This document shows, piece by piece, positions 1 through 64,000 of a stretch of 64,000 bases of DNA. The stretch's first letter is position 1; the number at the start of each line of letters is the position of its first letter. Location of the stretch: contig NZ_CP047210.1 in assembly GCF_030408775.1 (NCBI RefSeq), forward strand, positions 1,984,001 to 2,048,000, written 5' to 3'. The translations under genes were made by a program, and so were the position numbers. Below the pieces are notes generated by a model, which saw only the letters and a program-made list of their open reading frames with translations, was not told the origin of the DNA and made no database searches. This stretch comes from Corynebacterium fournieri. GTDB taxonomy: Bacteria; Actinomycetota; Actinomycetes; Mycobacteriales; Mycobacteriaceae.

Positions 1-231
1 GAACTCGCGGGCGGCACCTGCGGCGGTTTCTGCCACTTCCTCCGAGCCGGTTTGCAGACCGTGATCCACCACCACGCAGCGCACGTCCTTGCCTTCCGCT
101 GCGGCGGCCGCGGCCAGAGCGAGTGAGTCGGGCCCGCCGGACAGGCCGATGACAGCCGGGGAGGTCAGCGGCCGCACGGCGCGTCGACAAGCGAGAAAGT
201 GCGGGCTGCGGCGCGGCCAGAAAGGATCCAT
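1..231 (-). CDS. tilS: tRNA(Ile)-lysidine synthase TilS, N-terminal part (cut by window edge)
   Basis: The visible 77 codons encode the start of a PP-loop ATPase. The motif SGGPDS lies at about residues 31-36, followed by a hydrophobic strand and VVVDHG, the usual order for TilS. TilS adds lysine to C34 of the AUA-reading tRNA(Ile) in the cytoplasm. The ATG at 231-229 overlaps the TGA stop of the upstream dacB by one base (TGATG), so the two genes are translationally coupled. A dacB-tilS order is common in corynebacteria. The catalytic C-terminal half lies outside the window. MesJ-type PP-loop relatives cannot be fully excluded, but the motif and neighbour make TilS the best call. Confidence 0.85.
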   Translation of the reverse strand, partial: MDPFWPRRSPHFLACRRAVRPLTSPAVIGLSGGPDSLALAAAAAAEGKDVRCVVVDHGLQTGSEEVAETAAGAAREF

Positions 232-1487
232 CAGTAGTCGCGCAGCGCGGAGGTGAACTCGTCCATCGCCCGGCGCGCCGCGAGCACGTCGGCGTCGTTG
301 CAGATCAGCGCGAAGGTGTAGACGTTGCCCTCCATGCTGGTCACCGTGCCCGCCAGTGAGGCGGTGCCGTCGAGCGTGCCAGTTTTCGCACGAACCCAGC
401 CGCGGCCCGGCAAGTCCGCGAAACGGTCCTCCAGGGTGCCCTCGCCGGCGGCGACGGGCAGGGCGGACAGCAGCGCACGCAGTTCGGGCGCGGCGATCGC
501 GTCGTGCAGCAGCGCGTCGAGCAGCTTCGGGGCGATGCGGTCCTCGGTGGACAGCCCGGAATTGTCTCGCAGCACCACCCCGGCAACGTCAAAGCCGTAC
601 TCCTCCAGCACGCTCAGCGTCTCCCCCGGCGCGTCCGTGGTCCCGCGCGCAAGCGCCACCTCGCGGCCGATCGCCTCCGCGTAGACGTTGTCGGAGTTCT
701 TCATCATCAGCTCGAGCCGCTCCGCCAGAGTCGGCGACTCCACCGCGGCAACGCGCTCCCCGTCTGCCGGGGCGGAGCTGACGCCGACGGTCTTCGCGCC
801 CACGCGGTCCGCCAGCGCCTGCGCAACGTCCAGGGCCGGGGTGTGCGAGCGCGGCACGTCGCCGGCGGTCTCGCCGTCGAGTCGCCCGCCGGAGAGCATC
901 GCCGGCTGCAGCGGGGCAACAAAGCCGCCGTCGATGTCCAGCGGGTTCCAGCCCGGCAGCATCTCCTCCATTCCGTCCCAGGCGGTGGTGTCGATGAGCA
1001 CCGAGTCCGCGGCTCCCACCTGCTCGGCCAGCTCGTCCATCGCCTCCGCGTCCAGCCACACGTCGCCGGCGGCCTTGATGGTCACCTCCCCCGGGTTCGC
1101 GCCGCGCACCACCTCGGTGGTGATGCGGTCTTCGGCCCCCAAGCTCAACAGCGCTGCGGACGCGGTGAGCAGCTTCGTCACCGACGCCGGGCGCAGCGCC
1201 TCGCCGGAGGCGCGCTCAAACACCACCTCGCCCTCCTTGTCGGACACGCGGCCGTGAAAGGTGCCCAGGTCGGGGTTTGCGGCGAGGGATTCCAGGGTGG
1301 CGCGCAGCGAAGCGTCGTCGATAGGCGAAGGCGAAGCCGGCTCAAGCGCCTGCGGCGCGGACTGGAGTTGGTACGGCGGGGCGTGCGTGATCTCGGAGAG
1401 CTGCTCGTGCGCCGCGATGCCGAAGCCCGCCACGCCGCCGACTGCTGCCAGTGCCACCGCGCCGGCGACCCATGTCCATACCTTCAT
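231..1487 (-). CDS. dacB: D-alanyl-D-alanine carboxypeptidase/endopeptidase (PBP4, peptidase S13)
   Basis: This 418-residue exported penicillin-binding protein trims peptidoglycan stem peptides outside the membrane. A hydrophobic N-terminal segment at residues 4-26 acts as signal or anchor. The three penicillin-binding motifs are present in order: SVTK at 102-105 with the acylated serine 102, SDN at 265-267, and KTG at 368-370. The frame is open further upstream, but the ATG at 1487 begins a proper signal sequence and follows a TACCAT box by 8 nt, suggesting a leaderless start. It is divergent from ppa and its stop overlaps the tilS start. Length and motif spacing suit the S13 family. Specificity between carboxypeptidase and endopeptidase activity cannot be read from sequence. 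Confidence 0.9.
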
Positions 1488-1508
1488 CGGCGCACATGGT
1501 AGCCGAAG

Positions 1509-1514
1509 TATGAT
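1509..1514 (+). promoter_or_regulatory. Probable -10 box of ppa
   Basis: TATGAT lies 34 bases before the ppa ATG, in the short space between the divergent dacB and ppa starts. No clear -35 was seen. Confidence 0.45.
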
Positions 1515-1548
1515 GGCGTGCGGACATTCACCGAACAAAGGAGAAGTA

Positions 1549-2082
1549 ATGGCTATCGAGGTCATCATCGAGATCCCCAAGGGCTCCCGCAACAAGTACG
1601 AGGTCGACCACGAGACCGGTCGCGTCTTCCTCGACCGCTACCTGTTCACCCCGATGGCGTACCCGGCGGACTACGGCTTCATCGACAACACCCTGGCCGA
1701 CGACGGCGACCCGCTCGACGCACTCGTGATCACCCCGGAGCCGGTCTTCCCCGGCGTGACCGTCATCGCCCGCCCCATCGGCGTGTTCAAGATGACCGAC
1801 GAGGCCGGCGGCGACGACAAGCTGCTCTGCGTCATCGACGACGTGCGCTACGAGTCCTACCAGGACATCTCCGACGTCTCCGACTTTGTTAAGGACGAGA
1901 TCGAGCACTTCTTCGTGCACTACAAGGACCTCGAGCCGAACAAGGAAGTCACCGGCTCCGGCTGGGGCGACAAGGCTGAGGCCGAGGCGATCCTGCAGGC
2001 CGCGCTCGACGAGTTCAAGCGCGTGGGCGACAACTCCCGCGAGGGCCTCGAGGCGGACAAGGACGCCAAGACCGAGAACTAA
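1549..2082 (+). CDS. ppa: Inorganic pyrophosphatase
   Basis: The 177-residue product is a family I soluble pyrophosphatase, which hydrolyses PPi to phosphate and pulls biosynthetic reactions forward. The Mg-binding signature DGDPLD is at about residues 52-57, preceded by YPADYGFI. The length is normal for the bacterial enzyme. The start is fixed by the purine-rich Shine-Dalgarno AAAGGAG just upstream and by the family N-terminus; a longer upstream reading frame is spurious. The C-terminal tail is acidic and lysine-rich. A strong terminator follows directly, so the gene is probably monocistronic. Confidence 0.95.
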
Positions 2083-2096
2083 GCTTGACCGCGCCT

Positions 2097-2132
2097 AAAG
2101 CCGGGCCCGCATCGTTGCGAGCCCGGCTTTTT
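2097..2132. terminator. Rho-independent terminator between ppa and the convergent metalloprotease gene
   Basis: AAAGCCGGGC (2097-2106) pairs perfectly with GCCCGGCTTT (2121-2130), flanked by T-rich sequence on the plus strand and A-rich sequence on the other side. It probably works in both directions. Confidence 0.85.
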
Positions 2133-2138
2133 GTGCTT

Positions 2139-4124
2139 TTAGAACAGGCCGTTCATGTAGGCCCAGCCAGCCGCGCCGAGTGTGCCCAGCAGCAGGGCAA
2201 TGATCGGGATGAGGATGCCGGCGGAGGATCCGCCCACTTGCGCCTCCTTGCCGTCCCCGTTCTGCGGGTTGGCCGGCACCGTGACATCGATGGTCCGCGT
2301 GGTGATCTCCCGCGGCTTCTCGCTAGCCGGAGTGGTCGTCTCAGCAACGGGTCGCGTGGTCAGGGTCGGCTGCACCCAGTGCGTCGTTGTCTTCTGTTCG
2401 CCGGTGACCTCGACCGTGCGATGCTCCGACGTCGAAGTGGGCATGTCTTCGCTTGTCGACGCCAAGGTGTCCGCCGCAGCTGCGGACGTTGACGTCGCAG
2501 TCGTCGTGGTCTCGGACGCCGCCGTCTCAGACGGTGCCGCCACCACAGTGGTCACACTCGCCCTGGTGGACGGCTTCGGCGCTACAGCCCGCGACGAGCT
2601 CGGAGCAGACGCAACACTCGGCGAACGGGAGGTAACGCTCACCGCACTGGAGGCGGTCGATGGCTTCGCTGCAGTCGTGCTCAGAACAGGCGTCGTGGTG
2701 GTAGTCGACGCCTTCGCTGCAGTCGTCGTGGCCGCGGACGGTGCCGTCTCGGACATCTCCGGCTCAGACGGTGCTGCCGCCACAGTGGTCACACTCGACC
2801 TAGTGGACGGCTTCGGCGCAACCGCCTCCGACGAGCTCGGAACAGAAGCGACTGGCGGAGCCGTCGTGGTGGTTGCCGTCGTCGTAGTCAGCTCAACCGT
2901 GGTCGTTTCCGTGGCGGAAGTCGGTTGCTGCGAAGGCGCGCTGGTCGACGATTCAACGGCCTCATCGGGGTGAGCAGCAACGTATTCGTCGCGGTTCTCG
3001 GTCGCCTGGGCGTATCGGTCCAGCGCTTTCTCTAGCTGCGCTGTTGCCTCGTCTACCCCAACGCCGGACGCCTGAGCTTGCTTCAGGGCGTCCAAAGCGT
3101 CTACGTACTCGTCGGCAGTCTGACGGACCATCGCAACTGCCTCAGCCAAGGAAGAAGGCTTGGGTAGTTCTGTTTTCGCTTCTGCCGTAGCAGAAGACTC
3201 AACGGGTGCGGAGGGCTCCGGCTCGTCCACGACTGCAGTAGTGGTGGACGGTTCTGGGGAGGATTCCGTCGCCGGCTCGGTCACGTAAACAGTCGACGGC
3301 GCAATGGAAGGCTCCGGGGAGGGCTCCGGCGACGGTTCAACAGACGGCTCTACCGTCGGCTCGACAGTGGGCTCCAGCGACGGCTCCTCGGACGGCTCAA
3401 CAGAGGTCGCTACCGACGGCTCCGCGGAAGGTTCTACCGAGGTCTCGGCGGGCGCGGAAGTCTCAGGGGCCGGCGCGGCAGTGGTCGTGGTCAGCGGAAG
3501 ACCTTTGTACTGCGCAAGGTTGTTGGCTTGGATGAGCACCTGCGCGTCTAGCGGCTGCGGGGTCTTTGCAATCTTGCCGCGGTTGGTGCCGTCTTTCATC
3601 AGGGCGCCGTCGCAGGAGTGCGCCATGCCCATGGCGTGGCCGAGCTCGTGCGCAATCGTCATGACCAGGCTCTCGATGTAGCCGTTGCGCAGGATGGCCG
3701 GGTTAAGCAGCAGCTCCATGTTGTTCACGTCGCCCTGTACGCGGCCGACAACGTAGCCGCCGAGGTCCGCCTCGCGGACCGTGACCACTTTGTAGCCGGG
3801 CTGGTTGACGTATTCGAAGCGGATCAGGCCGCCAGTGGCGCTCGCCCACTGGTCCGTCGCCTGGGTGATGTACGGCTTGTACTTCTCCGGCGCGTAGATG
3901 CGCAACAGGTTGCCGTCGATGGCGTTGTCATTCGGGCCGAAAACAAACTGGCCCAAGTTGGGGATCGGTTGGCCTGCTTTCGCTGCTGCAGTGGCAGCCC
4001 TGCATTCGCTGCCGAGGGGGTCCACCGCTGCGTCTGCCGGCGCGGCAACGAGGCCGAGGCCGATCGCAGTCGCACAGGCGGCGGAGAGAAGATGTCTATA
4101 ATTCACCAACTCAGAGAACACCAT
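2139..4124 (-). CDS. Secreted, membrane-anchored metzincin-like zinc metalloprotease with long Ser/Thr/Pro stalk
   Basis: The 661-residue product has a signal sequence (about residues 11-32) and a small protease domain up to about residue 210. The zinc site HELGHAMGMAH is at 159-169, the HExxHxxGxxH pattern of metzincins, with no Met-turn that I can assign confidently. A long low-complexity stalk follows: a PSVEPS/PSPEPS-type repeat zone, a short charged helical segment, and a Thr/Ser/Ala-rich zone. It ends in a single hydrophobic helix with the terminal residues MNGLF and no LPxTG. The C-terminal helix resembles that of the metalloprotease at 61564-63996. The gene starts 18 nt after the stop of the preceding minus-strand gene, so they may be co-transcribed. 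A GTG at 4106 is an alternative start. The substrate is unknown. Confidence 0.75.
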   Translation of the reverse strand: MVFSELVNYRHLLSAACATAIGLGLVAAPADAAVDPLGSECRAATAAAKAGQPIPNLGQFVFGPNDNAIDGNLLRIYAPEKYKPYITQATDQWASATGGLIRFEYVNQPGYKVVTVREADLGGYVVGRVQGDVNNMELLLNPAILRNGYIESLVMTIAHELGHAMGMAHSCDGALMKDGTNRGKIAKTPQPLDAQVLIQANNLAQYKGLPLTTTTAAPAPETSAPAETSVEPSAEPSVATSVEPSEEPSLEPTVEPTVEPSVEPSPEPSPEPSIAPSTVYVTEPATESSPEPSTTTAVVDEPEPSAPVESSATAEAKTELPKPSSLAEAVAMVRQTADEYVDALDALKQAQASGVGVDEATAQLEKALDRYAQATENRDEYVAAHPDEAVESSTSAPSQQPTSATETTTVELTTTTATTTTAPPVASVPSSSEAVAPKPSTRSSVTTVAAAPSEPEMSETAPSAATTTAAKASTTTTTPVLSTTAAKPSTASSAVSVTSRSPSVASAPSSSRAVAPKPSTRASVTTVVAAPSETAASETTTTATSTSAAAADTLASTSEDMPTSTSEHRTVEVTGEQKTTTHWVQPTLTTRPVAETTTPASEKPREITTRTIDVTVPANPQNGDGKEAQVGGSSAGILIPIIALLLGTLGAAGWAYMNGLF

Positions 4125-4142
4125 TCTCCAAGCTTGCGCAAA

Positions 4143-4901
4143 TTAGACCAGGCGACGGCGCGCGAACGCGAAGAATGCTGCGCCCAAACCGCCAGCCAGT
4201 GCGAGGGCGAACAGTGCACGGACCACAGTGTTCGAGCCGGTGGCGGCCTCGAGGCCGCGGGCTGCGTACGGTGTCGCAGCACTTTCTTGCTTTGCGACGT
4301 CTTCGTCACCGCCAGCACGAGCCGCCTCAAGGCCCTGACGCCCCACTTCACCCGCGTTCGCCTGGACCAACGCATCGGACTGAGCGGTCTCATCCGACGT
4401 GACATCCGCGTTGACGCGGGTGACGTCTGCGACGAAGGTGTGGCCGTCCTTGTTCAGGAAGTAAGTCTCGCCGTCAAGCGTGAGCACCGGCGGGAACTTC
4501 AGCAGGCCGCCGGCGACAGGTGCGCTATCAGCCGGGTCCACGTCGTCCGCGCCGAGGGGTATCTCCGAGACGGTTTCCGGCACCGGAGCCGCCTCGGTGG
4601 CGCTGGTAGCGGCCGGCTGGTCGGAGGGCTGGTCGCGGATCACGCCGGCGTCGATAAGCCCGGCGACAGCTGCGTCCGCAACGGCTACTGCACGTTCCTG
4701 CTGCCCACTGTCCAACTGTGCGTACGGCTGAGCGGCCTCCTGGAGGCTGCGCACGTAGTGGGAGCCCTCCTCGTTGAGGAAGTACTGCTCGCCGTGAGCG
4801 TTGGCGGTCTGCGCCGGCAGGTCCTGCGCAAACGCGGCGACCGGGACGGCGGCGAATGCGGCGGCAGCGACAACAGCGGCGGTGCGGGCGGTGCGGAACA
4901 T
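4143..4901 (-). CDS. Exported protein with YFLN repeats and a TG-containing C-terminal anchor tail
   Basis: I do not recognise this 252-residue protein. It has a signal peptide ending near AFAQD (residue 26). Two copies of a short motif follow, YFLNEEG and YFLNKDG, each followed by a hydrophobic-aromatic strand, within an Ala/Asp-rich helical body. The C-terminus is EAATGSN, a hydrophobic stretch and RRRLV, which has the layout of a sortase signal but not its consensus. The paralogue at 5070-6002 shares both features. The ATG at 4901 was chosen because it opens a clean signal peptide with GGAG upstream. It lies downstream of a class E-like sortase gene on the same strand. Function is unknown. 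Confidence 0.6.
   Translation of the reverse strand: MFRTARTAAVVAAAAFAAVPVAAFAQDLPAQTANAHGEQYFLNEEGSHYVRSLQEAAQPYAQLDSGQQERAVAVADAAVAGLIDAGVIRDQPSDQPAATSATEAAPVPETVSEIPLGADDVDPADSAPVAGGLLKFPPVLTLDGETYFLNKDGHTFVADVTRVNADVTSDETAQSDALVQANAGEVGRQGLEAARAGGDEDVAKQESAATPYAARGLEAATGSNTVVRALFALALAGGLGAAFFAFARRRLV
4649..4659 (+). repeat. CGTCGATAAGC motif, first of 13 exact copies
   Basis: Exact copies on the plus strand start at 4649, 14907, 17371, 35906, 42324 and 45965, and on the minus strand the 11-mer spans 9040-9050, 10666-10676, 16949-16959, 24086-24096, 33518-33528, 52014-52024 and 57786-57796. One-base variants are CGTCGACAAGC at 182, 2451 (minus) and 52505, and CGTCGATAGGC at 1316, 13756 (minus) and 23019. 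Function unknown. Confidence 0.85.
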
Positions 4902-4957
4902 GACAGTCTCCTCGGAGGCTCGGGAAGCTCGAGCAAAAGCCTCAAGCATTGGTTGAG

Positions 4958-4963
4958 AGTCTA
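4958..4963 (-). promoter_or_regulatory. Possible -10 box for the 4143-4901 gene
   Basis: On the minus strand TAGACT occurs about 57 bases before the start codon. The same hexamer occurs at 6024-6029 before the paralogous gene. This is weak evidence for a shared promoter type. Confidence 0.3.
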
Positions 4964-5018
4964 CACACTTCAACCACAACTTTCACTCCAATAACACTGG
5001 GTTTGCCCCAAAATGCCG

Positions 5019-5050
5019 AAGGCCCGGTTACGGCGACGTAACCGGGCCTT
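5019..5050 (-). terminator. Terminator after the 5070-6002 gene
   Basis: A perfect 12-bp stem, AAGGCCCGGTTA with TAACCGGGCCTT, and an 8-nt loop lie 20 bases past the stop codon. This separates the gene from the following paralogue. Confidence 0.85.
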
Positions 5051-5069
5051 CAGGAGCAACAGCAGGCGC

Positions 5070-6002
5070 TTAGACCAGGAAGCGGCGGCCTGCCACGAAT
5101 GCGGCTACACCCAGCAAGGTGGCGAGCACCAGAGCAAACAGGGTGCGGGCAACCGTGTTGGAGCCGGTCTCGGCCTCAACGCCACGGGTTGCCGCGGCAG
5201 CCTGCTGCGCAGCAATCTCGTCGGCGTGCTCAGCACGGAGCTGATCAGACTTGGCCTTCTCCTCCGGGGTCGGCTCCTGGTTCACGCGGTCGGAAGAGCC
5301 CACGAGGGTCTGGCCGTCCTGGTTGAGGAAGTAGGTCACGCCGGCGATGACGATCGGGACACCGATCGCGGCAGCGGCGATTGCGGCGATCGCACCGGTG
5401 GAAAGCCCGGAATTTGCGTCGCCAGCAGCACCGTTCGAGGAGCCAGCGCCGGTAACCTCGACCTCGACATCGCCCTTACCCTCGCCAGTCGCACCAGCGG
5501 TGCCGGTCGCGCCAGCCTTGCCCTCAACCGGCTTCGGCTCCCCTGCGGCAGTGCCGTTAGGTTCGCCGTTCGGCTGCTCCGCCAGGGTCAGGGTGGTGCT
5601 CGGGTTCCCCTGAGCACCCGCCTGAGCACCCTCATTGACCACAATCGATCCGTCATCGACACGCGCCGGAATGGTGATCGCCGGCGTCGAGCCGTCCTTA
5701 AAAGTGATCACAAGATCGCCGGCATCGTTCGTGCTCAACTCCGGAACGTTTTCAGCGCCAGCCGGCAGCTCGGTCGGCACGTATGCGCCGTTGATCAGCT
5801 GGTAGTAGTTGCCGTTAGCGTCGGCAACCTGCGTCGGCAGGTCGAGTCCGCCGTTCGCCTCAACAGCCGCCTCAGAGCTGGCAGCTTCAGGAGCGGCCGT
5901 CTCGGTGGTGGTTGCAGTCTGTGCGTCGGCGGCGGGGGTGACAGAGAACGCGATCGCGCCAGCCATAGCGGCAGCGGTCAGCGTGCGGATGGTGCGCTTC
6001 AT
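5070..6002 (-). CDS. Exported protein, paralogue of the 4143-4901 product, with TG-containing C-terminal tail
   Basis: This is a 310-residue unrecognised protein with a signal peptide (cleavage near residue 27, ADAQ). It has one YFLNQDG motif in the C-terminal third, a Gly/Ala-rich middle with collagen-like GATG stretches, and a hydrophobic segment before the YFLN motif. The tail is EAETGSN, then VARTLFAL, a hydrophobic run, and GRRFLV. The tail matches that of the neighbour at 4143-4901 almost residue for residue, so the two are paralogues. The start ATG has GGAG at a good distance. The gene has its own terminator. I infer cell-envelope location with the C-terminus anchored; attachment by the upstream sortase is a hypothesis. 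Confidence 0.6.
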   Translation of the reverse strand: MKRTIRTLTAAAMAGAIAFSVTPAADAQTATTTETAAPEAASSEAAVEANGGLDLPTQVADANGNYYQLINGAYVPTELPAGAENVPELSTNDAGDLVITFKDGSTPAITIPARVDDGSIVVNEGAQAGAQGNPSTTLTLAEQPNGEPNGTAAGEPKPVEGKAGATGTAGATGEGKGDVEVEVTGAGSSNGAAGDANSGLSTGAIAAIAAAAIGVPIVIAGVTYFLNQDGQTLVGSSDRVNQEPTPEEKAKSDQLRAEHADEIAAQQAAAATRGVEAETGSNTVARTLFALVLATLLGVAAFVAGRRFLV

Positions 6003-6160
6003 ACGGGTGCTCCTATCAGAAAAAGTCTAAACCTCAGGTGGAAGGTTATGCCACAACAGTAAACACTATTCACACAAGTCTCAACGAAAACTTCAGACTT
6101 TTTGCCAAAATTCGATAATTCCGCAGGTCAACGCCCGAAAAATCGTCTACAAAACCGCAG

Positions 6161-6871
6161 CTACCGCGGCTCAAAGGCCATCTCGACCTCTTCATCCGTA
6201 ACCGTGCCGGCAAGCTGCCACCCCACCACAGCATTGCGCACGCTGTCCGCCAGCAGGTTCGCCGGCTGGATGCACGAAATGGTGAGCAACCTGCCCGGCA
6301 TCGGGCCCGTGCCCCAAATCTCCGCGTTGCCCGCCAGCGTGCCCTTATCCGGATCATGCAGGTCAGTGGCGGTGTACTTCAACCAGTCGTCCCCGGAGGA
6401 CTCGGTGCGGATGAACACCGTATCGCCGACAGCGACGGTGTGGCGCTCAGCTTTGCCGTCGTAAAGCTTGTTGAACACCGCGTTGACCCCGGCGCCCGTG
6501 TGGCCCGCCACCACAACAATGTCGCCCGCGTCCGTGCCGGGCAGCTGATACGGGTACCCCTCCCCCGTCAGCGCGCACGCCTTATCCATAACCTTCGGGT
6601 CGATTTTGCCGTCCACCACGCGGCAGTCCGCCTGCTCAAACTCGGCGCGCAGCCCCAGCACCGGCACCACCATTTCCACCGGCCGCGATTGCGCAATCGA
6701 GGCGGCTGCTTGACGACGAGGCGCCGCCGAAACCGACGTCTCCTGCGCGGGCAGCGACGTCTCCTGCGCGGGTGGGTCCGAAGGATCGTCGCGAAGCAAG
6801 GCGTGAACCCCGGCGCGCACGAGCAGGAACACAATCAGCAGCGCGACAATGCGACGGACGTGGTACTTCAC
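6161..6871 (-). CDS. Sortase, class E-like (housekeeping type)
   Basis: A 236-residue membrane protein with a single N-terminal transmembrane helix (residues 8-26) and a sortase domain from about residue 65. The catalytic histidine is His124 in VAGHTGAG and the catalytic cysteine is Cys200 in LLTISC, with an arginine at 212 as the likely third residue. One helix, no C-terminal helix and no lid point to a housekeeping transpeptidase rather than a pilus polymerase. Class E enzymes prefer LAxTG, and three proteins in this window carry LASTG or LADTG signals. I chose the GTG at 6871 because TATGAT lies 7 nt upstream, as in leaderless genes; ATGs at 6883 and 6892 are alternatives. The segment PAQETS is repeated in the linker. 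Class F is a less likely assignment. Confidence 0.75.
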   Translation of the reverse strand: MKYHVRRIVALLIVFLLVRAGVHALLRDDPSDPPAQETSLPAQETSVSAAPRRQAAASIAQSRPVEMVVPVLGLRAEFEQADCRVVDGKIDPKVMDKACALTGEGYPYQLPGTDAGDIVVVAGHTGAGVNAVFNKLYDGKAERHTVAVGDTVFIRTESSGDDWLKYTATDLHDPDKGTLAGNAEIWGTGPMPGRLLTISCIQPANLLADSVRNAVVGWQLAGTVTDEEVEMAFEPR

Positions 6872-6877
6872 GGCGGT

Positions 6878-6884
6878 TATCATA
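6878..6884. promoter_or_regulatory. Shared bidirectional -10 box of the sortase and rhodanese genes
   Basis: TATCATA reads TATCAT on the plus strand and TATGAT on the minus strand. Each is followed by exactly 7 nt and then a start codon, ATG 6891 on plus and GTG 6871 on minus. Both transcripts are probably leaderless and may compete for the site. Confidence 0.55.
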
Positions 6885-6890
6885 CGAGCC

Positions 6891-7187
6891 ATGAAGGAAG
6901 TTTCCGTTACTGAAGTCCCTGCAGGTGCCCAGCTGATCGACGTGCGCGAGCCCGACGAATACGCCGCCTTGCGCGCCGAGGGAGCCGTGAACATCCCCCT
7001 GTCCGAGTTCATCGCCCGCGCCGACGAAATCGACCCGGACCAGGACATCTACCTCATCTGCAAGTCCGGCGGCCGCAGCGCCCAGGCCGGCGAGTATCTC
7101 GAGCAGGCGCGCGGCTGGGACAACGTGATCAACGTCGCCGGCGGCACCACCGCATGGGTCGAACAGGGTCTGCCCCACCAAAATTAG
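6891..7187 (+). CDS. Rhodanese-like single-domain protein
   Basis: This 98-residue protein is one rhodanese domain, starting with the VREPDEY strand-turn. The active-site loop CKSGGRS is at 57-63 with Cys57 as the persulfide carrier. Rhodaneses of this size move sulfane sulfur between small thiols or proteins in the cytoplasm; the partner is unknown. The ATG at 6891 was preferred over an upstream one because it follows a -10-like box by 7 nt and matches the normal family start. It is divergent from the sortase gene, with promoter elements overlapping. A MarR-type gene follows 45 nt downstream and could be co-regulated. Confidence 0.85.
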   Translation: MKEVSVTEVPAGAQLIDVREPDEYAALRAEGAVNIPLSEFIARADEIDPDQDIYLICKSGGRSAQAGEYLEQARGWDNVINVAGGTTAWVEQGLPHQN

Positions 7188-7191
7188 GCAA

Positions 7192-7207
7192 CTCCCATTG
7201 TTGGGAG
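7192..7207. promoter_or_regulatory. Short inverted repeat upstream of the MarR gene (possible operator)
   Basis: CTCCCA and TGGGAG are separated by 4 nt, between the rhodanese stop and the marR start. MarR proteins often bind such dyads near their own promoter. It lacks a T-run, so termination is less likely. Confidence 0.35.
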
Positions 7208-7232
7208 CGCGCAAAAAGTTATGATGAGGCTT

Positions 7233-7670
7233 ATGTCGACGCTCCCCGAACTGCCGTCCACGCTCGCCAACTCACCGCACTTCCAGGTGGAACGCGTGCG
7301 CAGACACACCAAGGACGAGGTGGAGCGCGCCTTGGCCAAACAAAGCTCCACCATGCGCGAATTCTGGATCCTCGCGTGCGTGGACGTGGAGCCGATGAGC
7401 CAGCGGCAACTGTCGGAGCTGTTGCTCATCGACGCCTCCGACATGGTCCGCCTCATTGACAACCTGGAGAAGAACAACTGGGTCACCCGCGAGCGCGACC
7501 CGAAGGACCGCCGCCGCCAGATCGTCGCCGCCACCAAGAAGGGCTCGAAGGCGCTGTCGAAGCTCGCCTCCGACGTTGCAGACGCCGAGGACCGGGCGCT
7601 GGAGGCGTCCTCTAACAAGCAGTTGAAGAGCCTGCGCAAGCTGTCCCAGGCGCTGGAGGCAGAGGAGTAG
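7233..7670 (+). CDS. MarR-family transcriptional regulator
   Basis: The 145-residue protein shows the winged helix-turn-helix layout of MarR regulators: MSQRQLSELLLIDASDMVRLID as helix-turn-helix and recognition helix (about residues 55-76), then the wing RDPKDRRRQIVAAT, in which the DPxDRR signature is clear. Flanking helices form the dimer interface. No cysteine suitable for redox sensing is obvious. An in-frame ATG at 7221 would add four residues; the ATG at 7233 was chosen because the 7221 codon lies inside a TATGAT-like box. Targets are unknown. The nearby inverted repeat at 7192-7207 may be its operator. Confidence 0.85.
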   Translation: MSTLPELPSTLANSPHFQVERVRRHTKDEVERALAKQSSTMREFWILACVDVEPMSQRQLSELLLIDASDMVRLIDNLEKNNWVTRERDPKDRRRQIVAATKKGSKALSKLASDVADAEDRALEASSNKQLKSLRKLSQALEAEE

Positions 7671-7680
7671 GGCCGCGGGG

Positions 7681-7691
7681 CACACGCAGGC
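7681..7691 (+). repeat. 11-bp direct repeat, copy 1 (CACACGCAGGC)
   Basis: An identical 11-mer occurs at 8809-8819. Copy 1 lies 18 bases before the left palindrome of the nuclease unit and copy 2 lies 6 bases before the right palindrome. It may be a remnant of the element or of its insertion. Confidence 0.5.
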
Positions 7692-7709
7692 TGGCGTCGC
7701 TCCCGGCGC

Positions 7710-7779
7710 GGTTCCAGCTAGTAAGAGCCAGCTATGACGACTCTAGGGCCTTGATAGCTGGAACCTACTAGCTGGAACC
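7710..7779. repeat. 70-bp nested palindrome, left flank of DUF559 unit 1
   Basis: The outer arms GGTTCCAGCTAGTA (7710-7723) and TACTAGCTGGAACC (7766-7779) are perfect inverted repeats. An inner CCAGCTAT/ATAGCTGG pair nests inside. The core CCAGCTA thus appears twice directly, 14 nt apart, and twice inverted around an 18-nt loop. It lies 29 nt beyond the stop of the nuclease gene. The matching element at 8826-8895 has the same length and layout. Confidence 0.9.
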
Positions 7780-7808
7780 AGACCGCCGACCGGCTCCGTG
7801 CCCCCCCG

Positions 7809-8747
7809 TTACGGCCGGTACGTCGTCGCCAGCACCGTCACTGGGCCACGGCGATCTGCACGCGCCTTCGCCTCGAGCACTCGGCGGATGCACTCAGCCT
7901 CGTGGAACAAGATCTCAACCGGAAACAGATGGAGCACCTCGTACCCCTGCTCCTTCAGCCAATTTTCACGCCGGGTCATCTTCATCACCTCAGCGTGAGG
8001 CATGTCTTCGAATTTGATGTAGCCGTCAATCTCGATGATCAAGTTGCCCCATAGCAGATCCACCCGATACCGCCTACCCACCCACATCTGTTCTTGGACT
8101 TCAATGCCGTGTTCACCCAAGATGACGCGGAAGAGCGACTCCATCGCGGATTCGGACTTCGCCGAACTGAGCTCGAGCGCCTCTCTGGCCAGACCCACGC
8201 TCTTCTTTCCCGCGAGCCGTGCGATCGTGGCCGACAGCGCCGATTGGATGGCATCGAGCTGGAGTGGCGTTTTCTCGCGGTAGAGGCCGTCCATAGCTAC
8301 GACGGCATCGCGCACGCCATGGAAACGGGCGATGTCGACAGCTGTACGCGCCGGGGTGGTGAGGCGAAGCTGGCCGCCGCCACCGGCAGGGTCGAACGCC
8401 TCGAACTCCCGGATGTCGATGTCGGGAACCGCGATGCTGCGGTAGACCACACCCTTGGGCCACTGCGATTTTGACGGCGGCCGCCCGTTTCGCTGCGCCA
8501 GCTCAACGGTCTCGGGATCCTTGCCCACCACCCACATCCCGTACACCCGCGCCGCGGATCTGCCCATCAGCACCGCTTTGTGGGCGCTTACCCCGTGCGC
8601 GTAGCACCGCAAGAACTCCTGCTCGTGGCGGCGGAGACTTTGCCAGTGCGCCAGCGGCACGAATTTCGTTGCGGAGAGCTGCACGCATTCCTGCGACGCG
8701 ACGTCCCCGCGCGCCACCAGCGGCGCTACCAACCGTGCGTGATCCAT
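7809..8747 (-). CDS. DUF559-type (PD-(D/E)xK, VSR-fold) nuclease with AbiEi-like N-terminal region, copy 1
   Basis: The 312-residue protein has an N-terminal region (1-130) resembling AbiEi-type regulator or antitoxin domains and a C-terminal DUF559 endonuclease-like domain (about 195-295). Candidate catalytic residues are Glu203 in ESLFR, Asp230 in YRVDLLW, and Glu239 and Asp241 in IIEIDG; the conserved WLKEQGYEVLHLFP follows. The copy at 53372-54313 aligns without gaps and keeps all four residues at the same positions. ATG 8747 has AGGGGGAAA upstream. The gene lies between two 70-bp palindromes at 7710-7779 and 8826-8895. DUF559 proteins are thought to be DNA endonucleases, but no substrate is known. 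The palindromes are my candidate target. Confidence 0.7.
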   Translation of the reverse strand: MDHARLVAPLVARGDVASQECVQLSATKFVPLAHWQSLRRHEQEFLRCYAHGVSAHKAVLMGRSAARVYGMWVVGKDPETVELAQRNGRPPSKSQWPKGVVYRSIAVPDIDIREFEAFDPAGGGGQLRLTTPARTAVDIARFHGVRDAVVAMDGLYREKTPLQLDAIQSALSATIARLAGKKSVGLAREALELSSAKSESAMESLFRVILGEHGIEVQEQMWVGRRYRVDLLWGNLIIEIDGYIKFEDMPHAEVMKMTRRENWLKEQGYEVLHLFPVEILFHEAECIRRVLEAKARADRRGPVTVLATTYRP

Positions 8748-8808
8748 TTTCCCCCTGAAGTGCGGCCTCCTCCGAGGCAGCGGCTTTGAGATTAGCAGCG
8801 TCCTCCGG

Positions 8809-8819
8809 CACACGCAGGC
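8809..8819 (+). repeat. 11-bp direct repeat, copy 2 (CACACGCAGGC)
   Basis: Identical to 7681-7691. It lies between the nuclease start codon and the right palindrome. Confidence 0.5.
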
Positions 8820-8825
8820 CGTTGC

Positions 8826-8895
8826 GGATCCAGCTACCTAGGGCCAGCTACTTAGCCCCCAGGGGCCAGTTAGCTGGTTCTAGATAGCTGGATCC
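8826..8895. repeat. 70-bp nested palindrome, right flank of DUF559 unit 1
   Basis: The outer arms GGATCCAGCTA (8826-8836) and TAGCTGGATCC (8885-8895) are perfect inverted repeats. The inner CCAGCTA (8844-8850) pairs with TAGCTGG (8871-8877). Cores are again 14 nt apart and the whole element is exactly as long as the left one. It lies 78 nt upstream of the nuclease start, so it could also influence its promoter. Confidence 0.9.
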
Positions 8896-8983
8896 AGCGG
8901 GAGACCCGACTCGTTGGGCCAATACAAATAGTTGAAGTTTCCCACGATTTGCGGATCTGCCGAGCGCTATTAGCCTTATCGGC

Positions 8984-11900
8984 ATGTCTCAGCCCGACAA
9001 CCCCCTCCTTAGAAGCCACCTCGCCCCGCCAGAGCGCACGCTTATCGACGTCCTCACGGCCACCGCCGACGAGTACCCCGACGCTGCGGCCATCGACGAC
9101 GGCAACCACTCCGGCGACGATGACGGCGTGCTCACCTACGCCGAGCTGGTGGAGGAGATCGAGCACCGCGCTGCCGACATGCGCGCGAAGGGCGTGCGTG
9201 ATGGCGGTCGCGTAGGCATCAGGATGACCTCGGGAAGCAGGGAGCTCTACCTAGCCATCCTGTCCACCATGCGCGCGGGCTGCGCGTACGTGCCGGTGGA
9301 CGCGGACGACCCGGACGAGCGCGCGGAGACCGTGTTCGGCGAGGCGGACGTGGACGCTATCTGGACCGATGAGGGCCTGCGGGTGCTCAAGCCCTCGCAG
9401 CCGGGCGAGCTCGGCGAGGTCACCCCGGACCATGATTGCTGGATCATCTTCACCTCCGGGTCCACGGGCAAGCCGAAGGGCGTGGCGGTCACGCACCGCT
9501 CCGCGGCGGCGTTCGTGGACGCAGAGGCGCGCCTGTTTTGCCAGGACAACCCGCTCGGCCCGGACGACCGTGTGCTGGCCGGCCTGTCCGTGGCATTCGA
9601 CGCCTCCTGCGAGGAGATGTGGCTGGCGTGGGGCCACGGCGCCTGCCTGGTGCCCGCCCCGCGCGCGCTGGTGCGCTCCGGGCAGGACTTGGGCCCGTGG
9701 CTGATCCGCCGCGACATCACGGTCGTGTCCACCGTGCCCACCCTGGCGGGCCTGTGGCCGAAGGAGGCGCTGGACAACATTCGCCTGCTCATCGTGGGCG
9801 GCGAGGCCTGCTCCCAGGAGCTGACGGACCGTCTGGCGGACGGCCGAGAGATGTGGAACACCTACGGGCCCACGGAGGCGACCGTGGTGGCCAGCGCGAA
9901 GCAGCTGTTCCCCGGCGAGGCGGTGACCATCGGGTGGCCGCTGGACGGCTGGGACCTCGCCGTGGCAGACGAGGGCGAGGACGGGCAAGGCGAGCTCATC
10001 ATCGGCGGCGTGGGCCTGGCCCGCTACCTGGATGCGGAAAAGGACGCGGAGAAGTACGCCCCGATGGGCGACTGGGAGCGCGCCTACCGCACCGGCGACC
10101 ACGTCAAACTCACGGACAACGGGCTGGCGTTTGTCGGCCGCGCCGACGACCAGGTCAAAATCGGCGGGCGCCGCATCGAGCTAGGCGAGGTCGAGGCTAA
10201 CGTGGCCGCGCTCGACGGGGTGTACAACTCCGCCGTGGCGGTGCAGGCGCTGCCGTCCGGCGACAAGGTGCTGGTGGGCTACGTCTCCCCCAATGCGGGC
10301 ACCGATCTGGATGTGCCGCAGATGCGCGAGCGTTTGGCCGAGGTGATGCCGGCCGCGCTCGTGCCGCGCCTGCACGTGATGGACGAGCTGCCTATCCGCA
10401 CCTCCGGCAAGGTGGACAAGAAGGCCCTGCCGTGGCCGCTGCCCGCGTCCGTGGATGCGGTGGGGCTGACGGAGACGGAGACCTGGGTGGCCCAGCAGTG
10501 GGTTGAGGTGCTCGGCCTGGACGTGCCGGGCCGCGACGCCGACTTCTTCGAGCTCGGCGGCTCTTCCCTGGCGGCGGCCGCCCTGATTACACGTCTGCGC
10601 GAGCGCGTGCCCACGATCGCGGTGCGCGATCTCTACGACCACCCGAGGTTGGAAACGCTTGCCTCGCTTATCGACGAGCTGACGCTTTCCAGCCGCACCG
10701 CCAAGCGCGAACGCGTGGTGGATCCCGTCGGCTTCGGCACCCGCGTCGCCCAGACAGCGCTGATGGTGCCGGTGATGACCCTGAAGGCAGCCACAGCCGT
10801 GACCTGGGTGGCCATCGCCGCGAACCTGCTGGGGCTGACGCAGCTGAGCTGGACCTGGCTCGCCGTGGCGTTTGTGGTGCTGTGCACCCCGTTCGGCCGT
10901 ATCCCCATCGGTGCGCTCGGCGCGCGGGCGATCCGCGGCCGGGTGAAACCAGGCGTGTACAAGCGCGGAGGGGCGCGGCACGTGCGCCTCTGGGCGGCGG
11001 AGCGCTGGCTGGCAGCCTCCGGCGCGTTGAACATCTCGAGCGCGAACGCCGCCAAGATCACGGCCCGCATGCTGGGCGCCAAGATCGGCAAGGGTGTGGA
11101 CATGCACGCGTTTGCGCCGGTGACCGGCCTGCTCACCGTCGGCGAAGGCAGCGCCATCGAGCCGGAGGTGGACCTGGGCGGCATGTGGCTCGACGGCGAC
11201 GAGCTGCACGTTGGCGACGTACGCATCGGTGCGGAGGCCCGCGTCGGCGCGCGCTCCACGCTCATGCCCGGCACGGAGATCCGCGACGGCGCCCATGTAG
11301 AGGCCGGCTCTACCGTCACTGGTAGAAAGCCCGTGAAAAAGGGCGCGCGTTGGGCGGGTTCGCCCGCGCGCAAGGTGGGCCGCTCCAAGCACCGCTTCCC
11401 CGACGAGCGTCCACCTCGCCGGCCCCTGTGGGCGCTGGGGTACGGCCTGACCTCCCTGCTGATGGCGCTGCTGCCGGCGACGGCCGGTGTGGCGGGCGTC
11501 GCCGCGACCGTGGGCCTGGCGCATCTGGCCCACACCTCATCCGTGTGGGGGCTGCTCGTGTTCGCGCCGGTTGGCGGGCTGGTGTACTTCGCGTGCGGTC
11601 TGGCGTTGACGTGGTTGGCCGTGAGGATGGCGTCGCTAGGCGTCAAGCCCGGTGTGTTCCCCGTGCGCAGCTGGCACGGCTGGGCGCTGTGGACCGTCAC
11701 GCGCCTGATGGACGACGCGCGCACCCGCTACTTCCCCCTCTACGCGGGCCTGGCCACACCGGTGTGGCTACGCTCGCTGGGCGCGAAGATCGGCGAGCGC
11801 GCCGAGGTCTCCACCGCCGTGATGGTGCCGAAACTGACCGAGGTACGCGACGGCGCCTTCCTCGCCGACGACACCATGGTGGGCACCTACGAACTCGGCG

Positions 11901-12793
11901 ACGGCTGGATCCGCACCGACCGCTCCATCGTGGGCAAGCGCTCCTTCGTGGGCAACACCGGCATGGTCGCACCCGGGCGCAAACTGGCCAAGCAGTCGCT
12001 GGTGGCGGTGCTGTCCGCCTCGCCGAAGAAGTCCAAGGCCGGCTCCAACTGGTGGGGCTCGCCGCCGGAGCGCATGCGCCGCGTCGAGGTCGAGGCTGCT
12101 GGTGAGGCGACCTACAAACCGTCCACAGCCCTGCGCCGCAAGCGCGGGTTCGTGGAGACGCTGCGCCTGCTCGCGCCGATGACGCAGGCAGTTATCGCCG
12201 CGGTGTTCGCCGCAGGCGTGGTAGAGCTGCTGCAGCGCTTCGGCTGGTGGACTCTCCTGCTCGGCGGCCTGGTCTGGATGGCCGTGGGCGTGCTCGCGGT
12301 GCTTAGCGCCGTGGTGGCCAAGTGGGTGCTGGTTGGACGCCACACATCCGGCGATCACCCCCTGTATTCCTGGTTTGTTTGGCTCAACGAGCTGCAGGAC
12401 CAGTTCATCGAAGTTGTCGCCGCCCCGTGGTTCTTCAACTGGGCGTCCGGCTCCGGGGAGATGAACCTGGCGCTGCGCGCACTCGGTGTGAAGGTGGGCC
12501 GCGGCGCGTGGATCGAGTCCTACTGGTTCCCGGAAACGGACCTGTGCGTAGTGGGCCGCGGCGCTACCGTCGGACCGGGCACGGTGGTGCAAACGCACCT
12601 GTTCCAGGACCGCGTGATGTCCCTGGACACGGTGTCCATCCTGGATTCGGCGACACTGGGGCCGCACTCGGTGTCCCTGCCGGGTTCCGTCATCGGCGCC
12701 GGCGCGACAGTGGGCCCGGGCTCACTGGTCATGCGCGGCGACGAGGTGCCCGCGATGACGGTGTGGCAGGGCAACCCGGTGGAGCCGCAGTAG
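8984..12793 (+). CDS. Pls/Pos-type membrane-bound nonribosomal peptide synthetase (poly-amino-acid synthetase-like)
   Basis: The 1269-residue protein begins with an adenylation domain: SGSTGKPKG near 157-165, NTYGPTEA near 290, YRTGD near 370, and the catalytic lysine region SGKVDKKA near 475. A carrier domain follows, with FELGGSSL near 521-528 holding the phosphopantetheine serine. It then has three pairs of transmembrane segments (about 588-637, 815-885 and 1065-1117) separated by soluble hexapeptide-repeat-like domains. This one-module layout without condensation or thioesterase domains is that of epsilon-poly-L-lysine synthetase relatives, which polymerise one amino acid at the membrane. 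The activated residue cannot be deduced here. The start lacks a Shine-Dalgarno and follows TAGCCT by 7 nt. Its stop lies 4 nt from the convergent sortase gene. Confidence 0.85.
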   Translation: MSQPDNPLLRSHLAPPERTLIDVLTATADEYPDAAAIDDGNHSGDDDGVLTYAELVEEIEHRAADMRAKGVRDGGRVGIRMTSGSRELYLAILSTMRAGCAYVPVDADDPDERAETVFGEADVDAIWTDEGLRVLKPSQPGELGEVTPDHDCWIIFTSGSTGKPKGVAVTHRSAAAFVDAEARLFCQDNPLGPDDRVLAGLSVAFDASCEEMWLAWGHGACLVPAPRALVRSGQDLGPWLIRRDITVVSTVPTLAGLWPKEALDNIRLLIVGGEACSQELTDRLADGREMWNTYGPTEATVVASAKQLFPGEAVTIGWPLDGWDLAVADEGEDGQGELIIGGVGLARYLDAEKDAEKYAPMGDWERAYRTGDHVKLTDNGLAFVGRADDQVKIGGRRIELGEVEANVAALDGVYNSAVAVQALPSGDKVLVGYVSPNAGTDLDVPQMRERLAEVMPAALVPRLHVMDELPIRTSGKVDKKALPWPLPASVDAVGLTETETWVAQQWVEVLGLDVPGRDADFFELGGSSLAAAALITRLRERVPTIAVRDLYDHPRLETLASLIDELTLSSRTAKRERVVDPVGFGTRVAQTALMVPVMTLKAATAVTWVAIAANLLGLTQLSWTWLAVAFVVLCTPFGRIPIGALGARAIRGRVKPGVYKRGGARHVRLWAAERWLAASGALNISSANAAKITARMLGAKIGKGVDMHAFAPVTGLLTVGEGSAIEPEVDLGGMWLDGDELHVGDVRIGAEARVGARSTLMPGTEIRDGAHVEAGSTVTGRKPVKKGARWAGSPARKVGRSKHRFPDERPPRRPLWALGYGLTSLLMALLPATAGVAGVAATVGLAHLAHTSSVWGLLVFAPVGGLVYFACGLALTWLAVRMASLGVKPGVFPVRSWHGWALWTVTRLMDDARTRYFPLYAGLATPVWLRSLGAKIGERAEVSTAVMVPKLTEVRDGAFLADDTMVGTYELGDGWIRTDRSIVGKRSFVGNTGMVAPGRKLAKQSLVAVLSASPKKSKAGSNWWGSPPERMRRVEVEAAGEATYKPSTALRRKRGFVETLRLLAPMTQAVIAAVFAAGVVELLQRFGWWTLLLGGLVWMAVGVLAVLSAVVAKWVLVGRHTSGDHPLYSWFVWLNELQDQFIEVVAAPWFFNWASGSGEMNLALRALGVKVGRGAWIESYWFPETDLCVVGRGATVGPGTVVQTHLFQDRVMSLDTVSILDSATLGPHSVSLPGSVIGAGATVGPGSLVMRGDEVPAMTVWQGNPVEPQ

Positions 12794-12797
12794 GGGT

Positions 12798-13655
12798 TTA
12801 CGGCCGCGCAGCCTCGCGCCGCTTCTTCCGCCGGTCCCGCCAGCGCTTCCACAGGATCAGCAACAGCACGAGCAGGACGAGCACGAGCACCGCGATCATC
12901 CACCAGGACCACACGAAGGCATCCACGGTCGGCTCTGGGGTGCCCGGGTCCAGGGGCGCGCGCTCGGCGTGCACCAGCAAACGGTCCGTGTTCAGCCCGT
13001 ACGGGGTGCAGGTGATCAGGGTGAGCTTGTCCTTGCCGGGCTCGTAGGTCACGGCGTCGTAGTCGTCGGGTTTGACCACGTCGCGCGAGGTCATGCGGTA
13101 GCGCAGGCGCTCACCCATGACGTCGATGAAGATGTCGTCGCCGGGCTTGAGCATGGGCAGCTGGTCAAACATCGCCGCATTCACCATGCCGGTGTGCGCG
13201 GATATGACCGCGTTCGTGCCGTCGCCGCCGACAGGCAGGGTGGAGCCGTACATGTGCCCGGCGCCGTCGTAAAGCACGTCCGGCCTGGTGGTGTGGTACA
13301 CGGGCAGGTCCACGTTGATGCGCGGGATGCGCACGCGCGCCATCACGTGGTAGCTCTCCGGCAGGGTCAGCTGGGACATGTAGTCGTCGAAGCCGGGGTC
13401 CTCGTCACGCGGGGCGCGCGCGTGCGGCCCCTCCGCCAACAGGCGTTGGTTGTACTGGTGTGCCAGTTCCAGCTGCTGCGCCTTGACGTCGTCGCTGAGC
13501 TCCTGCACCGCCCCCGCATATTCCTCGTTTTGCTGGATCTGCCGGTACTGCGCGGACAGCGTGGACGCGATCGGGTACAGCAGCAGCAGCGCCCCCAGGA
13601 TCAGCACGATCCAAGAGACGGCGTTGCTGCGGCGCTTACCCTTCTTCGTCGTCAT
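12798..13655 (-). CDS. Class C (pilus-specific) sortase, pilus cluster 1
   Basis: This 285-residue sortase has N- and C-terminal transmembrane helices (about 13-34 and 247-268), the class C topology. The catalytic residues are His154 in SAHTG, Cys216 in TLITCTPYG and Arg225. A lid-like DPGF lies at 86-89 before the core. Such enzymes join pilin monomers by lysine isopeptide bonds outside the membrane. The start overlaps the end of the base pilin gene by 20 nt, so translation is coupled. It is the last gene of the cluster that runs from the giant adhesin at 22588. Confidence 0.9.
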   Translation of the reverse strand: MTTKKGKRRSNAVSWIVLILGALLLLYPIASTLSAQYRQIQQNEEYAGAVQELSDDVKAQQLELAHQYNQRLLAEGPHARAPRDEDPGFDDYMSQLTLPESYHVMARVRIPRINVDLPVYHTTRPDVLYDGAGHMYGSTLPVGGDGTNAVISAHTGMVNAAMFDQLPMLKPGDDIFIDVMGERLRYRMTSRDVVKPDDYDAVTYEPGKDKLTLITCTPYGLNTDRLLVHAERAPLDPGTPEPTVDAFVWSWWMIAVLVLVLLVLLLILWKRWRDRRKKRREAARP

Positions 13656-15075
13656 TGCGCCTGCGCAAGAAGAGTCCGAGGAGGATCAGCAGCACGGCGA
13701 GCCCGGTGATGCCGATGACGCTCGCGCCGGTGGACGCGAGGTCGCCGACGCGCTCGCCTATCGACGGCGTCCCGTCCCCCTCACCTCTTTTCACCACGGT
13801 CTCAGTCACAGTGGCCGGGGAACCGTCCGCCCGCGTGGTCTCGCGGGTGACCACCTCGGTGACGGAGGCGTCGGACGGCGTGGCACTGGTTGGGGTTGGG
13901 GTTCGGGTTTGGGTTTCGGTTTCGGTTTCGGTTTCAGTGCTGTGCTGGTCGTCGGCGGAGACGGTGGTGGTTGCCGCGGCAGCGTCGAAGCATTTTTTCC
14001 GCTCCACCACGTTGATGTGGTTGACGTGCTCGACCGTGACGGGCGCGCGGGTGGCATCCATCCCGTCTGCAGTCAACGTGACGGTGGCGGCGAGGTCCCC
14101 GAGCGTGGCATTGCGCACCGGGCCGCTGCCCCACGGCTTCTTCTCGTTCGCCTTCGCCGGCACCCAGGTTTCCACCGTGGTGGCGGGATCAAGCGATTTC
14201 GCGCGCGCTAGCTTAGCCAGGCCCGCGCTGGTGAGCGTGAAGGTCGCCTCGTCGTTGCCCTGCTGCTGCTCGTCGTAATCCTCGCCGCGTTTCAGCTCGA
14301 CGTTCTCACCCGCCCCGTGAATGGTCAGGCGCGGGGCTTGCAGTTTGTTCACCGGCTGGTCCTTGCGGGCCGTGCCCGGCACCTGCTTCGAGGTGGTCGC
14401 CGACGCTGCGTCGAAGTGGAGCGCCTGGTCGCCTCGCGCCACCACGCTGCGGGGCCCGCCGTTGTCCCACTGCACCGTGTGGCCGCGCGAGAACTGCAAG
14501 GTCAGCGCGTACTGGCTGAGCGTGCCGTCCGTGGAGAGGTTGGGCACGGTGGAGACAAAGTCGTACTCCACATACGTCCCAGGCGCTGCGGCTTCCTTCC
14601 ATTCCGGGGTGTTGCACGCCGTCAGCGGGTCCACGCTGATCCCCAGCTCCTGCGCCTTCGGCGCCACCACCTGCGCCAGCTTGTCCGGGGTCACCGCCAC
14701 CACGAACGGGGCGTAGGACACACGGGCGTCCTGCGTGTCCGGGTTGTCCGCCACCCGCACCAGGTACACGCCGGTATCCAGACCCGTGAAGGTGGCGGTG
14801 CCATCTTCCGACGCTTTGGTGTCCACCTTGCGCAGGCGGTCGGGGCGGTCGCTGGTGATTGCCGGGATGTCCAGGGATTGGAGGTTGTCGGGGGTGGGCC
14901 GGAGGTCGTCGATAAGCAACAGCTCCACATCGCGGTCCCCGATGCGCGCGAACCAGTCCGCGCCGACGCTTTCGCGGAGATCGACCCGGAGGTCGGCGGC
15001 GGAGGCGGCGGGCGCGCAAGCAAGGAAGGCAGCGGCGAGCGCGGCGGCGAGCCTGGGTGCCGTGCGTGAGTGCAT
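13636..15075 (-). CDS. Minor (base) pilin subunit with LASTG signal, pilus cluster 1
   Basis: A 479-residue exported protein with a signal peptide (cleavage near ASAAD), a prealbumin-like domain (about residues 30-135 of the precursor, with the strand TGVYLVRV), further beta domains, and a Thr/Glu-rich linker with repeated TETETET. It ends in LASTG, a hydrophobic helix and RRRND. LAxTG is the signal type of pilus base subunits that the housekeeping sortase uses to anchor the finished fibre (known for SpaB of C. diphtheriae). The ATG at 15075 has AAGGA upstream; an upstream ATG at 15093 is less likely. A nested palindrome lies just upstream at 15110-15176. Confidence 0.8.
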   Translation of the reverse strand: MHSRTAPRLAAALAAAFLACAPAASAADLRVDLRESVGADWFARIGDRDVELLLIDDLRPTPDNLQSLDIPAITSDRPDRLRKVDTKASEDGTATFTGLDTGVYLVRVADNPDTQDARVSYAPFVVAVTPDKLAQVVAPKAQELGISVDPLTACNTPEWKEAAAPGTYVEYDFVSTVPNLSTDGTLSQYALTLQFSRGHTVQWDNGGPRSVVARGDQALHFDAASATTSKQVPGTARKDQPVNKLQAPRLTIHGAGENVELKRGEDYDEQQQGNDEATFTLTSAGLAKLARAKSLDPATTVETWVPAKANEKKPWGSGPVRNATLGDLAATVTLTADGMDATRAPVTVEHVNHINVVERKKCFDAAAATTTVSADDQHSTETETETETQTRTPTPTSATPSDASVTEVVTRETTRADGSPATVTETVVKRGEGDGTPSIGERVGDLASTGASVIGITGLAVLLILLGLFLRRRNDDEEG

Positions 15076-15109
15076 GGTGTCCTTCCTTGTCATAGTGAGA
15101 GCTTGTACG

Positions 15110-15176
15110 GATGGTGAATGGCGGATGGTGAAAATGCGCCACTTTGGGGCATATTCACCATTTGCGATTCACCATC
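15110..15176. repeat. 67-bp nested palindrome between major pilin and base pilin genes
   Basis: Arms 15110-15137 and 15149-15176 pair over 28 nt with few mismatches around an 11-nt loop. The core ATGGTGAA occurs at 15111 and 15125, and TTCACCAT at 15154 and 15168, so cores are 14 nt apart as in the nuclease-associated palindromes, but the core sequence is different. It may also act as an attenuator or mRNA-stabilising stem in the pilus operon. Confidence 0.8.
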
Positions 15177-15184
15177 TGCTCGCC

Positions 15185-16705
15185 TTAGGCGTTGCGGCGG
15201 CTCAGCTGGTACGCAGCGCCGCCGCCGAACAGCACGAGGCCGAGCGCCAGGATGTAGAGCATGGTGCGCTCACCGGTCGCAGGCAGGCGGCCCCAGATGT
15301 TGTCCTTCACGTCGTTGACCGCGACGGTGTACACGGGGCGGGTGGTGTCGGTGCCCTCCGTGGTGCGGGTGAGCAGCTGCGGGTCCGGGTTGAGCAGGTA
15401 GCCGGCCGGAGCCTTGGTCTCCACTGCGCAGTACTGCACGGTCGGGTTGAGCTGCATGCCAAAGCCGGACGCCACGGCGGCCTTCGCCGAGGCAACGTCG
15501 CCGCCCTGGGCGGTGAAGGAGGTCTCGATCTTGGTGCCGTCTGCGGTTGCGGTGCCCTTGATCGCCGTGGCGTCCTTGGCCACCTTGTAGCCGTCGCCCT
15601 CCGGTGCGCAGGGGTAGATCTCGAACTCGGCGCCGTTGCCGGTCTTTTCGTCCTCCACCGGGTTGCCGTTGAGGGTCTTGGTCACCTCGACGTTGGCGTA
15701 CTGCGTGGTGGTGTCGTTGGTGTCCTGGTCGCCGTCCTTAGTGGTCTCCGGCTTGGTCGGGATCGGATCTTCGCGGTTGGGCACGTAGACGTTGGCGGTG
15801 TTGTTGATCTGGCCGTTTGCCGGGATCGCGTTGACCTTGGCCTTGAACACCACCTGGGCAGTCAGGCCCGGGTTCTCGCCGCGCAGGGTCTCCAGGCGCT
15901 GCAGGCCGGCCTCGGTGAACTCGACGGTGAGGTTCTGGCCGTCGTGGGTGATCTTGTAGTCGCCGGACTGCAGGGCAGCGTCCACCCCGTCCTTGGCGCC
16001 GATGAGGGAAACGGCAGCAGAGTCGGCGACGTAGGTCAGTTCTTTCTGCAGGTCATCGGTGATGCGGAAGCGGCTGATGGTGCGGGTGCCGTCCTGCAGC
16101 ACATCGCCGGCCGGGACCGGTGCCTTGACGGTGTAGGTGATTTCGTCGCCGACGTTTGCGTTCGCGTCGTCAGCGGCCTTGGTCGGGTCCAGCTTCTGGT
16201 TCTTCGGGGAGATGGTCGGGGTGTAGGTGAGGGAACCGTCCTCCTGCGTCAGCGGCAGGGTGACCAGGAAGGGGGCGGCGACGGTGTAGTTGCCGTTGGT
16301 CTTCTCGGTGACCTTGTAGATGCCCACCTTGAGGTTGTCGAACTTGGCGATGCCGTCAGCACCGGTCTTGACGTTCTGGGCGGTGAACGTGTCGTCCAGC
16401 GTCGCTTCATCGGCGCCCGCGTTGACGATGTCGCCGGCTTCCTTCCAGCCGGCGGCGGTGTTCAGCCCGTTTTTCATTTGCACGCGCTCGATGGTGAATT
16501 CGGTGTTCGCGACATCGCCGGTGGCGTTCCCCGGGTCGCCTTCCTGCTTGTGGATGGTCAGGCTCGCCGTCTTGTTCACGTCAACGGCCTGGTTGTTCTG
16601 TGCGACCGCGACCGGCGCGAGGTCCGGGGCGACGGCGAGCGGGGTGGCGGTTGCGAATGCGGCCGCGGCTGCGAGCGCGAAGGTCTTCTTCGAAAGGTTC
16701 GACAT
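15185..16705 (-). CDS. Major pilin (SpaA/SpaD-like), pilus cluster 1
   Basis: The 506-residue precursor has a signal peptide ending near VAVAQ, several Ig-like domains and the C-terminal signal LPATG-ERT, a hydrophobic helix and RRNA. A candidate pilin-motif lysine lies in TPTISPKN near residue 166, a variant of the usual YPKN. An E-box-like YCAVETKAPAGY lies in the last domain, as in proteins with internal isopeptide bonds. It should be polymerised by the class C sortase at 12798-13655. AAAGGA precedes the ATG. It follows the giant tip protein by 108 nt, and a stem-loop palindrome separates it from the base pilin gene. Confidence 0.9.
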   Translation of the reverse strand: MSNLSKKTFALAAAAAFATATPLAVAPDLAPVAVAQNNQAVDVNKTASLTIHKQEGDPGNATGDVANTEFTIERVQMKNGLNTAAGWKEAGDIVNAGADEATLDDTFTAQNVKTGADGIAKFDNLKVGIYKVTEKTNGNYTVAAPFLVTLPLTQEDGSLTYTPTISPKNQKLDPTKAADDANANVGDEITYTVKAPVPAGDVLQDGTRTISRFRITDDLQKELTYVADSAAVSLIGAKDGVDAALQSGDYKITHDGQNLTVEFTEAGLQRLETLRGENPGLTAQVVFKAKVNAIPANGQINNTANVYVPNREDPIPTKPETTKDGDQDTNDTTTQYANVEVTKTLNGNPVEDEKTGNGAEFEIYPCAPEGDGYKVAKDATAIKGTATADGTKIETSFTAQGGDVASAKAAVASGFGMQLNPTVQYCAVETKAPAGYLLNPDPQLLTRTTEGTDTTRPVYTVAVNDVKDNIWGRLPATGERTMLYILALGLVLFGGGAAYQLSRRNA

Positions 16706-16813
16706 GGTTGCAAGTCCTTTTCTGGAGGGGTGGGTGTGTGGAGTTGGTTTTGGGAATTACGTGTGCCGGTTTAGGAGAGCCCGTACACCGTCCGCTTGTA
16801 GCGGGCGAATTTT

Positions 16814-19800
16814 CTACATCTCAACGAGCTCACCGCCTTCCGCGCGCTCGTCGCGCCGGCTGACCCGCCATGCGCCCCAGCCGAACAGCGCTAGGCCGAG
16901 CAGCAGGAACAGCACGAGGGTCTGCTCACCGGTTTCGGGGAGCAGCATGCTTATCGACGCTGAAGGTTTCAACGCCCCCTGCGCATCTTTCGCCGCCACC
17001 GTCTGGGTCGCCCCGCCGGCGTTCGCGGCGGCGGTGACGGTCACGGCGGCGTCGCCCTCGGCCGGGTAGCGCCAGGTTTCGTCGGCGCTTGCCGGGATGG
17101 AGACGTTGAAGGTGCAGGTGAACTCCTCACCGGAAACCAGCTCGGTGGTCGGGCAGATGCTGTCCGGCACGGCACCGTCGTCGCCGATGCGCGTAACCAC
17201 CCCGCCGCGGGTGACGTCGAGGCCGGCGAGCGACGGGTCCGTCACCGTGAAATCCTTTAGCGGGAATTCGCCGGTGTTGGTCACGGTGTAGGTCACCCGC
17301 ATGGACGTGGCGTCGTGGCGCAGCAGCGTGGTGCCGAAGGCGTCGCCGGTGAGCTGGCCCAGCGGAGTGCCGTCGATAAGCTTCTGCACCTTGAGCCCCG
17401 GGAAGGTGTTCTTCGCAGTGAGCGACCAGCGGTCGCCGGAGCGGGCGAGGTCCTTCGGGTCGGAAACCGGCTGCGCGGTGAACACCACCGAGTCGGTGTC
17501 GCCTTCAAGCGGGGTAACCAATTCACCGTTGGACACCACCTGGAACACCGATGCTGCGTCCGGGTTGCCGTCGTCGAGCTCGTCCACGGCGCAGTCGCTG
17601 TCGACCGGAACGTCCGCGATGGTGTGGGTTTCGCCGGCGCGCAGCTGGAACTCCTCGCCGTGACCCGAGCACGACTGGTGGAACGTAAACGTGCCGGAGC
17701 TCGGCCCGGCGGCGGTCTTGGTGAACGCGACGTCGTAGTGGGCGCGCGGGTGGTAGATGTCCGCGCCGACCGTCAGGACGGTCTCCGCGGACGGCAGGTT
17801 CGCCGCGGTGGAGAAGCTGTACGAGTACTGCTTGTCTGAGTCTTTCACTTCGTCCGCGGCAAGGTTGGACAGCGACCCGGTCGGCAGCGCGGGCGACCCG
17901 CCGCCCCACGTGGCGTACTGCGCCAGCGGGGTACGCGCACCATTTGTCACTTCGAGCTGCCCGCGTGCGCCGAGCGCCGGGCTGCCGGTGAAGTCGAGCG
18001 TGCAGTTCGCCCCCACTGGCAGGTCCACCACCTGTCCGCCCGCCGGGGCTTCGAGTGTGCGGGGCATCTCCGAGCCGGACAGCGCCGTCAGCGGGAACTG
18101 CCTAGTCGCACCGGTCTTCGCCGGGTCGTCGCAACGCAGCTGCGCGGTGTAACCCGACGCATCCGCGCCGGCAAGGTAACCGGAGTTGAACACGGCCAGG
18201 CGCACCGGGGTGGTGCGACGCTCCACCTTATTCACAAAGTGGAGGTCCGCCGGCGGGTTTTCGCCTGGATTGGGCGCGTAGCCGCGCACGATCTTCTGCT
18301 CCGGAGCGATGGTCAGCGCCTCCGGCACGTTCGTCGCATCCTGCTCGTTGAATGTGCACAGCGATCCGGCGGGGACCTTCGCCTCGCCGGAGACGAACGT
18401 GCCGTCTTTGAAGTCGCCCTTGCGGATACTTGCAGGAATGACGTAGCCGTCCGCCGGGCGCAGCTTCTCCGGGATGAAGGAGGTCTCGCCCACCGAGCTG
18501 GTCTGATAGCCGATCGCCTTGCACTGCAGCGTGAAGTTGAAGGTGTAGTCCTCCGGGATTTCGTCGAGGTTGCCTGCCGCGCCGGCGAGGTCCTTGCTCA
18601 GACGCACCGCCGCTGTCTCGTACTCGTAGTGGTTGTCCAGGCGGACGTGGTTCTTCGCCCGATCATCCACGGTGAGGAACACCGGCGACGTGGTCGTGTC
18701 GTTGTCCAGCTTCTGGTCCGGGTAGGCGTTGCCGCCTTCGCGGTCCACAACCCAATCCACAAAGGCCGGGCGCAGGAACGCCTTCAGGTCGTCCTGTCCG
18801 TCGTTCATGGCCAGGGCGAGGGAGCCGAACTTATCTCCGGTGAGTTGGCAGTCGGCGCCGACCGGGACGCCGTCGAAAAGCGCAGTGCCCTCACCCTTGA
18901 TGGACTTCTGCTGCTCCTGCAGCACCGCGGTGTCGCCGGTCTCCGGGTCGCGGCACACGAGGGTGAACGTGTGATTATACAGCGCATCCTGCAAGTTCTT
19001 TCCCGCGTTGGCGTACTGGGTGCGGATGGTGTCGGTGGGCAGGATCGCTTCCTTGTCCAGCCGGATCTGGGTCACGCGGCGGGAGTAGGTGTTGATGAAC
19101 AGCAGCGTCGTGCCGCCGTCGCCGACGACGAAGTCGGCCGTGCCGCCGGCCACCGGTGCGCCGTTGACCGTCACAGACTGGTCCAGCGTGATGCCCACCG
19201 CGGTGGAGGTTTCCCCTTCGGTGACGGTGCAGCTGGAGCCGACTGCGGCCGTCGTGCCGCCGGGCTTCTGGCCCTGCTGCACAGTGGTGGACAGACGCGG
19301 GCCTTCCGTGCCGTCCGGGTTGGTGCACGTCAAGGTCACCGGGAACACGCGGTTGGTCTTGATGTCGCGGCGGGGCTTGGAGATCAGGTTGTTCGGGTCG
19401 TTGAACCGCACCTCCTTGGTGCCCTGCACCGGCGCTTGGATGAGGTCGTACTCGTGGTGGACGTCCATGGTGGACTGCTTGCCAATGGTGAACTGTCCAT
19501 CGGCGCCAACGTCCTTGCTCCCGCCAGCGTCGGCGGCGTAGAGGTACTCGGCCGTGTTGCTGATGGGGTACTGCCGCCCCTCCGTCGTGGTGCGGGTGGC
19601 GCTATCGCCGCTTTCCTTAAGTGTGCATTGGGTGCCCTGCGGCACCTGTCCGGCCGTGAACTCGACCGATCCACCCGGCGCGAGGTTAAAGGTGTCGGTG
19701 AAGCCGTTGTCGCAGGTGAGCTCATAGCTTAACGACGTTGGGGCCAGCGTTGCCCGACCACCAGTGCGGAGATTGACCGTCAGCCCATTGCCCGCGGGCG

Positions 19801-22588
19801 TGAACGCGTTGGTCACCGTAGCGGTGGTGGTGTCCTGCGAAATCGTTGGAGTGACGTTCTGCACGTCAGTGCTGAACAGGATGCCGCCGGCGACCTGCGG
19901 GGTGTCCTCCGTGAAGGTGCAGGTGTTGCCGAACGGCACTCCCATGTCGCCGCCGAGGTCGTTTGCCGCAGCGTCGTCCGCCTGCAGCGTGACAGTGCCG
20001 TTCGCCGCGACGGTGGCGCGGCCGGTGAGCTCGACGGAACGGGACTGCCCCGCCACGCCTGTGGCCAGGTTGCGTGTTCCGCAGCGGAAGGAGAACGCGT
20101 ACGTGCTGGGAAGTCTGCCGGTGACGGTGGAGTTGACCACCTTGTTCAGCCGCACCTTGCCCAATTTCGGGTCGAAAGTGTTGGTCACCGTGACCAAGTT
20201 GCGGTCGGTGTCCGACACGGGGCGGATGGTGTGGACCGCTGTGTTCTTCGCCTGCGCGTTAGTCAACGAGGTCACTTGGTCGCCAGCGTTGGACGCGCTG
20301 ACCTGCGCACCGATGAACTTGGTGTTCGCGGTTCCGCCCGGTTCGTCTTCCCACACCTTGCACGCGGCGTTGGCCGGCACGCCCTCGACAACCGCTTCAC
20401 CGTCGGAGCCGGTTAGTGTGACGGTGCCTTCCTTCGCTGGGCGGCCGGCGACCTCGCACCGGTAGTGCACCGTGTAGGACAGCGTGGCCACATCGGGGTC
20501 GCCAGCGGCGAGACCGTTGACCTGGTTCCGGATGTGCAGGGGGAACGTGAGGTAGGCGTAGCTCGTGGTGAAGTGGAGCTCCGGCGTCGTGCCTTCGTGG
20601 AGCGTGAAGTGGTATTCCGCCCCCGACGGGTTCAGCGGCGCGCCGGCGAGCTGGGCATCGCGGCCGGTGAACTCGATGGTCTTTCGCTGCTCCTCGGTGA
20701 GGTCCGTCAGCGGCGTGATCGAGCAGTCCCGCTCCACCGGGATGTTGTCCAAGGTGATGGAGTTGGACGGCTTCGCCTGGGTCAGATCCAGCGTGAACTC
20801 ACGGCTGATGTTGGTCCCGGCGCACGTCAGGTTGAAGCGGTAGGTCCCGCCCACCTTGCCGTCTGTGACCGGGTCGCCGACGATCGTCTTGCTGAAGACG
20901 AGCTTGCCCGGCGTGTACGTGTAGGAGTTGTTGGCGTTTGCCGAGCCGATTGCCGTGGGAGCGGCCGCCGTGGTGGGCAGCTGGACCGTCACCGGTGCCG
21001 AAGCGGACGGCACAGCCGTGCCGTTCCACGACAGGGTGTGTTTCGTACCCGCGGGCGGCGCCGGGACCTTCTCCGTGATGGTGCACGTGGTGCCCTGGGG
21101 CAGGTTGTCCACGCTGGCGGAGCGCCCCTTTTCCACCACGACGTCGTCTTCGAGCTTGACGTCTGGGTAGGCAGTTTTGAACCCTTCGGGCACGGTGCAC
21201 TTGTAGTGCAGCGTGTACTTCTGCAGGCTGTTTTCCGCGAAGTTCGCGGCGTTGCCGTCCACTGTCTTAGCCAGGTTGAGCTTGGCGGATTTAAACTTCG
21301 ATTCCCAGGTGACGGAGCAGTTTGGGACACGGTTTTCGGCCGCGGGGATCAGCAGCGTCGACGTGCCCGTCTGGGCGTTTTCCGTCAGCGTGTAGCCCGT
21401 AGGCACCGCCCCCTTGCGGATGAGGTAGGTTTCGCTGTTCGTTCCGCCCGAGGTGAGGGTGCACTTCCACACTGGGTCGTAGCGGACGAACGCGCGGTCC
21501 GCCGGGTTAAGCGTGGAGGTGTAGCCCAGCTGGTCCAGCGGAACGCCGTTGGAGCCGATGCGGCGAAGCGCCGTGGTGGAGCCGCCCGCCGGGGTCGACA
21601 GCGTCGTCCGGTTGGAGCCGTCCTGCAGAAACGCCGAGTAGCTGGCGGTCCGTTCCGTGGGGTCCGCCACCTTCTCAAACGCATCCTGCACCTTGGCGGA
21701 GCCGTCTTTGTCGAAGGCGATGCGGCTCAGCGCGATGCCGATAGCCACGCCCTGCGTTCCGGCACTGTTGGAACCCATGCTGACCTGCAGCGTCTTCGGG
21801 TTGTCCACGCTCACCACCCACGTGCCGTAGGTGCCGGTGGCCTGGGAGAAACAGACAAAACCGCGGTCGCGACCGTCGGACATACTGCCCCAGTTTTGTG
21901 GTTCTGGTCCAGGACCGAACTGCGAGTTTCTGCCGCCGGTGCACGCATCCTTCGCGTTCAGCGGGGTGAGACGGATCGGCTGGCCCACGGTCCCGCCGTC
22001 GACGCTGATCATTTCGCCGACACCGCCGGCACCGGTGGACTCGCCGTCCACCACCGCAAAGCGATACGACGCGAGCGGATCGACAACACCGTTTCGCTTC
22101 ACCACAATGTTCGACAAAGTGAAACGGGCAAAGGGGCTACCCGACCCTTCCATCTGCAAGATGTCCTGCGACGTCGAGCTCGGATAACGCTCAAAGAAAC
22201 CCGTGCCGGCTTTCGCAAATGCTGTGCCAGACCAGCTGGGGTTGGAATTCGCGGTGAACTGGGTGCTGGTGTTTCTCGTTTCAATGCCGAGGTTGAAGGT
22301 GATGGTGTAATCGCCCACCCTCTTCGTCTTTGCGCCCGGTGTGGTCAAGTCCGACACATCCAGCCAGCACATTTGGTTGGCCCATGTCTCGGCAACTCCC
22401 GTGCCTCTGCGGAACGAGCAGTCCCCGAAGTTCACGCCGTCGCTCGACGCAGTTTGCGCTTCTGCCTGCTGCGATCCCGGGTACACGGCACCCGCAACAA
22501 GCAGGACCGCGGCAAGAAACAGCGCTGCCCACACAGCCGCGGCGCCATGCTGGCGGCGGCTGGAAGTGGGGTGGCCAGTCTGAGACAT
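16814..22588 (-). CDS. Giant LPETG-anchored adhesin with about ten DUF5979-like repeats (pilus tip type), cluster 1
   Basis: This 1924-residue surface protein has a signal sequence (about 20-48), then a CshA-type non-repeat head (starting GVNFGDCSF, to about residue 370). About ten DUF5979-like beta domains follow, each with a strand ending in C and a second cysteine before a TxxE or similar, suggesting one disulfide per repeat. A DUF11-like domain precedes LPETG, a hydrophobic helix and a charged tail. Its position at the head of a pilin-sortase cluster suggests a tip adhesin like SpaC/SpaF, but without a von Willebrand domain. ATG 22588 has GAGGA upstream; ATGs 15 and 72 nt further up are less likely. 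The ligand is unknown. Confidence 0.85.
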   Translation of the reverse strand: MSQTGHPTSSRRQHGAAAVWAALFLAAVLLVAGAVYPGSQQAEAQTASSDGVNFGDCSFRRGTGVAETWANQMCWLDVSDLTTPGAKTKRVGDYTITFNLGIETRNTSTQFTANSNPSWSGTAFAKAGTGFFERYPSSTSQDILQMEGSGSPFARFTLSNIVVKRNGVVDPLASYRFAVVDGESTGAGGVGEMISVDGGTVGQPIRLTPLNAKDACTGGRNSQFGPGPEPQNWGSMSDGRDRGFVCFSQATGTYGTWVVSVDNPKTLQVSMGSNSAGTQGVAIGIALSRIAFDKDGSAKVQDAFEKVADPTERTASYSAFLQDGSNRTTLSTPAGGSTTALRRIGSNGVPLDQLGYTSTLNPADRAFVRYDPVWKCTLTSGGTNSETYLIRKGAVPTGYTLTENAQTGTSTLLIPAAENRVPNCSVTWESKFKSAKLNLAKTVDGNAANFAENSLQKYTLHYKCTVPEGFKTAYPDVKLEDDVVVEKGRSASVDNLPQGTTCTITEKVPAPPAGTKHTLSWNGTAVPSASAPVTVQLPTTAAAPTAIGSANANNSYTYTPGKLVFSKTIVGDPVTDGKVGGTYRFNLTCAGTNISREFTLDLTQAKPSNSITLDNIPVERDCSITPLTDLTEEQRKTIEFTGRDAQLAGAPLNPSGAEYHFTLHEGTTPELHFTTSYAYLTFPLHIRNQVNGLAAGDPDVATLSYTVHYRCEVAGRPAKEGTVTLTGSDGEAVVEGVPANAACKVWEDEPGGTANTKFIGAQVSASNAGDQVTSLTNAQAKNTAVHTIRPVSDTDRNLVTVTNTFDPKLGKVRLNKVVNSTVTGRLPSTYAFSFRCGTRNLATGVAGQSRSVELTGRATVAANGTVTLQADDAAANDLGGDMGVPFGNTCTFTEDTPQVAGGILFSTDVQNVTPTISQDTTTATVTNAFTPAGNGLTVNLRTGGRATLAPTSLSYELTCDNGFTDTFNLAPGGSVEFTAGQVPQGTQCTLKESGDSATRTTTEGRQYPISNTAEYLYAADAGGSKDVGADGQFTIGKQSTMDVHHEYDLIQAPVQGTKEVRFNDPNNLISKPRRDIKTNRVFPVTLTCTNPDGTEGPRLSTTVQQGQKPGGTTAAVGSSCTVTEGETSTAVGITLDQSVTVNGAPVAGGTADFVVGDGGTTLLFINTYSRRVTQIRLDKEAILPTDTIRTQYANAGKNLQDALYNHTFTLVCRDPETGDTAVLQEQQKSIKGEGTALFDGVPVGADCQLTGDKFGSLALAMNDGQDDLKAFLRPAFVDWVVDREGGNAYPDQKLDNDTTTSPVFLTVDDRAKNHVRLDNHYEYETAAVRLSKDLAGAAGNLDEIPEDYTFNFTLQCKAIGYQTSSVGETSFIPEKLRPADGYVIPASIRKGDFKDGTFVSGEAKVPAGSLCTFNEQDATNVPEALTIAPEQKIVRGYAPNPGENPPADLHFVNKVERRTTPVRLAVFNSGYLAGADASGYTAQLRCDDPAKTGATRQFPLTALSGSEMPRTLEAPAGGQVVDLPVGANCTLDFTGSPALGARGQLEVTNGARTPLAQYATWGGGSPALPTGSLSNLAADEVKDSDKQYSYSFSTAANLPSAETVLTVGADIYHPRAHYDVAFTKTAAGPSSGTFTFHQSCSGHGEEFQLRAGETHTIADVPVDSDCAVDELDDGNPDAASVFQVVSNGELVTPLEGDTDSVVFTAQPVSDPKDLARSGDRWSLTAKNTFPGLKVQKLIDGTPLGQLTGDAFGTTLLRHDATSMRVTYTVTNTGEFPLKDFTVTDPSLAGLDVTRGGVVTRIGDDGAVPDSICPTTELVSGEEFTCTFNVSIPASADETWRYPAEGDAAVTVTAAANAGGATQTVAAKDAQGALKPSASISMLLPETGEQTLVLFLLLGLALFGWGAWRVSRRDERAEGGELVEM

Positions 22589-22711
22589 GCATCCTCGGAT
22601 CATTGAGAACTTTTCAATAACGCCATGGATGCTACGCGGGAAACGTGAGGATGAAAACACGGAGAAATCAGCATTTTAAAAGTTGGACACGCCGGCTCTT
22701 CACAGCCCACT

Positions 22712-22730
22712 CCCAGCCCCCTCGGCTGGG
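22712..22730. other. Small GC-rich stem-loop downstream of the metallophosphoesterase gene
   Basis: CCCAGCC and GGCTGGG pair around CCCTC in the 247-nt gap between the phosphoesterase and the giant adhesin. There is no clear T-run, so a terminator role is uncertain. Confidence 0.35.
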
Positions 22731-22835
22731 CAGCTCATTTCCGCACGTTATGGCGACGGTGAAACGAATGCTGGGACCCTACATTGCAGAACAAAGTCCC
22801 CCTGCGCAGACCCGTTGAGAGCGCGTTTTCCGTCA

Positions 22836-24605
22836 CTATCTGCCGAGCTGCGCCGGGGTAAGGTCTATCGCCGCGAGCGCTTCCCGGATTCGTGGCGCGA
22901 GGATTGCCAGCGCCCCGCCGAGGGCGGCAAGCACACCTGCGGCGAGCGCCACCTTCCCGCCAGTCGACGAACCGCCGGCGGCGTCAGGGGTGGGCTCTGC
23001 CGGGGGCTGCACCGGAGGCGTCGATAGGCGGTGCTGCTTGGCAAAATCCTGGTACTTGATCATTTTCGCCTCGCCCTGAGGGTTGGTCAGGCTGTGGCCG
23101 TCCTTGAAGTCCCAGGCCTCGACGCGGATGCGATCGTCGTAGACCTTCACGCGCAGACCGGTGGCAGCCTTGTCGTCCACGATCTCCTCGTCGTGGTCGC
23201 CGTCCGGCAGGTACTCGTTGAGGATCGCGCCCGTGTTCACCACGGGGAAGCCGATGGCGCCCTGCGGGGTGCCGTCGTAACGCCTGGTGCCCCACCAGTT
23301 GTTCTGCTTCAGAGAGGAGTGCGAGTGGCTGGTGAACGCCACCACGTCGTTGTACTTCGACAGCACGTCGGAGATGGCCTGCTCATCCTCGAAATCGTTC
23401 TGGTACCAGGCGGAATGGCTCATGGACACCGTCCCCGGCAGCAGCGGGTGCGTGAACACCAGCGCGGTCACGCCCTGTTTATCCCAGTGCGCGAGGCGCT
23501 GGTCCAGCCACTTCAGCTGCTCGGCGGAGATGCGCTGGAACGGCTCCTTGCCGCCGCGGTCGATGTCCGAGTAGTACTCCGTGTTGATGGAGATCAGCGG
23601 CGTGCCGTTCACCACCACCTCGTTCCACGGTTTCTCCTGCCCGGAGTATTTGAGGAAGCGCTGCATGTGCACCTCCGAGGTTTCCTTGCCGTACATCTCA
23701 TGGTTGCCGATGGTCCACAGCTCCACGCCCGAATCGTGCGGCGCCTCCTTGCGCGCGGCGAGGAACTTGTCCCACTGCTCCTGGCTTCCGTTGTCCACCA
23801 GGTCGCCGTTGATCACCAACGCGCTGGCCTTCTCCGGCATGGCGTTGAGGCGGCGGATGGCCAGCTTGTAGTCCTCCGGGTCGTCCTGCGGATCCGAGAT
23901 GACGTCGATGACGGTGTTCGGCTCCTCCGCTACTTGGCTGAACGGGGCGCGCACCGCGACGTTGTCCACTGCCCACCAGTAATCGTCGTTGCCCCCGAGG
24001 TAGCTAAACGTCACCTGCATTGATTTCGCGCCTTCCGGCACGTCGAGATCGAAGTACTCGTGTGAGGAGTAGCGGTCTTGCGTCAGCTTATCGACGACCT
24101 CCGGTTTCCCACCATCGAAACTCACCGCAACCAGTGCGGTTTGGCCCTTCTTGCCCTGGCGGTAGTGCTGGTCGAACTCGAGGGCGACCTTGCTCTGGCC
24201 GCTCACGTCGATCGGCTCGGTGGTCATGCGCGCGTCCATGGAGTCGCGCTCGGTGAGGCGCTGCTGCTTCGAATCGATGATGGCGAACTGGTCGTGCCCC
24301 TGGGTGAAAAAGTGCCGCTCGTCGGTGCCGGCGGCCCAGGTCCAGTGGCGCACATCCGAGATGGTCCAGCCGTTCCAGCGAGCCTCGCCGGAAGTGACGC
24401 CCTCAACGTCTTGCGACCAGCCGTCCGGCAGGTCGTGCGTGAAGTGGGCGGGGTTGTCCACCCCGTCGAAGCTCTGGAAGTACAGGTACGAACGGGTGGA
24501 TTCCGGGAAGGACTCCGGTTGGGCGGCGTTGGCGGGAACGGCGGTGGCGGCTGTGGCGGTGAGAACGGCAGCTGTGGTGGCGGCAAGTGCGCGGCGGGAC
24601 ATCAT
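22836..24605 (-). CDS. Secreted metallophosphoesterase with C-terminal membrane segment, copy A
   Basis: The 589-residue protein has a signal peptide (to about ANAAQ), a beta-sandwich N-terminal domain with many Trp and Tyr residues, and a calcineurin-like phosphoesterase domain: ISDPQ, INGDLVD, GNHEM, FTHPLL and SHSHS in order. The first metal motif is DPQ rather than the usual DxH, so metal content may differ from classical enzymes. A Pro-rich linker and a hydrophobic helix end the protein, without LPxTG. A close paralogue is at 32268-34031. Both genes share upstream sequence in which TAATTT lies 7 nt before the ATG, so both starts look leaderless; this fixes ATG 24605. The substrate is unknown; it separates the two pilus clusters. 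Confidence 0.8.
   Translation of the reverse strand: MMSRRALAATTAAVLTATAATAVPANAAQPESFPESTRSYLYFQSFDGVDNPAHFTHDLPDGWSQDVEGVTSGEARWNGWTISDVRHWTWAAGTDERHFFTQGHDQFAIIDSKQQRLTERDSMDARMTTEPIDVSGQSKVALEFDQHYRQGKKGQTALVAVSFDGGKPEVVDKLTQDRYSSHEYFDLDVPEGAKSMQVTFSYLGGNDDYWWAVDNVAVRAPFSQVAEEPNTVIDVISDPQDDPEDYKLAIRRLNAMPEKASALVINGDLVDNGSQEQWDKFLAARKEAPHDSGVELWTIGNHEMYGKETSEVHMQRFLKYSGQEKPWNEVVVNGTPLISINTEYYSDIDRGGKEPFQRISAEQLKWLDQRLAHWDKQGVTALVFTHPLLPGTVSMSHSAWYQNDFEDEQAISDVLSKYNDVVAFTSHSHSSLKQNNWWGTRRYDGTPQGAIGFPVVNTGAILNEYLPDGDHDEEIVDDKAATGLRVKVYDDRIRVEAWDFKDGHSLTNPQGEAKMIKYQDFAKQHRLSTPPVQPPAEPTPDAAGGSSTGGKVALAAGVLAALGGALAILAPRIREALAAIDLTPAQLGR
24050..24132. repeat. 83-bp identical patch shared by the two metallophosphoesterase genes (copy A)
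   Basis: This stretch is identical to 33482-33564, while surrounding sequence of the paralogues differs at many third positions. It contains one CGTCGATAAGC motif (24086-24096). Confidence 0.85.
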
Positions 24606-24611
24606 GCGTCA

Positions 24612-24617
24612 AAAATT
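24612..24617 (-). promoter_or_regulatory. -10 box TAATTT of metallophosphoesterase copy A
   Basis: On the minus strand TAATTT ends near 24612, 7 nt before the ATG. The same layout with nearly the same surrounding sequence precedes copy B, which argues for a conserved leaderless promoter. Confidence 0.5.
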
Positions 24618-24685
24618 AGCGCCAGCTGAGAGATCCCGCAGCGCGAACTCGGCACGGGCCTCTGCTAACAAAGGTCTCGCGCAAC

Positions 24686-24728
24686 AAAAGGACCCGTCCC
24701 AATCGATCTCGATTGAGCCGGGCCCTTT
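24686..24728 (-). terminator. Terminator after the VWA tip pilin gene
   Basis: AAAGGACCCG and CGGGCCCTTT form an outer stem with one G-U pair, and an inner ATCGA/TCGAT stem nests inside. It lies 30-70 nt past the stop of the pilus cluster 2 tip gene. Confidence 0.8.
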
Positions 24729-24757
24729 CGGCGTGCCGTTAGAGAGTGCTCCAGCGC

Positions 24758-27700
24758 TTAAGCAGCAGCCTTACGCCGGCCTACTAGCACACCCGCGGCG
24801 ATGAGCGCGCCACCGAGCAGGGCCGGGATCTGAATGCCCACGCCGCCGGTCTTCGGGAGATTGCCTTGGCGGACGTCAGCCACCTCCATGATGATATGGT
24901 CAATTTCCCCGCTGGCGGCACGTATGGCAACCTGCGGATACTCTTCCGGACCTTCCTTGAACTCGATTTTCGCTTTGCCATCTGAATCCCGGAGGATTGT
25001 GAACAGAACTGAGCGAGTCAACAGACTATATCCCTGTGGGGCCTTCGTTTCGATCAATTCATAACTGTTGCCGTCGATCAACCCTTTGACCCTAGTGTCG
25101 CTATCGCGTATTTCCTTGATCAACTTTCTCTGTCCGCTAGTAACGTCGTAAAGGTTGAACTGAGCCCCCTCCAGCGACGCTCGATCTCCGTCATAACTGA
25201 CCTTCATCACCGACAAGTCGAGCTGGGCAACTTCATTGTGAATCGTGCAGGACACAATACCTTTGAAAGGCACTTCTACTTGAAAGCCCGGCTTCGAGAG
25301 ATCGTCGACGTTGGTTACGGTCGCACTTCTTGTTTCCCATCTTTCACCAGACGGGGATGACACCAGGACGTTGCTGGAGCATACTGAATTTTTGCCATCA
25401 ATCTTGCGCAGGGCATAACCCGTTTGTTGGTGCTCGACCACTTGGACCGTTTGCCCGACGCCCCGTGATTGATCGAGTTTTCTATTGAAAGTGCCCTCAC
25501 TATCGGTTTTGTCCTGAACTTTAGAGGTCAACGGGTTCGGATCATCGAAAATCTCCCTACGACCCCCGACAACCTCACTGTCAAAAATCCAGTCGACACC
25601 GGCTTCCTGCGTGCCATCGGTGTTGTGAATTATTTTGGTTACCTTGATCGATCCAAAGCAGTTGCGCAGGACCAGCTCCTGGAGCGTCTTTCCTAAATCT
25701 CCGAAATTTTCGAGTGTAGTTACCGCATCTGGGCCTGAAATATCCTGCGCGATACTTCTGGTATTCCTTACTCCAGCGCGCCAAATTTCCGGCTGGTTAG
25801 TCACGTTGTACTCAGTGCCCAACCGAGTTCTATCCCAAAGAGAGATCCGGCCGCCCGTTCCTTGCAAGTTCTCAAGCACTGAGTCACCGATACCATAGTG
25901 GCTTGCGTACCCGAAATTTCCAAAACGAGGCCATGCATCGGGGCTATCAAGCACAAGCCGGCGACGGAAAATGTCATCTTTCAGGATATGCTCATTGAAA
26001 GGCTTGAAACCGACCATCACGGTTTCAACGCGCGTACCACTCGCTTTAAGGCGGTTGGATTGCTCTACCGCTCGAGCAAGATCACTCTGGTTAATCAACT
26101 CGCCTACATCAAGCCCGGCCCCAGGATAATCTCTGTCACTCGTGGTGGGCAGGCCATCGGTGATGAAGTACACCACATCATACTCGCCCGCGGGAACCTG
26201 CTTGAGACCCGCTTCGTAGTTCGTCCCGCCTCGCCCATTGCGGGTCCACTGCTGGAATTCGAAGGTTTCGAAGGCTTTAACTGCATCTCTCAACGCCTCT
26301 ACCTCCTCTGGTTTCTGCAGATCCTTCTTCTCGGTCGTCATTCCGGGAACAGATCCGGACTCGGAGGCAAAGTTATAAATCGACATCTTGCTGCCAGTAC
26401 CCTGAAGTGCATCGATTACACCTAGGGCGGCTTGAACAGAATCTGCAACGGCATTCTGATTTAGCACGGAATCCGAGGTATCAATCACCAGCGCAATGTC
26501 GCCGACGCATTTTTTCGGCAAGTCGGGATTGGGCTCCGATGCTGGCAGCCAGGTAAGTTCACTTCGCGGTGTTTCCGCCTTCTTAAGGTCCAGCTCGGGC
26601 GCAGTTCTGTCATACCATTCTGGCCCCTTATTCCATAGTTCAACGCTGCAGCCGGATGCGGTCACCGTGGTCGGCACATACACCCAAACGTCGTAGGCAT
26701 CAATCTCGAACGATGCACGCTTTTGAGGCGTTTTGAGCTTGAAGTACAAACTGTCGCCTTCTACGTAAAGATCGAAGTCGCTCGTCCCAAGTTCATCCCA
26801 TCCGGATTGGTCACCGCCAATACGCAGCTTCAGTCGCGGATCTTTAGTAAGAACCTTGTTTGCCAGATCGGTGGCGCCGCTCAGCGTCAACTGGACAACA
26901 TCCAGTGAATCTCCCATTCCAGGAGTATTCGCCCACCAGGATTTTCCCGTAATCACGCCGTTGTTGCTTCTACATTCGCCGTAAGGCCGGTCCGGAAACT
27001 GCCTGAAATTTTTCTCGGCGGTCGGATTCCCCGCAGGGATGGTCTCCGATTGTGGTGGATTTGAGCCATAAGAGCCATAGAGCTCTAAAGAGTACCCAGT
27101 TCCGCCCCTGGAGCCCGGCCCGTAAAAATCAACAGAAATACGATCGCCGCTGCCTTTCCACACGGCTACACGGGGTTGACATCCCGTGAGATTCACGGAA
27201 ACAGAACGATCAGAAAGCTTTTTAATTCCGCCAGACTGTACCGTACAGCTCTCGTTCGAATTCTTGCGTATCGTCACGGGCCCGCTGAACGCATATGTGG
27301 AACTCTGCGGGTAATTGATGACGGCTTCTGTGAGGTATACATTCTTTTGCTCCTTCACAGGGCCCCCGACGGTGGTTGAGAGAGTAATTTTTGGCGCTTT
27401 ACCTCCCGTCGCCGCGTTCGCATTGTATTCAAGTGGTGTGAGAGTCAATCGTTCTTTCGATTCCGGCATGTTCGCAGCACGCGCCATACCAACGCCCTCA
27501 GGATTTACGGTCGCCGCGGCCTGGTCGGTGCGTCCGTAGCCGGTCTCCGAAAGCTCGCGTGCCGTCGGAACCTCGTCCGGTTCCGCAATTGCGTACTCGC
27601 CGGCCTCGGTGGTTTCGACCTCGATCTCGAGCTTCATCGGCGGAATCGTCCAGAAGGCGTCCTCGTCGATGCCGATGACGTCGAAGTCCTCGCCGTTGAC

Positions 27701-28156
27701 GTAGCCGAAGTACTGCGGGTCCAGCTCTTCGCCGTCAGCAACGACCTTCACAATGCGGGTGATGTCGCCGTCGCCAGTGCGCTTCACACCCCAGATGTAC
27801 TCGTCGGATGCCTTTCGGCCGGAGTCCCACGGGTTGTCGTCGGTGTCGCGGATGGTGATGTGGTCGACATCGCCGTCGCGCTCGACCGTCACGGAGTTCG
27901 GTTCGACCACGACCGGCTTAGGTGCCGCGGAAGACGCGCGAGAAGAAGACGGCGTCTCGGTGGTTGTCGTCGTAGCAGTGGCAGTCTCGGCCGCCGCACT
28001 CGTCGTGGTTTCGGCGCTGGTCTCCTGCGCGTCCACCGGGTACGAGCCCAGGCCGGCGGCGAGTACCACGGAGGCAACCACGGCAGCGACGCCACGGACC
28101 GAGCGACGTGCACGCGAGCTAGCAGTTCGCGCTGCAGGCTTCATAATGTTTCGCAT
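24758..28156 (-). CDS. Pilus tip adhesin with von Willebrand A domain and LPKTG anchor, cluster 2
   Basis: The 1132-residue precursor has a signal peptide (cleavage near VDAQE), a Thr/Ser-rich head, and beta domains. A VWA domain follows at about 553-760 with the metal-site motif DTSDS near 559. A SpaA-like prealbumin domain (ETKAPQGY near 1060) and LPKTG-hydrophobic-RRK complete it. The layout matches SpaC-type tip proteins that bind host surfaces. The start ATG has AGGAAA upstream. Base composition changes sharply: roughly 24.9-27.5 kb is clearly AT-richer, with more rare codons, than the gene ends and neighbours, indicating that the central portion was exchanged. It is the last gene of the spaA-srtC-base-tip operon and ends at a terminator. 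Confidence 0.85.
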   Translation of the reverse strand: MRNIMKPAARTASSRARRSVRGVAAVVASVVLAAGLGSYPVDAQETSAETTTSAAAETATATTTTTETPSSSRASSAAPKPVVVEPNSVTVERDGDVDHITIRDTDDNPWDSGRKASDEYIWGVKRTGDGDITRIVKVVADGEELDPQYFGYVNGEDFDVIGIDEDAFWTIPPMKLEIEVETTEAGEYAIAEPDEVPTARELSETGYGRTDQAAATVNPEGVGMARAANMPESKERLTLTPLEYNANAATGGKAPKITLSTTVGGPVKEQKNVYLTEAVINYPQSSTYAFSGPVTIRKNSNESCTVQSGGIKKLSDRSVSVNLTGCQPRVAVWKGSGDRISVDFYGPGSRGGTGYSLELYGSYGSNPPQSETIPAGNPTAEKNFRQFPDRPYGECRSNNGVITGKSWWANTPGMGDSLDVVQLTLSGATDLANKVLTKDPRLKLRIGGDQSGWDELGTSDFDLYVEGDSLYFKLKTPQKRASFEIDAYDVWVYVPTTVTASGCSVELWNKGPEWYDRTAPELDLKKAETPRSELTWLPASEPNPDLPKKCVGDIALVIDTSDSVLNQNAVADSVQAALGVIDALQGTGSKMSIYNFASESGSVPGMTTEKKDLQKPEEVEALRDAVKAFETFEFQQWTRNGRGGTNYEAGLKQVPAGEYDVVYFITDGLPTTSDRDYPGAGLDVGELINQSDLARAVEQSNRLKASGTRVETVMVGFKPFNEHILKDDIFRRRLVLDSPDAWPRFGNFGYASHYGIGDSVLENLQGTGGRISLWDRTRLGTEYNVTNQPEIWRAGVRNTRSIAQDISGPDAVTTLENFGDLGKTLQELVLRNCFGSIKVTKIIHNTDGTQEAGVDWIFDSEVVGGRREIFDDPNPLTSKVQDKTDSEGTFNRKLDQSRGVGQTVQVVEHQQTGYALRKIDGKNSVCSSNVLVSSPSGERWETRSATVTNVDDLSKPGFQVEVPFKGIVSCTIHNEVAQLDLSVMKVSYDGDRASLEGAQFNLYDVTSGQRKLIKEIRDSDTRVKGLIDGNSYELIETKAPQGYSLLTRSVLFTILRDSDGKAKIEFKEGPEEYPQVAIRAASGEIDHIIMEVADVRQGNLPKTGGVGIQIPALLGGALIAAGVLVGRRKAAA

Positions 28157-28180
28157 AATCGTTTTCCTAAAACCGCTTAC

Positions 28181-29104
28181 TTACCGTGATTGCTCTTCGT
28201 TCTTGCTGCGACGGGCCAAGAAGAACCCGACCAGGATCAGCAAGCCACCCAGGCCTGCCGCCCACAGGACATTCGCGCCGGTGGAGGCCAGGTCGCCGCT
28301 GCGTTGTTTTTCCGCCTGCGGCTGCGTCACCGTGGTGACGGAACCGTTCGGCTGGGTGGTCACATACGTCGAGGGCCTGGTGGTGATCACCGTGGTCGAA
28401 CCGTTCGGCATGGTGGAGGTGATCGTGGACTCGACCGGGGTGAACTCCGTGGTGCGCTCTGTGGAGGTCTCGGTGGTCTTCTCCGTGGTGTTCTCGGTCG
28501 TGCGCTCCGTCGTCGTCGACGTCGATGGCGACGGCGTCGGGGTGGAAGTCGGCGGCTCGCCACCGTCGCTGCCGTCCCACTTGGTCACCACCACGTTCTC
28601 ATACTTGAACTGGGTGCCACGCACGTCACCGAGCGGGAGGATGATCAGCTGTGGGCTGGACACGTGGTACTCGTGCCCGTCGTCCGGAGCGTCTTCCTCC
28701 AGCAGGTAAAGCCCGGGCTTCAGGTTGTCGAAGCCGGCTGCGCCCTTCTCGCTCGTCTGGGCGGTGGCGATTGGGGTGAGGCCTTTGGCTTTAGCGTCGT
28801 CAAGCGAAAGGTTCTTGGCACCCGCGCGCCCTTCATCTGTGGTGACATCCACGCCCTTGACCAACGACAACTTGAACGTCGCACCGGCGATGGCCGGCGG
28901 CTTCTCCCCTGCCGGCACATCGTCGTACGGGTTCGTCGCTGCTTTCTTCACCGCCAACGAGATCGGCTGAGTGGTGTCCACACTCGCGGCCGGGATGTCG
29001 CGGTCGTTTCCGCTGACCACCTTGGCATCGGCCGCGGGCGCACAGAACCCGCATGCCAGCACGGATGCCGCGCCGAGCGCCGCCACAAATTTCGAAGTGC
29101 GCAT
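28181..29104 (-). CDS. Minor (base) pilin subunit with LASTG signal, cluster 2
   Basis: A 307-residue exported protein. It has a signal peptide ending near ADAKV and one prealbumin-like domain (about 50-195, with PGLYLLEE). A Ser/Thr/Pro/Glu stalk follows, with repeated TTE units and two PNGSTT/PNGSVT repeats, then LASTG-hydrophobic-RRSKN. It is the SpaB-like subunit expected to end pilus growth and hand the fibre to the housekeeping sortase. The start overlaps the stop of the sortase gene by one base (TAATG), giving coupled translation. The same LASTG signal is found in the base pilin of cluster 1. Confidence 0.85.
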   Translation of the reverse strand: MRTSKFVAALGAASVLACGFCAPAADAKVVSGNDRDIPAASVDTTQPISLAVKKAATNPYDDVPAGEKPPAIAGATFKLSLVKGVDVTTDEGRAGAKNLSLDDAKAKGLTPIATAQTSEKGAAGFDNLKPGLYLLEEDAPDDGHEYHVSSPQLIILPLGDVRGTQFKYENVVVTKWDGSDGGEPPTSTPTPSPSTSTTTERTTENTTEKTTETSTERTTEFTPVESTITSTMPNGSTTVITTRPSTYVTTQPNGSVTTVTQPQAEKQRSGDLASTGANVLWAAGLGGLLILVGFFLARRSKNEEQSR

Positions 29105-30012
29105 TAGGACTGAACCTCCCTGTTCATGGCGTCCTTGCGGTCGCTCTTCTTCTTTTCGCGGATGATCCACCAGACCAGGGCCGCCAATACCAACAGCGCC
29201 ACCGCGCCAAGGACCCACATCCACCACTGGATGGTCGAGGTGGACTCGTCGAGCACCTTCTCCTCGTCTGCATCCATCGGCACGCGCTCGGCGTGCACCA
29301 GCAGACGGTGGGTGTTGATGCCGTACGGGGTGCAGGTCACCAGCGTGAGCAGGTCGCGGCCGGCCTCCGCGCGCAGGCTGTCGGTCTCGTCCGGCAACAC
29401 GACCTCGGTCTTGTACACCTGGTACTTCATGCGCTTGCCGAAGGTGGAGACGTAAATGGCGTCGCCTTCTTTGACGTCCACGAGGTCGTCGAAAAGCGTT
29501 GCCGTCGTCAGCCCAGTGTGGCCGGTGATCACGGAGTGGAACCCCTCGCCGCCGGTGGGCAGCGCCGAGCCGTACAGGTGGCCGAGGCCCTTTTGCAGGG
29601 TGTTGTCGCTGGTGCCGTGGAATACTGGCAAGCGGACGTCGATAGACGGGATGGCAATCTGCGACATCGCCGACACACCGGCAAGCTGGTTTTCGTACGC
29701 CTTGTACTCAGCGTTGTCCTCGCTGATGCGTGCCAGCCACGGGTCGAGGATCGGGCCGTCGGTGTGGTTGCGGTTGTATTCCACCGCCGCCTCGTACGCG
29801 CGGTTGACCTGCTCAGGCGGCGCGACTGACAGCTGCTCTTCGTACTGCTTGGCCACCTGCTCCTGCACCCGGTTGTTCCACTGCGTGGAAATCACCGGGT
29901 ACATCAGCACCAACAGGCCCGCGAGAATGATGATGACGGGCAGCGCGACGCGCTGGAAGAACGACTTCTGCGCCGGCTGCTGCCGGTGCTTCGCCTTCAC
30001 TGCTGTAGTCAC
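29104..30012 (-). CDS. Class C (pilus-specific) sortase, pilus cluster 2
   Basis: A 302-residue enzyme with N- and C-terminal transmembrane helices. Catalytic His165 is in TGHTG, Cys227 in TLVTCTPYG and Arg236 follows. A DPW lid motif is at 90-92, typical of class C sortases. It should polymerise the LPATG pilin encoded just upstream. The intergenic space to the pilin gene holds two tandem stem-loops (30104-30158), which may lower sortase expression relative to pilin. The base pilin gene follows with a one-base overlap. It is clearly related to, but diverged from, the sortase of cluster 1. Confidence 0.92.
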   Translation of the reverse strand: MTTAVKAKHRQQPAQKSFFQRVALPVIIILAGLLVLMYPVISTQWNNRVQEQVAKQYEEQLSVAPPEQVNRAYEAAVEYNRNHTDGPILDPWLARISEDNAEYKAYENQLAGVSAMSQIAIPSIDVRLPVFHGTSDNTLQKGLGHLYGSALPTGGEGFHSVITGHTGLTTATLFDDLVDVKEGDAIYVSTFGKRMKYQVYKTEVVLPDETDSLRAEAGRDLLTLVTCTPYGINTHRLLVHAERVPMDADEEKVLDESTSTIQWWMWVLGAVALLVLAALVWWIIREKKKSDRKDAMNREVQS

Positions 30013-30103
30013 CTGACTCGTCCTCTCTGGGCCATCGCTTTTTCGACGACATCCTGTTCAAAACTGGGACAGGAATTTTTCGCCCTCCTGTCGGCGGGCG
30101 TGC

Positions 30104-30158
30104 GCGCCCCGGCATGGGTGCCGGGGCGCCTCCCGGTCAGCGGTTATGCGCGCTGACC
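30104..30158 (-). promoter_or_regulatory. Two tandem stem-loops between major pilin and sortase genes
   Basis: Stem 1 pairs GCGCCCCGGCA (30104-30114) with 30119-30129 around a 4-nt loop. Stem 2 pairs GGTCAGCG (30135-30142) with CGCTGACC (30151-30158). There is no long T-run, so partial termination or mRNA processing is more likely than full termination. Confidence 0.65.
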
Positions 30159-30182
30159 TGGTGTCCGTTCACGTTGTAGCGC

Positions 30183-31859
30183 TTATGCGGACTGAGAGTT
30201 ACGACGTGCCGCGTAGACACCGCCACCGATGATGGCCAGGCCAGCGAGCACGATGATCAATACACCCATGCCACCGGTAGCCGGAAGCGTCGGCGTGGTC
30301 TTCTTCACGTTGTCGACAACAGCACCGTTAGCGATCTCGTTCGAGTTCGCCACGGCTTCAAATGCGGTCTTTCCAGCGTTCAGCTTGTTCGTCGTGGTGC
30401 GCGTCAGCGTGATCTCCTTGGTGGCGGCCTTGCCCTTCGGAGTTGCGTAGCCCTGCGGTGCCTTGGTCTCCACCACGCAGTAGTTCGCGATCGTGCCGGT
30501 AGCTTCTGCGTCATCGACGTAGTCGGTGACGTGCAGGCCAGGGAAGGTCAGGTTGCCTTCTGCATCGGTGATGCCGGCCTGGATTGCTTTACCGTCAAGA
30601 CCCGATTTGTCGCTGTTGCACTTACCGATCTGGAACTCAGCGCCGGCCAGCGCCTTGTTTTCATCACCGCGCTTGTACACCGAGATGTTGCCCACGTAGG
30701 TGACGACCTTGTCGTCCGGCGTCTCCTTGGGCGTATCGTCGGTGTCGGTGCTGGGGTTGCGGAAGACAAAGGACTCGCGGACGGAGTTCTCAATGCCCTT
30801 GGAAGCGGTGTCGTCCTTGAGCATGGTCGCTTCGACCTTCACGCGCACGGTTTCGCCTGGCTTCAGGCCTGCCTTCTTAGCGTCGACCGTGACGGTGAAA
30901 GCCTGGTCTGCACCAGCAGCGAGCCCGCCGGGGTTAGTCTTCGGGACTTCGACGGTCGAGTTCACGGTGTAGTTGGCCGCATCAATTGCCACCTCCGCGC
31001 CATCGCGAACGACGTACACGCCCTTGATGAAAGCATTATTTTCCTTGTTCCACTGCAGTTCGGCGCTCTTCGAGGCATCGGTAAGGGTCACGTTCTTCAG
31101 CTCGCGGCCTTCCGGAGCTGCCGGGACAACACCGTCGAGTGTGTACTTCACTACAGCATTTTCTGCAGGACGTGCACCGAGGAAGCCAGGCTTGCCGGAC
31201 TCACCGGCACCGTCGCTCTTGGTGTTTTTGCCTGCATCCACGACGGTCTTAGAGACCTTTGCCATGGAGTTCTTCGGGTAGACCTGCACGTCCTTGTTCC
31301 AGCCAGTGCCCTCCTTATTAGTCATCGGCAGGAATACGATGAACGGGTCGGCCGGTACATAGGTCTCGGTCGTGCTCGCTTTCGGAGGCTTGGTTTCACG
31401 GATGATGTACGCACCGACCGGGAGGTTCAGAGAGGTCTGGCCGTTCTCATTGGTGTCCTCAAAGGTCTGCGGGGTATCGGTGCCAAGTGCCTTCGCGCCG
31501 GCAATGTCGCGCTTATTTGCAAGCGCTGCGACCTTGTTGAAGTTCTCCTGCTTGGTAATGTCTACGTTGATCTTCTCTGCCGTGAAGCCGACACCCTGAA
31601 GCCCTGCGCCGGAGGCACCGGTATCGGCTTCACCGTTGGCCGGGCGCAGCTCCGTCGGGTTGACCCGCTTGTTGATGGTCAGCTTTACGGTTCCATCAGT
31701 CGGAATGCTGCTGGCATCTGGGACGCCAGCAGCCGTGGTGACGGCGGTCGTATTCATGGTCTGCGCCAGCGCGTCCTGCGCGGCGACGCCAGCCGAGCCG
31801 GCAAATGTCAGGCCCGCGGCGATTGCGATCGCAGCGGTCTTCTTGATGGCAATTGCCAT
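30183..31859 (-). CDS. Major pilin (SpaA-like), pilus cluster 2
   Basis: The 558-residue precursor has a signal peptide (cleavage near ALAQT) and the classic pilin motif WNKDVQVYPKN near residue 190, whose lysine forms the inter-subunit bond. Ig-like domains follow, with an E-box-like YCVVETKAPQGY near residue 470, then LPATG-hydrophobic-RRN. It forms the shaft of the pilus made by the sortase at 29104-30012. GAAAGGAATT precedes the ATG. The 5' leader of about 150 nt is structured and begins at a promoter with a consensus -35. First gene of the cluster 2 operon. Confidence 0.93.
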   Translation of the reverse strand: MAIAIKKTAAIAIAAGLTFAGSAGVAAQDALAQTMNTTAVTTAAGVPDASSIPTDGTVKLTINKRVNPTELRPANGEADTGASGAGLQGVGFTAEKINVDITKQENFNKVAALANKRDIAGAKALGTDTPQTFEDTNENGQTSLNLPVGAYIIRETKPPKASTTETYVPADPFIVFLPMTNKEGTGWNKDVQVYPKNSMAKVSKTVVDAGKNTKSDGAGESGKPGFLGARPAENAVVKYTLDGVVPAAPEGRELKNVTLTDASKSAELQWNKENNAFIKGVYVVRDGAEVAIDAANYTVNSTVEVPKTNPGGLAAGADQAFTVTVDAKKAGLKPGETVRVKVEATMLKDDTASKGIENSVRESFVFRNPSTDTDDTPKETPDDKVVTYVGNISVYKRGDENKALAGAEFQIGKCNSDKSGLDGKAIQAGITDAEGNLTFPGLHVTDYVDDAEATGTIANYCVVETKAPQGYATPKGKAATKEITLTRTTTNKLNAGKTAFEAVANSNEIANGAVVDNVKKTTPTLPATGGMGVLIIVLAGLAIIGGGVYAARRNSQSA

Positions 31860-32267
31860 GGTGAATTCCTTTCGGAGAATCGAGTGTCGCTGGGCCCGTT
31901 TTGGTCAGCGATGAAAGGTGCAGAAGTTGCGGGCGACTTCCTCGCCTTCGCAATCTTTGGGCCCAGCTTGGGCACCGATCAGTGAGGCTATCGGAGACTT
32001 AAGCGAACGTCTAGAGTAACTGTCCACACACTGTCAAAAGCTTAGAACTAAACGAAAACCGCAGTTCATATACGGCTGTACCGGAAGCTGAGCTAAGAAA
32101 ATCACACGCGCTCTAGCACCGATTTTTCGCCAGAATGTGACCCCGAAAACACGTTTTCTTAGAAAAAACAGCCGTTGCTCCCACACAGATTCCCTCAGGT
32201 TGAGAGGTGGAGGGGGTACTGGCAGGGGTACCCCATCCTCCCTGCCATTCATAGGATCATGGCCCGT
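31860..32267. other. 408-nt gap: leader and promoter of pilus cluster 2
   Basis: Near the pilin start lie the Shine-Dalgarno and a structured leader: GCTGGGCCC (31889-31897) can pair with GGGCCCAGC (31959-31967), and GAAGT/ACTTC forms an inner stem. The promoter is at 32008-32037. The rest is AT-rich. Close to the phosphoesterase stop there is a GGGGTAC/GTACCCC stem at 32213-32234 that could be a weak terminator. No coding sequence is evident. Confidence 0.6.
32008..32037 (-). promoter_or_regulatory. Probable promoter of pilus cluster 2
   Basis: On the minus strand TTGACA (32032-32037) is followed after 18 nt by TAGACG (32008-32013). It lies about 150 nt before the pilin start codon. Confidence 0.5.
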
Positions 32268-34031
32268 TCAGAACTTCACAGCCGGCAGGCCGAGTGCCCC
32301 CAACACATCCTGGAAACGCGGTGCAAGAAACGCGAACGCTCCTCCCACCGCGGCGAGGATCCCAACTACAAGGGCCAGCTTCTCCCCCGTCGAGGATCCT
32401 TCTGCCCCGCCCGGCACCGAGGTGTGTTCGTCTGGCTGCTGAGCCGACGAGGCAGCCACGCGCTTCTGCTTAGAAAAGTCCTGGTATTTGATCAGCTTCG
32501 CCTCCCCGTCCGGGTTAGCCGGCCCGTGGCCGTCCTTGAAGTCCCAGGCTTCCACACGCACGCGGTCGTCGTAGATTTTCACGCGCAGGCCGGTCGCCGC
32601 CTGCTCGTCCACGATTTCCTCGTCGTGGTCGCCGTCCGGCAGGTACTCGTTCAAAATCGCGCCGGTGTTGACCACCGGGAAGCCGATTGCGCCCTCGCGG
32701 GTGCCGTCGTAGCGTCTGGTGCCCCACCAGTTGTTCTGCTTCAGCGAAGAATGGGAGTGGCTGGTAAACGCGACCACGTCGTTGTACTTGCTCAACACGT
32801 CGGAGATGGCCTGTTCATCTTCGAAGTCGTTTTGGTACCAGGCAGAATGCGACATGGACACGGTGCCCGGCAACAGTGGGTGGGTGAACACCAGCGCGGT
32901 CACGCCCTGCTTGTCCCAGTGCGCGAGGCGCTCATCCAGCCACTGCAACTGTTCCTGGGAGATGCGCTGGAACGGCTCCTTGCCGCCGCGGTCGATGTCG
33001 GAGTAGTACTCCGTGTTGATCGACAGCATCGGGGTGCCGTCGACCACCACCTCATTCCACGGTTTTTCCTGGCCGGAGTGTTCGAGAAAGCGCTTCATGT
33101 GCACCTCGGACGTTTCTTGGCCGTACATCTCGTGGTTGCCGATGGTCCACAGCTCCACCCCCGAACCGTGCGGTGCTTCCTCGCGCGCGGTAAGGAACTT
33201 CTCCCACTGCTCCTGGCTGCCGTTATCAACCAGATCACCGTTGATCACCAGTGCACTAGCCTTGTCCGGCATTGCGTTGAGGCGACGGATGGCCAGCTTG
33301 TAATCCTCCGGGTCGTCCTGCGGGTCGGAGATGACGTCGATGACCGTGTTGGGCTTGTCCGCGGCTGGGGTAAACGGCGCGCGCACCGCCACGTTGTCCA
33401 CCGCCCACCAGTAGTCGTCGTTGCCGCCGAGGTAGCTAAACGTCACCTGCATCGTCTTGGCCTCCGCCGGCACATCGAGCGCGAAGTACTCGTGTGAGGA
33501 GTAGCGGTCTTGCGTCAGCTTATCGACGACCTCCGGTTTCCCACCATCGAAACTCACCGCAACCTGCGCCTGCTGGCCTTTCTTACCCTGGCGGTAGTGC
33601 TGGTCAAACTCAAGGGCGATCTTGGTGTGCCCGGACACGTCGATCGGCGCGGTGGTCATGCGTGCGTCCATGGAATCACGCTCGGCCAGGCGCTGCTGCT
33701 TCGAGTCGATGATGGCGAACTGGTCGTGCCCCTGCGTGAAGTAGTGGCGCTGTTCGGTGCCGGCGGCCCAAGTCCAGTGCCTCACGTCCGAGAGCGTCCA
33801 GCCGTTCCAGCGGGCCTCCCCGGAGGTCACGCCGGAGACCTGTTGGGACCAGCCGTGCGGCAGGTCGTGGGTGAAGTGGGCGGGGTTTCCCACCTCGTCG
33901 AAGCTCTCGAAATACAAATACGGGCGGGCGGACTCCGGCAGGGCTTCCGGCTGTGCGGCCAGTGCGGGAGCGGCGAGGTGGGCGAAAAGGGCTGCGGTGG
34001 TAGCTGCGGCGGCATAACGGCGAGTTGTCAT
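32268..34031 (-). CDS. Secreted metallophosphoesterase with C-terminal membrane segment, copy B
   Basis: The 587-residue paralogue of the 22836-24605 product, nearly collinear with it. It has a signal peptide (to about ALAAQ), the Trp/Tyr-rich beta-sandwich, then ISDPQ, INGDLVD, GNHEM, FTHPLL and SHSHS in the phosphoesterase domain, and a C-terminal hydrophobic helix after a Pro/Ser/Gly linker. As in copy A, DPQ replaces DxH in the first metal motif. ATG 34031 follows TAATTT by 7 nt; a longer upstream reading frame is not supported. It lies upstream of the pilus cluster 2 operon, so the two paralogues bracket that cluster as direct repeats. The substrate is unknown. Confidence 0.8.
   Translation of the reverse strand: MTTRRYAAAATTAALFAHLAAPALAAQPEALPESARPYLYFESFDEVGNPAHFTHDLPHGWSQQVSGVTSGEARWNGWTLSDVRHWTWAAGTEQRHYFTQGHDQFAIIDSKQQRLAERDSMDARMTTAPIDVSGHTKIALEFDQHYRQGKKGQQAQVAVSFDGGKPEVVDKLTQDRYSSHEYFALDVPAEAKTMQVTFSYLGGNDDYWWAVDNVAVRAPFTPAADKPNTVIDVISDPQDDPEDYKLAIRRLNAMPDKASALVINGDLVDNGSQEQWEKFLTAREEAPHGSGVELWTIGNHEMYGQETSEVHMKRFLEHSGQEKPWNEVVVDGTPMLSINTEYYSDIDRGGKEPFQRISQEQLQWLDERLAHWDKQGVTALVFTHPLLPGTVSMSHSAWYQNDFEDEQAISDVLSKYNDVVAFTSHSHSSLKQNNWWGTRRYDGTREGAIGFPVVNTGAILNEYLPDGDHDEEIVDEQAATGLRVKIYDDRVRVEAWDFKDGHGPANPDGEAKLIKYQDFSKQKRVAASSAQQPDEHTSVPGGAEGSSTGEKLALVVGILAAVGGAFAFLAPRFQDVLGALGLPAVKF
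33482..33564. repeat. 83-bp identical patch shared by the two metallophosphoesterase genes (copy B)
   Basis: Identical to 24050-24132 and includes a CGTCGATAAGC motif at 33518-33528. It probably reflects recent gene conversion. Confidence 0.85.
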
Positions 34032-34037
34032 GCGACA

Positions 34038-34043
34038 GAAATT
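34038..34043 (-). promoter_or_regulatory. -10 box TAATTT of metallophosphoesterase copy B
   Basis: TAATTT on the minus strand lies 7 nt before ATG 34031, in sequence conserved with the copy A promoter. Confidence 0.5.
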
Positions 34044-34159
34044 AGCGCCGCCTGAGAGGTTTCGCAGCGCGAACTTACTGCCCGCCCTGCGCGCGCTCCT
34101 CGCGCCGCTTGCGCCGCCCGCCATCCGCAACGCTGAGGTGATCCTGGTCACTTTCCACC

Positions 34160-34204
34160 AAAAATGCCCCCTCCGCACCGTGACAGAAACGGTGCGGTGG
34201 GGGC
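34160..34204 (-). terminator. Terminator of ppk2
   Basis: GCCCCC-T-CCGCACCGT (34166-34181) pairs with ACGGTGCGG-T-GGGGGC (34189-34204), a 15-pair stem with one mismatch. It is followed on the minus strand by a run of T. Confidence 0.9.
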
Positions 34205-34233
34205 CGAAGGCGACGTCGTTAAGCAGACTGCTC

Positions 34234-35133
34234 TTAGTCGCCGATCTGGTCGCGGCCGCGCTTGACAATCAGCGGGTCCGGCTCGCCCACGACCTCATGG
34301 TCCTTGTTCGTGTACTCGAACTTGCTCAGGATGTAGCGCATCGCGTTGAGACGGGCACGCTTCTTGTCGTTGGACTTGATGGTGATCCAGGGCGACTCAT
34401 CCGTGTCCGTGTAGCGGAACTGCTCCTCCTTGGCGCGGGTGTAGTCATCCCACTTATCCAGGGACGCCAGGTCCATCGGGGAGAGCTTCCACTGGCGCAC
34501 AGGGTCCACCTGGCGGATGGCGAAGCGGGTGCGCTGCTCCTTCTGCGTCACGGAGAACCAGAACTTGGTCAGGGAGATGCCGGAGCCGAGGATCATGTTC
34601 TCCAGCATCGGAACTTCGCGCAGGAACTCTGCGTGCTGGGACTCCGTACAAAAGCCCATGACGCGCTCGACACCGGAGCGGTTGTACCAGGAGCGGTCGA
34701 AGAAGACGATCTCGCCGGCCGACGGGAAGTGCTGGATGTAGCGCTGGAAGTACCAGGAAGTGGACTCGCGCGGCGAGGGCTTTTCCAGCGCGACAGTGCG
34801 GGCGCCGCGGGGATTGAGGTGCTCGTTGAAGCGCTTGATGGTGCCGCCCTTACCGGCGGCGTCGCGGCCCTCGAAGATGATGATGTGGCGCTGGCCAGTG
34901 TCCTTGGTCCAGTTCTGCCACTTCAGCAGCTCAATCTGCAGGGCGCGCTTTTCCTTCTCGTATTCGTCGCGGGAAAGGCGCTCGTCGTACGGGTAGTTTT
35001 CACGCCACGTCTGAATGGCGGTGCCGTCCGGCATCAGCAGGACCGGGTCATCCTCGTCGGTGTCGTCCACGACCCAGCCTTCGGTCTGGGCGAGGTCGAT
35101 CATCGGCAGTTCGTCGTCTTTGTTGTCAGCCAT
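34234..35133 (-). CDS. ppk2: Polyphosphate kinase 2
   Basis: The 299-residue cytoplasmic enzyme belongs to the PPK2 family, which uses polyphosphate to phosphorylate nucleotides (usually GDP or ADP to the triphosphate). The Walker A motif GRDAAGKGG is at 89-97 and the Walker B region FFDRSWYNR at about 144-152, with a lid region rich in Arg following. The length suits a one-domain class I enzyme. The ATG at 35133 lies 7 nt after TAGACT, so it appears leaderless; an upstream in-frame ATG is not supported. It stands downstream of the mini-porin genes but is separated from them by a terminator. Nucleotide preference is not deducible. Confidence 0.92.
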   Translation of the reverse strand: MADNKDDELPMIDLAQTEGWVVDDTDEDDPVLLMPDGTAIQTWRENYPYDERLSRDEYEKEKRALQIELLKWQNWTKDTGQRHIIIFEGRDAAGKGGTIKRFNEHLNPRGARTVALEKPSPRESTSWYFQRYIQHFPSAGEIVFFDRSWYNRSGVERVMGFCTESQHAEFLREVPMLENMILGSGISLTKFWFSVTQKEQRTRFAIRQVDPVRQWKLSPMDLASLDKWDDYTRAKEEQFRYTDTDESPWITIKSNDKKRARLNAMRYILSKFEYTNKDHEVVGEPDPLIVKRGRDQIGD

Positions 35134-35185
35134 ACATCCCAGTCTATTCGGCCCGGGCACGCTCTGCTCGCGTACCCGGAAATGC

Positions 35186-35217
35186 AAAAAGGCCCCGCCG
35201 CTTTGCGACGGGGCCTT
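35186..35217 (-). terminator. Terminator of the mini-porin genes
   Basis: AAGGCCCCG (35189-35197) pairs with CGGGGCCTT (35209-35217). On the minus strand it is followed by TTTTTG. It lies about 20 nt after the second mini-porin stop. Confidence 0.85.
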
Positions 35218-35234
35218 CGGCTAGCGCGCGTAGC

Positions 35235-35381
35235 TTACGAGACCAGGCCCATGAGCTCAGCAACGTTGCCAGCGAGCTTGCCCAGCTCACGCAGCAGGTC
35301 GAGCAGAGCGCCCGGAACCTGGGTAACGCCGTTGTCGCCGGTGCCAGAAGAAAGTGCAACCCAGTTGGTCAATGCGTCCAT
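35235..35381 (-). CDS. Mini-porin subunit, PorA-like (48 residues)
   Basis: A short gene with a perfect AAGGAG Shine-Dalgarno. The 48-residue product has no signal peptide and is amphipathic, with a Gly-rich N-terminal part, the helix ALLDLLRELGKLAGN, and an ending AELMGLVS that recalls the C-terminus of corynebacterial PorA. PorA and PorH are tiny peptides that together form the cation channel of the mycolate outer membrane, often after O-mycoloylation of serines, and lie beside groEL2 in C. glutamicum. Position, size and pairing support the call; sequence similarity alone is weak. It lies 45 nt after the preceding small gene and ends at a terminator. Confidence 0.7.
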   Translation of the reverse strand: MDALTNWVALSSGTGDNGVTQVPGALLDLLRELGKLAGNVAELMGLVS

Positions 35382-35426
35382 GATGAATCTCCTTGATGTA
35401 AAGCTTGAGAGGGTGAAGGGGAGGTC

Positions 35427-35555
35427 TTACTTAGAGACCTTGCCAGCGAAGTTCTTGATGGACTTCGGGGTGTTCTGGAACAGGTCCGCGAAGTTGGTAG
35501 CGAAGGTCTTGAAGGTCTTCAGCGCCTTCTGGATGGACTTGAGATCGAAAGGCAT
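35427..35555 (-). CDS. Mini-porin subunit, PorH-like position (42 residues)
   Basis: The 42-residue product starts MPFDLKSIQKALK and is amphipathic and rich in Lys and Phe, with no signal peptide. A GGGGA Shine-Dalgarno precedes the ATG. It occupies the porH position between groEL2 and the porA-like gene. Unlike the acidic C. glutamicum PorH, it is basic, so it may be a diverged member or another small envelope peptide. The two genes probably form one operon from the promoter at 35637-35665 to the terminator at 35186-35217. Confidence 0.6.
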   Translation of the reverse strand: MPFDLKSIQKALKTFKTFATNFADLFQNTPKSIKNFAGKVSK

Positions 35556-35636
35556 TGCATTCCCCTTTTCGATAGGTGCCAGTGTTTGTCTGGCAGAACT
35601 TGACAGGTACTGACACCCAGTGGGCGTCACACGGGG

Positions 35637-35665
35637 TATTTTGCCACATCGTTAGAGCACGTCAA
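35637..35665 (-). promoter_or_regulatory. Probable promoter of the mini-porin operon
   Basis: On the minus strand TTGACG (35660-35665) and AAAATA (35637-35642) are separated by 17 nt. The leader to the first start codon would be about 75 nt. Confidence 0.5.
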
Positions 35666-35927
35666 GCGCTTTCTGAAAAAAACAATCTGCGGCGCACAGG
35701 CGTCGCACAGCAAGCGCGCGTTAACCAAAACGTAACCTTTTCGGTATCGGCCAGATAACCTGCCCCGACCGAAACACCAAAGTGAACTTCATCTGAATTG
35801 CAGGTTTGGCGTGTAACTCAGCCGCTCTTGCGAACGATGTGTACACGCTCGAAACCACACCAGCCCTACGAATAATTACACCATTACGGGGGTGGACCGG
35901 AGGGGCGTCGATAAGCTTTCATGCACG

Positions 35928-35954
35928 AAAAAAGCGCGCCCCGCAGGGCGCGCT
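35928..35954 (-). terminator. Terminator of groEL2
   Basis: AGCGCGCC (35933-35940) pairs with GGCGCGCT (35947-35954) around a 6-nt loop. It is followed on the minus strand by a run of six T, 18 nt past the groEL2 stop. Confidence 0.85.
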
Positions 35955-35971
35955 CGCAGCTCATGGCCGAT

Positions 35972-37618
<1,647 letters not shown>

Positions 37619-37731
37619 TCACTCCTTATTTAATAGAGTTCATCTGACGCTCACTCAGTTCGTCGGTGCAAGCAGGCGCCCGCGACGGCACGGCTGACGA
37701 GTGGTCTCAGCCTCACCCGCTCTTCGTTTAT

Positions 37732-37758
37732 TTGGCACTCGATTAAGGTGAGTGCCAG
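37732..37758. promoter_or_regulatory. CIRCE operator 1 (HrcA site) of groEL2
   Basis: TTGGCACTC and GAGTGCCAG with a 9-nt spacer. It is the copy nearer to the gene, downstream of the predicted transcription start. Confidence 0.9.
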
Positions 37759-37764
37759 CCACCA

Positions 37765-37793
37765 TTTTTAGCACTCACGGGGGTTGAGTGCAA
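37765..37793 (-). promoter_or_regulatory. Predicted promoter of groEL2, overlapped by CIRCE 2
   Basis: On the minus strand TTGCAC (37788-37793) and TAAAAA (37765-37770) are 17 nt apart. CIRCE 2 covers nearly the same bases, so HrcA binding would block RNA polymerase. Confidence 0.55.
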
Positions 37794-37794
37794 G
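37768..37794. promoter_or_regulatory. CIRCE operator 2 (HrcA site) of groEL2
   Basis: TTAGCACTC and GAGTGCAAG with a 9-nt spacer, matching the CIRCE consensus closely. Nine bases separate it from CIRCE 1. Confidence 0.9.
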
Positions 37795-37851
37795 GAAGAA
37801 AACGCGGCCAACCCACCGAAACGGCGCACCCGACACTGCTAGCGTGGGGCC

Positions 37852-39207
37852 ATGACTGACACCACAGCAAATAGCACGTTCCAACCGCAACGCGACCGTA
37901 TTTTCGCGGACCTGTCCACACTCGTCTCTTTCAACTCGGTGCACTCCACCCCGGCGCTGGCAGACCAGCACGAGGACGCGTGCGCGTGGACCGTCCAGCA
38001 GCTCGAAGGGCTCGGCCTGGACGTGACGCGGTATCCGACGGTGGATGACGCGGACACGATCGTCGCCAAGCGCGAGCCCAAAAACGGCGCCCCGACCGTT
38101 TTGCTGTACTCCCACTACGACGTCGTGCCGGCGAACAACCCGGATGCGTGGACGAACAACCCGTTCGAGCTCACGGAGCGCGACGGCCGCTGGTACGGCC
38201 GCGGTGCAGCCGATTGCAAGGGCAACCTGGCCATGCACCTGGAGGCGCTGCGCCTGCTTGACGAGCACGGCGGCACGGATTTGGGCCTGAAGGTCGTGGT
38301 GGAAGGCTCTGAGGAGCTCGGCGGCAAGGACGGCCTGGGCAAGCTCATCGAGGAAAAGCCCGAGGTGTTTGAGGCCGACGCCATCCTCATCGCAGACTCC
38401 GGCAACGTCGCTGCCGGCGTGCCCACCCTGACCACCTCGCTGCGCGGCGGCGCGCAGGTGAAGGTGACAGTGGAGACGCTGGCCAACCAGGTCCACTCCG
38501 GCAGCTACGGTGGCGGCGCGCCCGACGCGGCGCACGCACTGATGGTCATTGCCAACTCGCTGTTCGACGAGCACGGCCGCACCACCATCGACGGCGTGGA
38601 CACCACCGCCAAGTGGGACGGCGACGCTTACGACCGCGATGCCTTCCGCGCAGACGCCACCGTGCTCGAGGGCGTGCAGCTGCTGGGCACCGTCGACGAC
38701 GAGCCGGCGGACCTGGTGTGGGCGCGCCCGGCCGTGACCATGATCGGCTTTACCTCCACCCCGGTGGCCGAGGCGATGAACGCGGTCAACGCCCGCGCCG
38801 AGGCCCAGTTCAACCTGCGTGTGCCGGCCGGCCAGAGCGCCGCGGAGATCGCGCAGAAAATGGAGGAGCACATCAAGGCCCACACCCCGTGGGGCGCGAA
38901 GGTCGAGATTGAGGTCAGCGGCGTCAACGAGCCGTTTGCCACGGACCCGAAGGCGGGCGCGGTGGCAGCTCTCGGCGAGTGCCTCAAGGAGGCCTACGGC
39001 GCCGACGGTCTGTCCGTGATCGGCTCCGGCGGCTCCATCCCGCTGACCATTACGCTGCAGAACACCTTCCCCGACGCGGAGATCGCGCTCTACGGCGTGG
39101 AAGAGCCGATGTGCGGCATCCACGGTGTGGACGAATCCGTCGACCCGACGGAGATCGAACGCATCGCTGTTGCCGAGGCGACCTTCCTCCAGCGTTTCGG
39201 CAAGTAG
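37852..39207 (+). CDS. M20-family metallopeptidase (dipeptidase)
   Basis: The 451-residue cytoplasmic enzyme has the metal site typical of M20 peptidases: YSHYDVVP with His88 and Asp90, GRGAADCKGNLA with Asp121, EGSEELGG with the general-base Glu near 154, and GIHGVDES near the C-terminus. Length and the SxxGG and SIP segments fit the carnosinase/dipeptidase subgroup. The ATG follows TAGCGT by 6 nt, so the gene looks leaderless. It is divergent from groEL2. Substrate range is unknown; members cleave dipeptides or acylated amino acids. Confidence 0.88.
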   Translation: MTDTTANSTFQPQRDRIFADLSTLVSFNSVHSTPALADQHEDACAWTVQQLEGLGLDVTRYPTVDDADTIVAKREPKNGAPTVLLYSHYDVVPANNPDAWTNNPFELTERDGRWYGRGAADCKGNLAMHLEALRLLDEHGGTDLGLKVVVEGSEELGGKDGLGKLIEEKPEVFEADAILIADSGNVAAGVPTLTTSLRGGAQVKVTVETLANQVHSGSYGGGAPDAAHALMVIANSLFDEHGRTTIDGVDTTAKWDGDAYDRDAFRADATVLEGVQLLGTVDDEPADLVWARPAVTMIGFTSTPVAEAMNAVNARAEAQFNLRVPAGQSAAEIAQKMEEHIKAHTPWGAKVEIEVSGVNEPFATDPKAGAVAALGECLKEAYGADGLSVIGSGGSIPLTITLQNTFPDAEIALYGVEEPMCGIHGVDESVDPTEIERIAVAEATFLQRFGK

Positions 39208-39269
39208 CACCAAAAATCGCTAAGGTTGCTATGCAAAGGCCGCGCCACTGGTGTTGACGCGTTGATACC

Positions 39270-39282
39270 CAGTTTCAAACTG
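39270..39282. promoter_or_regulatory. Short perfect inverted repeat upstream of the mrp operon
   Basis: CAGTTT-C-AAACTG lies about 90 nt before mrpA. It might be an operator; no regulator can be named. Confidence 0.3.
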
Positions 39283-39373
39283 AGTGAGTATTGCTGTGTG
39301 AACTCAATGAGCTACCCCGCTTGAGGCGCGGTGTGCACTGCACGTACACGAATCAAGGAAGGCTGCGCACCAC

Positions 39374-42358
39374 GTGCTCATTCTGCTCATTGCGCTGACC
39401 GCAGCCACGCTGGCTGCCCCCGTGCTGTTGCGCACAGTGGGCCGCGCCGCGTTCGGCATCCTCGCGTTGGTGCCCCTGGGCGGATTCATCTGGGTGGTGC
39501 GCCTGTTTGCAACCGGGGTGTTGCGCGACGGCGGCGAGGTCAAAGCGGCATTCACCTGGATGCCGTCGGCCAACCTCAACCTGGAATTCCGGCTCGACGC
39601 GCTCGCGGGCTTATTCAGCCTGATCATCCTGGGCGTGGGCGCTCTTGTACTGCTGTATTGCTGGGGCTACTTCGACTCCAACCCACGGCGCCTGGCCAAG
39701 TTCGGCTTCGAGCTGACCTGCTTTGCCACGGCCATGTACGGGCTGGTCATCGCCGACAACTTCCTGCTCATGTACGTGTTCTGGGAGTTGACCTCGGTAC
39801 TGTCCTACATGCTGGTGTCCTATTACGGGGAGCGGGCATCCTCACGCCGCGCCGCCATGCAGGCGCTGATGGTGACCACGCTCGGCGGCCTGGCCATGCT
39901 GGTGGGTATTAACCTGCTGGGGTACAAGGCCGAGATTTGGAAGCTGTCGGATGTCCCCCTGATCACGGACATTGAAAACACCCCGGCCATCTCCGCCGCC
40001 ATCGTGCTGATCATGCTGGGCGCGCTGACCAAGTCCGCGCAGGCACCGTGGCACTTCTGGCTGCCCGGCGCGATGGCCGCGCCCACCCCGGTGTCGGCCT
40101 ACCTGCACTCCGCGGCGATGGTCAAAGCGGGCATTTACCTCGTGGCCCGCCTCGCGCCGGACCTGTCTGCGGTCAACACCTGGCACCTGGTGGTGCTTTC
40201 CACCGGCGGGTTCACCATGCTGCTGGGCGGCTGGTTGGCGCTGAAGCAGCGGGACCTGAAGCTCGTCCTCGCCTACGGCACGGTCAGCCAGTTGGGGTTC
40301 ATCATCACCGTCATCGGCGTAGGCTCGCGGGAGGCCACCATGGCGGGCCTGGCCATCACGTTTGCGCACTCCTTGTTCAAGGCCACCTTGTTCATGATGG
40401 TCGGCGCGATCGACCACACCACCGGCACGCGCGACATCTACGAGTTGTCCGGCCTGGGCAAAAAGCAGCCGTGGCTTGCTTGCCTCGCCATCGTCTCCGC
40501 GGCCTCCATGGCCGGCATCCCACCGCTGTTCGGCTTCGTAGCCAAGGAGACGGCGCTAGACGCAATCCTGCACGAGGAACTGCTCGTGGGCATGCCGGGC
40601 AAGATCACGTTGGTGGTGCTGGTGGTCGGCTCGATTCTCACCATGGCGTACTCCCTGTACTTCGTCCACGGCGCGTTTGCCACCAAGCGTGCGCCGTGGG
40701 AGGACGGGCAGTCTCCTGCGGTGGCTGAGATGCACCGGGTGGGCCCGAAGCTGTGGCTCTCACCTGCGGTGCTCACGGTGTGCACCGTCGCGTTTGGCCT
40801 CGTGCCCGAGGTGCTGTCCGTGCCTATCAACGAGTACCTCAACGTGCGCTTCCCCGACGTGGAGGGCACGCACCTGGCGCTCTGGCACGGCTTCACGGTG
40901 CCGCTTGCGCTCTCCGGTGTGATCATCGGCGCGGGCGCGATCATGTTCTGGCAGCGCGACGTGGTGGCCAAGGCGCAGTTCGAGCGCCCCGCGCTTGGCG
41001 ACGCCAACGCTGTGTGGGACGCCATCATGGACACGCTGCGCCGCCACTCGCTGAAGCTCACCGCCTCGACCCAACGCGGCTCGCTGGTGATCAACCTGGC
41101 GGTCATCTTCACCGTGCTTGCGGTGGTGCCGCTGGCGGCGCTGATCCTGGGCGATTCCAACAACATCCGCATGACGGTGTGGGACAACGTCTGGCAGGGC
41201 TTGGCCGTGACCGTGATGGCGGGCCTGGCATTTTTCGCCGCCGTGCAGCGCAACCGCCTCTCGGGCGTGGTCTTGGTCGGCTTGACCGGCTACTTCATGG
41301 CGCTCATCTTCGTGCTGCACGGCGCCCCGGACCTGGCGCTGACACAGGCGCTGGTGGAGACCATCGTCATGGTGCTGTTCATGCTGGTGCTGCGCAAGAT
41401 GCCCACGGAATCGGAGCAGCGCAACGAGGACAACCGCCTGCGGGCCTGGCTCGCCATCGGCACCGGCGTCTCCGTGGTCACGGTGGCTATGACGGCCATG
41501 TCCGCCCGCGTCGCGGACCCGGTTTCGAAGTACATGCCGGAGCTGGCCTACGAGATCGGGCACGGCCGCAACACCGTCAACGTGCTGCTGGTGGACCTGC
41601 GCGCAGCCGACACGTTCGGGGAAACGCTGGTACTGATGATCGCCGGCACCGGCATCGCCAGCCTGATCTTTGGCACGTTCCGCTTCGACCCGGAATCGCG
41701 CCGCCCCACCTTGTCCACCACCAAGGCGCGCTGGCTCGCCTCCGGGGTGGAGACGGAGACGGCGCAAAACCGCTCCATCCTCGTGGACGTGGCCACCCGC
41801 GTGCTGTTCCCGTCGATGATGCTGGTGTCCGCCTACTTTTTCTTCTCCGGCCACAACGCACCGGGCGGCGGGTTCGCTGGTGGCCTGGTGGCGGCGCTCG
41901 CGCTGACGCTGCGCTACCTCGCCGGAGGCCGCCGCGAAGCGGAAGAGACGCTGCCGGTCCACCCGGGCAAGGTGATGGGCATCGGCGTCATGTTCACCAC
42001 CGCAGCTGCGGTCGCGCCCATGTTTGTCGGCGCTCCGCCGCTGACATCGTCCTACGCGGAGTTCAACGTGCCGCTCATCGGCGAGGTGACAGTGCCGTCG
42101 GCGCTGGTGTTCGACGCCGGCGTGTACATCATCGTCGTCGGTCTGATCATGTCCGTGCTCACGTCCATGGGCGCCTTCCTCGACCGCGAGGAGGACACCC
42201 GTAAACAGCGCGCCCGCGACCGCGCCCGCGAGCTGCAGGCCAAGAACGAAAAGCGGCGCCACGAGATGTCGAAGGGCCGCAGAGCGCGTGACAACGAACG
42301 CAAGTCGGCGGCAGCCGGTGGATCGTCGATAAGCACACGCGAAAGGAGGAGCGAGTAG
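39374..42358 (+). CDS. mrpA: Mrp Na+/H+ antiporter subunit A with fused B-like C-terminal domain
   Basis: The 994-residue integral membrane protein is homologous to the NuoL-type proton-pumping subunits, with the conserved antiporter core over about residues 60-420 (loops such as SAQAPWHFWLPGAM). An MbhE/MrpB-like domain at the C-terminus (GHNAPGGGFAGGLV near 835) means subunit B is fused here, as in related actinobacteria. Mrp complexes expel Na+ or K+ in exchange for protons and need all subunits. The start is GTG 39374. mrpC starts directly after the stop. The cytoplasmic C-terminal tail is very rich in Arg and Lys and holds a CGTCGATAAGC motif. Confidence 0.93.
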   Translation: MLILLIALTAATLAAPVLLRTVGRAAFGILALVPLGGFIWVVRLFATGVLRDGGEVKAAFTWMPSANLNLEFRLDALAGLFSLIILGVGALVLLYCWGYFDSNPRRLAKFGFELTCFATAMYGLVIADNFLLMYVFWELTSVLSYMLVSYYGERASSRRAAMQALMVTTLGGLAMLVGINLLGYKAEIWKLSDVPLITDIENTPAISAAIVLIMLGALTKSAQAPWHFWLPGAMAAPTPVSAYLHSAAMVKAGIYLVARLAPDLSAVNTWHLVVLSTGGFTMLLGGWLALKQRDLKLVLAYGTVSQLGFIITVIGVGSREATMAGLAITFAHSLFKATLFMMVGAIDHTTGTRDIYELSGLGKKQPWLACLAIVSAASMAGIPPLFGFVAKETALDAILHEELLVGMPGKITLVVLVVGSILTMAYSLYFVHGAFATKRAPWEDGQSPAVAEMHRVGPKLWLSPAVLTVCTVAFGLVPEVLSVPINEYLNVRFPDVEGTHLALWHGFTVPLALSGVIIGAGAIMFWQRDVVAKAQFERPALGDANAVWDAIMDTLRRHSLKLTASTQRGSLVINLAVIFTVLAVVPLAALILGDSNNIRMTVWDNVWQGLAVTVMAGLAFFAAVQRNRLSGVVLVGLTGYFMALIFVLHGAPDLALTQALVETIVMVLFMLVLRKMPTESEQRNEDNRLRAWLAIGTGVSVVTVAMTAMSARVADPVSKYMPELAYEIGHGRNTVNVLLVDLRAADTFGETLVLMIAGTGIASLIFGTFRFDPESRRPTLSTTKARWLASGVETETAQNRSILVDVATRVLFPSMMLVSAYFFFSGHNAPGGGFAGGLVAALALTLRYLAGGRREAEETLPVHPGKVMGIGVMFTTAAAVAPMFVGAPPLTSSYAEFNVPLIGEVTVPSALVFDAGVYIIVVGLIMSVLTSMGAFLDREEDTRKQRARDRARELQAKNEKRRHEMSKGRRARDNERKSAAAGGSSISTRERRSE

Positions 42359-42862
42359 ATGGAAGCGAACCTGTTTCTGCTCATCGGCGCCGGAGTGCTC
42401 ATCGCCTGCGGCGTGTACCTGATGCTGGACAAATCCATGACGCGGATGATCATGGGCGTGACCCTGATCGGCAACGGCGCCAACCTGCTCCTGCTGCAGT
42501 CCGGAGGGCCAGCCGGGTCGCCGCCGATTCTCGGCCGCGACTCCGAGGCGGCTGCGGACAGCGCAGACCCGCTGGCGCAGGCGATGATCCTCACGGCAAT
42601 TGTCATTTCCATGGCCATGGTCGGGTTCATGCTCGCGCTGGCCTACCGCCAGTACCGCTACCGCACCGACGACATCGTGGAGCGCGACGAGGAGGATCGC
42701 GCGATTGCGGCGCGGCCCACCACAGCCAGTCCGGACCGCGACAAGTCAGACGACGCACAGACGGGCAAGGCCAGCCCCTCCGGCGACAAGTTCGGCCCCA
42801 AGCCGTTCGAGGCCCCGGTGAAGGAAGTCAAGAGCACCAAGAGAGGCCCCGATGCGAGCTAG
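42359..42862 (+). CDS. mrpC: Mrp antiporter subunit C
   Basis: The 167-residue NuoK-like protein has three transmembrane helices in the first 110 residues (LLIGAGVLIACGVYLML, MIMGVTLIGNGANLLLL, MILTAIVISMAMVGFMLA) and a charged cytoplasmic tail. The ATG follows the mrpA stop with no gap, and GAAAGGAGG lies within the end of mrpA. The last 11 nt overlap mrpD. NuoK homology implies a role in the proton path. Confidence 0.93.
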   Translation: MEANLFLLIGAGVLIACGVYLMLDKSMTRMIMGVTLIGNGANLLLLQSGGPAGSPPILGRDSEAAADSADPLAQAMILTAIVISMAMVGFMLALAYRQYRYRTDDIVERDEEDRAIAARPTTASPDRDKSDDAQTGKASPSGDKFGPKPFEAPVKEVKSTKRGPDAS

Positions 42863-44636
42863 CTTCATGGCCTTCGCCGACTGGGTGCTGCCCGCCATGC
42901 CCTACCTGACGATCATGCCGATTATTCTGCCCGCCTTCGCGGCCGGGCTGATCGTGCTGTTTCGCGGGGTGAACCTGCAGCGCGCCATCGCGATGGGCAC
43001 CCTGGCGGCGCTGGCAGTCATCGCCGCGGTGATGATCATCGTGGCAGACACCCACGGCATCCAGACGGTGCAGATGGGCGGCTGGGAAGCGCCGGTGGGC
43101 ATCACGATCGTGGCGGACCGGCTCAGTTCCATCATGCTGTTCGTCTCCTCCATCGTGCTGTTCGCGGTGATGTGGTACGGCATCTCCCAGGGGCTGCGCG
43201 ACGGCGGCGAGGACGACCCCGTCGCCGTTTTCCTGCCCACCTACATGCTGCTGACTATGGGCGTGAACCTGTCATTTTTGGCGGGCGACCTGTTCAACCT
43301 CTACGTCGGCTTCGAAGTCTTCCTGGTCGCCTCCTACGTGCTGCTGACCTTGGGCGCCTCGCCTCAACGCGTGCGCGCCGGCATCGGCTACGTCATGGTG
43401 TCCATGGCCTCGTCCATGGTCTTTCTGTTCGCGCTCGCGCTCGTGTACGCGTCTGTGGGCACGGTGAACATGGCGCAGGCCGGCATTCGCATGGAGGAGC
43501 TGCCCAACGGCACCCGCGCGGCGATCTTCGCCACCTTCATCGTGGCGTTCGGCATCAAGGCCGCCATCTTCCCGCTGGACGCGTGGCTGCCGGACTCCTA
43601 CCCCACGGCCGCCTCCATCGTGACTGCTGTCTTCGCCGGTCTGTTGACCAAGGTGGGCGTCTACGCGCTGATCCGCGTGCGCTCCACCGTGTTTACCGAC
43701 GGCGCTTTGGACTCCACCCTGATGGTGGTGGCGCTGCTGACCATGATCGTGGGCGTGATGGGCGCCATCGCGCAGAACGACATCAAGCGTTTGATGTCGT
43801 TTACCCTGGTCAGCCATATCGGTTACATGATCTTCGGCGTGGCGCTCGGCTCCGTGGCGGGGCTGTCCGGCGCCATCTTCTACGCCGTGCACCACATTTT
43901 GGTGCAGACCTCGCTGTTCCTGGTGGTGGGGTTGGTGGAGCGCCAGGCCGGCTCCGCGCAGCTGCGTCGATTGGGCTCGCTGCTCTACGCCGCGCCCGTG
44001 ATCGCGGTGCTCTACCTCATCCCCGCCCTCAACCTCGGCGGCATTCCGCCGCTGTCCGGTTTTCTGGGCAAGGTCATGCTCATCCAGGCCGGCGCGGAGG
44101 ACGGCTCTTGGCTGGCCTGGGTGCTCATCGGCGGCGCTGTGGTGACTTCCCTGCTCACCCTGTACGCCATGATGAACGTCTGGTCGAAGGGGTTCTTGCG
44201 CGACCGCGCGGACGCCCCGGAGGGCGACGTCGTGCTTGCGCGCCCCGCCAACCTGGCGGCCCGCGAGGAGACCGTCGCCAGCGGCGAGCGCGACGACGTC
44301 GGCCGCGTGCCCACCGGCATGCTCCTGTCCACGGCGCTGCTGGTGGCCACCTCAACTGCCATCACTTTCCTGGCCGGGCCTATGTCCAACATCACGGACC
44401 GCGCGGCCCAGTCCGCCCAGGACCTGTCCATCTACCGCAGCGCCGTGCTTGGCGACGATCCTTCGGACCCCACCCGCAACCTCGACGCCTTCCACGAACG
44501 GACAGGCGCAGGCGGTGGCCGGGACTCGCTGGAGCACCGCGACGCCTCCCGCTCCGCCGGCCCCACCGCCACCGGTGTGACCACCGAGCAGGTGCCAGAG
44601 CCGGTGGATGCGGAGTCGAATGAGGTGAGCGACTGA
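42852..44636 (+). CDS. mrpD: Mrp antiporter subunit D
   Basis: A 594-residue NuoN/NuoM-like antiporter subunit with about 14 transmembrane helices over residues 1-500. Conserved segments include KAAIFPLDAWLPDSYPTA and QNDIKRLMSFTLVSHIGYM. The C-terminal 80 residues form a hydrophilic tail that is longer than usual for MrpD. It overlaps mrpC by 11 nt and mrpE by one base (TGATG). Confidence 0.93.
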   Translation: MRASFMAFADWVLPAMPYLTIMPIILPAFAAGLIVLFRGVNLQRAIAMGTLAALAVIAAVMIIVADTHGIQTVQMGGWEAPVGITIVADRLSSIMLFVSSIVLFAVMWYGISQGLRDGGEDDPVAVFLPTYMLLTMGVNLSFLAGDLFNLYVGFEVFLVASYVLLTLGASPQRVRAGIGYVMVSMASSMVFLFALALVYASVGTVNMAQAGIRMEELPNGTRAAIFATFIVAFGIKAAIFPLDAWLPDSYPTAASIVTAVFAGLLTKVGVYALIRVRSTVFTDGALDSTLMVVALLTMIVGVMGAIAQNDIKRLMSFTLVSHIGYMIFGVALGSVAGLSGAIFYAVHHILVQTSLFLVVGLVERQAGSAQLRRLGSLLYAAPVIAVLYLIPALNLGGIPPLSGFLGKVMLIQAGAEDGSWLAWVLIGGAVVTSLLTLYAMMNVWSKGFLRDRADAPEGDVVLARPANLAAREETVASGERDDVGRVPTGMLLSTALLVATSTAITFLAGPMSNITDRAAQSAQDLSIYRSAVLGDDPSDPTRNLDAFHERTGAGGGRDSLEHRDASRSAGPTATGVTTEQVPEPVDAESNEVSD

Positions 44637-45148
44637 TGCTTTCCGGGGTCTCCAACCGCTTCCGCCCCTTGACCGTGCTGTGGCTGACGTTCATGTGGAT
44701 CCTGCTCATGGGCGAGCTCAGCTGGGGCAACGTGATCGCCGGCTTCCTGCTCGGGCTCGTCATCGTGCTGGCGTTGCCCCTGCCGCCCGTCCCCCGCAGC
44801 GGCAACCGCATCAACTGGCTCAAACTCGTCGCCTTCATAGCCGAGTGGTTCTGGGACCTCTTGGTCGCCTCCGCGAAGGTGGCGTGGCTGTCGCTGCGCC
44901 GGGCGCCGCAGCCGAAAAATGCGGTGCTGCGCGTGCCCATGCGTTTGAGCAACGAGCTCGTGCTCTACCTGGCCACCTGCGCCTACAACCTCCAGCCCGG
45001 CGGCACTGTCACCGACGTCGACCTGGCCAACCGCGAATGGACCGTCCACGTCCTCGACGCGGACAGCGAGGCCGACATCGCCCGCGAGATCGCCAACGTG
45101 CAGAAATTGGAGCGCCAAATGATCGCCATTTTCGAAGGAGGACGCTGA
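44636..45148 (+). CDS. mrpE: Mrp antiporter subunit E
   Basis: The 170-residue protein has two or three N-terminal transmembrane segments (VLWLTFMWILLMG, VIAGFLLGLVIVLALPL) and the conserved C-terminal soluble region of MrpE (CAYNLQPGGTVTDVD, RMDVHVLD-like strand). It overlaps mrpD by one base and lies one base from mrpF. MrpE is needed for full complex activity; its own role is not settled. Confidence 0.9.
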   Translation: MLSGVSNRFRPLTVLWLTFMWILLMGELSWGNVIAGFLLGLVIVLALPLPPVPRSGNRINWLKLVAFIAEWFWDLLVASAKVAWLSLRRAPQPKNAVLRVPMRLSNELVLYLATCAYNLQPGGTVTDVDLANREWTVHVLDADSEADIAREIANVQKLERQMIAIFEGGR

Positions 45149-45149
45149 C

Positions 45150-45422
45150 GTGGACGTCTACACCGTGTTCCTCACCATCGCAGCCGTGCTGTTGGTCGCC
45201 GGTTTTTTCATCTTCGCCTGGCGCGCCGTAGTCGGCCCCGACTCCATGGACCGCATGCTGGCCAACGACGGCATCACCGCCTCCCTCCAGTGCGCCCTCG
45301 CCCTCTACATCTGCTGGACGCTGGACACCACGGTGGTCAACGTCATGATGGTCATCGCCCTGCTCGGGTTCATCGCCACCTTGTCCGTCGCCCGCTTCCG
45401 CAAGAGGGACGGTTCCCTATGA
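45150..45422 (+). CDS. mrpF: Mrp antiporter subunit F
   Basis: The 90-residue membrane protein has three helices with the conserved VGPDSMDRMLANDG loop between the first two. It starts with GTG, with GAAGGAGG upstream. The stop overlaps the mrpG start (ATGA). Confidence 0.92.
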   Translation: MDVYTVFLTIAAVLLVAGFFIFAWRAVVGPDSMDRMLANDGITASLQCALALYICWTLDTTVVNVMMVIALLGFIATLSVARFRKRDGSL

Positions 45423-45802
45423 CACTCACCGACATCATCTCGCTTGTGTGCATCCTCCCCGGCGCGTTCATGGTCTTTTCCGCCGCCGTGGGTACCGCAC
45501 GGTTCAACTCCACCCTGGCGCGCGTGCACGCGATCACCAAACCCCAAACCACCGGGCTGGTGCTGATGATCGCAGGCGCCGTCATCCGCGTCACCGGTGC
45601 GGAGGGCTTCGGCGTGCACCAGCGCGGCGACATCGGCATGATGCTGCTGCTCGTCCTGTTCGCCCTGATGACCAGCCCGGTTACCGCCCAGCGCCTCGGG
45701 CGCATCGCGCGCCGCGAAGGCCTCTACGGCGACGAGGAACAGCTCACCCGCAACGACCGCCCGGCCAGCTACCACCCGCGCCGCATGAACCCTAAGGGTT
45801 AA
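45419..45802 (+). CDS. mrpG: Mrp antiporter subunit G
   Basis: The 127-residue protein has three transmembrane helices and the conserved [11 protein letters not shown] and [11 protein letters not shown] segments of MrpG. The ATG overlaps the mrpF stop. Its last 11 nt overlap the end of the convergent ybdK-type gene, so the operon ends here without space for a normal terminator. Confidence 0.92.
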
Positions 45803-46922
45803 GCTCCCACATCTCCGCGCAAGTGGCGTCCACGACGTCCTTCCAATCCCCGGTGCGCTGGTAGATCGCGCGCTGGCGCTCGTAGCCCGCCCCGCGCTCG
45901 ATGATCTCGCGGACCAAGTGCAGCTCGTCTGTGCAACGCAGCTCTTCGGCGATGGGCGTGAGCTCGTCGATAAGCAACTGCAACTCGTTTTTCACCCAGT
46001 CCTCGTCCGTCTCACGCGAAGTGATCACCAGCGCATCCATGCCGTAGCGGGCGCCGCGCCACTTATTCTCGGCCACATGCCACTGCTGCAGCGTAGGCAG
46101 CTTTTCGCCGCGCTCCAGCATGCGGTCGTAGTGCACGACCAGGCAGTGCGTCAGGGCCACCACGGCAGCCAGCTCGCGCAAGTTGCTCGACGCGTCCGAG
46201 ATGCGCACCTCGATCGTGCCCCACTTCGCCGCCGGGCGGACATCGAAGTGCATCGAGCCGGTGTGGTTGATCACCCCCGAGGTTTGCTGGTCGCGCATGA
46301 AGCCCACCCACTCGTCCCAGCTCTGAAACTGGTACGGCATGCCCGCGGTAGGAAGTTGCTGGTACAGCATCGTGCGGTTGGACGCGTAGCCGGTATCGAT
46401 GCCGTCCCAGCCCGGGCTGGAGGCGGAAATGGCCAAAAGGTGCGGGTACTTGGTCATCACCGCGTTGATGATCGGCCACACCTTGTCCTCGTGGCTGATA
46501 CCCACGTGGCAGTGCGTGCCCCACAGCAGCATGTGCTGGCCCCAGTACTGGGTGCGGTTGACGATCTCCTCGTAGGTGTTCTTCGGGCTCAGCGGGTTAT
46601 TGCGGAAGTCCGAGAACGGGTGGCCGCCCGACGCCCACAGCTTCAGCCCCATCTCGTCGGCGATCTCCTTGACGGCGTTGAGGTCGCGCTGCAGGGCCCG
46701 GATGGCCTCCTTGGTGTTGGCGCACACCGGCGTGACCAGCTCGATCGTGTTTTGGAGGAACTCGCGTTCCAGGTGGATCTCGGGGTGCCGGGCCTGTACC
46801 TCCTCGATCACCTCAGCGGCGCGGGGCACAAGGTCGCGCGTTTCCGGGTCGACGAGGCAGACCTCCCACTCGACGCCGAGGGTGGGGCCTGCGGACCTGG
46901 CAAAATCGCGGAAAGGATCCAT
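45792..46922 (-). CDS. Carboxylate-amine ligase, YbdK/glutamate-cysteine ligase 2 family
   Basis: The 376-residue enzyme belongs to the GCS2 family, which forms gamma-glutamyl bonds with ATP. Landmarks are [16 protein letters not shown] at 16-31, [13 protein letters not shown] near 55-67, and HCHVGIS near 137-143. Corynebacteria do not rely on glutathione, so the substrate pair may not be Glu and Cys; annotation of the family as glutamate-cysteine ligase is partly based on weak activity. The ATG at 46922 lies in an AAAGGATCC context. It is convergent with mrpG, overlapping it tail to tail by 11 nt. Confidence 0.88.
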
Positions 46923-47029
46923 AGTGGTCGAGCCTATCCCCTGACACGCCCCCAGCAGGCCCCGAACGCGTGTTTATATGCGCGGGTGGGGTTTGAGGTT
47001 CGCTGCGGTTCAGACCGCCGACATGCCGA

Positions 47030-47095
47030 AACCGGCTACCTGGAACCGGCTACCAGCGTCATTTTCGCTTGGTAGCCGGTTCCTGGTAGCCGGTT
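47030..47095. repeat. Solo 66-bp nested palindrome (CCGGCTA family)
   Basis: Arms 47030-47054 and 47071-47095 pair over 25 nt with one mismatch around a 16-nt loop. The core CCGGCTA occurs at 47032 and 47046 and inverted in the other arm. Length, core and 14-nt spacing equal those of the two elements flanking the nuclease at 53372-54313, but no nuclease gene is adjacent. It lies between the YbdK-type gene start and the LytR_C gene end. Confidence 0.9.
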
Positions 47096-47117
47096 TTGCC
47101 GGGAATGCTCCGCAGGG

Positions 47118-48263
47118 CTAGCCGGCCAGCACCACTGCGACGGCCGAGCCGTTGTTCGCAGCCTGCTCCGGAAGGTTGCGTGCTCCCTCCGGCAGGTCGC
47201 CCTTCGCGCGGGCCGAGCCACCGACGCGGCGAGCCAGATCGCCTGCGACCTGCTCGGCGCCCGGCACGGCGGGATCGTAGAAGACGTAGGTCTCCGGGAA
47301 GACGCCGTAGACCTGCTCTGGCATGTTCATCACCTCGGCGTCAGCGGAGTTGTTAGCCACGTTGTACTGGCCCTTCAGCTGATCAGCGGTACGGCTGGCC
47401 AGCTCCGGGGTGCCGGAGTTGTTGTAGACGTAGACCTGCGCGGAAGCGTTGTCGATCGCCGCGCCTGCCGGAGCGGGAGCCGGCGCCGGTGCGGGCTGGC
47501 CGTTTTCAGCCGGCTGGCTCTCCGGGCGCTGCGCGTTCGGATCCTGCGCGTTGGGGTCCTGCGCGTTGGGGTCCTGCGCGTTCGGGTCGCCCTCGCCCGC
47601 GCGAACGGTGTCGGTCACGGTCGCGGTGTTCTGCGCGTTCGGGTCCCCCGCCGGGGCAGCCGGTGCGGAGGAGCCCGCGTTATCGCCGGCCGGGGCGGCC
47701 GAGGAAGCCGCGGTGGTCGCCGGCGCAGCGCCTTCGCCGTCGCCGCCGTTGTCGTCCTGGGTCATCTTCCAGATGCCCCACAGCGCCAGCAACGCCGCGA
47801 CGGCGATCAGAATCATGGCCAGACCGCGCTTGGGCAGGCCGCCTTCCGCAGCGCCAGCAGCTGCTTTACGACGCCCCTTCGGCTCATCCTCATACGGCTC
47901 TTCGTACACCGCGTCGTCCGCGGACCGGGCGTGGCCGCGCGCACCAGCAGCCGTGGCACCGGCTGCGCCTGCGGCGGCGTAGTCGACGTCCTCGATGTAC
48001 TCGGAGTCGTCGTCGCGGCGGTGCGCGCCGCGGTAGCCGGTGTCGGCTACGGCCTGGTCAGAGCCGTAATCGCGGCCGTAATCTGCCTCGTAATCGGCGC
48101 CATATTCGGGGCCGTAATCGTCGACGATTTCGGCGTCGATCGGCTCGGTGCTCTCGTAAGCGCCGTCAGCGCCATAAGCGCCGTCGTAGGACTCGCTGGA
48201 GTACTTGTTGTAGCGCGTCGAGCCGGAATCGGGGCGGTTATTGCCATAGTTGTCGTTAGTCAC
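47118..48263 (-). CDS. Membrane protein with LytR C-terminal (LytR_C) domain
   Basis: The 381-residue protein has a cytoplasmic Tyr/Asp/Gly-rich N-terminal region of about 150 residues and one transmembrane helix (LAMILIAVAALLALWGIW near 155-172). A Ala/Pro/Asn linker contains four tandem PNAQD-type pentapeptides (15-bp DNA repeats, 47527-47590), and a LytR_C domain ends the protein (QVYVYNNSGTPELA onward). The enzymatic LCP domain is missing, so it is not itself a phosphotransferase. LytR_C domains occur in cell-wall assembly proteins of actinobacteria. GTG 48263 follows TAGAGT by 7 nt, indicating a leaderless start. It lies next to DUF3263, a conserved pairing. Confidence 0.8.
   Translation of the reverse strand: MTNDNYGNNRPDSGSTRYNKYSSESYDGAYGADGAYESTEPIDAEIVDDYGPEYGADYEADYGRDYGSDQAVADTGYRGAHRRDDDSEYIEDVDYAAAGAAGATAAGARGHARSADDAVYEEPYEDEPKGRRKAAAGAAEGGLPKRGLAMILIAVAALLALWGIWKMTQDDNGGDGEGAAPATTAASSAAPAGDNAGSSAPAAPAGDPNAQNTATVTDTVRAGEGDPNAQDPNAQDPNAQDPNAQRPESQPAENGQPAPAPAPAPAGAAIDNASAQVYVYNNSGTPELASRTADQLKGQYNVANNSADAEVMNMPEQVYGVFPETYVFYDPAVPGAEQVAGDLARRVGGSARAKGDLPEGARNLPEQAANNGSAVAVVLAG
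47527..47590. repeat. Four tandem 15-bp coding repeats (PNAQD)
   Basis: The 15-bp unit CTGCGCGTTSGGRTC (plus-strand reading) is repeated in frame in the LytR_C linker. Copy number could vary by slippage without breaking the frame. Confidence 0.8.
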
Positions 48264-48321
48264 AGTGGAAACTCTAACCACACGCCTCCCGAAAGCAGGC
48301 ACAACACACCGTGAACCTCAA

Positions 48322-48543
48322 CTAGAGGTTAGACCTTTGGCCGTCGCGAAGCCTCTGCAACCGCCTGACCAGCTGCGGCTCAGCCGCGAGCGCATCGGGC
48401 GAGTCGAGCAGACCGTTCAAACGTTGGTAGTAGCGGATCGGCTGCATGCCCAGCTCAGCGCGGATCGCGTCCTCGCGCGCGCCGATCGACCTGGGGGCGC
48501 GCGCGGCGAAGCGGAGCACGGCGAGGTCGGTCTCGGTAAGCAT
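48322..48543 (-). CDS. DUF3263 protein (73 residues)
   Basis: A small cytoplasmic protein starting MLTETDLAVLRFAARAPRS, with GMQPIRYYQRLNGLLD in the middle, the hallmark of actinobacterial DUF3263. The fold looks like a small helical DNA-binding domain, but function is unknown. It is divergent from def: only 15 nt separate the two ATGs and the intervening TAATATATT looks like a shared -10. The LytR_C gene follows 58 nt downstream on the same strand. Confidence 0.85.
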   Translation of the reverse strand: MLTETDLAVLRFAARAPRSIGAREDAIRAELGMQPIRYYQRLNGLLDSPDALAAEPQLVRRLQRLRDGQRSNL

Positions 48544-48546
48544 GCC

Positions 48547-48555
48547 TAATATATT
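48547..48555. promoter_or_regulatory. Shared -10 region of DUF3263 and def
   Basis: TAATATATT lies between two near-symmetric GGCATG ends that contain the two start codons. On the plus strand TAATAT is 6 nt before the def ATG; on the minus strand AATATA is 6 nt before the DUF3263 ATG. Both genes may be leaderless. Confidence 0.5.
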
Positions 48556-48558
48556 GGC

Positions 48559-49137
48559 ATGACCATCCGACCCATCGTTATCCACGGCGACCCGGTGCTG
48601 CACGAGCCCACCAAAGAGGTCACCCAGCCCGTCGAGGAGCTGCAGGAGCTCATCGCCGACATGCACGAGACAATGGACGCCGCCCACGGCGTGGGCCTGG
48701 CCGCCAACCAGATCGGCGTGCCGCTGCGCATCTTCGTTTACCACTGTCCGGACGGCGACACCATGCGCCGCGGCACCGTGATCAACCCGGTGCTGGAAAC
48801 CTCCGAGATCCCCAAGACCATGCCCGCCGACAACGGTGACGACGACGAGGGCTGCCTGTCCGTGCCGGGCTACGGCTGGCCCACCGGCCGCGCGGACTGG
48901 GCTAAGGTCACGGGCTTGGACGAAAACGGCAACCCGATCGAGATCGAGGGCACTGGCTTTTTCGCCCGCTGCCTGCAGCACGAGACCGGCCACCTTGACG
49001 GGTTCTTGTACACGGACGTGCTCACCGGCCGCTACAAGAAGGAAGCGAAGCGCGTCATCCGCGACAACGGCTGGAAAGAGGCAGGTCACACCTGGTTGCC
49101 GGGCACCGACGAAGATCCATTCGGCCACGACGCCTAA
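48559..49137 (+). CDS. def: Peptide deformylase
   Basis: The 192-residue enzyme removes the formyl group from nascent N-terminal methionine. All three motifs are present: [10 protein letters not shown] at 44-53, EGCLSVPG at 97-104 with metal ligand Cys99, and QHETGHLDG at 140-148 with ligands His141 and His145 and catalytic Glu142. There is a Cys at residue 138 as well. A 20-residue C-terminal extension is normal for actinobacterial type I enzymes. The start has no Shine-Dalgarno and lies 6 nt after TAATAT. Confidence 0.95.
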
Positions 49138-49155
49138 CACGCTAAGATGTTCGCC

Positions 49156-50214
49156 ATGCGTATCCCAGCCGCCATCGTCGCCGCGTCGCTCACCCTCGCC
49201 CCTGCGACGCCTGTGGAGCAGTTGCTTAGCGACGTCTCCACCACCCACGAGTCCTCCGTCACCGCGATCAACAGCGCGGAGACGGACGAGGAGGTCCGCG
49301 AGGCGCTGATCTCGTGGCGCAAGGAGCTCATCGCCGCCGCCGACGAGCTGGCCGAGCTGCGCGAGGAAGCGGCCGAAGATGGCCTGACCGACGATGAGAA
49401 GGACACCTTCGACAAGGCCGCGGCCGAGATTAAGCGCGAGCGCGCCGGCGTGCGTGAGCTGCGTGCGGAGCTTTTGCCTGACGACGCTCCGGTGGTCGTG
49501 CCCGCTCCCCTCGAGGGCCTGGGCGGGCTGCTGGGCACCACCGCATTCGATGCCTACGAGCGCTCGGACAACGGCGACACCCCGATCGTGTTCGGCATCC
49601 CCGGCGCGCAGCGCACGGAAGCGGCGGAGACCACTGCAACGTCGCCGAAGACCAGTGCAACGGCACCGGCTACCACGCGGGCGACCAAACCGACCGTGGC
49701 GAAGGAGCCGACTGCCCCCAGCACTGCGGCCGAGTTCGGCTCCGAGGTGACCCACCGCGTGGAGCGTCTCCAGGACTCCGATGACTCCGAGGAGACCACC
49801 GAGGAGACCACCACGGCTACGGACTCCTCCACCACGTCGACGACCACGTCGGCCTCGGAGACCACCACCGCAACAGCGTCGAACCTGTCCGGCAGCTCCA
49901 CCACCTCCTCTGCGACGACCACGACGCCGTCGTCCACTACTTCTGCGTCCACGACCAGCTCGTCGTCCAGTTCGCGCTCCGTGATGCAAAACCGCACCAC
50001 GTCGGCGACCTCCAGCTCCTCCAGCTCGACCACCACCTCGAAGACCTCCTCTTCTACGTCGAAGACCACGACGTCGGACGACGAGCGCGACGGCGACCTG
50101 GCGGATACCGGCACCCCGATGCGCGGCCTGATCGCCGCCGGCACCCTCGCCCTGCTGTTGGGCGCGACCCTGGTGCTCACCGGCATGGTGCGCCCGCGCG
50201 GGTCGCGCAAGTAA
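49156..50214 (+). CDS. Surface protein with coiled-coil head, Ser/Thr stalk and LADTG signal
   Basis: The 352-residue product is not a recognised family. It has a short signal peptide (cleavage near LAPAT), a Glu/Ala-rich helical region (about 20-105) likely to be a coiled coil, and a long Thr/Ser/Ala-rich stalk of probably extended structure. It ends with LADTG-hydrophobic-RPRGSRK. LADTG fits a class E sortase, such as that at 6161-6871. ATG 49156 follows TAAGAT by 7 nt (leaderless type), which is why the upstream ATG at 49147 was not used. It lies between def and a NAGS-like gene. Confidence 0.65.
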   Translation: MRIPAAIVAASLTLAPATPVEQLLSDVSTTHESSVTAINSAETDEEVREALISWRKELIAAADELAELREEAAEDGLTDDEKDTFDKAAAEIKRERAGVRELRAELLPDDAPVVVPAPLEGLGGLLGTTAFDAYERSDNGDTPIVFGIPGAQRTEAAETTATSPKTSATAPATTRATKPTVAKEPTAPSTAAEFGSEVTHRVERLQDSDDSEETTEETTTATDSSTTSTTTSASETTTATASNLSGSSTTSSATTTTPSSTTSASTTSSSSSSRSVMQNRTTSATSSSSSSTTTSKTSSSTSKTTTSDDERDGDLADTGTPMRGLIAAGTLALLLGATLVLTGMVRPRGSRK

Positions 50215-50217
50215 GGC

Positions 50218-50817
50218 GTGTCCCGGATCTTCCGCTCCGACGAGGTCGCCGTGGGCGACCGCGTCGTGGTGCGCCAACGCCGCGGCGAGCACGCCAGCGA
50301 CATCATCGGCCACGTGCTCTCGCTCGACCCGCTGGTGATCCGCCCGCAGGAGGTCGGCGGCTTCCCGTCGTCGAAAGAGGCGATTGAGGTCTCAGACCTG
50401 CACATCATCAAAAAGCTCTCCCCGCGCACGGTGCGCAACTCCGAGATCCGCTCGCTAGAGCGGCGCCTGGCAGACCGCCTCGACGTGACAGAAGAACAAT
50501 GGGCCGGCGGCTGGTGCATGCGCACCGGCGCAGGAGACGAGGCCAATTCCGCTGTCCCCCTCGGCCCGGCCGCCGGCTTCGAGCCACTGCCGCTCGAGGC
50601 AATCCGCGCCTTCTACGCCGACCGGGGGCTGCCGGTGCGCCTGACTATCCCGGAACGCATCGGCAAACCCGCCTTGAAAGTGCTCGACGACGCGTGGACG
50701 CTCCACGACGAGCAGGTTGCGTGGGTTGCAGGGGACGCCTTCGGTGTGGCGTCGCTAAGCGCACTGCCCGCAGGGGCCATGGAGCATCATCGCCGACGGA
50801 TGGCGACGCTAGGCTAG
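50218..50817 (+). CDS. N-acetylglutamate synthase-like (Cg3035 family) protein, probably truncated
   Basis: The 199-residue product has an SH3-like N-terminal region (about 8-65: VAVGDRVVVRQRRG, IGHVLSLDPLVIRP) and the first part of a GNAT-like domain (AIRAFYADRGLPVRLTIPE). This matches the N-terminal arrangement of the C. glutamicum Cg3035 NAGS, which also precedes xthA and cls. As I recall the family is around 330 residues with an acetyl-CoA-binding GNAT half; here the frame stops at 50817 and xthA begins 5 nt later, so that half is missing. Activity is doubtful. GTG start 4 nt after the previous stop. Confidence 0.65.
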   Translation: MSRIFRSDEVAVGDRVVVRQRRGEHASDIIGHVLSLDPLVIRPQEVGGFPSSKEAIEVSDLHIIKKLSPRTVRNSEIRSLERRLADRLDVTEEQWAGGWCMRTGAGDEANSAVPLGPAAGFEPLPLEAIRAFYADRGLPVRLTIPERIGKPALKVLDDAWTLHDEQVAWVAGDAFGVASLSALPAGAMEHHRRRMATLG

Positions 50818-50822
50818 GCCGC

Positions 50823-51614
50823 ATGCGAATCGCCACATGGAACGTCAACTCGGTGCGCACCCGCGCCGAGCGGATCGCCGCCTTCCTCGAACGCGAGGAC
50901 GTGGACGTGCTGGCGATGCAAGAAACCAAAACCGCGGACTCTAAGTTCCCCTACTCCACCTTCGAAGCCGCAGGCTACGAGGTCGCGCACGTGGGCGTGA
51001 GCCAATGGAACGGCGTGGCCATCGCCTCACGGGTGGGGCTGGACAACGTCCGCGACAGCTTCGAGCGCCAACCCGCATTTGCCAAAACCGGCGAGCCGCA
51101 GCGCGAAGCCCGCGCCGTGGGAGCCGTCTGCGGCGGAGTGGACGTGTGGAGCCTGTACGTGCCCAACGGCCGCGAGATCGGCGACCCGCACTACGACTAC
51201 AAACTGCAGTTTCTGTGGTCCCTGGCCGACCAGGTCCAGCCCGGCGAGCTGCAGGTCTACATGGGCGACTTCAACGTCGCGCCCCGCGACGAGGACGTGT
51301 GGGACATCTCCTGGTTCGAAGGAAAAACCCACGTCACCGAGCCGGAGCGCGCCGCCTTTGAAATGCTGCTCGAATCCGGACTCTACGAGGTCACGCACGA
51401 GCAGCCCTACACGTTCTGGGACTACAAATCCATGCGCTTCCAGAAAAACGAGGGCATGCTCATCGACTTCCAGCTCGCCACCAAACCCATGTTTGACCGC
51501 GTGCAGCGCGCCTTCGTCGACGTGGAGGAACGCAACGGCAAAGGTGCTTCCGACCACGCCCCCGTGATCGTGGACTACGACACCCGCGGCCTGGCCTACG
51601 ACGACGTTAGGTGA
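50823..51614 (+). CDS. xthA: Exodeoxyribonuclease III (exonuclease III family)
   Basis: The 263-residue enzyme is an AP endonuclease and 3'-exonuclease in base excision repair. Family motifs are visible: TWNVNSVR at 5-12, QETK with metal ligand Glu34, YVPNGR near 113, GDFNVAP near 155, and SDHAP near the end. The start ATG lies 7 nt after TAGGCT, so it may have its own leaderless transcript inside the operon. cls follows after 7 nt. Confidence 0.95.
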   Translation: MRIATWNVNSVRTRAERIAAFLEREDVDVLAMQETKTADSKFPYSTFEAAGYEVAHVGVSQWNGVAIASRVGLDNVRDSFERQPAFAKTGEPQREARAVGAVCGGVDVWSLYVPNGREIGDPHYDYKLQFLWSLADQVQPGELQVYMGDFNVAPRDEDVWDISWFEGKTHVTEPERAAFEMLLESGLYEVTHEQPYTFWDYKSMRFQKNEGMLIDFQLATKPMFDRVQRAFVDVEERNGKGASDHAPVIVDYDTRGLAYDDVR

Positions 51615-51621
51615 GGGCCCG

Positions 51622-53082
51622 ATGAGCCTGGACCTGTCGTGGTGGCAGTTCGCGGCCATGGTCGTGGACTACGCCATCAAGTTCGTGATGATCGGCGTCG
51701 TGCCGGGCGGGCGCAAACCCTCCTCCGCCAACGCGTGGCTGCTGCTCATCCTCCTGCTTCCCGTGGTGGGCCTGCCGTTGTACCTGCTGTTCGGCTCCAC
51801 CTTCGTCTCGCGGCGCCGCCACCGCATCCAGGTGCAGGCCCGCCGCGCGCTGGACGGAGCGTGGGCCGGCCCCGACGACACCAGCCGCCACCTGCCGCCC
51901 GAAACCGCCTCGCTGGTCCACCTCAACCGCGAGCTCACCGGCTACCCCGCCGTCCGCGGCGACGTGCGCGCCCTCTGGGCCGACTACCGCAAGACGATGC
52001 TGCGCATAGCCAAGCTTATCGACGGCGCTTCCGCCACCATCTCCATCGAAATCTACGCCGTCGCCTGGGACGACACCACGGACGTCGTCTTCCAAGCACT
52101 CGAACGCGCAGTACAGCGGGGCGTGCACGTGCGGTTACTGTTCGACCACATCGGCTCCGCCAAATACCCCGGTTTCAGGAAACTGAAAAAACGGCTGACC
52201 GACATCGGCGTGGACTGGCACATGATGCTGCCGCTAGCACCCCTGCGGGGACGCTGGCGACGCCCCGACCTGCGCAACCACCGCAAACTGGTGGTCATCG
52301 ACTCGCAGGTGGCGTTCCTCGGCTCCCTCAACCTCATCGACCGCGGCTACCTCATGCCCGGCCACGTCCGCGCCGGCCGCCAATGGGTCGACGCATTCGT
52401 GGAGCTGGAAGGGCCCATCGTCTCCTCCGTGGAGTCCATGTTCGCCGTGGACTGGTACACAGAATCCGGCGAACGGTTGGATGTGGCGGGGGCGCCGGAG
52501 GAAACGTCGACAAGCAAAGGCGACGTGCTACAACTCGTCCCCTCCGGTCCCGGCTACCTCACCGAACCGAACCTGCGCATGTTCAACTCCATGATCCACA
52601 ACGCCAAAGCACAGCTCACGCTCTGCTCGCCCTACTTCGTGCCCGAGGAATCCATGCTCGAGGCCATCACCTCCGCCTGCTACCGCGGCGTGCGCGTGGA
52701 CCTGCTCGTGGGCGAAAAGGCCGACCAGTTCATGGTGCAGCACGCGCAATCCGCCTACTACGAGGCGCTGCTCAAAGCCGGGGTGCACATCTGGGAATTC
52801 CCCGCGCCGTACGTGCTGCACACCAAATTCGTGCTCGCGGACCCCGGGCGCGAAGGCGCCGTCGGCGTGGTGGGATCCTCCAACATGGACATCCGCTCCT
52901 TCTCCCTGAACTACGAGTCCTCCCTGTTCGTCGCGTCCGGGTCACTCTTGCCGGCGCTGGAGCAGCTCGGCGCGAACTACCTGGCCGTCTCGCGGGAACT
53001 GACGCTGGAGCGGTGGGCGCAGCGGCCCTGGCACCGGCGGTATGTGGACAACGTGATGAAGCTGACGTCGGCGTTGCAATAG
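51622..53082 (+). CDS. cls: Cardiolipin synthase (phospholipase D superfamily)
   Basis: The 486-residue membrane enzyme has two N-terminal transmembrane helices (about 8-27 and 38-58) and two HKD motifs: NHRKLVVIDSQ near residue 217-227 and LHTKFVLADPG near 398-408, each followed by GSxN (GSLN, GSSNMD). It joins two phosphatidylglycerols to give cardiolipin. Shine-Dalgarno TGAGGG precedes the ATG. It is the last gene of the def-to-cls run. Confidence 0.93.
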   Translation: MSLDLSWWQFAAMVVDYAIKFVMIGVVPGGRKPSSANAWLLLILLLPVVGLPLYLLFGSTFVSRRRHRIQVQARRALDGAWAGPDDTSRHLPPETASLVHLNRELTGYPAVRGDVRALWADYRKTMLRIAKLIDGASATISIEIYAVAWDDTTDVVFQALERAVQRGVHVRLLFDHIGSAKYPGFRKLKKRLTDIGVDWHMMLPLAPLRGRWRRPDLRNHRKLVVIDSQVAFLGSLNLIDRGYLMPGHVRAGRQWVDAFVELEGPIVSSVESMFAVDWYTESGERLDVAGAPEETSTSKGDVLQLVPSGPGYLTEPNLRMFNSMIHNAKAQLTLCSPYFVPEESMLEAITSACYRGVRVDLLVGEKADQFMVQHAQSAYYEALLKAGVHIWEFPAPYVLHTKFVLADPGREGAVGVVGSSNMDIRSFSLNYESSLFVASGSLLPALEQLGANYLAVSRELTLERWAQRPWHRRYVDNVMKLTSALQ

Positions 53083-53090
53083 GCGTTGGT

Positions 53091-53165
53091 GCCGGCGGCT
53101 CGGCGGGGGCGGCGGCTCGGCGGGGGCGGGGTCTGCGCTTGCGGCTCGGGGCGGCGGCTCGGAGG
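53091..53165 (+). repeat. G-rich low-complexity tract
   Basis: Imperfect repeats of CGGCGGCTCGGCGGGGG contain several runs of four or five G. This could form a G-quadruplex in the plus strand and may be the cls transcript end. Confidence 0.6.
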
Positions 53166-53250
53166 GCGCGTTTGCGCTTGCGGCACAGCCCGCGCCCCAG
53201 CCCCCAGCCCGCGCCCATCCCGCGCCCGCGCTTGCGCCCCCTTCCCGCGG

Positions 53251-53316
53251 AACCGGCTACCTCCAACCGGCTACCGGGCGAAAAACCCAGTGGTAGCCGG
53301 TTGGAGGTAGCCGGTT
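53251..53316. repeat. 66-bp nested palindrome, left flank of DUF559 unit 2
   Basis: Arms 53251-53275 and 53292-53316 form a perfect 25-bp inverted repeat around a 16-nt loop. The core CCGGCTA occurs at 53253 and 53267 and inverted in the other arm. It lies 55 nt past the nuclease stop. The reverse complement of the right-flank element matches it along its whole length, loop included, so the two are terminal inverted repeats. The match continues outward by CCGCGG. Confidence 0.92.
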
Positions 53317-53371
53317 TTGGGGTTCGGGCCCTCATGGCGCGGGCCTGCCCCACCCCGGCCGGGCTCGGCCC

Positions 53372-54313
53372 CTACCGTGGGCGGTGCACAGTGGCGCGGA
53401 CACGCACAGACGGATTCGCGTCCGCTTCCGCCTTCATTTCCAGGATTCGGCGGATGCACCCTTCGGGGTCGCGGATGATCTCTGCGGGAAACAACCGGAT
53501 GACGGCGTACCCCTGCTCCTTCAACCAGCGATCGCGCGTTTCCTGCTTGATCACTTCCTCGTAAGGTTTGTTCTTGAACTTGAGGTAGCCGTCGATCTCG
53601 ATGACCAGCGTTCCCCACAGCAGGTCAACTCGGTATTTCCGGCCTATCCACATCTGCTCGTCGACCTTGATTCGGCGCAGCGCCAACAGCACTCGAATGA
53701 CAGACTCGAACGGCGATTCCGACTTGGCAGAGCTCAGGGCCACAGCTTGCCTCGCCCGGCCGATCCCCCGTTTTCCCCGCATGCGTTCCGCCACCGCAAG
53801 GATGCGGTCGCACCAAGATTGCTGGTCAATCGGCGACGTGCCGGAGTATCGCCCGTCAATGGCAGCCACCGCTTCAGGGATCCCGTGGAACCTCGCGATA
53901 TCCGCCACAGTGCGGGCCGGGGTAGTCACGCGCAGTGTTGCGCCTGCACCGGCGCGATCGAGCGGTTGGCGGACCTCCCAGTCGACCTCCGGGACACGGA
54001 TGTGGCGGTAGAGCACCCCTTCCGGCCACTGCCTTTTCGGGGGCGGGTTGCCGTTGGTCTGCGCCAACTCAACCAGCTCCTCCCCGTTGGGAACGACCCA
54101 CAAACCGTTCAGGCGTGCGGCGGATCTGCCCACCAGCACCGATTTGTAGGCGGCCGCCGATACGGAATAGCAGCGCAGATACTCCCGTTCGTGCGATGCC
54201 AGGCCGTCCCAATCGGCAGTGGCGATGAATTTGGTTGCCGAGAGTTGTCGGCAATCCTGCCCTTCAGCAGCTTGCCTGGACAACAACATCCCAGCGAGGC
54301 GTGCGCGGTCCAT
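53372..54313 (-). CDS. DUF559-type (PD-(D/E)xK, VSR-fold) nuclease with AbiEi-like N-terminal region, copy 2
   Basis: The 313-residue paralogue of the 7809-8747 product aligns with it from end to end without gaps. Candidate active-site residues are again Glu203 (FESVIR), Asp230 (YRVDLLW), Glu239 and Asp241 (VIEIDG), followed by WLKEQGYAVIRLFP. The N-terminal part shares LSATKF, LRCY and GRSAAR. The gene sits inside terminal inverted repeats at 53251-53316 and 54408-54473. A run of nine G (plus-strand C 54317-54325) lies where the Shine-Dalgarno should be, 3 nt before the ATG, with a run of seven G a little further up; slippage there could switch expression. Endonuclease activity is inferred from the family. 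Confidence 0.7.
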   Translation of the reverse strand: MDRARLAGMLLSRQAAEGQDCRQLSATKFIATADWDGLASHEREYLRCYSVSAAAYKSVLVGRSAARLNGLWVVPNGEELVELAQTNGNPPPKRQWPEGVLYRHIRVPEVDWEVRQPLDRAGAGATLRVTTPARTVADIARFHGIPEAVAAIDGRYSGTSPIDQQSWCDRILAVAERMRGKRGIGRARQAVALSSAKSESPFESVIRVLLALRRIKVDEQMWIGRKYRVDLLWGTLVIEIDGYLKFKNKPYEEVIKQETRDRWLKEQGYAVIRLFPAEIIRDPEGCIRRILEMKAEADANPSVRVRATVHRPR

Positions 54314-54316
54314 GAT

Positions 54317-54325
54317 CCCCCCCCC
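54317..54325. repeat. Nine-base C/G homopolymer at the ribosome binding site of nuclease copy 2
   Basis: C9 on the plus strand is G9 on the coding strand, ending 3 nt before the ATG. A second run, C7, lies at 54337-54343. Such runs are prone to slipped-strand changes. Confidence 0.8.
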
Positions 54326-54407
54326 ATTTCGGTCATCCCCCCCGATGACACCGGTCAGGCTAGCAAACCAGGGTCGCACTCGCCTGCCACGCCGCCGCAA
54401 AAAGGGA

Positions 54408-54473
54408 AACCGGCTACCTACAACCGGTTACCACTGGGTTTTTCGCCCAGTAGCCGGTTGGAGGTAGCCGGTT
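54408..54473. repeat. 66-bp nested palindrome, right flank of DUF559 unit 2
   Basis: An imperfect hairpin, mostly paired between 54408-54431 and 54450-54473. The loop ACTGGGTTTTTCGCCCA is the reverse complement of the loop of the left element, showing opposite orientation. It lies 94 nt upstream of the nuclease start. The outermost bases CCGCGG continue the match to the left element. Confidence 0.92.
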
Positions 54474-54534
54474 CCGCGGAGGAGGAGGTAGCCGGTTCCG
54501 CGGAGGAGGAGGTAGCCGGATCCGCGGAGGAGGC
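54463..54534. repeat. Three tandem 24-bp repeats at the outer edge of DUF559 unit 2
   Basis: The unit begins GGTAGCCGGTTCCGCGGAGG and recurs at 54463, 54487 and 54511; the third copy has two substitutions. The first copy is the end of the right palindrome, so one arm core plus its outer flank has been amplified. Confidence 0.88.
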
Positions 54535-54555
54535 GGGGAGGAGGCGGCAGCCCCT

Positions 54556-55287
54556 TTAAGCGTCGCGCGCCTCCAGCAGGATTACGCCGATGACCCACAG
54601 CGCCACCGCCCACACCGCGAAGATGCCCAGCGAGGCGTTCAGCGACCACTGCCCGTTCGGCGAGTTGGTCATAAACGCCATGAGGTTGCCAAACGGCATG
54701 TACTTGGCCACGTCGGCGCCGAAGCGCGGGATGATCCCGATGATGGTTTCCAGGGGCAGCATCATGCCCATGCCAATCACGACGGCACCTGCTGTTTGCC
54801 GCACGATCCAGCCGATGCCCTGCTGGAACATCGTGATCAGCGCCATACCCAGCGGCACGGCCCACAGCGCGCGGTGCACTGCCGTGTTGTGCAGCCAGTC
54901 CGCGCCGATGGTGGCGGTGGCGTCGCCGATTGTGAAGCCGATGGCAAGGCTCGCGAGGGCGAGAAGGGCAGCCAGCACGGCACCGAGCAGGAGTTTGACC
55001 AGGGCGACCTGCCACCGGTTCGGCGCCACCCGGAAGTTGGTGGCCGGGATGCCGAAGCGGTACTCGGTGGACACCGTCATGGAGGCTTGGACGATGACGA
55101 TGATGCCGGCGGTCAGCGCCAGGGTGGCGACCACGGCCATGGGTGCGTATGGCATGCCGCCGACTCGGGAGGCGGAGCCGAAGAGCGCGCCGAAGAAGGC
55201 GCCGAAGGCGAGGGTGAGTCCGGCGTTCCACCAGAAGGAGGCGGTGGAGCGCAGTTTGGTCCACTCGGCTGGGAACAGGTTAAGCAT
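54556..55287 (-). CDS. ABC-2 type transporter permease
   Basis: The 243-residue integral membrane protein has six predicted helices, starting MLNLFPAEWTKLRSTASFWW, the typical cytoplasmic start of ABC-2 permeases of the bacitracin/lantibiotic-type group. The motif STEYRFGI after helix 2 is also typical. Its start overlaps the end of the ATPase gene by 8 nt, so both proteins form one transporter. The exported substrate is unknown; drug or peptide efflux is plausible. Confidence 0.85.
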   Translation of the reverse strand: MLNLFPAEWTKLRSTASFWWNAGLTLAFGAFFGALFGSASRVGGMPYAPMAVVATLALTAGIIVIVQASMTVSTEYRFGIPATNFRVAPNRWQVALVKLLLGAVLAALLALASLAIGFTIGDATATIGADWLHNTAVHRALWAVPLGMALITMFQQGIGWIVRQTAGAVVIGMGMMLPLETIIGIIPRFGADVAKYMPFGNLMAFMTNSPNGQWSLNASLGIFAVWAVALWVIGVILLEARDA

Positions 55288-56209
55288 AGGTACCTCCCGG
55301 GGAGACGTACTGGGCGTGGCCCTCGGTGGATTGTAGGTAGGCCTCCTCGAGGGAGGCGCGGCGTTCGCTGAGCTCGGACAGGGGCACTCCGGCGTCGAAG
55401 GCGATGCGGCCGATGTCGTCGGTGGTGCGGTCCGGGATGCGGAACACGTGCGTGCCGTCTTCGGTGGAGCGTGTGAATGGCACTTGCTCCAGCGCTGCGG
55501 CGAGGGCGGCCGCGCCGTCTTCGGTGGGGGTGCGCACGATGGTGGACACGCCGGAGTTGGCGCGGATGAATTCGTCCATGGAGGTGTTGGCCACCAGGTG
55601 GCCGCGGCCGATGATGATGAGGTCTTGGGCGGTTTGCGCCATCTCTGCCAAAAGGTGGGAGGAGACCAATACGGTGCGTCCTTCCGCGGCGAGGGATTGC
55701 AAAAGGCCGCGTACCCAGTGGATGCCGGCGGGGTCGAGGCCGTTGACGGGTTCGTCGAGGATCAGGTATTCCGGGTCGCCGAGCAGCGCTGCCGCGATGC
55801 CGAGGCGTTGGCCCATGCCGAGGGAGAACCCGCCGACGCGTTTGCCGGCGACGTCTGTCAGGCCCACCAGTTCGAGCACTTCGTCGACGCGGGTGCGCGG
55901 CAGGCCGGCGGCCTGCGCTTGCCAGAGCAGGGCGGCGCGGGCGGAGCGGTTGGGGTGGACACCTTTGGCGTCGAGAAGCGCGCCGACTTTGCGCGCTGGG
56001 TCGGTGAGCTTGCGGTAGGGCACTCCGTCGATCAGCGCGGTGCCGGCGGTGGGTCGGTCCAGCCCCAGGATCATGCGCATGGTGGTGGATTTACCTGCGC
56101 CGTTGGGGCCGAGGAAGCCGGTGACAACGCCGGGTTTGACGGTGAACGTGAGGTCGTTGACCGCTTCGACGTTGCCGTACCGTTTGGTCAGGCCTTGCAC
56201 TTCAATCAT
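55280..56209 (-). CDS. ABC transporter ATP-binding protein
   Basis: The 309-residue ATPase has Walker A GPNGAGKST at 34-42, signature VGGFSLGMGQRL near 137 (SLGMG in place of LSGGQ), Walker B YLILDEPVNGLDP near 157, and the H-loop SSHLLAE near 193. A C-terminal DUF4162-like extension of about 90 residues is typical of drug-export ATPases. ATG 56209 begins the standard MIEVQGLTKRYG. It overlaps the Nudix gene upstream by 8 nt and the permease downstream by 8 nt, so three genes are translationally coupled. Confidence 0.92.
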   Translation of the reverse strand: MIEVQGLTKRYGNVEAVNDLTFTVKPGVVTGFLGPNGAGKSTTMRMILGLDRPTAGTALIDGVPYRKLTDPARKVGALLDAKGVHPNRSARAALLWQAQAAGLPRTRVDEVLELVGLTDVAGKRVGGFSLGMGQRLGIAAALLGDPEYLILDEPVNGLDPAGIHWVRGLLQSLAAEGRTVLVSSHLLAEMAQTAQDLIIIGRGHLVANTSMDEFIRANSGVSTIVRTPTEDGAAALAAALEQVPFTRSTEDGTHVFRIPDRTTDDIGRIAFDAGVPLSELSERRASLEEAYLQSTEGHAQYVSPGGTYA

Positions 56210-56681
56210 GCGGTTCAGTATGCACCATCGCCGTTTGGAGCACATTGCTTAGCGACGCCGCGAAGCCCGGGTGCAGCTCATAGCCCGCAATGTCGCGCAA
56301 GGCCACCCACCGGAGCTCTTCCGATTCCTCGTTGGCGGTCACGGCCAGCGGGGCCGGGCACAGCGCGATGACGGTGGTGTAGCTCCAGCCGGGCAGGTCG
56401 GTGGTGGTCAGTTCTTCCACCACGCGCAGCTCGTCCGGGTCGATGGCGCACTCCTCCACCGATTCACGCACGGCCGCCTGCGCTGCGGTTTCGTGGCTGT
56501 CGCGGGCGCCGCCGGGGATGCCCCAGGTGCCACCTTGGGCTGTCCAGGCGGCGCGGTGCTGCAGCAGCGCTTTCGCGTCTGTGCCTGTTCCGGCAACGAG
56601 GAAGAGTCCAGCCGCGCCGTACTTGCCCCACAGTCGTGTTCCGTCGGGTGCGGTGACCCAGCCGTTTCCGTCGCCAAGCAT
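56202..56681 (-). CDS. Nudix hydrolase (MutT-like)
   Basis: The 159-residue protein carries a full Nudix box: GGARDSHE at 57-64 continuing to RESVEE at 72-77, with Arg72, Glu73, Glu76 and Glu77 as metal-site residues. Substrate is a nucleoside diphosphate derivative, not identifiable here. A MutT3-type gene next to glnX-glnH-pknG is conserved in mycobacteria and corynebacteria. ATG 56681 follows TACAGT by 7 nt; a GTG at 56690 is an alternative. It is divergent from glnX and overlaps the ABC ATPase gene by 8 nt. Confidence 0.88.
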   Translation of the reverse strand: MLGDGNGWVTAPDGTRLWGKYGAAGLFLVAGTGTDAKALLQHRAAWTAQGGTWGIPGGARDSHETAAQAAVRESVEECAIDPDELRVVEELTTTDLPGWSYTTVIALCPAPLAVTANEESEELRWVALRDIAGYELHPGFAASLSNVLQTAMVHTEPHD

Positions 56682-56706
56682 GGCCCCCACTGTAGGTGGG
56701 AACGGT

Positions 56707-56712
56707 TATTAT
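56707..56712 (+). promoter_or_regulatory. -10 box of the glnX-glnH-pknG operon
   Basis: TATTAT lies 6 nt before the glnX ATG, a leaderless arrangement. Confidence 0.5.
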
Positions 56713-56718
56713 TGCGGA

Positions 56719-58104
56719 ATGGTGACGCAGAGCATGGCGAGCGACGACGCGTGGCTCGACGAGCTTGAGGCGCGGCCGCAGCACCCGCGCCTGCACGGCG
56801 TCATCCACGGCCCCTTGGCGCGCCCGCTGCGTTTGGGGCGCCGCTCGAAGGCGTTTGCGCAGACCACTCCGGGGCGCATCATTGTGGTGATGGTGCTGCT
56901 GACCGGGATGCTGCTGGCGGCGGGCCTTTCCATGAGCCAGTCCATGGCGGGGCGCAACCAGTCGCTGGACACGGTGCGCGAGGCCACGGAGCCGATGAGC
57001 GCGGCCGCGCACCTGCTGTCCACGTCCCTGCTGCGCGCGGACACGATCGCGGCGGGCGGGTTTGTCCAGCCCGGGCCACTGTCGCACGAGGACGTGCAGG
57101 CGTATTCCGCGGCGTTGGACACCGCGGTCAGCTCCGCCGGCGAGATTTACAAGGGCGCGGTGGAGGCCAATTCCCCGAGCAGTGAGCGCATTGAGGAGCT
57201 GGTCGGCGAGATTCAGCGGGACTTGCCTGTCTACGCCGGGTTGAACGAGCGCGCCCGCGTGAACCAGCGCATGGGCAACCCGGTGGGTGTGGCTTACATG
57301 TCTGAGGCGTCCAGCATCATGCGTTCTCGCATGCAGGTGGCGGCCTCCGAGATCAACGCGCTGACCCGCGCGGATGTGGCCAAGGAGATGCGCCGTCTGT
57401 CCCAGCCGCAGTGGGTTCCGCTGTCCGGACTGTTGGCCGCGCTGGGGTTTCTCGTGCTTGCGCAGTGGTGGCTGTGGCGGGTGTTCCGCCGCCGCTTCAA
57501 CCGCGGTTTCCTCGCTGGCACGCTGGCCGTGGTGGTGGCGCTGACGTGGGCGGGGGTGTCCAACTACCAGTCTTGGCGCAACGGCTCGGTGGGCTACGAG
57601 CAGGCGGCGCAGCCGTGGGAGGAGTTGACCGCCGCGCGGATCGACGCGTTGGAAACCCGCACGGACGAGACGTTCGCGCTGTTGCGCCGCCAGTCCGTGG
57701 TGCATTCTTCGAGGGCGTTTGACGGAACGTATGCGTCGGTAAGCGAGGCCCTTGCTACGGCCGAGGCGTACGGCGGCGAGCAGCAGCTTATCGACGACGC
57801 ACGCGACGCCCTGCGCACCTGGGCCTTCGACCACAACGAGCTGGTCGGCGCCTTAAACAGCGGCAGCTACGACCAAGCGGCGGCCCTGCTGGCCTCCGAC
57901 AGGGCGGCCGGCGAGGCGCCGTTCCGGCAGCTCGACGCTGCTCTGTCTGAACTAATCGCGTCCTCCCGCCAAGACACGCAGACCTACATCGACGCCTCCC
58001 TGGACGCCACGCGAAGGGTCTCTGCGGTGGTGGCGCTGCTGTCCGTGCTCGCGGTGATGTGCACGTGGCTGGGCATCCGCAGAAGGTTGGGTGAGTACCT
58101 GTGA
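56719..58104 (+). CDS. glnX: GlnX, membrane partner of PknG signalling
   Basis: The 461-residue membrane protein has four transmembrane helices (about 52-72, 235-256, 265-283 and 432-453) and two extracytoplasmic helical domains between helices 1-2 and 3-4. In C. glutamicum GlnX passes an amino-acid signal from the lipoprotein GlnH to PknG, so the topology fits a sensor-transducer. The gene lies upstream of glnH with a GTGA overlap. ATG 56719 lacks a Shine-Dalgarno and follows TATTAT by 6 nt. Confidence 0.9.
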   Translation: MVTQSMASDDAWLDELEARPQHPRLHGVIHGPLARPLRLGRRSKAFAQTTPGRIIVVMVLLTGMLLAAGLSMSQSMAGRNQSLDTVREATEPMSAAAHLLSTSLLRADTIAAGGFVQPGPLSHEDVQAYSAALDTAVSSAGEIYKGAVEANSPSSERIEELVGEIQRDLPVYAGLNERARVNQRMGNPVGVAYMSEASSIMRSRMQVAASEINALTRADVAKEMRRLSQPQWVPLSGLLAALGFLVLAQWWLWRVFRRRFNRGFLAGTLAVVVALTWAGVSNYQSWRNGSVGYEQAAQPWEELTAARIDALETRTDETFALLRRQSVVHSSRAFDGTYASVSEALATAEAYGGEQQLIDDARDALRTWAFDHNELVGALNSGSYDQAAALLASDRAAGEAPFRQLDAALSELIASSRQDTQTYIDASLDATRRVSAVVALLSVLAVMCTWLGIRRRLGEYL

Positions 58105-59105
58105 GAGCAAAAACCATTGCGTGCCTGGCCGCGGCCGGAATACTAGCGGGGTGTGCGGACGCGGCGGATCCGGTCCGCGCCCCCATCGAGCCGCAGCCGG
58201 AGACCTCCACCACCCGCGAGCTGCTGCCCCTGCCGCCCGGCGCGAAACTCGAGGACGCTTCCGGGGTGCCGGATGATCCGTTCGTGCCGACGAAGTTGGA
58301 CTGGGAGGGCTCGCTGAACCCGCGCGTGCAGGAGGAGCAGACTCCAAACCTGGACCGCATCAAGCGGCGCGGCCGGCTGGTGGTGGGCATCGACCAGTCG
58401 CTGTACCTGTTGGCCTTCCGCGACACCGCCAGCGGCGAACTGCGCGGGCTGGAGGTCGACCTCGCCCGCGCCATCGCGCACGACATCTTCGGCGAGGACG
58501 ACTCCGGGACAAACAGGCTGGATCTGCGCTTTGTGGATTCAGCGGCCCGCGCGGAAGCGCTGAACAACGGCGAGGTGGACCTTGTCATCCGCACCATGTC
58601 CATTACCCCGGAGCGCGCCGCCTCGATCGCCTTTTCCACCCCGTACCTGACCTCGCGGGTGCGCGTGCTGGTGCCGCGGGACAGGGGTGTCTCAGACATC
58701 AACCAGCTGGCGGACAAAACGGTGTGCATCGTCGACGGCACCAACCTGACTCAGATCGCGCACACCTACGCCCCGCACTCGAAGGTGCTGCGCACCCGCT
58801 CCTGGTCCGATTGTCTGATGGCCACGCAGCAGTTCCAGGCAGACGCGATTGTGGCGGATGATTCCATCTTGGCGGGCCTGTCCGCGCAAGACCCGTACGC
58901 GGAGATCCTGCCCGGCACCCTGGCCTCGCAGTATTACGGGGTGGGCATGCCCACAGGGCAAAGCGACCTGGTGCGGCAGGTCAACGCGACGCTGGAGCGC
59001 ATGCGCAACGACGGCACGTGGTCCGATCTCTACTCCACCTGGCTGGGCGGCTCCATCGCAGAGTCTGCCCCGCCACCGCTGATGTACCGCAAGGAGGAGC
59101 CGTGA
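58101..59105 (+). CDS. glnH: GlnH, amino-acid-binding lipoprotein
   Basis: The 334-residue lipoprotein has a lipobox LAGC with Cys18 as lipidation site. The solute-binding fold (SBP_bac_3) starts with RIKRRGRLVVGIDQS near residue 90 and contains GLEVDLARAIA and VDLVIRTMSIT. In this operon GlnH senses aspartate or glutamate rather than feeding a transporter, as no ABC permease is present. GTG 58101 overlaps the glnX stop, and the stop overlaps the pknG start in the same way. Confidence 0.92.
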   Translation: MRAKTIACLAAAGILAGCADAADPVRAPIEPQPETSTTRELLPLPPGAKLEDASGVPDDPFVPTKLDWEGSLNPRVQEEQTPNLDRIKRRGRLVVGIDQSLYLLAFRDTASGELRGLEVDLARAIAHDIFGEDDSGTNRLDLRFVDSAARAEALNNGEVDLVIRTMSITPERAASIAFSTPYLTSRVRVLVPRDRGVSDINQLADKTVCIVDGTNLTQIAHTYAPHSKVLRTRSWSDCLMATQQFQADAIVADDSILAGLSAQDPYAEILPGTLASQYYGVGMPTGQSDLVRQVNATLERMRNDGTWSDLYSTWLGGSIAESAPPPLMYRKEEP

Positions 59106-61516
59106 GCAACGACGACAAAAAGCGGGAGGCGCTTGAAGCGCAAGACACGCAGCAGACGGAGGCGGTGGCCTTCGACCCGTTCGCAGACGAAGACGAACCC
59201 GGCACCGAGGCGGTCGCCTTCGACCCCTTTGCCGACGAGGACGAGCAGTGGGACTCCGACGGCGAGACCGACTACTCCGCCATGGGCGAGATGGCGGGGC
59301 TGCTCAAAGACCTGGACCAGCTGCGAAAGGGAGGGAACCGGGAGGATACGTCGCAACGCTCCCGCAGGCAGGCACTGGACACGTTCCGCGAGCGCCGCGG
59401 CACCCGGCGCGCCACCCGCGTGGTGGCCGACGGCATGGTGGAGCTGCCCTGGGTGGAGCCGACCGCGCCCCGGGAAGCGCTGATCGACCCGCAGCCGGCG
59501 GTGGTGAAGAAAAACATCGCCCCGCCTGTGCTGCAGCCGGGCGACGTGGTGGCCGGCCAGTACGAGATCATGGGCGTGATCGCCCACGGCGGCATGGGCT
59601 GGATCTACTTGGCGCAGGACCACTACGTGGCCGGGCGCGTGGTCGTGCTCAAGGGCCTGCACTCTAAGGACAACCCCGACGAGGCGGCGGCAGCTGCGGC
59701 GGAGCGCGAGTTTTTGGCCGACATCACCCACCCGGGCATCGTGCAGATTTTCAACTTCATCGACGACCCTCGCGTGCCCGGCGGGTTCACCGTGATGGAG
59801 TACGTGGGCGGGCCGAGTTTGCGGTCGTGGCGCAACGCCTCCAAAGGCGGGGCGCTCGAGCCCGACATCGCGATTGCCTACATGCTCGAAGTACTGCCCG
59901 CGCTGGATTACCTGCACTCGCGCGGGGTGGTCTACAACGACTTGAAGCCGGACAACATCATCGTCACCGAAGACCAGGTCACCTTGATCGACATGGGCGC
60001 GGTCTCCGGCATCGGCGCATACGGGTTCATCTACGGCACAAAGGGCTTCCAGGCGCCCGAGGTGGCCAGCGAAGGCCCTTCGATCGCCTCCGACGTCTAC
60101 ACCGTGGGCCGCACCCTGGCGTCGCTGGTGGTGGACCTGCCGCAGTCGGACGGGGTGTACGCGCCCGGCATTCCCTCCCCCGTCGAGGAACCGCTGTTTC
60201 GCCAATACACCTCCCTGTACCGGCTGCTGGCGCGATGCTGCCATGAGGACCCCGCCCAGCGCTTCACCAGCCTGGTGGAGCTGGAGGCGCAGCTGCTTGG
60301 CGTGCTGCGCGAGGTGGTGGCGGTGCGCGACGGGCGGACCTACCCCGCGCAGCACTCGCTGTTTTCTCCGCAGCGTACGACGTTCGGCACCAAGCACCTG
60401 GTCTTCCGCACCGACCAGCTCATCGACGGCATCGCCCGCAGCGTGGACATCACCCCGCAGGAAGTCGTTGCAGCGCTGCCCTCGCCGCTGGTCGACAGCG
60501 CCGACGTCGGCGCCGCGATGCTCCAGGGCTCCTCCTACGCCGAGCCCCGAGAAACACTGGAGACGCTGCGCCAGGCGATGTCCACCCCGCAATACGAGCA
60601 CTCCGTGGAAATCCCCTTCGGCGTCGTGCGCACCATGCTCGACCTGGGGCTGACCCCGCAGGCCCTCACCTGGCTGCGCTCGCTGAAGGAACGCTTCGGC
60701 ACCAACTGGCGCTACTCCTGGTACGCAGGCGTGGTGGAGACGCTGCTGGGAGATTTCGCCGCCGCGAAACTCTCCTTCGCGGAGGTGCTCAACCTACTGC
60801 CGGGCGAGGCCGCGCCCAAGCTCGCCCTCGCTGCCGTTAGCGAGCTCATCTTGCAGGACGGCGGTTTCCAGACCAGCCGCCTGCTTCACGACGAGCTCGC
60901 GCCCGCCGCCGCCGGCCTGGACCGGCACCTCTGCGACGTGACCAACGCGGTGTGCGAAGAGATGGCCGCAGACGGGGTAGTCGACACCACCTGGTCCATG
61001 ACCGCTATGGCCCCCGAGGGCTTGCGTTTCCACGCCATCCGCCTCTACGCGCTGGTGTGGCTAACCAACCCCACCACCGTCTCGTCGGCGTTCGGCTTGG
61101 CGCGCATGCTCATGTGCGAGGGCGAAGCGGAACTGGCCATCAAGGCACTGGACAAGGTACCCAACGCGTCGCGGCACTTCCGCATGGCGCAGCTGACCTC
61201 GATTTTGTGCCTGGTCGACGGCGAACCCAGCGAGGAACGCACCCGCTTAGCGGCGCGCCGGCTGGAGCAGATCCCCTCCACCGAACCGCGGTTTTTGCAG
61301 ATCAAGGTGGCCGTTATCGAGGCGGGCCTGACCTACCTGCGCCGGCACTCGGCCGCCACTAACGTTGCGCTGTTCGAGTACCCCTTCACCGTCCGGGGAC
61401 TGCGCCGCGGCCTCGCCCAGACGCTGCGGGAGCAGGCACGTGTCGCGCCGTACCCGAAGCACCGCTACGCGCTGGTGGACATGGCCAACAAGGTGCGCCC
61501 CGCCACCTGGTTTTAA
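59102..61516 (+). CDS. pknG: Serine/threonine protein kinase PknG
   Basis: The 804-residue soluble kinase has a disordered acidic N-terminus (1-110), a kinase domain from about 148 with Lys184, HSRGVVYNDLKPDN with Asp280, and LIDMG (DMG instead of DFG, Asp297), and a C-terminal tetratricopeptide region. The CxxC pairs of the rubredoxin module found in mycobacterial PknG are absent, as in C. glutamicum. The segment EAVAFDPFADEDE is duplicated at 20-32 and 36-48. PknG phosphorylates OdhI and so relieves inhibition of 2-oxoglutarate dehydrogenase. GTG 59102 overlaps the glnH stop. Confidence 0.95.
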   Translation: MSNDDKKREALEAQDTQQTEAVAFDPFADEDEPGTEAVAFDPFADEDEQWDSDGETDYSAMGEMAGLLKDLDQLRKGGNREDTSQRSRRQALDTFRERRGTRRATRVVADGMVELPWVEPTAPREALIDPQPAVVKKNIAPPVLQPGDVVAGQYEIMGVIAHGGMGWIYLAQDHYVAGRVVVLKGLHSKDNPDEAAAAAAEREFLADITHPGIVQIFNFIDDPRVPGGFTVMEYVGGPSLRSWRNASKGGALEPDIAIAYMLEVLPALDYLHSRGVVYNDLKPDNIIVTEDQVTLIDMGAVSGIGAYGFIYGTKGFQAPEVASEGPSIASDVYTVGRTLASLVVDLPQSDGVYAPGIPSPVEEPLFRQYTSLYRLLARCCHEDPAQRFTSLVELEAQLLGVLREVVAVRDGRTYPAQHSLFSPQRTTFGTKHLVFRTDQLIDGIARSVDITPQEVVAALPSPLVDSADVGAAMLQGSSYAEPRETLETLRQAMSTPQYEHSVEIPFGVVRTMLDLGLTPQALTWLRSLKERFGTNWRYSWYAGVVETLLGDFAAAKLSFAEVLNLLPGEAAPKLALAAVSELILQDGGFQTSRLLHDELAPAAAGLDRHLCDVTNAVCEEMAADGVVDTTWSMTAMAPEGLRFHAIRLYALVWLTNPTTVSSAFGLARMLMCEGEAELAIKALDKVPNASRHFRMAQLTSILCLVDGEPSEERTRLAARRLEQIPSTEPRFLQIKVAVIEAGLTYLRRHSAATNVALFEYPFTVRGLRRGLAQTLREQARVAPYPKHRYALVDMANKVRPATWF

Positions 61517-61563
61517 GAAGGAGTTCTAGGGGCGGGGCTTTAAGGCGGGGTTCTCAGACGGGG

Positions 61564-63996
61564 CTAAAACGCGCCGCTCATCGCGGCAGCCGCACCCCCG
61601 AGACCCAGCACCGCCAGGATGGCGATGATGACGCCGACGATGATGCCGGCGTTGCTGCCGGAGTCGCCGCCCTTGCCGGTGGCGTTGACCTTCGCACCTG
61701 CCTGGTCAGCCGGCTTCGACTGCGTCTTCGTGTTCGTCGTGGTGCTCGGCTTCGGCTTGGCCGGGGCTGCGGGCTCCGAGGTCGCGCCGTTGAGCTCCGT
61801 CAGCACCGGGCCGCGGGATCCCGGCTGGACCGGCTTGTTCGACGTGGTTGCCACCGGAGCCGGCTTGGCCAGGGTCGGCTTGGCCGGATCGATCTTGGCA
61901 ACGGTATCGCGAGCGTCGTTAAGCAGCGGCGAGCTGTTCTTCTCCAGCTCCTTGACCAGCTGATCCATCTGCTCGGTGGTGTAGTTGAGCACGGAGAAGT
62001 CGACGTTTTCCTCCGCCACGAGCTTGCCGTCCTCGTTGAACACGCGGAACTTCACCGGCATGGTGGAGTCCTTGTAGCCTGCGGTGTTGGCAATCGGCAC
62101 CTCGACCGGCAGCTGCGCGTAGTCGGACAGCGCGCCTTCAACCGGGTACTCCTGGCGGAAGGTCCCGCCCGGGTAATCCGCCTGCAGGGTGAACTTGTGT
62201 AAGTCGATGCCCAGGTTGGACAGCTCCAGGTTGATCTTGGAGTCCGAGCGGTTGGCGACGATGACGTTCTTCTTGCCGTCACGCTCGCCCATGACTCGGA
62301 GGCCGGCCATGCCGTTGTTCTCCTCGGCGGCGAGCACAACGAGCTTGTCCACGCTCGGGTGCTCGTGGCCGGACTCCTCCGGGTCGGTGGTCACGCCGAC
62401 CGAGCCGTTGGCCTTGGCAATCTCGCCGTTGACCACGTCCAGGTTGTCCCAGTCCGGCTTGATGTTGTAGGAGCCGTTGTAGCAGTTCGCGGAGCCGTTG
62501 TAGCACGCCTCCGGGATGGACACGGAGTCGTTCGAGGACGCGGTCGTGTCCGAGTAATCGAAGTGGCTGAACTGGTACAGGTAGTTCATCACGGACCGGT
62601 ACTTGGGCACGTATGAGTGATCCGGCCTGTCCACGCTGGAGGCGCCGGAGTGCGTCAGACCCAGGTTGTGGCCGAACTCGTGGAGGATGGTGTTGCGCAT
62701 CTGCTCCTGCGAGGTCATCAGGTAGTTCTTTGCCACGTAGAACGCGCCGTCAGAAATCAGGCCGTTGCCGGAAGACAGGTTGCCTGCCTGCTGGGTATCG
62801 CCGATGACGCCCACGCGGAAGACGGACTGGCGCGCTCCGAGCAGGTTTTTGCGGTCCTTGACCAGGCGCACACCGGGTACCTCGTTGCCGAAGTAGTACG
62901 GGGTGTAATCCACCGTCGGGCCGCCGTGGGTATCGCTCAGGCCCGGGATGTTGTTGTAGTAGTCGCCCGCGTCGATGTGCAGGTTGTAGCCGCGTCGGTC
63001 GAACAGGTCGACCAGGTCGTTGAGGATCGCGCGCGACGGGCGGTAGACGTTGACGTTCGCGTCCGCGCACTCCATGAAGCGGCCGAAGTCCTCCTCAGTG
63101 GCGGCGTACTGGCGTTTCTCGGAGCAGCCCTTCGTCTCCCACTCGGACTTCATCCAGTTGAGCTGCAGGAACAGGTCCTTCTTGTTCGGGTCTGCGCCCC
63201 AGCGGTGCAGCGGGAACTCGGTGCCGTCGCTGGACGTGAAGCCGTTGAGCTCCCAGTCGTCCGGGAATCCGTCGCCGTCGGTGTCCGTCAGGGCCTCGTT
63301 GGCGTCGCCGTGGATGCTCATACGCGCGCTCAGCGAGGCAGCGTCGGCTTCCCACACGCCGGCCTGGAAGCGGGAGCCGTCGTTCTGACCTGCGGCGGCG
63401 GACGTCTGGCTGTCGCCGGTGGATGTGGTGGTCGCACCGTGGAACTGGGACTGCAGCTGGTAGCGGCCGCCCACGTCGATGGAGAAGCCGTCCGCGCCCA
63501 CCTCGTCGGCGGTGATCGGGTAGTCGTAGGACATAAAGCCGTCCGTGAGCACGACCTTCAGGTTCTTCTTCCCGGACAAGCTGCGTAGCTCCACGCGCAC
63601 GTCCACGTCCGTGGGAGACACCGTGAAGGTGCGAACCAGCTCAACGCCCAGCTTGTCGTCGGTGTGGGTGAGGGTGACCACGTCGCCGTCGGCGTTCGAG
63701 GCGGCGTCCACCTTCGTCGCATCGCCTGCAAAATCGACTTTCTGGCCGTCTGCGTACGCGTCCAGGTAGAACGCCGTCGGCATCAGGCCGTTCGACAGAC
63801 TGTTGTACATCAACCAGGACACGCGGCCCTTGTTCACGTCCACGTTCTGGAAGCCTTCGCCAGCACCGGTGGTCACACCCACCTGGTAGCTCTTGCTTGT
63901 GTCCACGGCCGCGTCGGCCGTCACCGGAACCGCGAAGCCGGCACTGATGCCCAGTGCGACAGCAGTCGCGATCGCTTTCTTACCTGCTTGCATCAT
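61564..63996 (-). CDS. Secreted zinc metalloprotease with C-terminal membrane anchor
   Basis: The 810-residue protein has a signal peptide (cleavage near ADAAV) and a beta-rich N-terminal domain. A calcium-loop-like DTDGDGFPDDWE lies near 243-254, and the gluzincin/metzincin zinc site HEFGHNLGLTH near 440-450 (HExxHxxGxxH). A C-terminal region with a Lys/Pro/Thr linker leads to a hydrophobic anchor ending MSGAF. The anchor resembles that of the metalloprotease at 2139-4124, although the bodies are unrelated in length and layout. ATG codons at 63996 and 63993 are both possible; the promoter is outside the window. The substrate is unknown. Confidence 0.8.
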   Translation of the reverse strand: MMQAGKKAIATAVALGISAGFAVPVTADAAVDTSKSYQVGVTTGAGEGFQNVDVNKGRVSWLMYNSLSNGLMPTAFYLDAYADGQKVDFAGDATKVDAASNADGDVVTLTHTDDKLGVELVRTFTVSPTDVDVRVELRSLSGKKNLKVVLTDGFMSYDYPITADEVGADGFSIDVGGRYQLQSQFHGATTTSTGDSQTSAAAGQNDGSRFQAGVWEADAASLSARMSIHGDANEALTDTDGDGFPDDWELNGFTSSDGTEFPLHRWGADPNKKDLFLQLNWMKSEWETKGCSEKRQYAATEEDFGRFMECADANVNVYRPSRAILNDLVDLFDRRGYNLHIDAGDYYNNIPGLSDTHGGPTVDYTPYYFGNEVPGVRLVKDRKNLLGARQSVFRVGVIGDTQQAGNLSSGNGLISDGAFYVAKNYLMTSQEQMRNTILHEFGHNLGLTHSGASSVDRPDHSYVPKYRSVMNYLYQFSHFDYSDTTASSNDSVSIPEACYNGSANCYNGSYNIKPDWDNLDVVNGEIAKANGSVGVTTDPEESGHEHPSVDKLVVLAAEENNGMAGLRVMGERDGKKNVIVANRSDSKINLELSNLGIDLHKFTLQADYPGGTFRQEYPVEGALSDYAQLPVEVPIANTAGYKDSTMPVKFRVFNEDGKLVAEENVDFSVLNYTTEQMDQLVKELEKNSSPLLNDARDTVAKIDPAKPTLAKPAPVATTSNKPVQPGSRGPVLTELNGATSEPAAPAKPKPSTTTNTKTQSKPADQAGAKVNATGKGGDSGSNAGIIVGVIIAILAVLGLGGAAAAMSGAF

Positions 63997-64000
63997 GTGC

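Follow-up and report, generated by a model that had tools for sequence, protein, structure and literature searches.

A Corynebacterium nuclease gene family beside its own four-core palindromes: a candidate mobile system resembling REPIN/RAYT

Background

Why should a nuclease gene lie between two copies of the same nested palindrome, and do gene and palindromes form one mobile system? The question is raised by a locus of Corynebacterium fournieri (assembly GCF_030408775.1), contained in a stretch of 64,000 nt (NZ_CP047210.1, positions 1,984,001-2,048,000), the whole of which is called the window below. An earlier note, made from the sequence, had described a gene bracketed by two 70-bp palindromes, each with the core CCAGCTA twice in direct order, 14 nt apart, and twice inverted, within a unit of 1186 bp. 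It had reported a paralogue at 53372-54313, similarly arranged with palindromes of its own, and had likened the whole to a RAYT/REPIN system, with an enzyme of the PD-(D/E)xK type. Genomes are designated by G numbers, G000 being that of the window, and loci by L numbers.

Results

Palindromes and nuclease genes in the window

The following features are present, with positions referring to the window:

7710..7779: palindrome downstream of the unit 1 gene, 70 bp, core CCAGCTA twice direct and twice inverted, 14-nt period
7809..8747, minus strand: unit 1 nuclease gene, 312 aa
8826..8895: palindrome upstream of the unit 1 gene, 70 bp, same core and spacing
15112..15174: TGGTGAA-family palindrome, solo
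47030..47095: palindrome of the unit 2 (AACCGGCTACC) family, core CCGGCTA, also solo
53251..53316: palindrome downstream of the unit 2 gene, core CCGGCTA within AACCGGCTACC
53372..54313, minus strand: nuclease gene of unit 2; its product of 313 aa shares 54% identity with the unit 1 protein
54408..54473: palindrome upstream of the unit 2 gene
54460..54536: outer arm of the unit 2 palindrome repeated in tandem, in 24-bp steps

The description of both units was borne out. Both unit 1 palindromes measure 70 bp, all eight cores were located (downstream of the gene at 7714 and 7728, inverted at 7755 and 7769; upstream at 8830 and 8844, inverted at 8871 and 8885), and the span of 7710-8895 corresponds to 1186 bp. 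A repeat search gave arms of 35+35 nt, 80% complementary, for the downstream copy, and of 34+2+34 nt, 82% complementary, for the upstream one. The geometry recurs in unit 2, whose core, CCGGCTA, occurs at 53253/53267, inverted at 53294/53308, downstream of the gene, while the upstream (right) palindrome combines CCGGCTA at 54410 and CCGGTTA at 54424 with inverted copies at 54451/54465.

The two solo palindromes had gone unremarked. The TGGTGAA core of that at 15112-15174 is absent from the five nuclease paralogues of this genome; G179 carries nine copies and a nuclease with this core. Each unit 1 palindrome is preceded by a copy of a 13-bp direct repeat, GGCACACGCAGGC (7679-7691 and 8807-8819), a single case, and the outer palindrome ends show an apparent asymmetry, with ATCCGCGG on one side.

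The palindromes were also searched for by a generic detector without a preset core, which scores two direct and two inverted 7-mers at a set period (maximum score 28). At a score of at least 26, the window contains six palindromes at period 14, two of them solo, against 0-2 at each other period between 9 and 20, and each of ten shuffled windows contains none. Nothing but the high GC content favours chance palindromes in GC-rich DNA, an origin refuted by the period-14 specificity, found in the window and at the Corynebacterium loci described below, by the shuffled windows, and by the absence of control matches for two full patterns (TGGTGA, GTCGAG) in 201 genomes; its probability is next to nil.

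Paralogues and palindromes in the same genome

The genome (2.39 Mb, 99.9% complete) contains five clear paralogues of the nuclease, the other four sharing 34-54% identity with the unit 1 protein, and a sixth match at E=0.0018. A period-14 core repeat is found near each of the five, each with its own core: on both sides of the gene for three of them (CCAGCTA, CCGGCTA, CCAGCGA), upstream of the CCCCTAG paralogue, where a second copy lies about 870 bp past the other end, and as an array on one side of the GTAAGCA paralogue.

The CCRGCTA half-pattern, with at most one mismatch per half, matched 39 times in this genome, against 9 times for the reversed control. The matches correspond to 17 complete palindromes, plus five unpaired matches; the forward and reverse halves start 41 bp apart in 16 palindromes and 40 bp apart in one. 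Four of the 17 border the nuclease genes of units 1 and 2; the remaining 13 are solo. Evenly spaced samples, scanned by the detector for short centres only, yielded, at period 14, 7 palindromes per 400 kb in this genome (other periods gave 0-2) and 5 per 200 kb in G179. A 200-kb sample of G016, which has seven family matches, contained no short-centre palindromes, and this counts against a mobile system. Two genomes without a family match gave none per 400 kb (short centres only), an imperfect control because of their lower GC content (0.52-0.53).

Further period-14 cores with no identified nuclease are present in the same genome, CCCTGAG/CCCAGAG at L258:3674 and CCCTGGG at L261:1841.

Association of nuclease and palindrome in the genus

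The family is present (E<=1e-10) in 139 of 201 Corynebacterium genomes, the named carriers including C. mucifaciens, C. riegelii, C. haemomassiliense, C. gottingense and C. lipophiloflavum. Flanks of 450 bp, 120 in all, were scored at 60 loci drawn from two overlapping sets in which some entries represent one gene; a score of at least 25 was reached in 67 flanks at period 14 and in 0-4 at any other period. When a non-redundant set of 69 genes, below 70% identity, was analyzed, a period-14 four-core palindrome lay within 500 bp of 36, compared with 1-4 at each of the other periods from 9 to 20. Among 123 genus genes (a redundant set), palindromes with a score of at least 25 within 500 bp lie on both sides in 27, on one side in 53 and on neither in 43. 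Where both flanks have a palindrome, the cores agree in 26 of 27 cases, versus 71 of 702 cross-gene pairs. Outside the genus, 28 loci from an order-wide search showed no period-14 excess (2 matches; period 19 gave 6), and a wider spread of the system was rejected for these loci.

The earlier note had suggested checking whether homologues in other Corynebacterium genomes are each flanked by such palindromes: the 36 of 69 uphold the expectation in part, and the 43 palindrome-free genes, mostly, though not exclusively, distant homologues, depart from it and count against the mobile system. It had also proposed to hold palindromes beside unrelated genes against the idea. Of the CCRGCTA palindromes, 13 of 17 do lie away from nuclease genes, as REPINs do, and that test was ill-chosen; the relevant criterion is the match between core type and nuclease type.

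Distant homologues (L005; L053, L056, L058-L062 and others like them) often show period-14 cores around a long centre of about 37-47 bp and may belong to a second structural class.

Distribution of core families among genomes

Three core families, TGGTGA, GTCGAG and CCRGCTA, were searched for in the 201 genomes. The full TGGTGA palindrome is found in nine copies in G179, two of which flank its nuclease, in 1-2 copies in six other genomes and in none of the remaining 194, the control giving no match anywhere. Only one exact full copy is present in G069, which has a TGGTGA-type unit 2 nuclease, and this counts against pairing. The full GTCGAG palindrome is found in 14 copies in G038, 8 in G179, 5 in G002 and 4 in G158, the four genomes with a GTCGAG unit at the L003 locus (the gene is truncated in G179); elsewhere there are four copies in G077, one each in G000 and G195, and none in 194 genomes, again with no control match anywhere. 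The four copies in G077, for which no nuclease of GTCGAG core was identified, also count against pairing.

For CCRGCTA, exact half-pattern matches number 37 in G038, 33 in G069, 32 in G002, 29 in G000, 18 in G179, 17 in G090, 14 in G035, 12 in G158, 5 in G077 and 4 in G096, and 0-2 in the other 191 genomes; the reversed control gave 0-8 per genome, mostly 0. Of the eight genomes with at least 12 matches, five (G000, G002, G038, G069, G035) have a CCRGCTA-flanked nuclease among the genes examined. None was seen among the three of seven family matches examined in G179, or the two of four in G158, and the single family match of G090 lay outside the set of examined genes. From these counts, pairing is therefore clear in two families (TGGTGA, GTCGAG) and incomplete in CCRGCTA. 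The stricter notion that CCRGCTA is abundant solely where its cognate nuclease occurs was dropped, G179 and G158 being rich in it without one among the genes examined.

In G090, abundant CCRGCTA direct pairs have forward and reverse halves about 84 bp apart, instead of the usual 40-41, and possibly represent a related system with a longer centre. Similar, partly clustered GTCGAG copies, about 220-350 bp apart, are found on G038 contigs C3, C5 and C8 and at G179:651985, 652237, 1895721 and 2248405; this looks like a larger repeat carrying the palindrome.

The nuclease protein

By structure prediction, the unit 1 protein appears to be a fusion of two domains:

about residues 5-195: AbiEi-antitoxin-like DNA-binding domain (N-domain)
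about residues 200-299: Vsr / I-Bth0305I homing-endonuclease-like nuclease domain

Both the AbiEi fold and that of the catalytic domain of Vsr-like (EDxHD) homing endonucleases are present in the predicted structure; the structural match is strong, with Vsr among the nearest folds. Residues E203, D230, E239, D241 and K245 belong to the positions that do not vary across 26 aligned family sequences. The predicted fold supports the PD-(D/E)xK type of enzyme named in the earlier note, of the Vsr kind, and adds the AbiEi-like domain, which the note had overlooked. Pfam DUF559 (PF04480) matches the unit 2 protein with a score of 29.1, above the gathering cut-off of 20.6, and the unit 1 protein weakly, below the cut-off at 18.2 (E=0.0024); 25 of the 26 aligned members match at E<=0.1.

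The Y1 HUH tyrosine transposase domain (Y1_Tnp, PF01797) had no match in the genome of the window, the same search being positive in 5 of 14 control genomes, and a RAYT was rejected as the mover on this basis. Another enzyme might move the palindromes, the nuclease using or tolerating them, for example as a hairpin-recognising defence or DNA-repair enzyme. Vsr is indeed a repair enzyme, and palindromes persist without an identified cognate nuclease at 15112 in the window, in the CCCTGGG and CCCTGAG types, and, for CCRGCTA, in G179 and G158. Against this stand the lack of Y1_Tnp in the same genome, the core common to both flanks and the concentration of two core families in genomes with the cognate unit, which together make it improbable.

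The fraction of protein pairs with the same core was 0-4% below 50% identity, 18% at 50-59%, 0 of 30 at 60-69% and 53-56% above 70%, suggesting a trend, partly spoiled by register shifts. At 60-80% overall identity, pairs with different cores gave 0.59 for the N-domain and 0.71 for the C-terminal domain (n=38), and pairs with the same core 0.76 and 0.79 (n=9); L047 (CCCCTAG) and L049 (CCAGGAG) are 86% identical in the N-domain and 98% in the nuclease domain. The N-domain may thus set the core, but pairs at 45-60% identity show no such contrast (0.46 and 0.53 vs 0.48 and 0.58), and some cores scored as different are mere register shifts of one core.

The G002 nuclease gene at L049 and the G158 copy (L047/L004) share about 91% DNA identity, over the gene and 57 bp upstream only; the flanks of the two do not match, and the palindrome adjoining the G002 gene has a different core.

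Arm complementarity and genomic placement of the palindromes

Among 11 distinct TGGTGA elements, the two arms are complementary at 78% of positions in their non-core spacers, versus 41% when arms are shuffled among elements; none of 5000 shuffles reached the observed value, and 28 changes are compensated. Support is weaker for CCGGCTA (5 elements; 95 of 5000 shuffles reach the observed complementarity) and for CCAGCTA (11 elements, near copies removed; 352 of 5000). A looser test, with near copies and subfamilies kept, gave 0 of 2000 for both. Such covariation fits a hairpin or cruciform substrate, or the copying of one arm from the other.

None of 37 solo elements lies inside a predicted gene. 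The 34 that were classified fall between convergent genes in 13 cases, tandem genes in 16 and divergent genes in 5, compared with 22, 90 and 44 of the 156 intergenic gaps of the genome of the window; genes were predicted by a simple hexamer model, and the elements come from several genomes, some being orthologous to each other.

These figures bear on the possibility that the palindromes are operators, the AbiEi-like domain repressing its own gene through the upstream palindrome, the solo copies being a small regulon or harmless decoys, and the nuclease domain having some other function. The predicted fold matches AbiEi, one palindrome of a unit is often upstream of the gene, and AbiEi and Rv2827c are described, in passages of PMC7319586, as binding 23-bp inverted repeats in their own promoters. 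Such a role is unlikely, as palindromes also lie downstream (both flanks in 27 of 123 genes), solo elements are enriched between convergent (13/34 vs 22/156 gaps) and not divergent genes (5/34 vs 44/156), and sites turn over between species. It can, in any case, coexist with a mobile system.

Turnover at orthologous loci

The comparison of orthologous loci for empty sites, proposed in the earlier note, revealed full-unit, solo-palindrome and empty alleles. At the unit 1 locus, G000 and G069 carry the unit together with two clear palindromes; in the unit of G002 one palindrome is clear and the other degenerate, and that of G038 has a single clear one. G179 has a degenerate palindrome (score 24) and no gene, G189 has neither unit nor palindrome, and the locus is empty in G158 and G016, where the flanking matches lie 14 and 22 bp apart, respectively. 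The solo palindrome of G179 and the degenerate upstream palindrome of the G002 unit share their centre (ATCGGCCCCTGG.GGCGAAAA) and the same broken arm: one palindrome, with and without the gene.

Elsewhere, units of one type are replaced by those of another. At the L003 locus, G000 has a CCAGCGA-type unit; G002, G038 and G158 have a GTCGAGT unit; G179 has GTCGAGT palindromes around a truncated gene; G035 has a solo CCAGCTA palindrome; and in G009, G121 and G069 no palindrome was found. CCAGCGA-core units of G016 and G189 appear, as judged by chromosomal position, to lie at a place similar to L003. At the unit 2 locus, the nuclease cores are CCGGCTA in G000, TGGTGAA in G179, ATGGTGA in G069, GGCGCAT in G016 and CGAAGGG in G009, and the locus is empty in G195, the flanking matches being 3 bp apart. 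At the site of the solo palindrome 47030, G069 and G016 have a palindrome whose core is that of the nuclease at their respective unit 2 loci. The place of the CCGGCTA palindrome at G000:2225149 is occupied by CCAGCTA palindromes in G179 and G069, and the site of G000:2229844 has no palindrome in G179 and G158. Exact junctions are unreadable, because the flanks are only about 70-94% identical, and part of this turnover could be divergence in place. On alignment evidence, the unit, solo and empty alleles appear compatible with copying of the gene into a cleaved target.

In an IS-type transposon, the nuclease would act as an ordinary transposase, with the palindromes as its terminal repeats and the solo copies as its MITEs; we judge this quite unlikely. 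No excess of target-site duplications was seen for 31 elements (direct flank repeats 5.19, vs 5.56 shuffled; no close relative offered a clean empty site), the genome of the window has no near-identical second unit, its other four paralogues being at most 54% identical to the unit 1 protein, and each end is a complete palindrome, which ordinary terminal inverted repeats are not.

The two palindromes at G000:2225149 and 2229844 (L261:5149 and L261:9844), nearly identical and both CCGGCTA, surround about 4.6 kb that are missing in G002 and G038, where one palindrome stays (CCGGCTA and CCAGCTA, respectively). An IS3-type insertion sequence (HTH_21, rve, rve_2) was found in the centre of three palindromes, two in G158 and one in G038:

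L130:545-2390: IS3-type insertion in a palindrome
L130:8570-10440: IS3-type insertion in a palindrome
L112 from 1535: IS3-type insertion in a palindrome

In L130 (G158:C1:1409900-1421300), the segment from the solo palindrome site to that of unit 2 runs in the opposite orientation to the window, and a palindrome containing an IS copy lies at either end.

Discussion

We favour, with moderate confidence, the reading that the nuclease and its own palindromes form a mobile system resembling REPIN/RAYT and run by an unrelated nuclease. It is probably homing-like. The protein would form a symmetric complex on its four-core palindrome of 62 bp, in which each subunit uses its AbiEi-like domain to read one 21-bp half-site of two about 11-bp repeats at the 14-bp period, and the two Vsr/I-Bth0305I-like nuclease domains would act at the palindrome centre. 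A nick or break there might be repaired from another copy, which would turn a solo palindrome into a full palindrome-gene-palindrome unit, and recombination between the two palindromes of a unit would return it to a solo one. Solo palindromes may spread in trans to intergenic sites, as is thought for REPINs with RAYTs, and joint changes of N-domain and core would generate many incompatible specificities. Cleavage would have to be restrained, because efficient double-strand cutting at a dozen or more chromosomal sites would poison the host cell. Also weighing against this reading are the CCRGCTA-rich genomes with no cognate nuclease among the genes examined, the loci outside the genus, the uneven relation of core to protein identity, the lack of target-site duplications in 31 elements, and the weaker covariation of CCAGCTA arms once near copies are removed.

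A bolder version, which we put forward only tentatively and which may well be wrong, is that AbiEi-Vsr fusion nucleases homing on and spreading their own four-core palindromes constitute a new class of selfish DNA, in which domain and palindrome are re-targeted together, so frequently that, from one related species to the next, a given locus harbours mutually incompatible sets.

The nuclease-palindrome family has the look of small mobile DNA of a kind not described before. To our knowledge, RAYTs, which are HUH tyrosine enzymes, are the sole enzymes tied to such dispersed bacterial palindromes; if the proposed system is real, a second, unrelated enzyme type has evolved a RAYT-like life style independently, and AbiEi DNA-binding domains and Vsr-like nucleases are tied to genome mobility. 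It would also provide a natural library of nucleases with targets readable from the flanking DNA: dozens of nuclease/target pairs for decoding recognition, because the putative target adjoins the gene. A literature search of titles and abstracts, with bioRxiv and most subscription journals outside its scope, returned none linking such nucleases with dispersed palindromes.

Comparison with known systems

The homing endonuclease I-Bth0305I (EDxHD, Vsr-like) is intron-encoded, and its target is interrupted by its intron; here the nuclease is free-standing, with two putative target copies flanking it and many in the genome. Vsr, the very-short-patch repair endonuclease, nicks at T:G mismatches, and we know of no such DNA-binding domain or palindromes associated with it, both of which belong to the present system. 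The AbiEi antitoxin is part of the type IV AbiE toxin-antitoxin system, whereas the AbiEi-like domain described here is fused to a nuclease, and its putative sites flank the gene on either side and are also scattered elsewhere. For the mobile palindromes of yeast mitochondria, we know of no dedicated adjacent nuclease. They are short, dispersed and mobile, according to PMC4478555, and in this similar to those described here, with the difference that they belong to a eukaryotic organelle.

The closest likeness is to REPIN/RAYT, where, in the relevant passages of PMC3116915 and PMC8266576, single distinct nuclease genes each lie beside their own type of dispersed intergenic palindrome, with several types per genome and co-diversification. 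These traits recur here: a nuclease adjoins its own palindrome type in 80 of 123 genus genes, and non-autonomous copies are dispersed between genes (13 of 17 CCRGCTA palindromes solo, none of 37 solo elements in genes). ISs insert into the palindromes of both, as described for REPs in PMC8450116 and as IS3-type elements here. The likeness drawn in the earlier note holds for these features, for presence and absence between species and, with regard to the mover, for the lack of Y1_Tnp; it fails for the palindrome, which is not REP-like in build. A REP is a small hairpin, GTAG-tagged in REPtrons according to a passage of PMC8266576, whereas the arm here is a direct repeat of period 14; inspected by eye for a GTAG/CGTC end tag, cores and ends vary between families, with no common tag. 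The system works like REPIN/RAYT, yet its enzyme is not the one that defines a RAYT: AbiEi-like and Vsr-like domains take the place of a HUH tyrosine enzyme, in a genome with no Y1_Tnp match. Finally, RAYTs are described as unable to move themselves, whereas here whole units come and go at their loci.
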